Positions 1-37,325 of a stretch of 37,325 bases of DNA are shown here, one piece after another (position 1 is the first letter of the stretch; the number at the start of each line of letters is the position of its first letter). This DNA is from Alphaproteobacteria bacterium CG_4_9_14_3_um_filter_47_13. GTDB lineage: Bacteria; Pseudomonadota; Alphaproteobacteria; Micavibrionales; Micavibrionaceae. The stretch lies in assembly GCA_002789675.1 (NCBI GenBank), contig PFTR01000044.1:1-37325 (forward strand), written 5' to 3'. Both the position numbers and the translations under genes were made by a program. The notes under the pieces are model-generated. The model did no database searches. It worked only from the letters and a program-made list of their open reading frames with translations, and was not told the DNA's origin.

Positions 1-128
1 ATAAAACTCAAAAATCCTCTCCTCAAATTGTCCAAAATGGCGCTCCACCACCGTTACTTCAAACTTTTGCAGAGGGTTCTATAGTCACTCGCAAAGGAGC
101 CCATAGAGTTCTCAAGGAAAACTCATGA
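1..128 (+). CDS. Possible 3' end of a gene entering from the left edge
   Basis: Reading from base 3, about 41 codons stay open to a TGA at 126-128. The deduced tail is rich in Pro, Gln and basic residues and ends in ...RVLKENS. I recognise no family. It converges on the DUF2125 gene, whose stop lies 13 bases downstream, so the layout is tidy. A 126-base open stretch can also occur by chance, so this is a weak call that only the sequence to the left can settle. Confidence 0.3.
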   Translation, partial: KTQKSSPQIVQNGAPPPLLQTFAEGSIVTRKGAHRVLKENS

Positions 129-140
129 AAGAGGGCTTCG

Positions 141-926
141 TCATGGCCAGTCAAATGCTGGAAAGATGATCAGTTGGAGCGGGCCTATAGAAACTGTCCG
201 GTTTTGAACTGTAAGAACAGTTTTCATGACGGATTCTTTGGTAAGAGGGTCTGTTTGTGACAGGCCGACCAAAACCATGCCGGAAAGAAGTGCTTCCTTT
301 CTTTTAATATATTGGTTTTGCTGTAGCCAGTGTAAAAATTCTATATGTCCTGTAGATTGAATTGTGAGTGATCCTGCGGGCTGTAGATTATTATCCAGTA
401 GAAGATAGCCGTTTCCTTTTATTGTGAGGGTGTTTTTCTCAATCTCTAAATTTGTCAATTCCAGTGTTTGGCCTGATTCTTTCCAGAGAGCAAGATCCTC
501 AAGAGTTATCTGCGCGGGAAGGGATTTGGGAATGATTGCTTCAATACGTATTGCATCAAAAGACCAGAGGGCTGTATCAACAGGCGCAAGAATAGCAAGC
601 CCTTGTGGCATTTCAATTTCCAGTGAGCTACCGGGTAAAAAAAGACTACGCGCAAGAAGGAGGGGGATTTCAATAACGTTTCCTTCGGCGCTGATTAGAC
701 CTGAAAAATAAACGGTTGGTATAAAAGGATAATTTCTTATACTGAGAGCATAAATTGTAATCTGGATATTTTGTGAGGGAGCATTGATAATAAAAGCATC
801 TATTTCATTTCTGATTTTATTTGCTACAAAAAACCAGAAAATTGAATAAACCAGAAATATGAGCGTGATAAAGCCAAGGCTAACAAAAGCCGCTTTATTT
901 TTTTGAATAAAAAAGGAAAAAGCCAA
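141..926 (-). CDS. DUF2125 family membrane-anchored protein
   Basis: This 261-residue protein of unknown function has one N-terminal membrane anchor (about residues 14-34) and a beta-rich, probably periplasmic body. The C-terminus, with a QNR...IGPL motif and a final FDWP, resembles the alphaproteobacterial DUF2125 family. The start appears to be TTG at 926, since no in-frame ATG precedes the anchor; the Shine-Dalgarno is poor, with a GGG about 12 bases upstream. It is the last gene of a minus-strand run after ctrA and the truncated hemoglobin. In several alphaproteobacteria DUF2125 genes sit beside prephenate dehydrogenase, but here tyrC is 27 kb away. Family assignment is from sequence feel and is moderate. 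Confidence 0.65.
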   Translation of the reverse strand: MAFSFFIQKNKAAFVSLGFITLIFLVYSIFWFFVANKIRNEIDAFIINAPSQNIQITIYALSIRNYPFIPTVYFSGLISAEGNVIEIPLLLARSLFLPGSSLEIEMPQGLAILAPVDTALWSFDAIRIEAIIPKSLPAQITLEDLALWKESGQTLELTNLEIEKNTLTIKGNGYLLLDNNLQPAGSLTIQSTGHIEFLHWLQQNQYIKRKEALLSGMVLVGLSQTDPLTKESVMKTVLTVQNRTVSIGPLQLIIFPAFDWP

Positions 927-962
927 TTTTAAATATACCCGTCCGGGGTCATTTTACTCTGA

Positions 963-1340
963 TTAACGATTTAAAACATCATCCCGATATTTTTCGATTT
1001 TGTTAATTGTTTCTTCTATCACATCTAGTGGTACTTTATGGATTTTTAAAGTTTGAGTCATATGTTCAAGAAGAATGTCTATATGGGTATCGTTTAACCC
1101 TCTTTCCACCAAAGGGGCATGCGCTTTCCGCATTTCGAAAGAAGGGTAGGTTTTCTGTTCTTCGAAGGCAAGCTTGAGAAAAACTTTTAGTTTTCTAATC
1201 TGCATATCCATACTGATGTTATCAAAAAAATAATTGATGCGATCATCATTTAAAACGCGATCATAAAATTCATCAACGACAGCATTAATTGTAAATTCAC
1301 CACCAATTCTTTCGAAAAGGGTTTGTCCTTGATTGGGCAT
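963..1340 (-). CDS. glbN: Group 1 truncated hemoglobin
   Basis: This 125-residue protein matches trHbN-type truncated hemoglobins over its length. It has the N-terminal LFERIGGE motif, the B-helix FYDRVL with a distal Tyr, a Phe-Phe pair (about residues 38-39) at the CD corner, and the proximal heme His in RKAHAPLVERGL (about residue 74). Such proteins bind O2 or NO and are linked to NO detoxification or oxygen sensing. It starts at an ATG with little Shine-Dalgarno signal and lies 40 bases downstream of ctrA on the same strand, so co-transcription with ctrA is possible but unproven. DUF2125 follows after 36 bases. Confidence 0.88.
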   Translation of the reverse strand: MPNQGQTLFERIGGEFTINAVVDEFYDRVLNDDRINYFFDNISMDMQIRKLKVFLKLAFEEQKTYPSFEMRKAHAPLVERGLNDTHIDILLEHMTQTLKIHKVPLDVIEETINKIEKYRDDVLNR

Positions 1341-1380
1341 TTAATCATGAGCCTTATTGATATAGAAAAGTACAGCAATA

Positions 1381-2094
1381 TTAAATATTGGCAGCGGCTT
1401 TCATTCTGGCTTTCTCAATCTCCGGGTCACGCAGAACATAGCCTCGTCCCCAGACTGTTTCGATATAATTTTCGCCATCGGCAGCTTGCTGGATTTTTTT
1501 ACGTAGTTTGCATATAAAGACGTCAATAATTTTGACCTCCGGTTCGTCCATACCACCATAAAGATGGTTTAAAAACATTTCTTTCGTCAGTGTCGTGCCT
1601 TTACGTAAGGATAACAGCTCTAGTATACCATATTCCTTGCCGGTTAAGTGTAAGGGCTTGTTCGCAACCTCAACAGTTCTTGTATCAAGATTGACCTTGA
1701 CTTTTCCTGTTATGATCTCGCTTTGTGCGTGACCTTGGGAACGGCGTACAATCGCTTGTATCCGTGCAATCAGTTCGCGTTTGTCAAAAGGTTTTGTGAG
1801 ATAATCATCGGCGCCAAAACCAAGACCTTTGATCTTGTTGTCAAGCTCGGACAGGCCGGAAAGAATCAGGATAGGTGTTTCAACCTTGGAGGCGCGCAGT
1901 CGTTTGAGGACTTCATAACCATCCATATCGGGAAGCATTAAATCAAGAATAATAATATCGTAATCATAAATTTTGCCAATTTCGAGACCGTCTTCGCCGA
2001 GATCTGTGGCATCTACAATATAGCCTTCAGATTTCAGCATAAGTTCTATGCTCTTGGCGGTGGAGGTGTCATCTTCTACCAATAATACGCGCAT
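1381..2094 (-). CDS. ctrA: Cell-cycle response regulator CtrA
   Basis: This 237-residue OmpR-family regulator controls cell cycle, division and flagellar genes in alphaproteobacteria. The receiver domain (about 1-118) has the acidic pocket VEDD at 6-9, the phospho-acceptor Asp51 in IILDLMLPD and Lys in LTKPF. The winged-helix domain (about 125-230) carries the signature CKLRKKI and a WGRGYVL wing. It matches CtrA closely, including the Asp51 numbering. The C-terminus ends in ...AAANI, not the Ala-Ala that serves as the ClpXP degron in Caulobacter. The cognate kinase CckA is encoded at 13496. The upstream region (2095-2206) has several TTAA half-sites. The Met-Arg-Val-Leu-Leu start is standard. 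Confidence 0.95.
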
Positions 2095-2162
2095 GATAAT
2101 AATCCTTGGATCGGGTTAAAAGTATGAATCGTTATTTTTTTATTAATCTTCACTTGTATATT

Positions 2163-2177
2163 TTAACAAATATTAAC
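2163..2177 (-). promoter_or_regulatory. Paired TTAA boxes upstream of ctrA, possible CtrA autoregulatory site
   Basis: TTAA occurs at 2163-2166 and 2173-2176, separated by 6 bases and followed by C, in the intergenic region between the diguanylate cyclase and ctrA. Further TTAA boxes lie at 2116-2119 and 2143-2146. The CtrA consensus is TTAA-N7-TTAA, so the spacer is one base short. The local sequence is very AT-rich, so chance is a real alternative. Confidence 0.25.
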
Positions 2178-2206
2178 GTTTATAACAAACCTATTTTTGC
2201 AAAAAA

Positions 2207-3463
2207 TTAAAAAGGTTCATTTATCCTGGCTGTATCTGTGGTTGCAAGACGATTTCTGCCTTCTTCTTTTGCTTTATAAAGGCCTTCATCAGCTTGTCGG
2301 AGAAGTGAATCTATCGTCTGGTCTTTAATAATAACAGGGCCGGTAAAGCCGATGCTGACAGTATAGGAAAGAGTATCTTTTTTGCCGTTTGCTGTTTTGA
2401 ATTCACAAGGTGTACTGGCTGTTTTATCGCAAAGTCGTTGCAATATTGTAATGGCCCCCTTATGGCTTATTTTGGGGAGAATAATGGCAAACTCCTCACC
2501 ACCGACGCGTCCTGTAATGTCTCCGGCGCGGAAGGTCTGTTTTAATATATTAGCAAAATGTTTAAGAACTCTGTCCCCCGTTTCGTGACCATAGGTATCA
2601 TTTATTTTTTTGAAATGATCCAGATCAAGCAAAGCAGTGGTCATAGGGGTTTTGTCCCTTTGTGCCCGTTTGATCTCGATTTCACCTGCATTCATAAAAG
2701 CCCGTCTGTTATTAAGGCCGGTCAAGGAATCCTCTAAAGCATAGCGTTGCAGGATGGCATTATAATCTTTGATTTTTTTGATAAGAGGACGGAAGATGAA
2801 TAGAGCCTCTGCGGCGAGAACGATCAGGATAAATATAGAAGCACTAAACTGGATATTGTAAAAACGCTCGCCTTTTTGCAGGGTCTCGGTCTGATAACTT
2901 TCAATGGCGGCATCCATAGCGGATTTGAGAACGGAAGAAGCCTGATAGGACATTTCGTCTAACAGTTTTTTCCGTTTCTCATGAACTTTTGTATCCTTGT
3001 CTTTGGGGTCGTATTGTGCAAACTCCATAGTCATATTATGGAAGTGGGTAATTCTTTCGTCCAGATTAAAAGGCGGATGATAATAGACCCTGAATAAGGC
3101 AGGACTTTTATAATCGGCGAAAGAAGATTTTTTGCTGATAATCGTTGTCAGGTATTTGTGACTATTTTCAAACTCCTGAAGTGACTGCATCATAAAATCA
3201 TAATCAAGTTTCTGTCCCAGTCGATAATAACTGTCTGCCGAACTGATGACCTGCTGGAGCAGGGTACGCTGCCGTTCGATACTGTAGGAGATTTCTTCCC
3301 CTTTTTTCTGCCGATCCGAGATATGTGCTGTGATCATATGACTGCTGATCGTAAGAATGGCAATCAGACCCAGTGCAAGCAAATAGGCATGAGTTAGCAT
3401 GCCGGTAGGGTCAGAGCTTTTATCAAAGGCAGTATCTTTTGTTTTTTGTGGTCTTGTATTCAT
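2207..3463 (-). CDS. Membrane-bound diguanylate cyclase (GGDEF)
   Basis: This 418-residue protein should make c-di-GMP from two GTP. It has a membrane segment at about 24-46, a periplasmic helical sensor region to about 206, a second membrane segment at about 207-226, and a C-terminal GGDEF domain. The active-site motif is GGEEF (321-325), preceded by LDLDHFKKINDTYGH. The inhibitory I-site RAGD (312-315) lies exactly five residues before it, so product inhibition is likely. There is no EAL domain. It lies upstream of ctrA on the same strand and divergently from fliI, a context that suggests a motile-sessile or cell-cycle role. The Shine-Dalgarno is AGGCG. The sensed ligand is unknown. Confidence 0.92.
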   Translation of the reverse strand: MNTRPQKTKDTAFDKSSDPTGMLTHAYLLALGLIAILTISSHMITAHISDRQKKGEEISYSIERQRTLLQQVISSADSYYRLGQKLDYDFMMQSLQEFENSHKYLTTIISKKSSFADYKSPALFRVYYHPPFNLDERITHFHNMTMEFAQYDPKDKDTKVHEKRKKLLDEMSYQASSVLKSAMDAAIESYQTETLQKGERFYNIQFSASIFILIVLAAEALFIFRPLIKKIKDYNAILQRYALEDSLTGLNNRRAFMNAGEIEIKRAQRDKTPMTTALLDLDHFKKINDTYGHETGDRVLKHFANILKQTFRAGDITGRVGGEEFAIILPKISHKGAITILQRLCDKTASTPCEFKTANGKKDTLSYTVSIGFTGPVIIKDQTIDSLLRQADEGLYKAKEEGRNRLATTDTARINEPF

Positions 3464-3574
3464 TGTTTCGCCTGTGAGAATTTAACAGGATATATGTGAG
3501 TTTTTTCCTTATACTATTGTGGTAGAATATCAAGACAATGTCTACGTTAACATTTTTACCATATTGAAAACATC

Positions 3575-4936
3575 ATGGATCGCTTATCAGAACAGGCTGT
3601 TGCTACGATTTCCAGACTTCCCGTTCATGAAGTTTACGGAAAAGTTACAAAAGTATTGGGGATTCTGGTTGAAATCGCTGGATTTGGGAATGATTTATCA
3701 ATCGGGGCGCAAGTTCATTTAAAGCCGGACAAAGGAAACACGGTACCGTGCGAGGTTGTCGGGTTTCGCGATGGTCATGCGTTATTGCTGCCTTTCGGCT
3801 TGCTGGAAGGGATTTCTCTTGGTTGTCCTGCTGTTATTCAAAGTCATAAGGCCGTTATTATGCCGGATGAGCGCTGGCTCGGGCGCGTCATTAACGGAAT
3901 GGCCATGCCGATTGATGGCAAGGGCGCGTTACCGCAGGGTGCTCATCCGGTATCGCTCCGGAACACCCCGCCGCCACCGCACAGCCGCCAGCGCATGGGA
4001 AAGCAGCTTGATCTGGGGGTTCGCTGCGTCAATACGTTTCTGGCAACCTGTCAGGGGCAGCGTATGGGTATTTTCTCCGGCTCTGGTGTAGGAAAATCGG
4101 TTTTGCTTTCAATGATGGCGCGCTATACCGAGGCCGAAGTGGCTGTGATCGGTCTTGTGGGCGAGCGTGGACGCGAGGTACAGGAGTTTCTGGAAGATGA
4201 TCTGGGCGAGGAGGGACTCAAAAAATCTGTGGTCGTTGTGGCAACGGGCGATGAGCCTGCCTTGATGCGGCGGCAGGCCGCTTATGTAACCCTGTCGGTT
4301 GCCGAACATTTCAGGGATCAGGGTAAAAAAGTTCTTTGCCTTATTGATTCTGTAACAAGATTTGCGATGGCACAGCGTGAAATAGGGTTGTCAGCAGGAG
4401 AACCGCCGACATCTAAAGGCTATCCGCCAACAACATTTGGTGAGCTTTCGCGGTTGCTCGAACGTGCAGGCCCTGGCGCACCGGGACAGGGGTCTATTAC
4501 CGGGTTATTTGCCGTGCTGGTTGAAGGGGATGATACGAACGAACCGGTTTCTGATGCGGTGAGAGGGATTGTTGACGGGCATATTGTTATGGAGCGCGAG
4601 ATTGCCGATAGAGGGCGCTATCCCGCTGTGAATGTTCTCAAATCCGTTTCGAGATCCATGCCAAAGGCGGTTAGTGTCCGCCGTAACGAGATTATCAAAC
4701 GTGCCAAACAGATCATCACAACCTATGAAGATATGGCAGAGCTTATCCGCCTTGGCGCTTACCGCAAAGGCAGCGACCCGAAAGTGGATGAAGCGATAGG
4801 GCTCTATCCGCATATTGAGGAATTTTTGACCCAGAACAAAGATGACTGCACGTCAATTAATGACAGCTTTTCACGCCTTGCCGACATTGTAGGAATGATA
4901 GATGGTGTCACGGAGCCGGATGATGGCAGATCTTGA
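3575..4936 (+). CDS. fliI: Flagellar type III export ATPase FliI
   Basis: This 453-residue ATPase energises substrate unloading at the cytoplasmic gate of the flagellar export apparatus. The Walker A motif SGSGVGKS is at 168-175, Walker B VLCLID at 253-258, and the family stretch GYPPTTFGELSRLLERAG follows. The C-terminal segment IRLGAYRKGSDPKVDEAI is typical of FliI rather than of virulence ATPases or F1-beta. The start is the ATG at 3575; the region ahead is AT-rich and shared with the divergent diguanylate cyclase. The stop overlaps the fliJ start, so the two are probably translationally coupled. No other flagellar gene is adjacent; fliR and flhB are about 6 kb downstream. Confidence 0.96.
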   Translation: MDRLSEQAVATISRLPVHEVYGKVTKVLGILVEIAGFGNDLSIGAQVHLKPDKGNTVPCEVVGFRDGHALLLPFGLLEGISLGCPAVIQSHKAVIMPDERWLGRVINGMAMPIDGKGALPQGAHPVSLRNTPPPPHSRQRMGKQLDLGVRCVNTFLATCQGQRMGIFSGSGVGKSVLLSMMARYTEAEVAVIGLVGERGREVQEFLEDDLGEEGLKKSVVVVATGDEPALMRRQAAYVTLSVAEHFRDQGKKVLCLIDSVTRFAMAQREIGLSAGEPPTSKGYPPTTFGELSRLLERAGPGAPGQGSITGLFAVLVEGDDTNEPVSDAVRGIVDGHIVMEREIADRGRYPAVNVLKSVSRSMPKAVSVRRNEIIKRAKQIITTYEDMAELIRLGAYRKGSDPKVDEAIGLYPHIEEFLTQNKDDCTSINDSFSRLADIVGMIDGVTEPDDGRS

Positions 4937-5354
4937 TCCTCTTATTCGTTATCGTAAACACGGGGTTGATGAAAAACGCCGTGTTCTGTCCGGCCTTTAC
5001 GCGCAGGCCGAAGAACTGGCAAAAAAAAAAGAAGCCATGGAGGCAGAAATCGAGGCAGAAACGATTGCGGCAGAACAGGCTCTTTCCGCTGAATCGGCGG
5101 CGTATCTCGGGCGATATCTGGAAGGCGCACGTAAAAAGATCAGAGTTATCGAGTTATCAGTCAGAAAACTCGAAACAAAAATTATGATTGCGCAAGAGGA
5201 TATGCGTAATGCTTTTGCCGAAATGAAGAAAATCGAAATGACTCAGGAAAATCGTGAGGCACAGAAAAAGTCGGAGGAAAATCGTAAGGAAGTGCAAGAG
5301 CTTGACGAGATTGCGCTCGATGGCTATCGCCGCCGACTTGAAGAGGATAAATAA
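4923..5354 (+). CDS. fliJ: FliJ-like flagellar export chaperone
   Basis: This small, highly charged protein of 143 residues is predicted to be almost wholly coiled-coil helix (Glu, Lys and Ala rich, heptad-like), as expected for FliJ, the stalk that links the FliI hexamer to FlhA and escorts chaperones. Sequence conservation in FliJ is low, so the call rests on size, coiled coil and position directly after fliI with a 14-base overlap. I prefer the ATG at 4923 because a GGAG at 4912-4915 lies seven bases before it; an in-frame ATG at 4902 would add seven residues and one at 4920 would add one. Confidence 0.75.
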   Translation: MADLDPLIRYRKHGVDEKRRVLSGLYAQAEELAKKKEAMEAEIEAETIAAEQALSAESAAYLGRYLEGARKKIRVIELSVRKLETKIMIAQEDMRNAFAEMKKIEMTQENREAQKKSEENRKEVQELDEIALDGYRRRLEEDK

Positions 5355-5429
5355 TTATTTTTCTCTGGTCATAAAAAAAATATTGCATTTTCAGAAGTTT
5401 TATTTATATAATCAATTATAGCGCACGTG

Positions 5430-5515
5430 CCTATGGCCCCAGGTTGGTTATGCAACGACGTATATCTTGTAGTTAACACGAGGCTTTGCCTCCTTTAGCA
5501 TAGGGTTTACAGTTC
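5430..5515 (+). promoter_or_regulatory. Structured leader of the ornithine decarboxylase gene (speF-like candidate)
   Basis: The 160 bases before the odc start contain a GAGGC-TTT-GCCTC hairpin (5480-5492). The segment CCTCCTTT (5489-5496) mimics the anti-Shine-Dalgarno end of 16S rRNA. TCCT (5491-5494) can pair with AGGG (5502-5505), the likely odc ribosome-binding site, and this pairing would be exclusive with the GAGGC hairpin. An 8-codon ORF (5450-5476) lies just before the hairpin. The speF RNA motif is a known leader of alphaproteobacterial ornithine decarboxylase genes. Membership here is inferred from position and structure and was not tested with a covariance model. Confidence 0.5.
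5450..5476 (+). CDS. Candidate leader peptide MQRRISCS
   Basis: An ATG at 5450 opens an eight-codon ORF ending in TAA (5474-5476). An AGG at 5441-5443 sits six bases before it, a sensible ribosome-binding spacing. Two consecutive Arg codons (CGA CGT) are notable because arginine feeds ornithine and polyamine synthesis. A second overlapping ORF from 5433 to 5498 (21 codons) has no visible ribosome-binding site. Attenuation by a leader peptide is known for speF in enterobacteria (SpeFL), but those sequences differ, so the role here is inference. Confidence 0.35.
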   Translation: MQRRISCS

Positions 5516-6781
5516 ATGACCAATGACCTTTCCCAAGGGAGCCTTGGGGCTTCTATCTGTAATTTTTCTCTTCCTGAATCTGATCTGGTGGCGAATAAGC
5601 CGATCTATATCCAGCATGATGTAACGGACGAGTATATCAGGTCTCTGGCACCGCGTTTGCCGGTTCCTGTCTTGATGCCAACGCGGCTTGAGAAACGGGC
5701 GCGGGCTTTCACAAAGGCTTTTACAGGAAATGTGCTGTACGCTGTGAAATGCAATCCTGATAAAATCATGCTTCAGGCCATGGCCGATGGGGGTGTCCGT
5801 CGTTTCGATGTGGCTTCAATTGGCGAAATCAAGCTCATTCACGGTATGTTTCCCGATGCAAAAATGTATTTTATGCATCCGATCAAATCCCCTGAATCCA
5901 TTCGGGAGGCCTATGTTAATTATGGCGTCAGAGCGTTTGTTCTGGACTATGCAGGGGAGCTGGATAAAATTCTGTATGAAACCAATGCCGCGCCGGATCT
6001 GGAGTTGTTTGTACGGATTGCGATTCCCAAAGACAAGCCGGGTGGTGATGTTGTTACTGATTTTTCAAGCAAATTTGGCGCAAAGATAGATACGGCTGCC
6101 GAATTGATCCGTACCTGCCGCCCTTGTTGCGCAAAGCTTGGTGTTAGCTTCCATGTCGGGACGCAGTGTCATGACCCGCTTGTCTATTCAAAAGCGGTAG
6201 CCTATGCTGCAAAAGTAATTGAAGATAGCGGTGTCTCTGTCGAAGTTCTTGATGTTGGTGGCGGTTTTCCGGCGCAGATTCTGTCCTATGATGAGATTCC
6301 CCCCATTACAGATTTTACCGAAGCAATCGCCAAAGCGGTTGAAGAGAACGGATTCAGTGATCTTGAATTGCTGTGTGAAATCGGGCGGGGGCTTGTTGCA
6401 TCATCAGGCTCGCTGATCGTGCGTGTGGAAGGCCGCAAGGATGACCTTCTTTATCTGAATGACGGGACTTATGGCGGTCTGTTCGAAGCCGGAAGCTCTA
6501 CAAATCTGCGCTATCCCGCACGTTTGATCCGCCGTGAGGAACGGGATTATGAGGGCGCTTTACGTGCCTTTCGTCTGGCAGGGCCAACATGCGATTCCAT
6601 TGATATGATGAAAGGGCCTTTTATGCTTCCTGCGGATATTCAGGTAGGAGACTGGATCAGGTTCGATCAGCTTGGCGCCTATGGCGAAGTCTCACGCTCC
6701 GATTTCAACGGTTTCGGCGCTGTCCAGAAACTTGTTGTCCAGCATGAAGACTGTAGCGAGGAACTTGTCAAGTTTGCATGA
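5516..6781 (+). CDS. odc: Ornithine decarboxylase, fold-type III (PLP)
   Basis: This 421-residue enzyme would make putrescine from ornithine, or cadaverine from lysine in bifunctional relatives. The N-terminal alanine-racemase-like barrel carries the PLP lysine K78 in LYAVKCNPD, HVGTQ at about 213, the phosphate-binding GGGFP at 248-252 and CEIGRGLVA at about 287. The C-terminal domain has the partner-subunit catalytic Cys359 in AGPTCDS. Length fits the eukaryote-like/alphaproteobacterial ODC group. The start is the ATG at 5516 with a weak, distant AGGG at 5502-5505. The 3' end overlaps the convergent pgk by 14 bases. Arginine decarboxylase is unlikely because that subfamily is much longer. 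Confidence 0.92.
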   Translation: MTNDLSQGSLGASICNFSLPESDLVANKPIYIQHDVTDEYIRSLAPRLPVPVLMPTRLEKRARAFTKAFTGNVLYAVKCNPDKIMLQAMADGGVRRFDVASIGEIKLIHGMFPDAKMYFMHPIKSPESIREAYVNYGVRAFVLDYAGELDKILYETNAAPDLELFVRIAIPKDKPGGDVVTDFSSKFGAKIDTAAELIRTCRPCCAKLGVSFHVGTQCHDPLVYSKAVAYAAKVIEDSGVSVEVLDVGGGFPAQILSYDEIPPITDFTEAIAKAVEENGFSDLELLCEIGRGLVASSGSLIVRVEGRKDDLLYLNDGTYGGLFEAGSSTNLRYPARLIRREERDYEGALRAFRLAGPTCDSIDMMKGPFMLPADIQVGDWIRFDQLGAYGEVSRSDFNGFGAVQKLVVQHEDCSEELVKFA

Positions 6782-7988
6782 CAGGGGATCTGGTATTCTG
6801 CATTTCCATCAAAGCCGCTACGCCCGGTAAGGTTTTGCCTTCCAGCCATTCAAGGAAGGCACCGCCTGCTGTTGAGATGTAGGTGAAATCATCGGCAGTA
6901 CCAGCATTTTCAAGAGCCGCAATCGTATCGCCGCCGCCGGCAACGCTGATGATTTTTCCGGCTTTAGTGAGGGTTGCAACTTCACGGGCGGCTTCATTAG
7001 TGCCATTATCAAAGGGTTTCATTTCAAAAACACCCAGAGGGCCGTTCCAGAGAACGGTTTTGGCGGATTGCAGGGTTTCTTTTAAAAGGGCGATGCTCGC
7101 GGGCGCAGCATCGACGGCCATCATTTCTTTGGGCATGGTGTTGTGGCATATTTCAAAAGGTGCATCCGGTGCAAGTTCCTCGACAACAACGCGATATTCC
7201 GGCAGTAAAATAGTGCAGCCGTGATCGGAAGCGGTCTGCATGATCTGGCGGGCTTGCGTGGCCATGTCATGTTCGCACAGGGATTTTCCGATTTCGATTC
7301 CCCTGGCAAAAAGAAAGGTATTGGCCATGCCACCGCCGAGAAACAGGGTGTCAACTTTATGGACAAGATGATCCAGTATGCCCAGTTTGGTTGAAATTTT
7401 AGCCCCGCCGACAATGGCAACAACCGGATGAACCGGGTTGCCAAGGGCGCTGTTCAAGGCATTGAGCTCGGCTTCCATCAATAATCCTGCCCCTGCAGGA
7501 AGGAGATGCGCCAGCCCTTCGGTCGAGGCATGGGCGCGGTGTGCGGCAGAAAAGGCATCATTGATGTAAATATCGCCAAGTGCCGCCAGATTTTTGGCGA
7601 ACTCGGGGTCGTTCTGTTCTTCCCCCGCATGAAAACGCAGGTTTTCAAGCAATCCGAACTGACCGTTCTCAAGGCTGAGGGCAAGGTCTTTTGCTGGAGC
7701 TCCAATGCAATCGCTGGCAAATTTTACAGGAACACCCCATTGCGTTTCCAGCACGGGAGGGAGAAAAGCCAGAGAAAATTCTTTTTTCACCGCTCCCCCG
7801 GGACGGCCAAAATGGGAGAGGATCAGCGTCCTTGCACCATGCGCCTTCAGATAATCAATTGTTGGCTTCAAGCGATCAATGCGCGTGGAATCGGTGACAT
7901 GTCCGTCTTGAAACGGCACATTAAGATCCACCCGTAACAGAATTGTTTTTCCAGATAAATCAAAGCTTTTTATTGTTCTAAAAGTCAT
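6768..7988 (-). CDS. pgk: Phosphoglycerate kinase
   Basis: This 406-residue glycolytic kinase transfers phosphate from 1,3-bisphosphoglycerate to ADP. Signature motifs are LLRVDLNVPFQDG near the N-terminus, LSHFGRPGG, the substrate-binding ENLRFHAGEE, VAIVGGAKISTKLGIL, and the C-terminal nucleotide loop SVAGGGDTIAAL. Length is normal. The start ATG at 7988 has an AGAGGA ribosome-binding site. The gene is not beside gap or fba as it often is in this class. It converges on odc with a 14-base overlap, and the intergenic region at its 5' end (7989-8107) is shared with the divergent CmoA-like gene. Confidence 0.97.
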   Translation of the reverse strand: MTFRTIKSFDLSGKTILLRVDLNVPFQDGHVTDSTRIDRLKPTIDYLKAHGARTLILSHFGRPGGAVKKEFSLAFLPPVLETQWGVPVKFASDCIGAPAKDLALSLENGQFGLLENLRFHAGEEQNDPEFAKNLAALGDIYINDAFSAAHRAHASTEGLAHLLPAGAGLLMEAELNALNSALGNPVHPVVAIVGGAKISTKLGILDHLVHKVDTLFLGGGMANTFLFARGIEIGKSLCEHDMATQARQIMQTASDHGCTILLPEYRVVVEELAPDAPFEICHNTMPKEMMAVDAAPASIALLKETLQSAKTVLWNGPLGVFEMKPFDNGTNEAAREVATLTKAGKIISVAGGGDTIAALENAGTADDFTYISTAGGAFLEWLEGKTLPGVAALMEMQNTRSPVMQT

Positions 7989-8049
7989 GGCACGTCCTCT
8001 TTTTTGTATGCAGTCTAGAGGGAGATAAGGGAAACAATAAAGCTATTTC

Positions 8050-8078
8050 TTGTGTAAAAATGTAAAAATGGATATAGA
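8050..8078 (+). promoter_or_regulatory. Possible sigma-70 promoter for the CmoA-like/ICMT-like pair
   Basis: TTGTGT (8050-8055) and TATAGA (8073-8078) are separated by 17 bases, 30 bases ahead of the gene start at 8108. The boxes match the consensus only partly, so this is a weak prediction. Confidence 0.3.
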
Positions 8079-8107
8079 ATGACAGTGAAATAGTAAGGAT
8101 TCTTGCC

Positions 8108-8872
8108 ATGACCGCAGAACAAAAGATCAAAATTATCAGGCCTGCAACGGGCGAAGATAAAATATTTGCCGATAAGGACAAGAGAATTTCCGATTTTACA
8201 TTTGATGAAAATGTTTCCAATGTTTTTGATGACATGGTTAGTCGGTCTGTTCCGTTTTATGATGAAATTCAGCGGATGGTGTGTGAACTTGCTGCCGATT
8301 TCGCCGTTCCGGGGACGAATATTTATGATATTGGCTGCTCTACCGGAACAACATTCGAGGCTTTGCATCCGAAGATTGACCCGAGTGTAAATTTCGTCGG
8401 CATTGATAATTCTGAAAATATGCTCAATAAAGCCAGAGAAAAGCTGGCATCCATTATGCCGGAAAGAAAATGCGATCTGGTTATGGCGGATGTAAATGGG
8501 GGAATAGCGATTCAGAATGCCTCTGTCGTAACGATGATTCTTGTCCTGCAGTTCGTGCGCCCTCTTTATCGGGATCGTTTGATTAAAAAAGTATATGAGG
8601 GGATGAACGAGAATGGCTGCCTTCTTCTCGTAGAAAAACTGACATCCTCCCATACGATCCTGAACAGGCTGTTTATTGAACATTATTATGATTACAAGCG
8701 CCGGAACGGCTATTCTGATACCGAAATTGCCAAAAAGCGCGAAGCGCTGGAAAATATCATGATCCCCTATAGGCCGGAAGAAAATATCGAGATGCTGACA
8801 GGCGCGGGATTTAGGCATGTAGAGGATTTTTTCCGCTGGTATAACTTCACGGCCTATGTCGCTGTTAAATAA
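8108..8872 (+). CDS. cmoA: CmoA-like carboxy-S-adenosylmethionine synthase
   Basis: This 254-residue class I SAM-binding protein resembles CmoA along most of its length. Features are DFTFDENVSNVFDDMVSRSV (29-48), the SAM motif NIYDIGCSTG (71-80), GIDNSENML with an acidic ribose-binding Asp, and KRRNGYSDTEI (197-207), which aligns with the conserved KRANGYS region of the E. coli enzyme. CmoA converts SAM and prephenate to carboxy-SAM, normally used by CmoB for uridine-34 modification of tRNA. No cmoB is in this window. The ICMT-like methyltransferase gene starts 18 bases downstream, so the two probably form an operon. The Shine-Dalgarno is AAGGA. An ordinary methyltransferase derived from CmoA is the main alternative. 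Confidence 0.75.
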   Translation: MTAEQKIKIIRPATGEDKIFADKDKRISDFTFDENVSNVFDDMVSRSVPFYDEIQRMVCELAADFAVPGTNIYDIGCSTGTTFEALHPKIDPSVNFVGIDNSENMLNKAREKLASIMPERKCDLVMADVNGGIAIQNASVVTMILVLQFVRPLYRDRLIKKVYEGMNENGCLLLVEKLTSSHTILNRLFIEHYYDYKRRNGYSDTEIAKKREALENIMIPYRPEENIEMLTGAGFRHVEDFFRWYNFTAYVAVK

Positions 8873-8890
8873 TGAAGGGGGGTTCTTTCT

Positions 8891-9631
8891 ATGAACGATA
8901 AAAACTGGCTTGTACGGGTCGGGGACTTTTTCTTTAAATGGCGGAATTTTGTGTTCCCTGTGATTCTGGTGACACTGTTTCTTTCTTTTTCTCCTCCTGC
9001 CGAATATGCCGGAGCGCGCTGGGTTGAAGATATAAAGGATATTATGGCTCTCTGTCTGGTGCTGGCGGGTCTTGGTTTCCGTGTGGCGACAATTGGCTGG
9101 GCTTATATCAAGCGGGGCGGCCTGAATAAGCAGGTTTATGCCGATAAACTGGTAACAGAAGGCTATTTTAAATTATGTCGTAATCCGCTTTATGTCGGGA
9201 ATATGCTGATTTATAGCGGCATTTTTATTTTTCATGGCCATCCTTTTGTGGTTGTGGCAGGAATCGGGCTTTACTGGTTCATTTATGAAACGATTATCGC
9301 TGCCGAGGAATATTTTTTGAAAAACAAATTCGGAGTAGATTATGATGCTTATTGCGCCGCCGTTCCGCGCTGGAAGCCTGATTTTTCATCCTATAAGGAA
9401 GCCGTAAAGGGCATGTCATACAGCGTCACGCGTGCCGTTGCAAAGGACTATACAACGATTTTCAATGCGATACTGGCAATATTTGCCATTGAACTGATCG
9501 AGCATTATCTTCATTATTCCCGCGAAAATTTCGTTCTGACCGCCCAGATCAGCGCTGTCTGTCTTTCTTTTATGCTGGCGGCTGTGATTATTATTAAAAA
9601 GATGAAAAAAGCAGGGAAGCTAAGCGCATAG
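8891..9631 (+). CDS. Membrane methyltransferase of the ICMT/PEMT family
   Basis: This 246-residue protein has about five hydrophobic helices, including ones at residues 16-33, 48-70 and 97-135. The conserved cofactor segment reads LVTEGYFKLCRNPLYVGNML, followed by EEYFLKNKFGVDYDAYCAAVPRW, the hallmark of isoprenylcysteine carboxyl methyltransferase and phospholipid N-methyltransferase relatives. The substrate cannot be deduced: a lipid, an isoprenoid-linked thiol or a small molecule are all possible. A C-terminal extension with two further helices (about 190-238) goes beyond the usual core. A strong AAGGGGGG ribosome-binding site overlaps the end of the CmoA-like gene region. The stop is TAG. 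Confidence 0.8.
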   Translation: MNDKNWLVRVGDFFFKWRNFVFPVILVTLFLSFSPPAEYAGARWVEDIKDIMALCLVLAGLGFRVATIGWAYIKRGGLNKQVYADKLVTEGYFKLCRNPLYVGNMLIYSGIFIFHGHPFVVVAGIGLYWFIYETIIAAEEYFLKNKFGVDYDAYCAAVPRWKPDFSSYKEAVKGMSYSVTRAVAKDYTTIFNAILAIFAIELIEHYLHYSRENFVLTAQISAVCLSFMLAAVIIIKKMKKAGKLSA

Positions 9632-9712
9632 TTGGGCATGTGGTCTGTTTTTTTATTTAATAACTTCTAAAAACTGTTTGATAAGACACTGTTTAATGGT
9701 TAAATCAACATT

Positions 9713-10720
9713 ATGTTGGAACTTTTCCTGGAATATGGCCTGCCTCTGGCAAAAATATTAATTCATATCGGCATCATTATAGGTGTCGTGATGCTGGCTG
9801 TGGCCTATCTGACCTATTTCGAGCGCAAGGTACTGGGCGCGATGCAGCGGCGGCAGGGGCCGATGACGGTGGGACCTCTTGGTTTGCTGCAACCGATTGC
9901 TGACGGAATTAAATTATTTTCCAAGGAAACAATTATTCCGGCACGTGCGAATGCGCCCGTGTTTCTTCTTGCTCCTGTGCTGACATTTACACTGGCGCTT
10001 CTGGCCTGGGCTGTCATTCCCGTTGATGCAAAAATTGTGCTGGCCGATATCAATGTCGGTATTCTGTTTTTATTTGCGGTTTCATCCATGGGGGTTTACG
10101 GGATTATCATGGCGGGCTGGGCTTCCAACTCCCGTTATGCTTTTCTTGGCGGTTTGCGCTCGGCTTCGCAAATGGTCTCTTATGAAGTGTCTATGGGACT
10201 GATTATTGTCTGTGTGCTGCTTTGTGTGGGCTCACTGAATCTGACCGAGATTGTGACGGTGCCGCGTCCGGTCTGGGTGCAGATTCTGCTGTTGCCGATG
10301 CTTGTTGTTTTTCTGGTGTCGATTCTGGCTGAAACAAACCGTACGCCTTTTGACTTGCCGGAAGGCGAGTCGGAACTTTCCGGCGGCTATATGGTGGAAT
10401 ATTCGGCGATGACGTTTGCCCTCTTTTTCCTTGGCGAATATGCCAATATGATTCTGATGAGCGCCATGACAAGCATTCTGTTTCTTGGAGGATGGCTTCC
10501 GCCTTTTGGACTGTCGTTTCTCGGGTTTATCCCGGGTTTTATCTGGTTTGCGTTGAAAATATCGTGCGTGCTGTTCTTTTTCCTCTGGGCGCGGGCAACA
10601 TTTCCGCGTTACCGTTACGATCAATTGATGCGTCTTGGCTGGAAAGTCTTTCTGCCTTTTACTTTGCTCTGGGTTCTGGTGATGTCCGGTAGCTTGATAA
10701 TGATGGATGCCCTGCCGTAA
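9713..10720 (+). CDS. nuoH: NADH-quinone oxidoreductase subunit H
   Basis: This 335-residue membrane subunit of respiratory complex I (ND1 homologue) links the hydrophilic arm to the proton-pumping arm and helps form the quinone chamber. About eight transmembrane helices are visible. Family signatures are [32 protein letters not shown], and the quinone-site loop [20 protein letters not shown]. Length is standard. It is followed 29 bases later by nuoI, as in a full nuo operon, but nuoG is absent upstream and nuoJ-N are absent downstream. The ribosome-binding site is poor. A TTAATGGTTAA element (9693-9703) precedes the start and contains the complement of the CtrA-like half-site TTAACCAT. Confidence 0.97.
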
Positions 10721-10749
10721 TAAAGCGGTTTGAAAGAGGATATAATTAA

Positions 10750-11229
10750 ATGGACAGTCTTGCGCGCAGCTTCTTACTCCCCGAAATCATCAAGGGCATG
10801 GTGTTGACATTTAAATATATGTTCAAGCCAAAAGTGACAATTAATTATCCCTATGAAAAAGGTCCCATCAGTCCGCGTTTCCGTGGTGAGCACGCTTTGC
10901 GTCGTTATCCGAACGGAGAAGAGCGTTGTATTGCCTGTAAGCTCTGCGAAGCTATTTGTCCGGCGCTTGCCATTACGATCGAGGCCGAACCCCGGGAAGA
11001 CGGCAGCCGCCGGACTACACGCTATGATATTGATATGATTAAATGTATTTATTGCGGTTTATGCGCGGAAGCCTGTCCTGTCGATGCGATCGTTGAAGGT
11101 CCCAATTTTGAATATGCGGTCGAAACCCGTGAGGAGCTTTACTATAACAAGGAAAAGCTTCTGGCTAATGGTGATCGTTGGGAAGCCCAGATTGCGCGCA
11201 ACCTTGCGGTTGACGCGCCTTATCGGTGA
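10750..11229 (+). CDS. nuoI: NADH-quinone oxidoreductase subunit I
   Basis: This 159-residue complex I subunit (TYKY/NDUFS8 homologue) carries the N6a and N6b [4Fe-4S] clusters that pass electrons towards the quinone. Two CxxCxxCxxxCP motifs are intact: Cys60, 63, 66 and 70, and Cys99, 102, 105 and 109. The N-terminal amphipathic segment and the [13 protein letters not shown] run are typical. The ribosome-binding site is AGAGGAT. The fliR start follows the nuoI stop by seven bases, so the respiratory and flagellar genes may share a transcript. There is no nuoJ. Confidence 0.97.
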
Positions 11230-11236
11230 TGAGGCG

Positions 11237-12007
11237 ATGAATTTTCTTGAACAGTTTCTGGTACAGGGTGTTTTTGCTTTTATTCTAACTTTCGTGCGGA
11301 TTGGTGCGGCAGTAACGATTATGCCGGGAGTCGGGGATACTTTTACACCGCAAAGGATTCGTCTTTATATTTCACTGGGGCTGTCACTGGTTTTGTCTCC
11401 CTTGATTGCACCGCATTTGCCGAATCCAGTTCCTGTGACAGCGATCTTACTGAGTCTGATTGTCATGGAGTTTATTATCGGACTGTTTATAGGCACGATT
11501 GCGCGGATTTTGATGGTGGCGCTGGATACCGCCGGTATGGCGATTTCGATGATGTCCGGTCTTGGGAGTGCCCAGATTTTTAACCCTGCTTTTTCAACGC
11601 AAGGCTCGCTGGTCGGGGCAATGTTTTCTGTCACGGGCGTTCTGATTCTTTTTGCTACGAATATGCATCATCTGCTTTTTTATGGACTGATTGGCAGTTA
11701 CGAGCTGTTTCCGGTTGGCGGCATTCCCGATACCGGATCCATGGCCGAGCTTATGTCCCGTGCTGTTGCCAAAAGCTTTTTGATCGGGGTGGAAATATCG
11801 GCTCCTTTTATTGTTGTCTCACTGCTTGTTTATATTGGAATGGGTGTTCTTACCCGCCTGATGCCACAAATTCAGGTGTTTCTTCTGGCATTGCCGTTAC
11901 AGATAATCTTGTCGCTGATTACGCTTTCGCTAATGCTTTCTGCCGGAATGATGTTCTGGGTCGCTAGATTTGAGGAAGGGATGGTCTTCTTTCTGAGTGG
12001 TGGTTAA
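11237..12007 (+). CDS. fliR: Flagellar export gate protein FliR
   Basis: This 256-residue inner-membrane component of the flagellar export gate (with FliP, FliQ and FlhB) has about six hydrophobic segments. It shows the family's FLLALPLQIILSLITLSLML near the C-terminus and a conserved SGLGSAQIFNPAFSTQGS region. An upstream in-frame start at 11084 would overlap nuoI by 146 bases and adds a non-conserved, basic tail; the ATG at 11237, preceded by GAGG, gives the expected FliR N-terminus. FliP and FliQ are not adjacent, which is unusual because fliPQR often cluster. A small unknown gene lies between it and flhB. Confidence 0.93.
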   Translation: MNFLEQFLVQGVFAFILTFVRIGAAVTIMPGVGDTFTPQRIRLYISLGLSLVLSPLIAPHLPNPVPVTAILLSLIVMEFIIGLFIGTIARILMVALDTAGMAISMMSGLGSAQIFNPAFSTQGSLVGAMFSVTGVLILFATNMHHLLFYGLIGSYELFPVGGIPDTGSMAELMSRAVAKSFLIGVEISAPFIVVSLLVYIGMGVLTRLMPQIQVFLLALPLQIILSLITLSLMLSAGMMFWVARFEEGMVFFLSGG

Positions 12008-12131
12008 TTATTTTTCAGTAAATTTCCTATAAATGCATTTTTTGTTTGGAGTAACCATAATTTTATTATAAGTTCGCCTCACATCTTTTTAATGCTGTTA
12101 TCGTTGACGCATATAACCCTATAGGAGTGGC

Positions 12132-12335
12132 ATGGAAGATCCCTTGCCCATGGCACGTGTTATCCTCGAAAAGAACAAAGGGGATATAACACTGTCCCGC
12201 GCCTTTATTCACCGCCAGTTAAAGGCGGCAAAGACGGATGCGTTGCGTAAATTCTGGAGCGATGTGGACGCTATTCTGGGGCAGGCAGATGACAAGTCTT
12301 CTAAAAAGCCGGGGAAGAAAGCTCTTTTTTCCTGA
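12132..12335 (+). CDS. Small hypothetical protein between fliR and flhB
   Basis: This 67-codon gene has a strong AGGAG (12123-12127) four bases before its ATG. The product begins with an acidic and hydrophobic stretch, continues with a helical middle (RAFIHRQLKAAKTDALRKFW) and ends in a Lys/Ser-rich tail. There is no membrane segment or signal peptide. I recognise no family. Its orientation and position, 29 bases ahead of flhB, suggest co-expression with flagellar export genes, perhaps as an assembly or regulatory factor. That is positional inference only. The 124 bases before it hold no convincing promoter. Confidence 0.65.
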   Translation: MEDPLPMARVILEKNKGDITLSRAFIHRQLKAAKTDALRKFWSDVDAILGQADDKSSKKPGKKALFS

Positions 12336-12364
12336 ATGTAAAACTCCTGTGCTAAAATTGATCT

Positions 12365-13441
12365 ATGGCTGATTCCGATCAAACCGATGATTCACAGAAA
12401 ACCGAAGACCCGACTCCCAAGCGATTGGAGGATAGTCGTAAAAAGGGTCAGGTTGCCTTGTCCCGCGAGATTAATAACTGGGTGATGCTGCTGGCGGCAA
12501 CCATATTAATCGGTACCGCGTCTCCCTCTGTCTTTCGAAAATTAAAAGATCATATGCAGGGCTATTTTGAACATGCCGCAGGGTTGCCGGGGGTTCCCGG
12601 TGGCGTTGGTGCTGTGCTGGAAAGTTCGTTCTGGACAGTGCTGGGTATTCTGGCGATGCCGCTTCTGGTTTTGATTTTTGCTGCCTTTATTGGGCCGTTT
12701 ATTCAGGTGGGGCCGTTATTTGCGCCGGAATCCCTGAAGCCTGATATCAGTAAAATTTCACCTGTGAAAGGATTTAAACGGCTATTTTCAACACGCTCCT
12801 TGATGGAGTTTGCGAAGGGTATTCTCAAGATTTCCGTGATTTCCGCTATTGGGGTGATGCTTTTATCGCCATTTTTTGGACAGGTGGATCATCTGGTGGG
12901 GCTCGCTATCCCGCAGCTTCTGGATGAGACACTGGCGCTTGTGATTCGTCTTATGATGGGCGTTCTGGTGGCACTGATTGTCATTGCTGTTATTGATCTT
13001 CTGTTCCAGCGTACCGAGCATATGAAGAAAATGCGTATGTCAAAGCAGGAACTGAAAGATGAATATAAACAGAGTGAAGGTGATCCGCATGTCCGTGCCC
13101 GTTTGCGCCAGCTAAGGGGAGAGCGGGCAAGACAGCGTATGATGCAGGCTGTACCACAGGCTGATGTGATTATTACCAACCCGACACACTATTCCATTGC
13201 GCTTAAATATGATCCGGAAACAATGGATGCGCCGGTTTGTGTAGCCAAAGGAATTGACGAGGTTGCAATGCGTATTCGTGAAGTTGCGAAGGAACATAAT
13301 ATTACTCTCTACGAAAGCCCGCCGCTGGCGCGTATTCTGTTTGATACCGTTGACATTGATGAAATGGTTCCTGCCGAACATTACAAGGCTGTGGCTGAGG
13401 TTATTTCCTATGTCTTCAAACTCAAGGGAAAAATACAGTAA
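12365..13441 (+). CDS. flhB: Flagellar export switch protein FlhB
   Basis: This 358-residue protein is the substrate-specificity switch of flagellar type III export. The N-terminus has the family motif TEDPTPKRLEDSRKKGQV, then four transmembrane helices (roughly 38-55, 88-118, 150-172 and 186-213), and a cytoplasmic domain with the autocleavage site NPTH at 272-275, cut between Asn and Pro. The following HYSIALKYDP and VCVAKG stretches are typical. All key residues are present, so it should be functional. It starts at the ATG at 12365 and is followed 54 bases later by cckA. Confidence 0.96.
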   Translation: MADSDQTDDSQKTEDPTPKRLEDSRKKGQVALSREINNWVMLLAATILIGTASPSVFRKLKDHMQGYFEHAAGLPGVPGGVGAVLESSFWTVLGILAMPLLVLIFAAFIGPFIQVGPLFAPESLKPDISKISPVKGFKRLFSTRSLMEFAKGILKISVISAIGVMLLSPFFGQVDHLVGLAIPQLLDETLALVIRLMMGVLVALIVIAVIDLLFQRTEHMKKMRMSKQELKDEYKQSEGDPHVRARLRQLRGERARQRMMQAVPQADVIITNPTHYSIALKYDPETMDAPVCVAKGIDEVAMRIREVAKEHNITLYESPPLARILFDTVDIDEMVPAEHYKAVAEVISYVFKLKGKIQ

Positions 13442-13459
13442 AGTTTTTATGTTTCATTA

Positions 13460-13488
13460 TTCGCTTTTCCCCCCCGGACAGGTATAAT
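13460..13488 (+). promoter_or_regulatory. Possible cckA promoter with a perfect TATAAT
   Basis: A consensus -10 box TATAAT (13483-13488) lies 17 bases after TTCGCT (13460-13465), a poor -35 match. The -10 ends only seven bases before the cckA ATG, so a transcript from it would be leaderless or nearly so. It may give cckA expression independent of flhB. Confidence 0.35.
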
Positions 13489-13495
13489 CCGGAAC

Positions 13496-15994
13496 ATGAA
13501 AATTGATCATTCTGAATTTATCGCCAGATATCATCGTATTCTCAAGCCGGAAGAAAAGCAGAAAATAAACCGCAAGAGAGCGGCCATTTCTATTCTTCTG
13601 GTTCTCATATATCTTGGGGCGTGTACCGTGGCAGCTATTTTACTGGAAATTCAGCGGGAGGCTATTATTGCCGCCGGACTTGCTTTTATCGCGGCTTCGG
13701 CAATATCTTACTATGTCAATAAATCGTTCCATCTTCGCAGCGCGCAGGATAAAGAGCGTGATCTTATCAAGGAGGTGCTGGAAGGAAGCCGGGGCGAGCG
13801 GATTATCACAGATGACAACGATCATTGTATTTATGCCAATGATAAGTTCAAAGCGCTTTGTGCGGAATTTGGCGAGCCTACTCTGGAAAATTTTTCACGG
13901 CTGTTCGAGAATAACGCAGAAACACTTTCGCATTTCCGGTTACTCGCCGATCAGGCTTATCGCGGGCTGATTGATTCTATCGAGCTTCACTGTACCTCCG
14001 GTGGCCGTGATATCTGGTATCAGATTACGGTTCAGCCTGTGGCGGGGTGGGAAGGCTATATCCATTGGCGGATTGATGATATTTCGCGCAAACTTGAAGC
14101 GGATCGTGCGATCCATGACGAGCGGGAAAAGCTGATTGATTTCACCGATAATGCGCCGGTCGGGTTTTTCTCTGTGGACGAGAAGGGACGGTTTGTCTTT
14201 GTGAATGCAACACTGGCGCGATGGCTTGGGGAGGATATCCATACCATTCTCAGGGAAGGGCGGCTTCATACCTATTTTGAATCAGTACCGGAAAATGCAC
14301 GGCCTTACGATATTATTCCCCATGGTGGCGCCAAGCAGATGAGCGAAACAGTGATGAAAGGCCCCGGAGGGAAAACCTTTACAGCTTCTATCAGTCAGGC
14401 TGTTGTTAATGAAGGAAACGGGACGGTTCGAACACGGGGTGTTGTCCATGATCTGACGGCAGAGCGCGCAATGAGACAGGCATTGCAGGCATCGGAGGAC
14501 AGATTTCATCGTTTTTATGAAGACGCGCCGTTGGGGATTGCCATGCTGAATTCTCAGGGGGCACTGGATGATTGTAATCCTGCGCTGGCTTTTATGCTGG
14601 GTTATGAGGTGGCAGAGATGGAGGGCCGTCAGTTCGAGGCGCTTATCAAGGATGATGACAGGGAGCGGGCGCTGGCCGCTCTTAGAACCATGGATAAGGA
14701 GCTTCCGGGGAGTAAGCCCATGGAAATTGTTCTGCTGGGGAAAGAGAAAGAGTTTGCTGTCCAGATGTATGCCCGTAAACTGGCCGGCAGTGATAATCTT
14801 GTGCTGCATTTCATTGACCTGACCCAGCAGAAAGAGCTGGAAGCGCAGTTTGTCCAGTCCCAGAAAATGCAGGCAATCGGTCAGCTCGCAGGGGGGATTG
14901 CGCACGATTTTAATAATTTATTGACGGCGATTATCGGATTTTGTGATTTGTTGCTGCTGCGTCACAAACCCGGTGATTCTTCATTTTCCGATATTATGCA
15001 GATCAAGCAGAACTCCAATCGTGCGGCCAATCTTGTACGCCAGCTTCTGGCCTTTTCGCGGCAGCAGACCCTGCGCCCGAAGGTTCAGGATTTAAGCGAC
15101 ATTCTCACCGAGCTTTCCCATCTGATGCGCCGTTTGATCGGGGCGAATATCGAGCTTGATTTGATTCATGGCGCGGATATCGGGCTTGTCAAAGTTGATG
15201 TTGGACAGATGGAGCAGGTTTTAATCAATCTGGCGGTGAATGCCCGTGATGCGATGGAGGAGGGGGGCAAGCTCACCATTGTCACTGGCAGTTTCGAGAA
15301 CAAAAAGCCGATCGAAAAAGGAAGCGATACCATGCCTCCGGGGCAATGGGTTACACTGGAAATCAGTGATACAGGATGCGGAATCCCGCCGGAGAATTTT
15401 AGCCGTATTTTCGAGCCGTTTTTTACCACCAAAGAAGTTGGTTCCGGCACCGGGCTCGGGCTGGCTACTGTGTATGGTATCATTCGCCAGACAGGGGGCT
15501 ATCTTGATGTGCAGAGCAAAGTCGGGAAAGGGACGGTTTTTACCATCTATTTGCCGCGCCTTTCCGAAAGTGAAGCCGAAGATGTTATTGAAAAACCGGA
15601 AGAGGAAGATCTTGCCAGAGACTTAACCGGCACAGCGCGTATTCTCTTGGTCGAGGATGAAGATGCCGTGCGGACATTCAGTTCCCGGGCATTATCTAAC
15701 AAAGGGTATGAAATGCTGGAGGCGGATAGTGGCGAAGCGGCACTCGGCCTGCTTGATAAAGAAGATTCTCCTGACATTGATTTGCTGGTGACCGATGTTA
15801 TTATGCCCAATATGGATGGTTCGACCCTTGCCGGAAAAATCCGCGAAAGAAAGCCGGATTTGAAAATTATTTATATTTCTGGCTATACTGAAGAAAAACT
15901 CAAGGAACATCTAGGGAAAAATATCTGGTTCCTTCCCAAGCCTTTTACGCTGAAGCAACTTGCCGCTAAAGTTAAGGAAGCGCTGGAAGAATAA
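13496..15994 (+). CDS. cckA: Hybrid histidine kinase CckA
   Basis: This 832-residue kinase/phosphatase feeds the ChpT-CtrA phosphorelay. Domain order is two membrane segments (about 29-50 and 56-74), PAS-like modules (about 90-450), a dimerisation/phosphotransfer domain with His470 in GGIAHDFNNLLTAIIGF, an ATPase domain (NLAVNARDAM, DTGCGIP, GSGTGLGLATVYGI) and a C-terminal receiver (about 713-832) with phospho-acceptor Asp767 in VTDVIMPNMDG. The AHDFNN H-box, three PAS-like repeats and receiver match CckA. A generic hybrid kinase is the alternative, but the presence of ctrA in the window supports CckA. Its place directly after flhB ties it to motility genes. Confidence 0.93.
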   Translation: MKIDHSEFIARYHRILKPEEKQKINRKRAAISILLVLIYLGACTVAAILLEIQREAIIAAGLAFIAASAISYYVNKSFHLRSAQDKERDLIKEVLEGSRGERIITDDNDHCIYANDKFKALCAEFGEPTLENFSRLFENNAETLSHFRLLADQAYRGLIDSIELHCTSGGRDIWYQITVQPVAGWEGYIHWRIDDISRKLEADRAIHDEREKLIDFTDNAPVGFFSVDEKGRFVFVNATLARWLGEDIHTILREGRLHTYFESVPENARPYDIIPHGGAKQMSETVMKGPGGKTFTASISQAVVNEGNGTVRTRGVVHDLTAERAMRQALQASEDRFHRFYEDAPLGIAMLNSQGALDDCNPALAFMLGYEVAEMEGRQFEALIKDDDRERALAALRTMDKELPGSKPMEIVLLGKEKEFAVQMYARKLAGSDNLVLHFIDLTQQKELEAQFVQSQKMQAIGQLAGGIAHDFNNLLTAIIGFCDLLLLRHKPGDSSFSDIMQIKQNSNRAANLVRQLLAFSRQQTLRPKVQDLSDILTELSHLMRRLIGANIELDLIHGADIGLVKVDVGQMEQVLINLAVNARDAMEEGGKLTIVTGSFENKKPIEKGSDTMPPGQWVTLEISDTGCGIPPENFSRIFEPFFTTKEVGSGTGLGLATVYGIIRQTGGYLDVQSKVGKGTVFTIYLPRLSESEAEDVIEKPEEEDLARDLTGTARILLVEDEDAVRTFSSRALSNKGYEMLEADSGEAALGLLDKEDSPDIDLLVTDVIMPNMDGSTLAGKIRERKPDLKIIYISGYTEEKLKEHLGKNIWFLPKPFTLKQLAAKVKEALEE

Positions 15995-16024
15995 ATCTGT
16001 GATAATTGCCCTGCTTTTCTAATG

Positions 16025-16063
16025 GTCTGTTTTAAGCTACACTTTAAAAAATAATAAACAGAC
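16025..16063. repeat. Inverted repeat GTCTGTTT / AAACAGAC
   Basis: Perfect 8-base arms at 16025-16032 and 16056-16063 are separated by 23 bases. The right arm abuts the purine-rich ribosome-binding region of the gene at 16074. It could be an operator or an RNA hairpin affecting translation. No T-run follows, so a terminator for cckA is less likely. Confidence 0.4.
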
Positions 16064-16073
16064 AGGGACAGGA

Positions 16074-16535
16074 ATGGATTGTGGCTGCGCGTCTATTTTT
16101 AACAGACTTTCGAAAGTTGATCGTCTTAAATTAAAGGGTGCGGCTCTGACGAATGGAATTACAGGGTTTTTGCGTGATGATACAAAGATTCATCCTGTGC
16201 GTTATCCTTTTTATGCGGCCTATCTTATCGCTGTTCTTACGCCGCTTCCTGTTCCGTTTGTCTCGACAGCTCTGCTGGTGTCAACGTTTCTGTGGACGAA
16301 GTTCAGTCAATCAGAAACAGCAATCCGTATGAAGGCACATCTGAAGGAGGCTTTTAATGAAGAATCCCTTGTCTGCCAGCATAGAAAATTTATTAAACAG
16401 GACTTACAAAATCCCGATGTTTTTAATATAAAATCCGGCGCGCTGATGCGTCACACCGGCCAAAAATCCTGGAACCATGGCAGGGAAGCAACAAAACATG
16501 CCTGGAAGGCATTCAGGGATTTTGTAAGACAATAG
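16074..16535 (+). CDS. Small membrane protein of unknown function
   Basis: This 153-residue protein has a Cys-containing N-terminus (MDCGCASIF), one long hydrophobic region (about 43-74, possibly a helical hairpin with a Pro-rich turn, LTPLPVP) and a basic, His-containing C-terminal tail. I recognise no family. The ATG follows an AGGGACAGGA ribosome-binding site. It sits between cckA and recA on the same strand, and an 8-base inverted repeat lies just upstream. The Cys pair could suggest lipidation or metal binding, but the sequence is not a lipobox signal peptide. Confidence 0.65.
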   Translation: MDCGCASIFNRLSKVDRLKLKGAALTNGITGFLRDDTKIHPVRYPFYAAYLIAVLTPLPVPFVSTALLVSTFLWTKFSQSETAIRMKAHLKEAFNEESLVCQHRKFIKQDLQNPDVFNIKSGALMRHTGQKSWNHGREATKHAWKAFRDFVRQ

Positions 16536-16540
16536 GAAGT

Positions 16541-16555
16541 GTTCCAATTTCGTTC
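16541..16555 (+). promoter_or_regulatory. LexA-binding SOS box upstream of recA
   Basis: GTTC (16541-16544), seven bases, then GTTC (16552-16555): an exact match to the alphaproteobacterial LexA site GTTC-N7-GTTC. It lies 118 bases before the chosen recA start. A possible -10 TATCAT (16581-16586) with TTTTGT at 16558-16563 (17-base spacer) is just downstream, so LexA bound here would block the promoter. Direct repeats of this form differ from the palindromic enterobacterial box. Confidence 0.85.
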
Positions 16556-16672
16556 TTTTTTGTGCTTTACAAGAAGAACGTATCATGTACGATGGATCGT
16601 AGATAGTGGGTGGCGATTCGAAAAGAGGCCATTGTATTATGGATGGAAATATGCACATTAAGGGGAGATATT

Positions 16673-17830
16673 ATGGCGGCAAAACAGCTTAAGACAGGGG
16701 ACGTTATGGAGAAGGCATCATCATCGGATAAAACAAAAGCACTGGATGCGGCTCTCGCGCAGATTGAGCGCGCCTTTGGAAAAGGCTCGATTATGAAATT
16801 GAGTGGCGGCGATACGCAAATGAATATCGAAACCATTTCAACAGGGTCGCTCGGACTTGATATCGGGCTCGGTATTGGAGGGTTGCCTCGTGGAAGAATT
16901 ATTGAAATTTATGGACCGGAAAGCTCGGGGAAGACAACATTGGCATTGCATGTTATTGCCGAGGCGCAAAAAGCAGGGGGAACATGTGCGATTGTTGATG
17001 CGGAACATGCTCTTGATCCGTCTTATGCAAAGAAACTCGGTTGTGATATTGAAAATCTCCTGATCTCGCAGCCTGATGCAGGGGAACAGGCACTTGAAAT
17101 TACCGATACACTGGTGCGTTCAGGGGCGCTTGATGTGCTGGTTGTTGACTCGGTTGCGGCTCTGGTTCCCCGTGCCGAACTGGAAGGCGAGATGGGAGAT
17201 TCCCATATGGGGCTGCAGGCGCGGCTGATGTCACAGGCTTTGCGGAAGCTGACCGGCTCAATCTCGCGTTCACGGACAATCGTTATCTTTATTAACCAGA
17301 TTCGTATGAAAATCGGGGTGATGTTCGGGTCGCCGGAGACAACGACGGGGGGGAATGCGTTGAAATTCTATTCTTCGGTTCGTCTTGATATCCGCCGTAT
17401 CGGCGCGATCAAGGATCGTGACCAGATTGTTGGCAACCAGACCCGTGTGAAAGTTGTAAAAAACAAAATGGCTCCGCCGTTCCGGCAGGTTGAGTTTGAT
17501 ATTCTGTATGGTCAGGGTATTTCCAAAGTTGGTGAATTGATTGATCTGGGTGTACAGGGCAATTTTGTCGAGAAGTCGGGATCATGGTTTGCCTATGATG
17601 GCCAGCGTATCGGTCAGGGGCGTGAGAATGCCAAGCAGTTCATGCGCGATAATCCGGAGATTGCCGCGAAACTGGAAGACCAGATCCGGAAAAACGCCGG
17701 TGTCGTTGCCGATGCCATGCTGGTGGGTTCTGATAGTGCAGAATCCGCTGCTGAAAATGCAATGGAAGATACAGCAAATGATATGCCGGATGATGATATC
17801 AAAGAAAAAGGTAAAAAGGCTGCTGGATAA
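16673..17830 (+). CDS. recA: Recombinase RecA
   Basis: This 385-residue DNA strand-exchange ATPase also acts as LexA co-protease. The Walker A motif GPESSGKT is at 81-88, Walker B-like [10 protein letters not shown] follows, and the DNA-binding loops [20 protein letters not shown] and [20 protein letters not shown] are intact. The C-terminal tail is acidic with a basic end, as is common. I place the start at the ATG at 16673, which has AGGGGAG (16661-16667) five bases upstream. An in-frame GTG at 16610 would add 21 residues not seen in the family. An SOS box lies upstream. Confidence 0.97.
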
Positions 17831-17903
17831 AATATAGAGAATTTTATGCTAAAGTCCTTTTTCCTGTCATTCTGGTAATTTTTTATGAGCAAATATTATC
17901 AGC

Positions 17904-17957
17904 CGGAATTCTTATGTGAGCCTTAAATTGGCTCGCATTACCGGATTCCGTTTGTTT
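17904..17957 (+). terminator. Imperfect hairpin after recA, possible terminator
   Basis: An outer stem CGGAAT (17904-17909) / ATTCCG (17945-17950) encloses an inner stem TGTGAGCC (17915-17922) / GGCTCGCA (17930-17937, one G-T pair) with a seven-base loop. A T-rich run (TTTGTTTAATT) follows. This is compatible with Rho-independent termination about 75 bases past recA, although internal loops weaken the stem. Confidence 0.45.
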
Positions 17958-18001
17958 AATTATAGCCGAATTTATAAATATCAAGATATCGTCATTGCCT
18001 G

Positions 18002-18017
18002 AATTCATTGATGAATT
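18002..18017. repeat. Palindrome AATTCAT-TG-ATGAATT
   Basis: Perfect 7-base arms around a 2-base centre sit just before an AGGG ribosome-binding-like motif (18020-18023) and a 24-codon ORF at 18030. A shorter repeat, ATATC-AA-GATAT, is at 17978-17989. Together they suggest a protein-binding region or RNA fold in the recA-gloB gap. The local AT richness lowers its significance. Confidence 0.4.
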
Positions 18018-18029
18018 ATAGGGTGATCT

Positions 18030-18104
18030 ATGTCAACGAATAGATTTCCCCAGGATTTTCTAATGAAAGTCCGGAGAATGACGGAGAAAAAAAAGTATAA
18101 GTAA
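18030..18104 (+). CDS. Possible 24-residue basic peptide
   Basis: An ATG at 18030 with AGGGTG (18020-18025) four bases upstream opens 24 codons ending in TAA. The peptide is strongly basic (ends TEKKKYK) and has no hydrophobic core. It lies in the 348-base gap between recA and gloB (17831-18178), which otherwise holds only inverted repeats. Short ORFs of this size arise often by chance, so this is a candidate only. Confidence 0.2.
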   Translation: MSTNRFPQDFLMKVRRMTEKKKYK

Positions 18105-18178
18105 TTATAAATTTAGTTATAAGCACTCCTTTGGAATGCCAACGGGATGACGATAGGGGAGGATTGTTTAATTCGTAA

Positions 18179-18901
18179 TTAGCGCGATTGATCCTTAAGA
18201 TGACGGATTTCGGCGAATCTTTGTACTGATCCGGCGCGTAAAAAGACATTTGTCTGTTTTTCCAGTCCCAGTATTGAGGGGATTGTCGCTTTATTTTCGG
18301 CGCGTGTCTGGTAGACCGAGATCATCCGTTCTTTTAATGCCGTATTATCAGGTTCGATTGTCAGGCAGAACTCTCCATTGGCCTGTGTATATTCATGGCC
18401 GCAATAAATCAGCGTATCATCCGGCAGCGCCATAATTTTGTTCAGGGATTTCCACATTTGCCCGGCTGTTCCCTCAAAGAGCCGTCCACAACCCATAGCA
18501 AAAAGTGTATCCCCGCAAAAAAGTGCTTTTTCTTGTGGAAAGTACAGGCAGATATGATCGCTGGTATGGCCGGGTGTTTCCAGTATTTGTGCCGTGCTTG
18601 TACCGATTTTTAATAAATCGCCCTCTTTTAGCGGGATATCAAGATCCTCAATCCGGCAGGAATCGGCAGCGGGAGCAGCGATACGGCAGCCATAGGCTTT
18701 TTTGAGTGCCTGATTTCCTCCCGTATGATCCCAATGATGGTGGGTATTGATGATGGTATCGGGTTTGAGCTCTTTGTCTTCCAGCAGGTGTTTTACGGGT
18801 GCGGCTTCGGACGGATCAAGAATAGCCACAGAGCCATCTTCATCTACCAGTAAATAGGCGTAATTGTCTTTGAGCAAAGGAATAAGGGTAATCTCGATCA
18901 T
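18179..18901 (-). CDS. gloB: Hydroxyacylglutathione hydrolase (glyoxalase II)
   Basis: This 240-residue metallo-beta-lactamase-fold enzyme hydrolyses S-lactoylglutathione to lactate and glutathione. The binuclear metal motif THHHWDHTGGN is at 53-63, with further ligands in ETPGHTSDH, FCGDTLFAMGCGR and YCGHEYT. The C-terminal helical HAGH-type domain is present with the TIPSILGLEKQTNVFLR segment, which separates glyoxalase II from generic hydrolases. Its start overlaps the stop of the upstream methyltransferase gene by four bases (ATGA), so the two are translationally coupled. Confidence 0.95.
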   Translation of the reverse strand: MIEITLIPLLKDNYAYLLVDEDGSVAILDPSEAAPVKHLLEDKELKPDTIINTHHHWDHTGGNQALKKAYGCRIAAPAADSCRIEDLDIPLKEGDLLKIGTSTAQILETPGHTSDHICLYFPQEKALFCGDTLFAMGCGRLFEGTAGQMWKSLNKIMALPDDTLIYCGHEYTQANGEFCLTIEPDNTALKERMISVYQTRAENKATIPSILGLEKQTNVFLRAGSVQRFAEIRHLKDQSR

Positions 18902-19788
18902 GTCCTGATTTCCTTTGTTTCTAATGCATCGGCAAGGCGGGTTTTTGCACTGCCGGGGCGAAGGGGTTTTTGCTGGGATTGATGAGGAGACCAGCCAATG
19001 AGGAAAATAATCTCGAAAGTTGCTCTGATGCGTCCGTTTTCTTCCGGAAAGTTTTTATGATACAGGGTTTCGATTTCAGCCATAAAGGTTTTATTGAGAG
19101 GCTTTCCCCTTTCTTTCAGACTATTGCCTTCGCCCATCCCGCGTAAATCCTGCATCAGGCTACGTACATTTTTATAGGAAACGGTGATAATTTCGGAATC
19201 AACAACCGGCAGGGCAAAACCACCACGCTGCATCAGACTGCCGATCTGCTGTTTATCGGCAAAAGGAGCAATATGAGACCCCGCGCCGCGCCGGATCTTC
19301 ATTTCTGCCTGCATCATGACCTGACGTAATTCATAAAGTGTTTCTCCGCCGAGCAGTGCGGCAAGACAGACTCCATCCGGTTTAAGCGCTCTGTTCATCT
19401 GGATTAAAGCGCCCGGCATGTCATTGGTTGTGTGCAACGAAAGCGGGCTGAGAATGAGATCAAAAGTTTCCGGAGCAAAAGGCAGATATTCTTCGTCTCC
19501 CTGAATTGAAAGGGCATCCGGATCAAGAAAGTTTTCGGCAAGATCCATAATGACAAGATCCTGAATACCGGAAATATTCGTAAGGCTGCTGTCTTTAAAA
19601 CCGCGTCCGCCCATGAGCAGAGTTTTTGGAAATGTGCGTTTGATGTCCTGTAATCTGTCGATCAGGTCGGCGTTGACCCTGTTTATTAAAAAGTCATAGT
19701 TTCCAAATGTTGGCGCAGCGCGGTTGCGGTTGCGGCGGACAAGGTTCCTGTCGAAAATTTCGATGATTTTTGCGTTATTGTTTTGCAT
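18898..19788 (-). CDS. SAM-dependent methyltransferase-fold protein, NDUFAF5/BioC-like
   Basis: This protein of about 296 residues has the N-terminal signature IFDRNLVRRNRNRAA and a class I SAM-binding core (LLMGGRGF, LVIMDLAENFL, FDLILSPLSLHTTNDMPG). The pattern fits the alphaproteobacterial relatives of mitochondrial NDUFAF5, which acts in complex I assembly as an arginine hydroxylase; BioC is the other nearby family. nuoH and nuoI are in the window, which is suggestive but not proof. I choose the ATG at 19788 because it places IFDR near the N-terminus as in the family; ATGs at 19836 and 19839 would overlap the upstream gene. Translationally coupled to gloB. Confidence 0.75.
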   Translation of the reverse strand: MQNNNAKIIEIFDRNLVRRNRNRAAPTFGNYDFLINRVNADLIDRLQDIKRTFPKTLLMGGRGFKDSSLTNISGIQDLVIMDLAENFLDPDALSIQGDEEYLPFAPETFDLILSPLSLHTTNDMPGALIQMNRALKPDGVCLAALLGGETLYELRQVMMQAEMKIRRGAGSHIAPFADKQQIGSLMQRGGFALPVVDSEIITVSYKNVRSLMQDLRGMGEGNSLKERGKPLNKTFMAEIETLYHKNFPEENGRIRATFEIIFLIGWSPHQSQQKPLRPGSAKTRLADALETKEIRT

Positions 19789-19795
19789 AAAAAAA

Positions 19796-22426
19796 TTATG
19801 TTCCGGTTGATTTTGTGTCTTTTCTGTTTTTGACATCATGATCAACATCTTTGCCACGTACGGATTTTCCTGAGGGAACAAAGCCTTTTTCAACAGCATG
19901 GTGAATATCAACAAAATCAGGCGTGCTTATATAGGTGGATCTGGCAAGCGCAGCCGCTTCTTCTATTTTTTTCCTGCTTTTTTGTGCTGACCAGCCGGAA
20001 AAGCCAAGGCCAGTGGTGTTTGTACTATTCATGACGGCAGGCGCTGCGTTTATTGTCTGCTCATAAATCTGATTGGCATTCATACTCCAGTCTCCGGAAA
20101 CCTCGCTGCTATGTGCCAAAGATCTGTAAACTCTTTGAAAACGGGAAACAATATAACGGTCATTGCCAAAATCATCAATCGCCCACATCAGATTTATCAG
20201 CTTCATTAGTGGTGCATATTGCACAGGACCTCCGAGAGGGCCGCTGCTTTCTCCGGTTGTGGCAACACAAAAAGGAAAAATCCTGATGGGTGTTAGACCA
20301 AGATGGCAAAAATAGCTTTCACCAAGGCGCGCTACCTTTTCGGGCGGAATATCAAACTGCGTAGCGATAAAGCGTTTTGCCTGACTAAGGCTGGTAACTT
20401 CTTTTGGCAAAGTTATGCTCGGCGCACGGATGGTAAGACCATTGCCACTATGTCTTTGCGGAATAGGCAGATACTCGGTCACCACACCGCCCATAACAAG
20501 TCCTGTCTGCGAATGTTTGGTCAAGGGTAGAATAACGGCTTTATTGATGGTTTGGTCATCGGAGATAACAAATTCCATATCCCGCGAGGCCATGCCTTCC
20601 AGTCCTCCTTCTATCCAGCCCTCATCAATGAAAATTGATTTGATCGTTCGCAGGTTTCCTGCTGTGCCTTTAATATTTTTAAAGCGTTTATCCGCTTCTA
20701 TCCGGTCTCTCAGAAATTTCTTTGTATCCAGATTCTTTTTGGGAAGGCCGCTCTCCAGCGCCAGTGGACACTCATTCCAGGTTTCGGCTTTCATACCCAG
20801 TAGATCGTAAAGATGGAGGATTTGCATTTCTAGCCGACTATTGGGAAGAAAGCCGACATTAATGGCATTCAGGATACTTTGCGCGTTTATTTCACGGATC
20901 AGACCGTTTGTCGTAAATCCTTCCAGTTCGGGAGGGATATATTTGGGTATAATCGTGCCTTCATGTTCGCTGACGCGTAAAAAGCGGGTTTTGATCTGTT
21001 CATCAATGAAATCCGGAGCCGGAAAGAAATTAGGCCCTTTTTCCAGCGTACATCCCATCGCGGGTTTCAGTCCCAGATAGTCACGGGCAAAAAGAACCAC
21101 CGCTTTTGGTTCCCCCTGTTCGACATCATGGATAGCGCCCGAAGGCAAGGAAATAGCCTCTGTCATATGTCCTGACCAGCGTTTTCCATCAAGCTGTTTT
21201 CCGGAGCGGGGAACGGCGTTGGCAATGCCCCGTGGCAAGCCTTCATGAACAAAGATATTCAGATCGCCTGTTTCGGTGACGCGATAAGGCAGTATCTCTG
21301 TTATATCTATATTACGCGTGATGATATCAAAAATCTGGCCGTTCGTGTCATTCCGCATTGCCGTGATGCGGATCTGGCTGTCCATGGAGTTTGACGGGCG
21401 GCGCTCCTGTAGCCGTAAGCTTTTATTATCGCCAACTTTTTGAGCCACAGCAACAAAACTTGTAGCAGGCAAAGGAAGCGGTTTGCCATCGTCAGCATAA
21501 ATATGGAAGTTGCCTTCAAAACGTTCTTTGATAATGGCATCATCCCATTGTGGCGAAGTATAGAGCACTCTTGCCCCAAGCCCGCGCAGGTTTTTACGGA
21601 ATTCACGCGGCGTAAAGAAAGTGTACTCCATGGCAAGCTCCTCATGCCATGTTGCGCGATCATCTTTGCGCATAATAAATTCATAGGCCCATTTATAAGG
21701 TAAACGGAACAGGCGGGTCTGGGGGAAGCGCGGCGGGAGCTCCTCAAGAAAAAATCCCGTAAATTTTTTGTTGCCACGCGGACGGGCGTGTTCGGCATAC
21801 CATACCAACAGATCGGGTTCGGATAAATCTTCCAAAGCCTCGCTCGCGCTCTCGAAATCTCTCATTTCGAGCAATACATACTCCTCCGGCGGCGGCATCG
21901 CATAGTCACGGATAAACATCAGTCCATTTTGTTTTAGAAGATTAAAATGGTTGTCCAGGGAATTTATAAGGGCGCGTTCGGAGTGTTTGAGATTTGAAAA
22001 TATCTCATGAAGAATAAATGAGCTGATAAGGGCATCCACCGATCCTGCTTCCAGTCCGGCCATTGTTTTAATATCCCCGGTACGGAACTCAAGATTAGAG
22101 GCTACAAAATTTTTCTGCGCCGTCGATATTATTTTTTTGCTGGAATCTATGCCAATAAAATTGATTTGCGGATTTAAAACAGCCATAGCATAGGTCATTT
22201 TAGGAGAGCATCCCATATCGACAATCGTGGCGCCAGGCATAACCATAAGGTGCGCCATTGTAAACCATGCCTTGCGGATAATGGGGGCAGGCACACCGCG
22301 TAAGGCCTCATTTTTCAGATAATAGGATTCAAGCGTGGCCGAAACAGGAGAGTCAGTGTCAAGTCCTCCCTCATCGAGAACAGAGGCGGAATTATGACCA
22401 TCACTCAGATTTGACTTGTTTGCCAT
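19796..22426 (-). CDS. Large methyltransferase fusion protein with Nudix-like C-terminal region
   Basis: This 876-residue protein has a class I SAM-binding domain (about 35-270): motif I ATIVDMGCSPKMTYA (66-80), then FIGIDSSKKI with an acidic residue at strand 2, and a later DALISSFILHE. The remaining 600 residues match no family I can name. One part (about 365-480) reads ILPYRVTETGDLNIFVHEG followed by PRGIA and WSGHMTEAISLP. A later part (about 690-800) has VMGGVVTEYLPIPQR, TLPKEVTSLSQAKRFI and LGESYFCHLGLTPIRIFPF, resembling degenerate Nudix modules without a clear GX5EX7REUXEEXGU box. The start is the ATG at 22426 with AGGAAA upstream; a longer frame to 22576 would run into comF. It is divergent from comF, and the NDUFAF5-like gene follows seven bases after its stop. 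Confidence 0.8.
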   Translation of the reverse strand: MANKSNLSDGHNSASVLDEGGLDTDSPVSATLESYYLKNEALRGVPAPIIRKAWFTMAHLMVMPGATIVDMGCSPKMTYAMAVLNPQINFIGIDSSKKIISTAQKNFVASNLEFRTGDIKTMAGLEAGSVDALISSFILHEIFSNLKHSERALINSLDNHFNLLKQNGLMFIRDYAMPPPEEYVLLEMRDFESASEALEDLSEPDLLVWYAEHARPRGNKKFTGFFLEELPPRFPQTRLFRLPYKWAYEFIMRKDDRATWHEELAMEYTFFTPREFRKNLRGLGARVLYTSPQWDDAIIKERFEGNFHIYADDGKPLPLPATSFVAVAQKVGDNKSLRLQERRPSNSMDSQIRITAMRNDTNGQIFDIITRNIDITEILPYRVTETGDLNIFVHEGLPRGIANAVPRSGKQLDGKRWSGHMTEAISLPSGAIHDVEQGEPKAVVLFARDYLGLKPAMGCTLEKGPNFFPAPDFIDEQIKTRFLRVSEHEGTIIPKYIPPELEGFTTNGLIREINAQSILNAINVGFLPNSRLEMQILHLYDLLGMKAETWNECPLALESGLPKKNLDTKKFLRDRIEADKRFKNIKGTAGNLRTIKSIFIDEGWIEGGLEGMASRDMEFVISDDQTINKAVILPLTKHSQTGLVMGGVVTEYLPIPQRHSGNGLTIRAPSITLPKEVTSLSQAKRFIATQFDIPPEKVARLGESYFCHLGLTPIRIFPFCVATTGESSGPLGGPVQYAPLMKLINLMWAIDDFGNDRYIVSRFQRVYRSLAHSSEVSGDWSMNANQIYEQTINAAPAVMNSTNTTGLGFSGWSAQKSRKKIEEAAALARSTYISTPDFVDIHHAVEKGFVPSGKSVRGKDVDHDVKNRKDTKSTGT

Positions 22427-22447
22427 GGTTTCCTGCTTTTCCTGATC

Positions 22448-22465
22448 TATTATATGTATATAATA
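22448..22465. promoter_or_regulatory. Palindrome with divergent TATAAT boxes
   Basis: TATTATAT-GT-ATATAATA is a perfect 18-base palindrome in the 76-base gap between the methyltransferase fusion (minus) and comF (plus). It contains TATAAT on the + strand at 22459-22464 and on the minus strand at 22449-22454, so it could act as back-to-back -10 elements. Matching -35 boxes are weak on both sides. Confidence 0.4.
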
Positions 22466-22502
22466 AAAACAGATTTCACGCAAATTCTTTGAATAACAGG
22501 GC

Positions 22503-23267
22503 ATGGAAATACAGAGGATATATAAGGACAGGCTTTGGAAAGCTCTTGATTTTGTGCTCCCGCCACGCTGCGTCATGACGGGGGAGATTGTGGACAGGCA
22601 GGGTATGATTGACCCTAAAATCTGGCGTGATCTGCATTTTATTAGTGATCCTGTCTGTGCCTGTTGTGGATTCCCTTTTGAGTTCGAGGTTGCAGAAGGG
22701 GATGAAACAGGGCTGTTATGCGGTAACTGTCTTGTGAAAAGACCCGTTTATGCCAGTGCCCGCGCTGCACTTGTTTATGATAATATAAGCCGTGGTATGA
22801 TTTTGAAATTCAAGCATGCGGATCAGACTCACGTCGTTCACGCTTTTGTTCCCTGGCTCAGGCGGGTGGGGGCGGATATGCTGGGCAAGGCGGATTACCT
22901 TGTCCCTGTACCACTCCATCGTTTCCGGTTGATCCAAAGACGCTATAATCAGGCTGCCCTGATTGCGCAGGCACTTGGCAGGGAATGCGGTATTCCGTAT
23001 CTTCCCGATCTATTAAAGCGCTATAAATCGACAAAGAGTCAGGGGTATCTTGGTTATAAGGAACGGCAACAGAATGTCAAAAACGTATTCACGATTGCCC
23101 CGCGTCACGAGACTGTTTTTGCGGGTAAAACTATTATTCTGATTGATGATGTCTATACAACAGGAGCAACGGTGAAAGAGTGTGCCAAAGCCCTGTTAAA
23201 AGCGGGTGCAAAAGAAGTGCATGTTCTTGCCGTGGCGCGGGTTGTCAGGGCAGAATTTAACGGGTGA
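22503..23267 (+). CDS. comF: ComF family phosphoribosyltransferase-like protein
   Basis: This 254-residue protein has an N-terminal zinc-finger region (PPRCVMTG, CACCGFPF, LLCGNC) and a C-terminal phosphoribosyltransferase fold with the PRPP-loop IILIDDVYTTGAT (about 211-223). The middle motif VPVPLHRFRLIQRRYNQA is typical. ComF proteins are linked to DNA uptake and recombination in competent bacteria; in alphaproteobacteria the biochemical role is unsettled. In many relatives the gene lies beside an NDUFAF5-like methyltransferase, as it nearly does here, with the large fusion gene between them. It begins at the ATG at 22503. dnaE starts 72 bases after its stop. Confidence 0.93.
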   Translation: MEIQRIYKDRLWKALDFVLPPRCVMTGEIVDRQGMIDPKIWRDLHFISDPVCACCGFPFEFEVAEGDETGLLCGNCLVKRPVYASARAALVYDNISRGMILKFKHADQTHVVHAFVPWLRRVGADMLGKADYLVPVPLHRFRLIQRRYNQAALIAQALGRECGIPYLPDLLKRYKSTKSQGYLGYKERQQNVKNVFTIAPRHETVFAGKTIILIDDVYTTGATVKECAKALLKAGAKEVHVLAVARVVRAEFNG

Positions 23268-23339
23268 CTGCTTTATTCAACGGGGATATTCAGGGGCAAG
23301 GGGTTTATTTCCAAGCTTTGATCTGTTTAAGATGCGTTT

Positions 23340-26300
23340 ATGCCAGAACAACAGAATTTTATCCATCTGCATGTGCACTCTGCCTATTCATTGGCGGAAG
23401 GGGCGATGCATCCGAAGGCGCTTGTTGATCTGTGCCAGATTAACAGGATGCCGGCACTTGCGGTCACGGATAGCGGGAATCTGTTCGGGGCGCTTGAATT
23501 TGCGACGGCGGCGGCCAAAGGCGGTGTGCAACCGATCATCGGATGCCAGATTAATCTGGGACTGGAAGCGCATCAGCTTGTCCTGCTGTGCCAGAGTGAA
23601 GCGGGCTACCGGAATCTATGCAAACTTGTCAGTGATTCATTCCTGAAAGTCGAAGCGGCACAGATACCGCATATTGACTGGCCGCAACTTGCCGGAAATG
23701 CGGAAGGGTTGATTTGCCTGACAGGGGGGCTGGCGGGATCTGTAGCGCAATATCTGGCGCATAACCAGCCAAAACCAGCCGAAGAGGTCATTAAAAAACT
23801 TAAAAAAATATTTAGGGACAGGCTTTATGTTGAAGTGCAGCGTCATGGTCTTCCTGAAGAAGATGCTGTGGAAGAGGCGCTTGTTGATCTGGCCTATAAG
23901 CATGATATTCCGCTTGTCGCCACGAATGATTGCTATTTTCCGCAGCGTAAAATGCATGAAGCGCATGATGCACTTTTATGTATTGCTGCTGGCCGCTATG
24001 TCATTGAAGAAGACCGCCGCAAGGTCACGCCGGAGCATTATTTTAAGTCCTCTGGGGAGATGCAGGCGTTATTTTCCGATCTTCCGGAGGCTATTCATAA
24101 TACACTGGTCATTGCGCGGCGCTGTTCTTTTTTACTAAAAATGATTGATCCGATTTTGCCACCTTTTGCAACGGAGGGGGGACGTACAGAAGTTGAAGAG
24201 CTCAAGATACAGGCGCAAAAAGGGTTGCGCTGGCGGCTGGAAAATTTCGTTTTTACTGAGGGGCTTGATGAAGATGCAAAAAAAGAACTCTCGAAACCCT
24301 ATGAGGAACGTTTGCAATATGAGCTGGATGTTATTATCCAGATGGCGTTTCCGGGCTATTTCCTGATTGTGTCCGATTTTATTATTTGGGCAAAGGAGCA
24401 GGGGATTCCCGTAGGCCCTGGACGGGGATCGGGAGCGGGGTCTGTTGTCGCCTGGGCGCTGAAAATTACGGATCTTGACCCGCTGCAATTTGGCCTTTTG
24501 TTTGAACGGATGCTCAATCCCGAGCGGGTTTCCATGCCGGATTTTGACGTTGATTTCTGTCAGGAGCGGCGGGACGAAGTGATCCGTTATGTGCAGAACC
24601 GTTATGGCCATGACCATGTAGCGCAGATTATTACGTTTGGAAAACTACAGGCGCGGGCGGTGGTGCGCGATGTCGGGCGTGTCCTGCAAATGCCTTACGG
24701 GCAGGTTGACCGCATTGCCAAAATGATTCCGGCCAATCCTGCCAACCCTATTTCTTTACAGGATGCCCTTTTGCAGGATGCTGATCTTCGCGCTGAAAAG
24801 GATAAGGAGGAAACGTCTCAAAAGCTGATTGATATTGCCCTGCAGCTTGAAGGGCTGTATCGCCATGCCTCGACCCATGCGGCGGGTGTGGTCATCGGGG
24901 ACAGGCCACTTCATAAACTTCTGCCCCTTTACCGTGATCCGCGCTCTGATATGCCGGTGACGCAGTTTAATATGAAGTATGTCGAGCCTGCTGGACTGGT
25001 GAAGTTCGATTTTCTGGGTCTGAAAACCCTGACTGTGATTCAAAAGGCCTTGCGCTTTGTCAAAGAGGTTCATGGCACAGAGATTGATATTCTGCAGATA
25101 CCCCTTGATGATGCCAAGAGTTATGAACTGTTGCAGGCGGGAAATACAGTCGGAGTGTTCCAGCTTGAAGGCGCGGGAATGCGTGATGCCATGCGCAAGA
25201 TGAAGCTCAACCGTTTTGAAGATATCATCGCGCTTGTGGCGCTCTACCGTCCCGGTCCTATGGATAATATTCCCCTTTATATAGATTGCAAACTCGGCAG
25301 AAAAGAGCCGGATTATATGCATCCCAAGCTCCGGCTCTTTCTTGAGGAAACCTATGGCATTATGATCTATCAGGAGCAGGTCATGCAGGCCGCGCAGGCG
25401 CTGGCGGGTTATACGCTGGGGGGTGCCGATTTACTGCGGCGGGCGATGGGTAAGAAAATCAAGGCGGAAATGGACGCGCAGCGCGAAATGTTTGTTGCCG
25501 GAGCAAAAGAACATAGCGCTGTCCCTGCCAATCAGGCCAATGCTATTTTTGACCAGATTGCTAAATTCGCCGGATATGGCTTTAACAAATCCCATGCGGC
25601 GGCTTATGCGCTGATTGCTTATCAGACGGCATGGCTCAAGGCCAATTATCCGGTTGAATTTATGGCAGCCTCCATGACACTTGATATGGGCAATACGGAT
25701 AAGCTGAGTATTTTCAAGCAGGAACTTGATTTTATGAAGATTCCTTTGCTGCCGCCGGATATTAATATGTCAGGCGCGGCCTTTCGTGTAGAGGGCAAAG
25801 CGGTGCGTTATGCCTTTTCTGCCCTGAAAGGAGTGGGGGATCAGGCCATGAAAAATCTTGTGCAGGAGCGGGATGAAAATGGATTATACAAGGATCTGAA
25901 CGATTTCTCCGGACGTATGGAGTTTTCTTCCATGAATAAACGCCAGCTTGAACGAATGGTCTGTGCCGGCGTTTTTGACTCGCTGAATACGAACAGGGCG
26001 CAGCTTCATGGAAGCGTGGAAACGATCCTGCGCCATGCACAAGCGCTTGCGGCAGAAAAGTCCAGCGGACAGTCCAGCCTTTTTGGTGGTGCGGAGAGTA
26101 GCTTTTCTGATATGCCGGAACTCCAGACTATCAGGCCGTGGGATGCCCTCGAAACTTTGCGTCATGAATTCGATGCGGTCGGCTTTTATCTATCCGCGCA
26201 CCCCCTTGATGGTAAAGCTGAATTATTGGCACGGATGAATATTATTACTATGGCGCAAGTTGACGAAAAACTGGTGTATCAGAGCAGTGTCTTTCTTGAT

Positions 26301-26774
26301 ATGGCAGGAGTTCTGATTAAAAAGCAGATCCGTGTTTCTCCAAAATCCGGTAATAAATATGCGTTCTTACAGCTTTCAGATTCTTCGGGTGTGTATGAAG
26401 TGATGGTATTTTCCGAACTTCTGGCAGCGGCGCGTGATATTTTGATAGAAGGTGAAACGCTCTTGCTGAAAGTCATTGCCGAGAAAAAAGAGGATCAGAC
26501 CCGCTACACGGTGCAGGATATCAAGCCGCTGGATGAGTCGCTTTCGAAGAAAATTCAGGAAGTGCGGCTTTTTCTCGAAGATGAAAAACCCGCAACAGCT
26601 TTAAAAAACCTTCTTGCCATGGAAGGAGATGGACGTGCAAAAATTATTGTCTGTATTCTGATAGCAGAAGACCGGATTGCAGAGATAGAATTACAGGGAA
26701 AATGGCGTTTCTCTCCAGAAATGAAGAGTCATCTGTCCCGTATAGAAGGCGTATTGGAAATTCAGGAATTATAA
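23340..26774 (+). CDS. dnaE: DNA polymerase III alpha subunit DnaE
   Basis: This 1144-residue replicative polymerase is a standard DnaE1. The N-terminal PHP domain begins FIHLHVHSAYSLAEGA and has TDSGN where active PHP proofreading domains keep TDHGN. The palm has PDFDVDF with Asp401 and Asp403, the same numbering as in E. coli, and the third catalytic Asp at 557 in VKFDFLGLK. The fingers region has KKIKAEMD, GYGFNKSHAAAYALIAYQTA and YRPGPMDNIP. An OB-fold lies in the C-terminal part (about 970-1060). Start ATG at 23340 with a weak ribosome-binding site. The downstream gene is a chorismate mutase fusion. Confidence 0.97.
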   Translation: MPEQQNFIHLHVHSAYSLAEGAMHPKALVDLCQINRMPALAVTDSGNLFGALEFATAAAKGGVQPIIGCQINLGLEAHQLVLLCQSEAGYRNLCKLVSDSFLKVEAAQIPHIDWPQLAGNAEGLICLTGGLAGSVAQYLAHNQPKPAEEVIKKLKKIFRDRLYVEVQRHGLPEEDAVEEALVDLAYKHDIPLVATNDCYFPQRKMHEAHDALLCIAAGRYVIEEDRRKVTPEHYFKSSGEMQALFSDLPEAIHNTLVIARRCSFLLKMIDPILPPFATEGGRTEVEELKIQAQKGLRWRLENFVFTEGLDEDAKKELSKPYEERLQYELDVIIQMAFPGYFLIVSDFIIWAKEQGIPVGPGRGSGAGSVVAWALKITDLDPLQFGLLFERMLNPERVSMPDFDVDFCQERRDEVIRYVQNRYGHDHVAQIITFGKLQARAVVRDVGRVLQMPYGQVDRIAKMIPANPANPISLQDALLQDADLRAEKDKEETSQKLIDIALQLEGLYRHASTHAAGVVIGDRPLHKLLPLYRDPRSDMPVTQFNMKYVEPAGLVKFDFLGLKTLTVIQKALRFVKEVHGTEIDILQIPLDDAKSYELLQAGNTVGVFQLEGAGMRDAMRKMKLNRFEDIIALVALYRPGPMDNIPLYIDCKLGRKEPDYMHPKLRLFLEETYGIMIYQEQVMQAAQALAGYTLGGADLLRRAMGKKIKAEMDAQREMFVAGAKEHSAVPANQANAIFDQIAKFAGYGFNKSHAAAYALIAYQTAWLKANYPVEFMAASMTLDMGNTDKLSIFKQELDFMKIPLLPPDINMSGAAFRVEGKAVRYAFSALKGVGDQAMKNLVQERDENGLYKDLNDFSGRMEFSSMNKRQLERMVCAGVFDSLNTNRAQLHGSVETILRHAQALAAEKSSGQSSLFGGAESSFSDMPELQTIRPWDALETLRHEFDAVGFYLSAHPLDGKAELLARMNIITMAQVDEKLVYQSSVFLDMAGVLIKKQIRVSPKSGNKYAFLQLSDSSGVYEVMVFSELLAAARDILIEGETLLLKVIAEKKEDQTRYTVQDIKPLDESLSKKIQEVRLFLEDEKPATALKNLLAMEGDGRAKIIVCILIAEDRIAEIELQGKWRFSPEMKSHLSRIEGVLEIQEL

Positions 26775-26826
26775 GCTGTAAGTCTAATATCTTGCTTTCC
26801 TTTCATAGGCACGGTATTTAATTTTC

Positions 26827-27705
26827 ATGTCAAAAACGCTAGATGTTTTACGTCAACAAATTGATATTCTTGATCACAATATTCACGATCTTCTGATGAA
26901 ACGTGGGGATCTTGTGACGAAGATTGCTGAAGAAAAGCGTAAGAATAAAATACAGGCTGTCCAGCCAGCGCGTGAAGTGATGCTAATAAGAAAGTTATTG
27001 GCACGGCATAAGGGCGATATTCCTTCGGAAATTATTGTGCGCGTCTGGCGCGAGATCGTTGGAACCTTGCAGAACAAGGTGAAAGTGGCTGTTTGCATTC
27101 CATATGAGCAGACAGGGTTTGTCTATTGGGATATGGCTAAAGATTACTTTAGCAATGTTTCGCCGCTGCATAAAGTAACCAATCCTTTGGTGGCTCTCTC
27201 GCAGGTGAGAGAAAATGAAGCTGCTTTTGCTGTTTTGCCGTGGCCGGAGGATGATATTTCCAATCCATGGTGGGGTTATTTGCTGGAAGAATCCGGTGAT
27301 CCGGGTATGAAAATTGTCGCCCGTCTTCCCCTGGGGCAACGTGTACGGGAATCCCGTAATCCTGAGTATCGTGCTTTACTTGTGGCGCGCCTGAATTATG
27401 AGCCAACAGGATCTGACCGGAGTTTTCTGGCGCTTGATCTTGATGAGGATATTAGCCGCGCCCGCATTCTGGAGAGGGCAAAAACGCTGGATCTTGCACC
27501 TCTTAGCTTACATAGCTGCTCCAGCGTCAAACCGCGTCGGAAGCTGCATCTTCTCGAAATTGAAGGTTATCTGGATCCTGCGGGAGAGATTCAGGAAAAA
27601 CTGCTTCATTCTCTTGATGATCCTGATGGTAAATGTATTTGTCCGGGAGGGTATCCTGTGCCGTTTATATACAGGAATCATATAGAGAAAAGCAGTGCAC
27701 AATAA
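26827..27705 (+). CDS. Chorismate mutase (type II) with a prephenate dehydratase-like C-terminal region
   Basis: This 292-residue protein begins with an AroQ-type helical chorismate mutase domain (about 4-85): LRQQIDILDHNIHDLLMKR, VTKIAEEKRKNK and a VWREIV helix, with the expected Arg and Lys binding residues. The rest (about 90-290) resembles a P-protein dehydratase/ACT layout in outline, but the TRF catalytic motif of prephenate dehydratase is not visible; RNPEYRALLVARL stands in its place. The mutase should make prephenate for the next gene, tyrC, whose GTG start overlaps this stop by 11 bases. The C-terminal half is probably regulatory or degenerate, so a separate pheA is expected elsewhere. 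In other alphaproteobacteria hisC often sits between the two genes; it is absent here. Confidence 0.8.
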   Translation: MSKTLDVLRQQIDILDHNIHDLLMKRGDLVTKIAEEKRKNKIQAVQPAREVMLIRKLLARHKGDIPSEIIVRVWREIVGTLQNKVKVAVCIPYEQTGFVYWDMAKDYFSNVSPLHKVTNPLVALSQVRENEAAFAVLPWPEDDISNPWWGYLLEESGDPGMKIVARLPLGQRVRESRNPEYRALLVARLNYEPTGSDRSFLALDLDEDISRARILERAKTLDLAPLSLHSCSSVKPRRKLHLLEIEGYLDPAGEIQEKLLHSLDDPDGKCICPGGYPVPFIYRNHIEKSSAQ

Positions 27706-28543
27706 AATTACCATTATAGGATTTGGTCTGATCGGGTCATCGCTGGCGCGGAATATCAGGAAATATGATCTGGCCAAGGAAATTATTGTGGTGGATCGTG
27801 ATAAAAATATTTGCCAGAGAGCGCTGGATCTGGCGCTTGCCGATTATGCTATGATCGATATCCGCAAAGGGGTAGAGGCCAGCGATCTTGTGATTTTGGC
27901 TGTTCCTGTCGGTGCTTGCGGGAGGATAGCAGAGCAGATGCGTTATTCCTTGAAAGAGGGAGCTATTGTTACGGATGTGGGTTCTGTTAAAGGCGCGGTT
28001 ATCAATGCTGTTAGCCCGCATATTCCTGCTTGCGTTCATTTTATCCCCGCACACCCTGTTGTCGGGACAGAATATTCGGGATCTGAATTCGGTTTTACAG
28101 AGTTGTTTCAGGGGCGATGGTGTATTGTGACGCCCTTGCCGGAAACAGATATAAGAGCCCTTGAAAAAGTCACCTCCCTGTGGGAATCCTGCGGGGCAAT
28201 GATTGAGATTATGGAGGTGGAACGGCATGATTTGATTCTGGCGATTACCTCGCATTTGCCGCATCTTCTGGCTTATACCATTGTAGGAACGGCTTATGAT
28301 TTGGAAAAAGATACCAGAGATGATGTGATCCGGTTTTCGGCATCAGGATTCCATGATTTTACCAGGATTGCAGCGTCTGACCCTGTGATATGGCGGGATA
28401 TATTCCTGAATAATAAATACGCTGTGCTGGAGATATTAAAGCGTTACTATGCCGATCTGGAAAAAGTGAAAAAAGCAATTATGGATGATGATGGAGATTA
28501 TCTGGAAGCTTTTTTCACCCGTGCGCGCAAGATTAGAAAGTAG
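27695..28543 (+). CDS. tyrC: Prephenate/arogenate dehydrogenase TyrC
   Basis: This 282-residue enzyme oxidatively decarboxylates prephenate or arogenate on the way to tyrosine. The dinucleotide fold has IIGFGLIGSSLARNIR (about 7-22) and a VVDRDKN strand-2 end with Asp, suggesting NAD preference. Family motifs are TDVGSVKG, HFIPAHPVVGTEYSG, and the helical-domain ITSHLPHLLAY. It starts with GTG at 27695 overlapping the mutase gene by 11 bases, so it is translationally coupled. Cyclohexadienyl dehydrogenase specificity cannot be fixed from sequence alone. The stop is TAG. A toxin-antitoxin pair follows. Confidence 0.93.
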   Translation: MHNKITIIGFGLIGSSLARNIRKYDLAKEIIVVDRDKNICQRALDLALADYAMIDIRKGVEASDLVILAVPVGACGRIAEQMRYSLKEGAIVTDVGSVKGAVINAVSPHIPACVHFIPAHPVVGTEYSGSEFGFTELFQGRWCIVTPLPETDIRALEKVTSLWESCGAMIEIMEVERHDLILAITSHLPHLLAYTIVGTAYDLEKDTRDDVIRFSASGFHDFTRIAASDPVIWRDIFLNNKYAVLEILKRYYADLEKVKKAIMDDDGDYLEAFFTRARKIRK

Positions 28544-28639
28544 ATTATTGAATCAGGAGAGACAGGATTTTAGTTTTATTTTGATGTCATATGTGCTTGT
28601 GTTTTGATATCGTATATGCTATCTTTAAGGAAGATAAGA

Positions 28640-29074
28640 ATGAAAGTGGTTATTGATACGAATATTTTTGTGGGCGCGTTACAATCCTATGATGGTATTA
28701 ACAGGAAGATATTACAATGTTGTTTTGAGGGGGATATTGATCCGTTGATGGGCGATGCCCTTTATTATGAATATGAAAGTTTGCTGCATCGTGACTATCT
28801 GTTTGAAAGAAGTCTTTTTCATGCTTTTGAAAGGGAGGATTTTTTGAATGATTTCCTGTCACTTTGCCAGTGGGTGCGGGTTCATTATCGCTGGCGGCCA
28901 AATTTGCCGGATGAAGGGGATAATCATATAATTGAACTGGCGCTGGCGGGTGGGGCGAACAAGATTTTGACATGGAACAAGAAAGATTTTCGCGGTGGTG
29001 ATCTGACGATGCGTTCTCTTGAGATTCTGACACCGGAAGATTATTTGAGAAAATACAGCACAGGGAGGGTATAA
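28640..29074 (+). CDS. PIN-domain toxin-like ribonuclease
   Basis: This 144-residue protein matches the COG1569-type PIN family of putative toxins. It begins MKVVIDTNIFVGAL (catalytic Asp6 in DTN), has acidic YYEYESLL in the middle, LPDEGDNHIIELAL with further catalytic acids, and ILTWNKKDF near the C-terminus. PIN toxins cleave RNA. I prefer the ATG at 28640, with AAGGAAG six bases upstream, over a frame opening at 28604. The RHH antitoxin candidate starts two bases after the stop. The toxin-first order is the reverse of most vapBC pairs. Confidence 0.85.
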   Translation: MKVVIDTNIFVGALQSYDGINRKILQCCFEGDIDPLMGDALYYEYESLLHRDYLFERSLFHAFEREDFLNDFLSLCQWVRVHYRWRPNLPDEGDNHIIELALAGGANKILTWNKKDFRGGDLTMRSLEILTPEDYLRKYSTGRV

Positions 29075-29076
29075 TA

Positions 29077-29349
29077 ATGGCAACCTTGACAATAAGAATG
29101 CCGGATGACAAGGCGGAACGGTTAAAGCAACTGGCCATTCATCGCGGCATTAGCGTCAATAAACTGTTTGAAGAATGGGCGGCGATGGGTATTTCTGAAT
29201 TTGACTGTGAATCCCGCTTTATGGCGCGGGCGGCACGGGGTTCACGGGAACACGGGCTTTCCATGCTTGCGGAGCTGGATCGGCGTGATCGTGAAGATCC
29301 GGGCAAAAGCCGTTACGGTCTCCATGATCATGAACAATCTCCTTTATGA
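29077..29349 (+). CDS. Ribbon-helix-helix antitoxin-like protein
   Basis: This 90-residue protein has an N-terminal CopG/Arc-like ribbon-helix-helix: strand TLTIRMPDD, helix KAERLKQLAIHRG, and ISVNKLFEEWAAMG. The charged C-terminal tail (about 45-90) would wrap the toxin. A strong GGGAGGG ribosome-binding site overlaps the end of the PIN gene, which would give high antitoxin yield from a toxin-first operon. RHH antitoxins usually autorepress their own promoter. Function is inferred from pairing with the PIN gene. Confidence 0.8.
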   Translation: MATLTIRMPDDKAERLKQLAIHRGISVNKLFEEWAAMGISEFDCESRFMARAARGSREHGLSMLAELDRRDREDPGKSRYGLHDHEQSPL

Positions 29350-29356
29350 AAGTTAA

Positions 29357-30211
<855 letters not shown>

Positions 30212-30237
30212 TTACTGCAGAAAAGAAATAATCATAG

Positions 30238-31044
30238 TTATGCTTTTTTATTCTTTTTTTCCTTGCGCTTCTGGTCTTGCCAGCTTGCTTCCATTTCGGT
30301 CAGGGTTGCTTCTTTCAAAGACAAAGATTTTTCCTTAAAATCAGATTCTATTCCTTTGAATCTTCTTGAGAATTTATTGTTTGACTGGCGTAGAACATCC
30401 TCACAATTGGCGCCGAGCATCCGTCCGTAATTGGTAAGAACAAAAAACAGATCCCCCAGTTCATCAAGGATTTCATCCTGCTTCTCGTTTTCAAGCGCTT
30501 CGCGCATTTCGGCGATTTCTTCTTCCATTTTATCAAGGACATCATCAGGATGCGCCCATTCAAATCCAACGCTTGCCGCACGTTTCTGTAACTTTTGTGC
30601 GCGGAGCAGAGCAGGAAGATTTTGCGGAACATCATCAAGAATACTCTCTTGCATTGCTTCCTGTTTTTCGAGGGCTTTCCGTTGATCCCAGATACGGTTT
30701 TCAACATCATCGGCACTCGTTGCTTTTTCTTCTCCGAAAACATGGGGATGGCGGTGGATCATTTTGGTTGTGACATGGGCGGCAATGTCGTCAAAAGTAA
30801 ACAGATTCTGTTCTTTGGCCATTTGTGCGTGAAAAACGACCTGCAATAAAAGATCGCCTAGCTCGTCCTTTAGATCGTCCATATTGTTGCGTTCGATCGC
30901 ATCGGCAACTTCATAGGCCTCTTCGATAGTATAAGGTGCAATGGTTTTAAAATTCTGCTCTATATCCCAAGGGCATCCGGTTTCAGGGTTTCGTAGCCTT
31001 GCCATGAGAGCCAGAAGATTTTTTATGGCGGAACTGTTATCCAT
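30238..31044 (-). CDS. mazG: Nucleoside triphosphate pyrophosphohydrolase MazG
   Basis: This 268-residue protein has two all-alpha MazG halves. The N-terminal half carries GCPWDIEQ and the metal-binding EEAYE (41-45) with DELGDLLLQ (60-68); the C-terminal half repeats the pattern with EEIAEMREALE and DELGDLFF. It hydrolyses NTPs to NMP and pyrophosphate and is linked to sanitation of damaged nucleotides and to the stringent response. The C-terminus is Lys-rich. Start ATG at 31044. It lies between kdsA (convergent) and carD, with a hairpin between it and carD. Confidence 0.95.
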   Translation of the reverse strand: MDNSSAIKNLLALMARLRNPETGCPWDIEQNFKTIAPYTIEEAYEVADAIERNNMDDLKDELGDLLLQVVFHAQMAKEQNLFTFDDIAAHVTTKMIHRHPHVFGEEKATSADDVENRIWDQRKALEKQEAMQESILDDVPQNLPALLRAQKLQKRAASVGFEWAHPDDVLDKMEEEIAEMREALENEKQDEILDELGDLFFVLTNYGRMLGANCEDVLRQSNNKFSRRFKGIESDFKEKSLSLKEATLTEMEASWQDQKRKEKKNKKA

Positions 31045-31071
31045 AAGGACGTTACCTTTTTATATTAAAAT

Positions 31072-31099
31072 AAACCCCCGGCCAGAAGGCAAGGGGTTT
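31072..31099 (-). terminator. Rho-independent terminator of carD
   Basis: AAACCCC (31072-31078) pairs with GGGGTTT (31093-31099), with an inner GCC-AGAA-GGC. On the minus strand the stem is followed by an A/T-rich run (ATTTTAATAT). It lies 25 bases after the carD stop and before mazG on the same strand. T-rich sequence on the other side could make it work in both directions. Confidence 0.7.
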
Positions 31100-31124
31100 G
31101 AATTTTTTAACAAGACAACGAGGT

Positions 31125-31709
31125 TTAAGCTGCTTGTTTTTCTTCTTCTAAAGCATCGGCTGCAACTTTGTCCTCTACAGCTTTCTGGGCTTTCTTTGTA
31201 GCGGCTTTGGCTGCTTTGCCAAGAATGTCTTCAAGCTGTTCTGTTGCCTTGTCTTCGCCGATAGATTCAACAGCGGCAACTTCACGGGCAAGACGTTCCA
31301 GCGCAGATTGGTAAATCTGGCGTTCGCTGTAGGATTGCTCGTTATCATCATTGCTGCGTTTCAGGTCGCGCAGAACTTCTGCAATGGCAACCGGATCGCC
31401 GGAATTGATTTTCAGTTCGTATTCCTGAGCACGGCGGCTCCACATCGTACGGCGAATGCGAGCACGGCCTTTCAGGGTTTTTAACGCGTCTTTAAGACGA
31501 TCTCCTGTACATAATTTACGTAGACCTGAAGGTCCCGCTTTCATAACAGGAACTTTTAGACGCATACGATCTTTTTCAAAAGAGATATTATAAAGTCTGA
31601 CTTCTGCGCCGCCAGCTTTGATTGTTTCAATGCCTTCGATTTGGCCAACGCCATGGGCAGGGTAAACTACGTAATCTCCAGTTTTAAAATCGATATTGTC
31701 ATTTATCAT
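31125..31709 (-). CDS. carD: CarD/CdnL family RNA polymerase-binding regulator
   Basis: This 194-residue protein has the N-terminal Tudor-like RNA polymerase-interacting domain (FKTGDYVVYPAHGVGQIEGI, then a VPV strand) and a helical DNA-binding C-terminal part with RRAQEYELKINSGD. CdnL proteins stabilise open promoter complexes at rRNA and other growth-related promoters. The tail (about 155-194) is rich in Ala, Lys and Glu and probably extended. I use the ATG at 31709, which has AGGTG six bases before it; a GTG at 31718 lies within that site. It is downstream of fdxA, a common alphaproteobacterial pairing. Confidence 0.94.
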   Translation of the reverse strand: MINDNIDFKTGDYVVYPAHGVGQIEGIETIKAGGAEVRLYNISFEKDRMRLKVPVMKAGPSGLRKLCTGDRLKDALKTLKGRARIRRTMWSRRAQEYELKINSGDPVAIAEVLRDLKRSNDDNEQSYSERQIYQSALERLAREVAAVESIGEDKATEQLEDILGKAAKAATKKAQKAVEDKVAADALEEEKQAA

Positions 31710-31894
31710 GTTATACACCTATTCCTGTTATAGAGTTTACTTAACTGACAGTCAAAAAAAGCAGCGACCCAATGCCACAGGGACAGTTTTGCATCATCTT
31801 CTTTTTCACGTGCTGCGAGCTTGATAAAGGCTCCCTGAACGCTTGCCAGTGTTGCGATAAAGGTGAGTATAGTTAAAAATTCGTAAATTTTCAA
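31706..31894 (-). CDS. Possible small membrane protein between fdxA and carD
   Basis: A 62-codon frame starting at TTG has an N-terminal hydrophobic helix (about 6-28) and a soluble tail containing LSLWHWVAAFFDC. It ends four bases into carD. There is no visible ribosome-binding site and no internal ATG, so it may be a chance ORF. The clear helix and the overlap with carD keep it worth listing. Confidence 0.25.
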   Translation of the reverse strand: MKIYEFLTILTFIATLASVQGAFIKLAAREKEDDAKLSLWHWVAAFFDCQLSKLYNRNRCIT

Positions 31895-31976
31895 CTTTAA
31901 TTTTAATGATGGTAATATAAAAACAGGATTTTTTGTTTAATATCAATTTAATAAGATGTTTTTTTATTGTATTTTA

Positions 31977-32315
31977 TTAATCTCCTTCGCCAGGAGAATC
32001 AGAAAAATCAGCGGGATATTTATCTTTTTTATCCTTAAATTCTTCTGCTTCGGGCAGGGGGTCTTTTTTGCGGGTAATATTGGGCCATTGCTCTGATTTC
32101 TCGCGGTTTAGCTCCAGATACTTTTCCGCCTTGTCATCAATATCCGGAACAATGGCCTCAATGGGACATTCAGGCTCGCACACACCACAATCAATGCATT
32201 CATCGGGATGAATGACCAGCATATTTTCACCCTCGTAGAAACAATCTACAGGACATACTTCAACGCAGTCGGTGTATTTACATTTGATACAGACATCTGT
32301 TACCACAAAAGTCAT
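31977..32315 (-). CDS. fdxA: Seven-iron ferredoxin FdxA
   Basis: This 112-residue ferredoxin of the [3Fe-4S][4Fe-4S] type has Cys9, Cys12, Cys17 and Cys21 in a CxxC-x4-C-x3-CP arrangement, Cys25 nearby, and Cys40, 43, 46 and 50 in a CxxCxxCxxxCP. The C-terminal extension (about 60-112) is charged, as in alphaproteobacterial FdxA. It carries electrons at low potential; the partners are unknown. It begins at the ATG at 32315. carD lies downstream after about 270 AT-rich bases that may contain one small ORF. Its own promoter is not obvious. Confidence 0.95.
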
Positions 32316-32402
32316 GTGCGATTATCCTCTCTTATTGCGGTATTGATATGCCATAGAAGGCAGTATCTTTCCAGAGAATCATTTGTTTTTTTAAGAATTT
32401 AT

Positions 32403-33317
32403 TCATAACATATTGATTTTAAATGAAATATCCCCATTCTTGGCAGTTAATAAGGTTTCTACACCAATAGGAAACGTCAAAAGCCTGTCTCCATGACCAA
32501 AAGGGGCATTCATGATAATGGGGATATCCGTGTTCTCGAAATGCTGGCCAATAATTTCTTCGAGCGTAAAGCCAAAAGGCCGATCCTTATTATCCTGTGA
32601 ATTTGTAAAGCTGCCGATAATTAGACCGTGAATATTATCAAACCAGCCCGCAAGCTTCATATGGGTCAGCATCCGGTCATAACGGCTGAGGTGATCCCCC
32701 GCATCTTCTATAAACAGGATTGCACCGTCCGTATCGGGTTGATACGGTGTTCCCGATAGAGCCTGCAGGATACTGAGATTGCCACCAATCAAACGGCCTT
32801 GCGCTTTTCCCTCATGGAGGATGTCACAACCGGAAAAATCCATTTCTGGAGAGGCTCCTGTCAGAATCCCGAACATTTGTTCCAAATCCTGATGGTGCGA
32901 TAGTCCGGAAAATAAAGGACCATGGAAGGTTACAAGACCGGTTTTCTGGGTGACAGCATTTAACAAACTGGTCATATCACTATAACCCATAAGGATTTTA
33001 GGGTGAGCCGCAACCAGATCATAGTCAATTTTATCCAGCATGGTCAAAGCGCGATTTCCTCCACGATTGCTGATAATAGCTTTAATCTCCGGGTTGCGGA
33101 CAAGCGCATGGAAAGCGTCTATTTTGCCCCGGGTTTCTCCTGCTGACTGTCCTTTTCTGTTGGTGGTTTGGGGGTGGATATAAATCCGGTAACCTTTTGA
33201 TGTCATAAAAGTAACATTTTTTTGAAGATCAGCCTTGGATCCCCAGCTTGACGATGAAAAAACACCGATCGTATCACCGATTTCAAGAGCAGGAGGAATG
33301 ATAGCTTTTTTGATCAT
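32403..33317 (-). CDS. ldcA: LD-carboxypeptidase (S66 family)
   Basis: This 304-residue protein of the S66/MccF fold would remove the terminal D-Ala from tetrapeptides during murein recycling, or cleave microcin C-like compounds. The Ser nucleophile is Ser113 in LMGYSDMTSLL, with the Glu in LFIEDAGD (about 205) and the His in NAPFGHGD (about 278). There is no signal peptide, so it is cytoplasmic. I choose the ATG at 33317; a TTG at 33332 would add five residues. It is divergent from the gene at 33458. Recycling fits best in a gram-negative host. Confidence 0.9.
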   Translation of the reverse strand: MIKKAIIPPALEIGDTIGVFSSSSWGSKADLQKNVTFMTSKGYRIYIHPQTTNRKGQSAGETRGKIDAFHALVRNPEIKAIISNRGGNRALTMLDKIDYDLVAAHPKILMGYSDMTSLLNAVTQKTGLVTFHGPLFSGLSHHQDLEQMFGILTGASPEMDFSGCDILHEGKAQGRLIGGNLSILQALSGTPYQPDTDGAILFIEDAGDHLSRYDRMLTHMKLAGWFDNIHGLIIGSFTNSQDNKDRPFGFTLEEIIGQHFENTDIPIIMNAPFGHGDRLLTFPIGVETLLTAKNGDISFKINML

Positions 33318-33397
33318 GGCACTATTATCCAACCTTCATTCAGAAGTACAAGCATTTTTCACAATAATAAAAAGCGTCTTATTTTATGAAAACAATA

Positions 33398-33426
33398 TTG
33401 ACAGAGACCTCTTTTTTCCGTAATGT
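33398..33426 (+). promoter_or_regulatory. Sigma-70-type promoter for the gene at 33458
   Basis: A perfect -35 box TTGACA (33398-33403) is followed after 17 bases by TAATGT (33421-33426). The transcript would begin about 25 bases before the ATG at 33458, with GAGGAG at 33444-33449 in the leader. This is the best -35 match I see in the window; the -10 box matches the consensus only in part. Confidence 0.5.
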
Positions 33427-33457
33427 AAGCTATCTTATTATTAGAGGAGAAAAAACA

Positions 33458-33808
33458 ATGTCAAAGGAAAATACAATAAATCCTGTTGAAGCTTTGGATA
33501 CACTTTTATCAGAACTGGCGCGCAGAGTGAATAGACCAGAGGATAGAGTCTTGGCATTGATAGCGCAGGAACTTGATTACGATTGGAAAAAAGCTGCTCA
33601 AAATTTACAACCCCGAACAAACCCGGGGTTGGAAAATGAGCTCTGTCATATAATATGGGAAATTATTCCTTACGAATATCGGCAGAAAGTGTACGAGCCG
33701 TTATCAAAGAAAATAGAGACAATGCGCCAAAAAGAAACTGCAAGCCCGAATCCTCATCCAAAGGCTCCTGTTGTATTTACGATTTCACCAAAGAGACAGG
33801 GTTTATAA
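33458..33808 (+). CDS. Hypothetical protein of 116 residues
   Basis: This protein has a mainly helical N-terminal part (LDTLLSELARRVNRPEDRVLALIAQEL) and a Pro-rich C-terminal tail (SPNPHPKAPVVF). There is no signal peptide or membrane segment. I recognise no family. The ATG at 33458 has GAGGAG (33444-33449) eight bases upstream and a promoter-like TTGACA behind it, so expression looks likely. Its stop overlaps the convergent DHH gene by six bases. A frame from 33386 is possible but would start within the promoter. Confidence 0.65.
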   Translation: MSKENTINPVEALDTLLSELARRVNRPEDRVLALIAQELDYDWKKAAQNLQPRTNPGLENELCHIIWEIIPYEYRQKVYEPLSKKIETMRQKETASPNPHPKAPVVFTISPKRQGL

Positions 33809-34777
33809 TGACCCGTCTTGCGTGATTTTGTTGATGATGGTCTGCAATGCAGAATCAGCTTTTAAATTATCAATCTGGCACGTTCCAGCGGCTTCATGAC
33901 CGCCACCGCCATATTCCAGCATAAGCTTTCCAATATTGGTGGTGCTGGTGCGGTTCAGGATTGATTTGCCGACGGCAAAAACGGTATTTTGCTTGTTTTT
34001 CCCCCATATCACATGCACAGAAATGTTACAGTGTGGAAATAAAGCATAAATGATGAAACGGTTTGTTGCCCAGATTGTTTCTTCACGGCGGAGATCAAGG
34101 ACGACAAGATTTTTATGAACTTGTGAACAGCGCTCGATCTGGCTCCGTGCTTTGTTCTGGTGCTCGAAATAAAGCTCTACACGTTCCTTGACATCAGGGA
34201 GCTCAAGAATTTCTTCAATGGTATGGGCATCACGAATATAATCAATCAGCTTCATCATCAATTCGTAGTTTGAAATACCGAAATCACGGAACCGTCCTAA
34301 TCCGGTGCGGGCATCCATAATAAAGCTCAGAAGCTCCCACCCTTGTGGATTCAAGATATCCTCTTTGGTAAAGTTGGCAGAATCTGCCTTATCAACTGCC
34401 GCCATCATTTCGGGAGATACTTTCTTGAGCGCGGGATTGGCACTGCCGTCAAAATATTGATAGACAACACGGGCAGCGGAAGGCATGTCCGGATCAATGA
34501 CATGGTTTGGCGGACTGTCTTCTATACGTTCAAGCTCGCTGGCATGATGGTCAAAACACAAATAAGCGCTCTTATTATAGGGAAGATTGGTTGTAATATC
34601 CCGCGCTCCGATTTTAATGATGCCATCCTGCATGTCTTTGGGGTGGGCGAATAGTATATCATCAATAAGATCAAGCTCTTTTAGAATAATAGCGCAGACA
34701 AGGCCATCCATATCACTTCGTGTGACTAACCGGTACTTCTTGTTTGCCTCGGGCTGAATTTTTGCTTCACTGATCAT
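33803..34777 (-). CDS. DHH/DHHA1 family phosphoesterase
   Basis: This 324-residue protein has the metal-binding motifs of DHH phosphoesterases: TRSDMDGLVCAI (DMDG at 22-25), CFDHHASE (DHH at 76-78), and a C-terminal DHHA1-like GGGGHEAAGTCQI (about 293-305) that binds the phosphate or nucleic-acid end. Candidate activities are hydrolysis of short oligoribonucleotides, cyclic dinucleotide products or polyphosphate; sequence alone does not choose among them. A link to c-di-GMP turnover through pGpG is attractive given the GGDEF gene in the window but is speculative. AAGGAG lies 11 bases before the ATG. Confidence 0.85.
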   Translation of the reverse strand: MISEAKIQPEANKKYRLVTRSDMDGLVCAIILKELDLIDDILFAHPKDMQDGIIKIGARDITTNLPYNKSAYLCFDHHASELERIEDSPPNHVIDPDMPSAARVVYQYFDGSANPALKKVSPEMMAAVDKADSANFTKEDILNPQGWELLSFIMDARTGLGRFRDFGISNYELMMKLIDYIRDAHTIEEILELPDVKERVELYFEHQNKARSQIERCSQVHKNLVVLDLRREETIWATNRFIIYALFPHCNISVHVIWGKNKQNTVFAVGKSILNRTSTTNIGKLMLEYGGGGHEAAGTCQIDNLKADSALQTIINKITQDGSL

Positions 34778-34810
34778 CGTCTGAACGCTCCTTAAAAATC
34801 ATGAATTACG

Positions 34811-34832
34811 CAGGTTACTATAGCATAACCTG
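34811..34832. repeat. Inverted repeat CAGGTTA / TAACCTG upstream of the DHH gene
   Basis: Perfect 7-base arms flank an 8-base spacer, CTATAGCA, which reads TATAG on the minus strand and could be part of a -10 box. It lies 34 bases before the DHH gene and just after the stop of the glycosyltransferase gene. No T-run follows, so an operator fits better than a terminator. Binding factor unknown. Confidence 0.45.
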
Positions 34833-34865
34833 AAAAACGGTAAAATGGTGTTAATAGAACGGTAT

Positions 34866-36461
34866 CTATGGAGATGTTCGTAAATAGATATCATAGGTCA
34901 GAATATAATCCTCGTCTTGTGCGGTGCCGGAAAAATATAGGCGGCGGTTCAGGCTTATCGTTCTCTCCTTGCGATAGTGCTCCCACTCTGTTTTAAAAGT
35001 GGACTCTGTTGAAAAAAACTCTGAAAAATCAAATGCTTTTTCATCATTTGTTAAAATGAATTGTCCGATTATCAGCATTTTTGGCTGGTAACGATGCAGG
35101 TCTTCGGCGGTCATACGACCGTATTTTTCTTTGTAAAAGGCAAGCTCCTCTCTTGAGAGCAATGCGGGTTCATTGTGATCCAGCGCATATTGTGCTTCGA
35201 TCAGTTTGGGAAGAAACCAGAATGCCGGAAAGCGGGAGGCATTCTCTGTGTTATTGTAAAATGCCGTAGGGTGCATAATTTCTATATTGTCATTAAAGAT
35301 AAAATAGGAGCATGGCTTTTCGCATTGGGAGATTTCCAAGGATAAAGGAAGATCTGCAAAATCCTGATGTTTAGGATAGGATAGTAATAAAGGCCTTCCG
35401 ATATAGCAAAGTATAAAAATGATAATGACTAGAATAATTCCATGATTTCTTAATTCTTCAAGATACCTGTTTACATAGGCATGTAAGGACAGGGCTGCAG
35501 CACAGAAGAAAAACCCTAATGCCGGGATGAGCTGGTAAAAAAATCCTTTCATCTGAACGGCATAAGGGACAAGACAAAGAAGCGCCCCGAGATAGAGCAG
35601 GATCAGCAGTATTTTTTGCTGGCCTTTCAAGGGGCTGAAAAAGAAATCGAATATCATTAGGGTTAGAAAGACAAGGCTATGTAGCCAGAGTTCTGGCAAT
35701 GCATCTTCGTAATTTCTACTGCTGATATAAAGCGTAAGAACATCGGGCAGGATGACCGTTATATAGTCATTGAAAAAAACAAGGATCAAAGCAATATAGG
35801 AGAGTGTTCCTATGGCAAGAGACAGAAAATCAGGATCACGCGTGATCGACTAGAAGCGTTTTTGTACAATCATCCGATGTACCAGCAGTAAAGTAGGGAG
35901 CAAACCGTAATGGGGTTTGAGTAAGACAGCAAATGTTCCGAAAATCATAAGAACCCAAAGCAGCTTTCGGGAAAGAGGGTGTTTCCATGTCAGGCTGAGC
36001 TGCGCGAGTAAAAAAGGCATGAGCCCCAGAAATATAATATGTTCTCTTTCGCCGAGAGCAATGGCTGTCAGGATTGTATTGCCGACAAGGAATGCGGCAA
36101 CAATCATGTATCGTTGCTCTGTTTCCAGAAAATCCCATGATTTTAAAACAGCGTTGACAGCACAGGCAGATAAAGCAATTAGGCCGGAAAAGTAAAGAAA
36201 AACAAGAATGTACTCAGGGACAGCAAGAATTTTTGCCAGAAAAACAGGCGGTATATGATACAGGACACTGAGCGGCGGATTGGTTTCGTAGAAATCGGTA
36301 GACATCATGCCACCGTCAAGCAATCGCCGCGCTGCCGTAAGAAGCCAGGCCGTGTCTCCGTTGATACTCAACTGGCTTTGCACAACAAACCAGGGGAGCA
36401 GGCATAATGTCATGATAAACCAGATATATTTTCTGGCAAAAGTTTTGGGCGCGACTGTCAT
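34866..36461 (-). pseudogene. GT-C type membrane glycosyltransferase split by an in-frame amber codon
   Basis: Two open segments lie in one frame: 36461 to 35850 (203 codons) and onward to 34866 (308 or more codons), separated only by a TAG at 35852-35850. The codons after it translate smoothly (SITRDPDFLSLAIGTLSYIA) into more membrane protein. The N-terminal part has the GT39/ArnT-like loop INGDTAWLLTAARRLLDGG with FYETNPPLS; about ten membrane helices follow and the C-terminal part is soluble. The intact product would have about 531 residues. The ATGA overlap with the GT2 gene upstream implies it was once a functional partner. It is a nonsense pseudogene, a base-calling error, or (less likely) a read-through gene. 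The downstream segment could start at a TTG (35789). Confidence 0.8.
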
Positions 36462-37325
36462 TCCTTGTAGATCTTCTCGATCAGATAAAGAGGACGCTTT
36501 TTGGTTTCGTTGAAGATCCGCCCGATATATTCTCCGAGAATACCAATCGTCATGAGTTGAATACCGCTCAGGAATGTAATCATTACCATGAGTGATGGAT
36601 AACCCGGAACATCACTGCCGCCGAAAAGGGTGGTAAAGAGAATCCAGAGGCCGTAAATGAAAGCGCCAAGTGAAATAAAGATACCAAATAAAGTGGCGAT
36701 GCGTAAAGGAACCATGCTGAATCCGGTGATTCCTTCCAGAGATAAATTCCATAATTTTAAATAATCCCAGTGTGTCCGTCCGGCAGCGCGTGGTTGCCGC
36801 TGATATTGCAGGGCAATTTGCTTGTATCCGATCCATGCGAACAGTCCCTTCATAAAACGGTGTTTTTCCCGCAGTTCTTTGAGCGCATCCATCGCACGGC
36901 GGTTTATCAGGCGGAAGTCTCCTGTATTGACGGGAATATCAACGCGACTGATACGGTTGATCACGCGGTAAAAAGAGGCGGCAGAGAATTTTTTGAGCCA
37001 TGTCTCTCCCAGACGGCTGGTACGCTGACCATAAACGACATCGGCATTCTGTTCGACCCAGATCTTTATGAGATCGGGAATCAATTCCGGCGGATCCTGG
37101 AGATCGGCATCAAGGATAATTACGGCATCTCCGCCAACATAGTCCAGTCCGGCAGTCATCGCGGCTTCTTTACCGAAATTGCGGGAAAGATTGATAATAA
37201 CCACACGGGGATCATTATTTTTCAGTGCGATCAGGCTGGAAAGCGTGCTGTCACTGCTGCCATCATTGACATAGACTATAGTAATTTTTGTTAAGAATAA
37301 GACATTATTAACTCTTCGACAGTTG
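36458..37325 (-). CDS. Family 2 glycosyltransferase, GtrB/DPM1-like (5' end beyond the window)
   Basis: The open frame runs off the right edge, so the N-terminus is missing; at least 288 codons are here. It shows the nucleotide-sugar motifs VNDGSSDSTL, LSRNFGKEAAMTAGLDY and ILDADLQDPPELI (the DXD-type metal site), the QRTSRLGETWLKK segment and two C-terminal membrane helices (around positions 36690-36500). This architecture transfers a sugar from a nucleotide donor to polyprenyl phosphate. The lipid-linked sugar would be the donor for the GT-C enzyme encoded next, whose start overlaps this stop by four bases. Confidence 0.92.
   Translation of the reverse strand, partial: NCRRVNNVLFLTKITIVYVNDGSSDSTLSSLIALKNNDPRVVIINLSRNFGKEAAMTAGLDYVGGDAVIILDADLQDPPELIPDLIKIWVEQNADVVYGQRTSRLGETWLKKFSAASFYRVINRISRVDIPVNTGDFRLINRRAMDALKELREKHRFMKGLFAWIGYKQIALQYQRQPRAAGRTHWDYLKLWNLSLEGITGFSMVPLRIATLFGIFISLGAFIYGLWILFTTLFGGSDVPGYPSLMVMITFLSGIQLMTIGILGEYIGRIFNETKKRPLYLIEKIYKE

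Follow-up and report, generated by a model that had tools for sequence, protein, structure and literature searches.

The fusion gene and its neighbours

The window, by which we mean the whole 37,325-nucleotide stretch that was analysed, contains at 19796-22426 a gene for a protein of 876 residues in which a methyltransferase is joined to a large C-terminal region. An 876-residue gene had been placed here by the earlier note; the gene is real and lies on the minus strand, where it forms a single open frame in the reverse complement (22426 to 19796), and translation of the plus strand over 19796-22426 gives stops throughout. Inspection of the sequence found AGGAAAAGCAGGAAACC-ATG at the start, 22426, with AGGAA a short way upstream of the ATG, and we regard AGGAAAAGCAGGAAACC as a plausible candidate ribosome-binding site. 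An alternative in-frame start at 22576 would give a protein of 926 residues and would run into comF. The gene and its neighbours are as follows.

19796..22426, minus strand: fusion gene for a methyltransferase, a predicted tandem Nudix-fold region and a variable tail, 876 residues (open frame, AGGAA, order-wide orthologues)
19799..20176, minus strand: variable C-terminal tail, residues 751-876, poorly conserved (alignment; 0 columns conserved at 90% in residues 736-765)
18898..19788, minus strand: NDUFAF5-like methyltransferase, the next gene downstream (Pfam Methyltransf_11; present in 78/84 relatives; 'NDUFAF5-like' is the putative label of the earlier note)
18179..18901, minus strand: gloB, hydroxyacylglutathione hydrolase, third gene in the same-strand run (Pfam HAGH_C and Lactamase_B)
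22503..23267, plus strand: comF, divergent neighbour (Pfam DZR_2 and Pribosyltran; present in 78/84 relatives)

In the alignment of relatives, conservation ends at about residue 750 and is followed by the variable tail.

Methyltransferase domain and tandem Nudix region

The N-terminal part of the protein contains three features.

21422..22300, minus strand: class I SAM-methyltransferase domain, residues 43-335 (Pfam Methyltransf_31; structural matches with Z about 18-20 over residues 43-332)
22190..22225, minus strand: SAM motif I, which reads DMGCSP-K in this protein and is shorter by one residue than the consensus DMGCxDG (the column is Gly in 89/92; deleted here and in one congener)
21617..21871, minus strand: methyltransferase insert, residues 186-270, which separates a late core strand from the next helix (conservation by segment; secondary structure)

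A Pfam scan of the 876-residue protein gave Methyltransf_31 (E 6.3e-11, residues 65-176) and Methyltransf_11 (E 1.6e-6), both passing cut-offs, and nothing downstream of residue 176; scans of the whole protein with Pfam, NCBIfam, PHROGs and PADLOC returned generic methyltransferase matches only. Comparison with solved methyltransferases (Z 18-20, model positions 14-303, equivalent to residues 43-332) indicated a Rossmann-like fold over the whole domain. The SAM-binding fold proposed in the earlier note is thus confirmed as a methyltransferase, but it is not confined to the N-terminal quarter, and the boundary drawn at residue 270 was too early because the domain reaches approximately residue 335. 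The small-molecule class I SAM-methyltransferases SpnL, TleD, RebM and YcgJ match the entire domain (Z 19.8-20.2) with an identity of 11-19%, whereas the fusion protein has a different, highly conserved putative cap insert and the window copy a shortened motif I. This insert (residues 186-270; GFFLEELPPR...TRLFRLPxKWAYEFIxRKDxR) is better conserved than any other segment of the protein and may act as a substrate cap.

The same motif I glycine deletion occurs in a member of the same genus from a separate assembly (L178), which makes a sequencing error improbable. Despite the missing loop glycine, the window copy keeps D70, G72 and D94; among the 92 relatives the loop glycine is present in 89, D70 in 73 and D94 in 83. 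Absence of the glycine from the window copy and its congener, together with changes of D70 in about one-fifth of relatives, suggests that methyl transfer may have been lost in some branches.

The region that follows was examined with AlphaFold2 models built with the 92 relatives and no templates. A model of residues 30-765 had a pLDDT of 91.7 and a pTM of 0.92, but the matches of a structure search with this full model were taken up by the methyltransferase domain and were uninformative on the C-terminal part, which was therefore modelled alone (residues 338-750, pLDDT 93.6). Foldseek searches with this second model detected the Escherichia coli GDP-mannose hydrolase NudK/YffH (E 6.8e-8) and EvaA (E 1.5e-7) among 159 PDB matches with E < 0.001, and the best 50 of the 159 were all Nudix-fold proteins, EvaA included. 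With VIA, EvaA was matched over model positions 1-413 and EvaA 53-446 (Z 17.0, rmsd 4.3, 311 residues aligned), followed at far lower scores by ADP-ribose pyrophosphatases that covered the first repeat only (Z 9-11.7); the NrtR Nudix domain 3gz6 was also among the structural matches (Z 9.5). A search of a viral structure library had only single Nudix hydrolases among the named matches listed. In these models, residues ~338-750 form a tandem pair of Nudix folds, of the ADP-ribose/GDP-mannose pyrophosphatase type, that shares the arrangement of EvaA.

20747..21415, minus strand: predicted Nudix fold 1, residues 338-560 (Foldseek match to GDP-mannose hydrolase at E 6.8e-8; Z 9-11.7 to ADP-ribose pyrophosphatases; profile comparison with the latter)
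21158..21190, minus strand: DGxxWSGHMxE motif, residues 413-423, located where the Nudix box would begin (conservation in 92 sequences)
20177..20746, minus strand: predicted Nudix fold 2, residues 561-750 (EvaA whole-model match Z 17.0; profile comparison with ADP-ribose pyrophosphatases and with repeat 1)
20270..20410, minus strand: box-equivalent helix of Nudix fold 2 and the following strands (LPKEVTSLSQAKRFI...LGESYFCHLGLTPIRIFPF), aligned to the REuxEE helix and SPGgxxE segment of ADP-ribose pyrophosphatases

The Nudix-like character that the earlier note gave to the C-terminal region is therefore borne out by significant structural matches from Foldseek and VIA, with the correction that there are two tandem folds, and the structure searches pointed to Nudix proteins instead of a known unrelated fold. 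All three peptides quoted in that note were found in the protein and, in the models, lie within or adjoining strand and helix segments that match the Nudix-box and SPG/E regions.

Comparisons of sequence profiles provided a second line of evidence. Neither scanning the C-terminal regions of the 92 proteins with Pfam nor searching PDB sequences with a profile yielded a usable match. With HHalign, repeat 1 matched a set of 27 ADP-ribose pyrophosphatases in an alignment that kept the strands, the box helix and the SPG/E segment in register (E 3e-4 to 3e-3); repeat 2 matched ADP-ribose pyrophosphatases at E 5e-3 to 7e-3, and the two repeats matched each other at E 1e-3 to 2e-3. Each of these three scores exceeded all 100 of 100 column shuffles and a reversed control. 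With a mixed Nudix profile, made up mostly of the order's other Nudix subfamilies, the signal did not rise above shuffles. The profile signals are single comparisons and modest alone, yet they are independent of structure prediction. This is relevant to the alternative that the C-terminal region has another fold and that the Nudix match is a modelling artefact. Such an artefact would explain why neither single sequences nor Pfam gave a significant match to Nudix and why the mixed profile lacked signal, but it is very improbable given the high-confidence template-free models, the uniformly Nudix-fold best 50 of 159 matches and the ADP-ribose pyrophosphatase profile signal in the same register. 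We are highly confident in the modelled architecture of a class I SAM-methyltransferase (43-335) followed by two ADP-ribose-pyrophosphatase-type Nudix folds (338-560 and 561-750).

The Nudix box itself (Gx5Ex7REUxEExGU) was found in none of the 92 sequences with either a strict or a relaxed pattern, in agreement with the absence of a canonical box reported in the earlier note. Within the motif that takes its place, D413, W417, S418, H420 and E423 are each conserved in at least 89/92 sequences, and R399, N403 and R407, located just N-terminal of it, are near-invariant. The conservation of these eight polar positions in the first Nudix fold argues for a retained ligand site.

Three known groups of Nudix proteins are informative for comparison. 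ADP-ribose pyrophosphatases and GDP-mannose hydrolases (NudF, NudK; TIGR00052) share the Nudix fold with leading beta strands, and both repeats match them weakly by profile, above shuffles; unlike these enzymes, the window protein lacks the Nudix box and the catalytic glutamates in both repeats, and it has a tandem arrangement in one methyltransferase-fused chain where NudF and NudK form a homodimer. The window's own genome had no match to TIGR00052, and PF00293 identified no more than two clear Nudix hydrolases in it. NrtR-type regulators also share the fold, there within a regulatory protein, but they have a single Nudix domain with a DNA-binding domain and no methyltransferase. EvaA (dTDP-sugar 2,3-dehydratase, PDB 4J7G/4J7H, Pfam PF03559 Hexose_dehydrat), whose catalytic residues E139 and E190 lie in pocket A, shares the two tandem Nudix-type folds per chain and the overall arrangement but is not fused to a methyltransferase. 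It belongs to the Nudix superfamily and is an NDP-sugar 2,3-dehydratase, not a hydrolase, with two domains and two nucleotide-sugar pockets that both bind NDP-sugars, one being an inactive leftover of duplication (PMC8987622).

Membership of the fusion family in PF03559 was rejected at the sequence level by a test against 11 true members from plasmids. These plasmid proteins were located with a 61-residue probe and then confirmed by annotation and Pfam. We take this probe to represent a motif of the PF03559 family. None of the 92 fusion-family members matched PF03559 at E values up to 5, whereas true members scored 167-514 bits, and HHalign against the 11 true NDP-hexose 2,3-dehydratases gave probabilities of 0.1-0.3%, inside the shuffle range. 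A PF03559 search of 299 genomes of the phylum gave no match anywhere, controls being equally without match, and is uninformative for that reason. Repeats within the EvaA family resemble each other at E 7e-44, whereas those of the fusion protein are barely recognizable (about 1e-3), indicating that the two tandem duplications are probably separate. A plasmid from Hoeflea carried a divergent NDP-hexose 2,3-dehydratase between glycosyltransferase genes (L272:5686-6966), which places this enzyme on an alphaproteobacterial plasmid and not in the usual actinobacterial antibiotic cluster.

Distribution and gene neighbourhood

Profile searches matched the protein in 35/38 close genomes and in 141/142 genomes of the order, including 98/98 of high quality. 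Most matches in the order are full length; among the weakest, some probably represent no more than a methyltransferase core. All 80 named loci came from records labelled Micavibrio or Alphaproteobacteria, apart from two labelled Rhodospirillaceae and a few labelled only Pseudomonadota or Proteobacteria; from these labels we take the order to be Micavibrionales. Outside the order, full-length matches were restricted to two genomes among 289 drawn from the class. When only the C-terminal part served as query, 385 class genomes again yielded these two outsiders, and 398 genomes of the phylum yielded no match except in the window's own genome. No C-terminal part was seen without a methyltransferase: the match rows from these 398 and 385 genomes all lay in frames of at least 750 residues. 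Separation of the two parts into different genes, which the earlier note had raised as a possibility in close relatives, was thus never seen in the genomes searched. The two outsiders (L138 in G185 and L139 in G223, from other families of the class) are placed by the tree, at a support of 1.0, with a paralogue clade rather than the syntenic orthologues, which suggests transfer, and their neighbourhoods are unrelated.

The window's own genome contains such a paralogue, 29% identical to the fusion protein and with motif I intact (contig C70, 8242-10359; L226:8113-10314, minus strand). It lies downstream of cytochrome bc1 genes (Rieske, cytochrome b, cytochrome c1) together with DUF924 and a Na/Pi cotransporter, a gene order also found in a second genome (L228 in G002). 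In another genome (G333, contig C35, 59135-61539) the fusion gene is present as three fragments in different frames with one stop, reflecting either a decayed gene or assembly errors.

Neighbour counts were made on relatives thinned to <85% identity (n=84). A divergent comF was found upstream in 78/84 and the NDUFAF5-like methyltransferase gene downstream on the same strand in 78/84, mostly within ~150 bases; paralogue-type copies had these neighbours in 0/5. The conserved neighbourhood proposed in the earlier note therefore exists, but comF and the NDUFAF5-like gene are also adjacent and divergent, with no fusion gene, in most of 29 other alphaproteobacterial loci (L237-L265). We rejected the idea that the location beside comF proves a functional link: the two neighbours form an ancestral alphaproteobacterial pair, location by itself shows no such link, and the shared position may merely record an insertion site. 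Most likely, the fusion gene was inserted between this old divergent pair in Micavibrionales. The short downstream gaps suggest co-transcription of the fusion gene with the downstream genes.

Proposed function and alternatives

The explanation that we favour, while holding it tentatively, is that the protein is a methyltransferase whose nucleotide-linked substrate or effector is held by a non-hydrolytic Nudix pseudo-dimer. The two box-less Nudix folds would pack as a single EvaA-like pseudo-dimer in which hydrolysis has been lost, and the pocket bearing DGxxWSGHMxE would hold a nucleotide-linked compound such as an NDP-sugar or ADP-ribose. The methyltransferase domain would then methylate either the bound compound itself or a group that this compound presents, and the insert at 186-270 would serve as the substrate cap. 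We consider this specific mechanism, with the box-less pair holding the compound for methylation, conceivable but slightly less secure than the general explanation. Counted against the latter are the possible loss of methyl transfer in some branches, given the missing motif I glycine and the changes of D70, and the fact that none of the neighbours (comF, gloB and the NDUFAF5-like methyltransferase gene) is a nucleotide-sugar gene. More speculative still is an evolutionary extension in which the fusion proteins are an order-defining enzyme family and an ADP-ribose-pyrophosphatase dimer was, for a second and independent time, converted into a single-chain non-hydrolytic Nudix pair, with the DGxxWSGHMxE site coupled to SAM methylation and with a modified nucleotide or nucleotide-sugar unique to Micavibrionales.

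Several other functions could account for part of these observations. In NrtR, the Nudix domain is a binder of ADP-ribose that governs attachment to DNA, and by analogy the box-less pair may be a regulatory sensor that binds a signal nucleotide, for example ADP-ribose, and gates the methyltransferase. The NrtR structural match (3gz6, Z 9.5) and the loss of the box with retention of polar residues are consistent with this, and with two separate Nudix copies one site could be allosteric, given that EvaA has a non-catalytic pocket B (PMC8987622); since conservation peaks in the methyltransferase cap, suggesting a fixed substrate, we view a sensor as unlikely. Rather less likely again is a bifunctional nucleotide-sugar enzyme, whose Nudix pair would be a non-hydrolytic lyase or dehydratase like EvaA and whose methyltransferase would act on the product. 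This would fit the whole-length match to EvaA (Z 17.0), the near-invariant H420-x-x-E423 in the predicted pocket region and the proximity of 2,3-dehydratase and methyltransferase genes on Streptomyces plasmids, as in antibiotic sugar clusters, but profile similarity to 2,3-dehydratases does not rise above shuffles, Hexose_dehydrat matches 0/92 members, the two duplications look independent and sugar genes are absent nearby. Equally doubtful is a pseudo-enzyme scaffold, with both parts largely inactive and the protein assembling or binding a partner, for example the product of the NDUFAF5-like neighbour. Loss of the SAM-loop glycine in the window copy and its congener, loss of the Nudix boxes and the location of the paralogue behind cytochrome bc1 genes could all be read in this way; most relatives, however, retain motif I together with the acidic residue of motif II, many predicted pocket polar residues are near-invariant, and the ancestral gene pair accounts for the neighbour linkage.

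Here we have described a protein that is a new architecture of known folds and not a new fold. No description of such a methyltransferase-Nudix fusion was found in a search of open-licence papers, and beyond the methyltransferase core there is no Pfam or NCBIfam family model for it. We show that the fusion is strictly conserved as a single chain throughout Micavibrionales, an order of little-studied, partly predatory bacteria. Should the Nudix pair prove to be a substrate site put to a new use, the fusion would be a second box-less tandem Nudix protein, apparently independent of the 2,3-dehydratases, and would point to a lineage-specific methylated nucleotide-linked metabolite in these bacteria.
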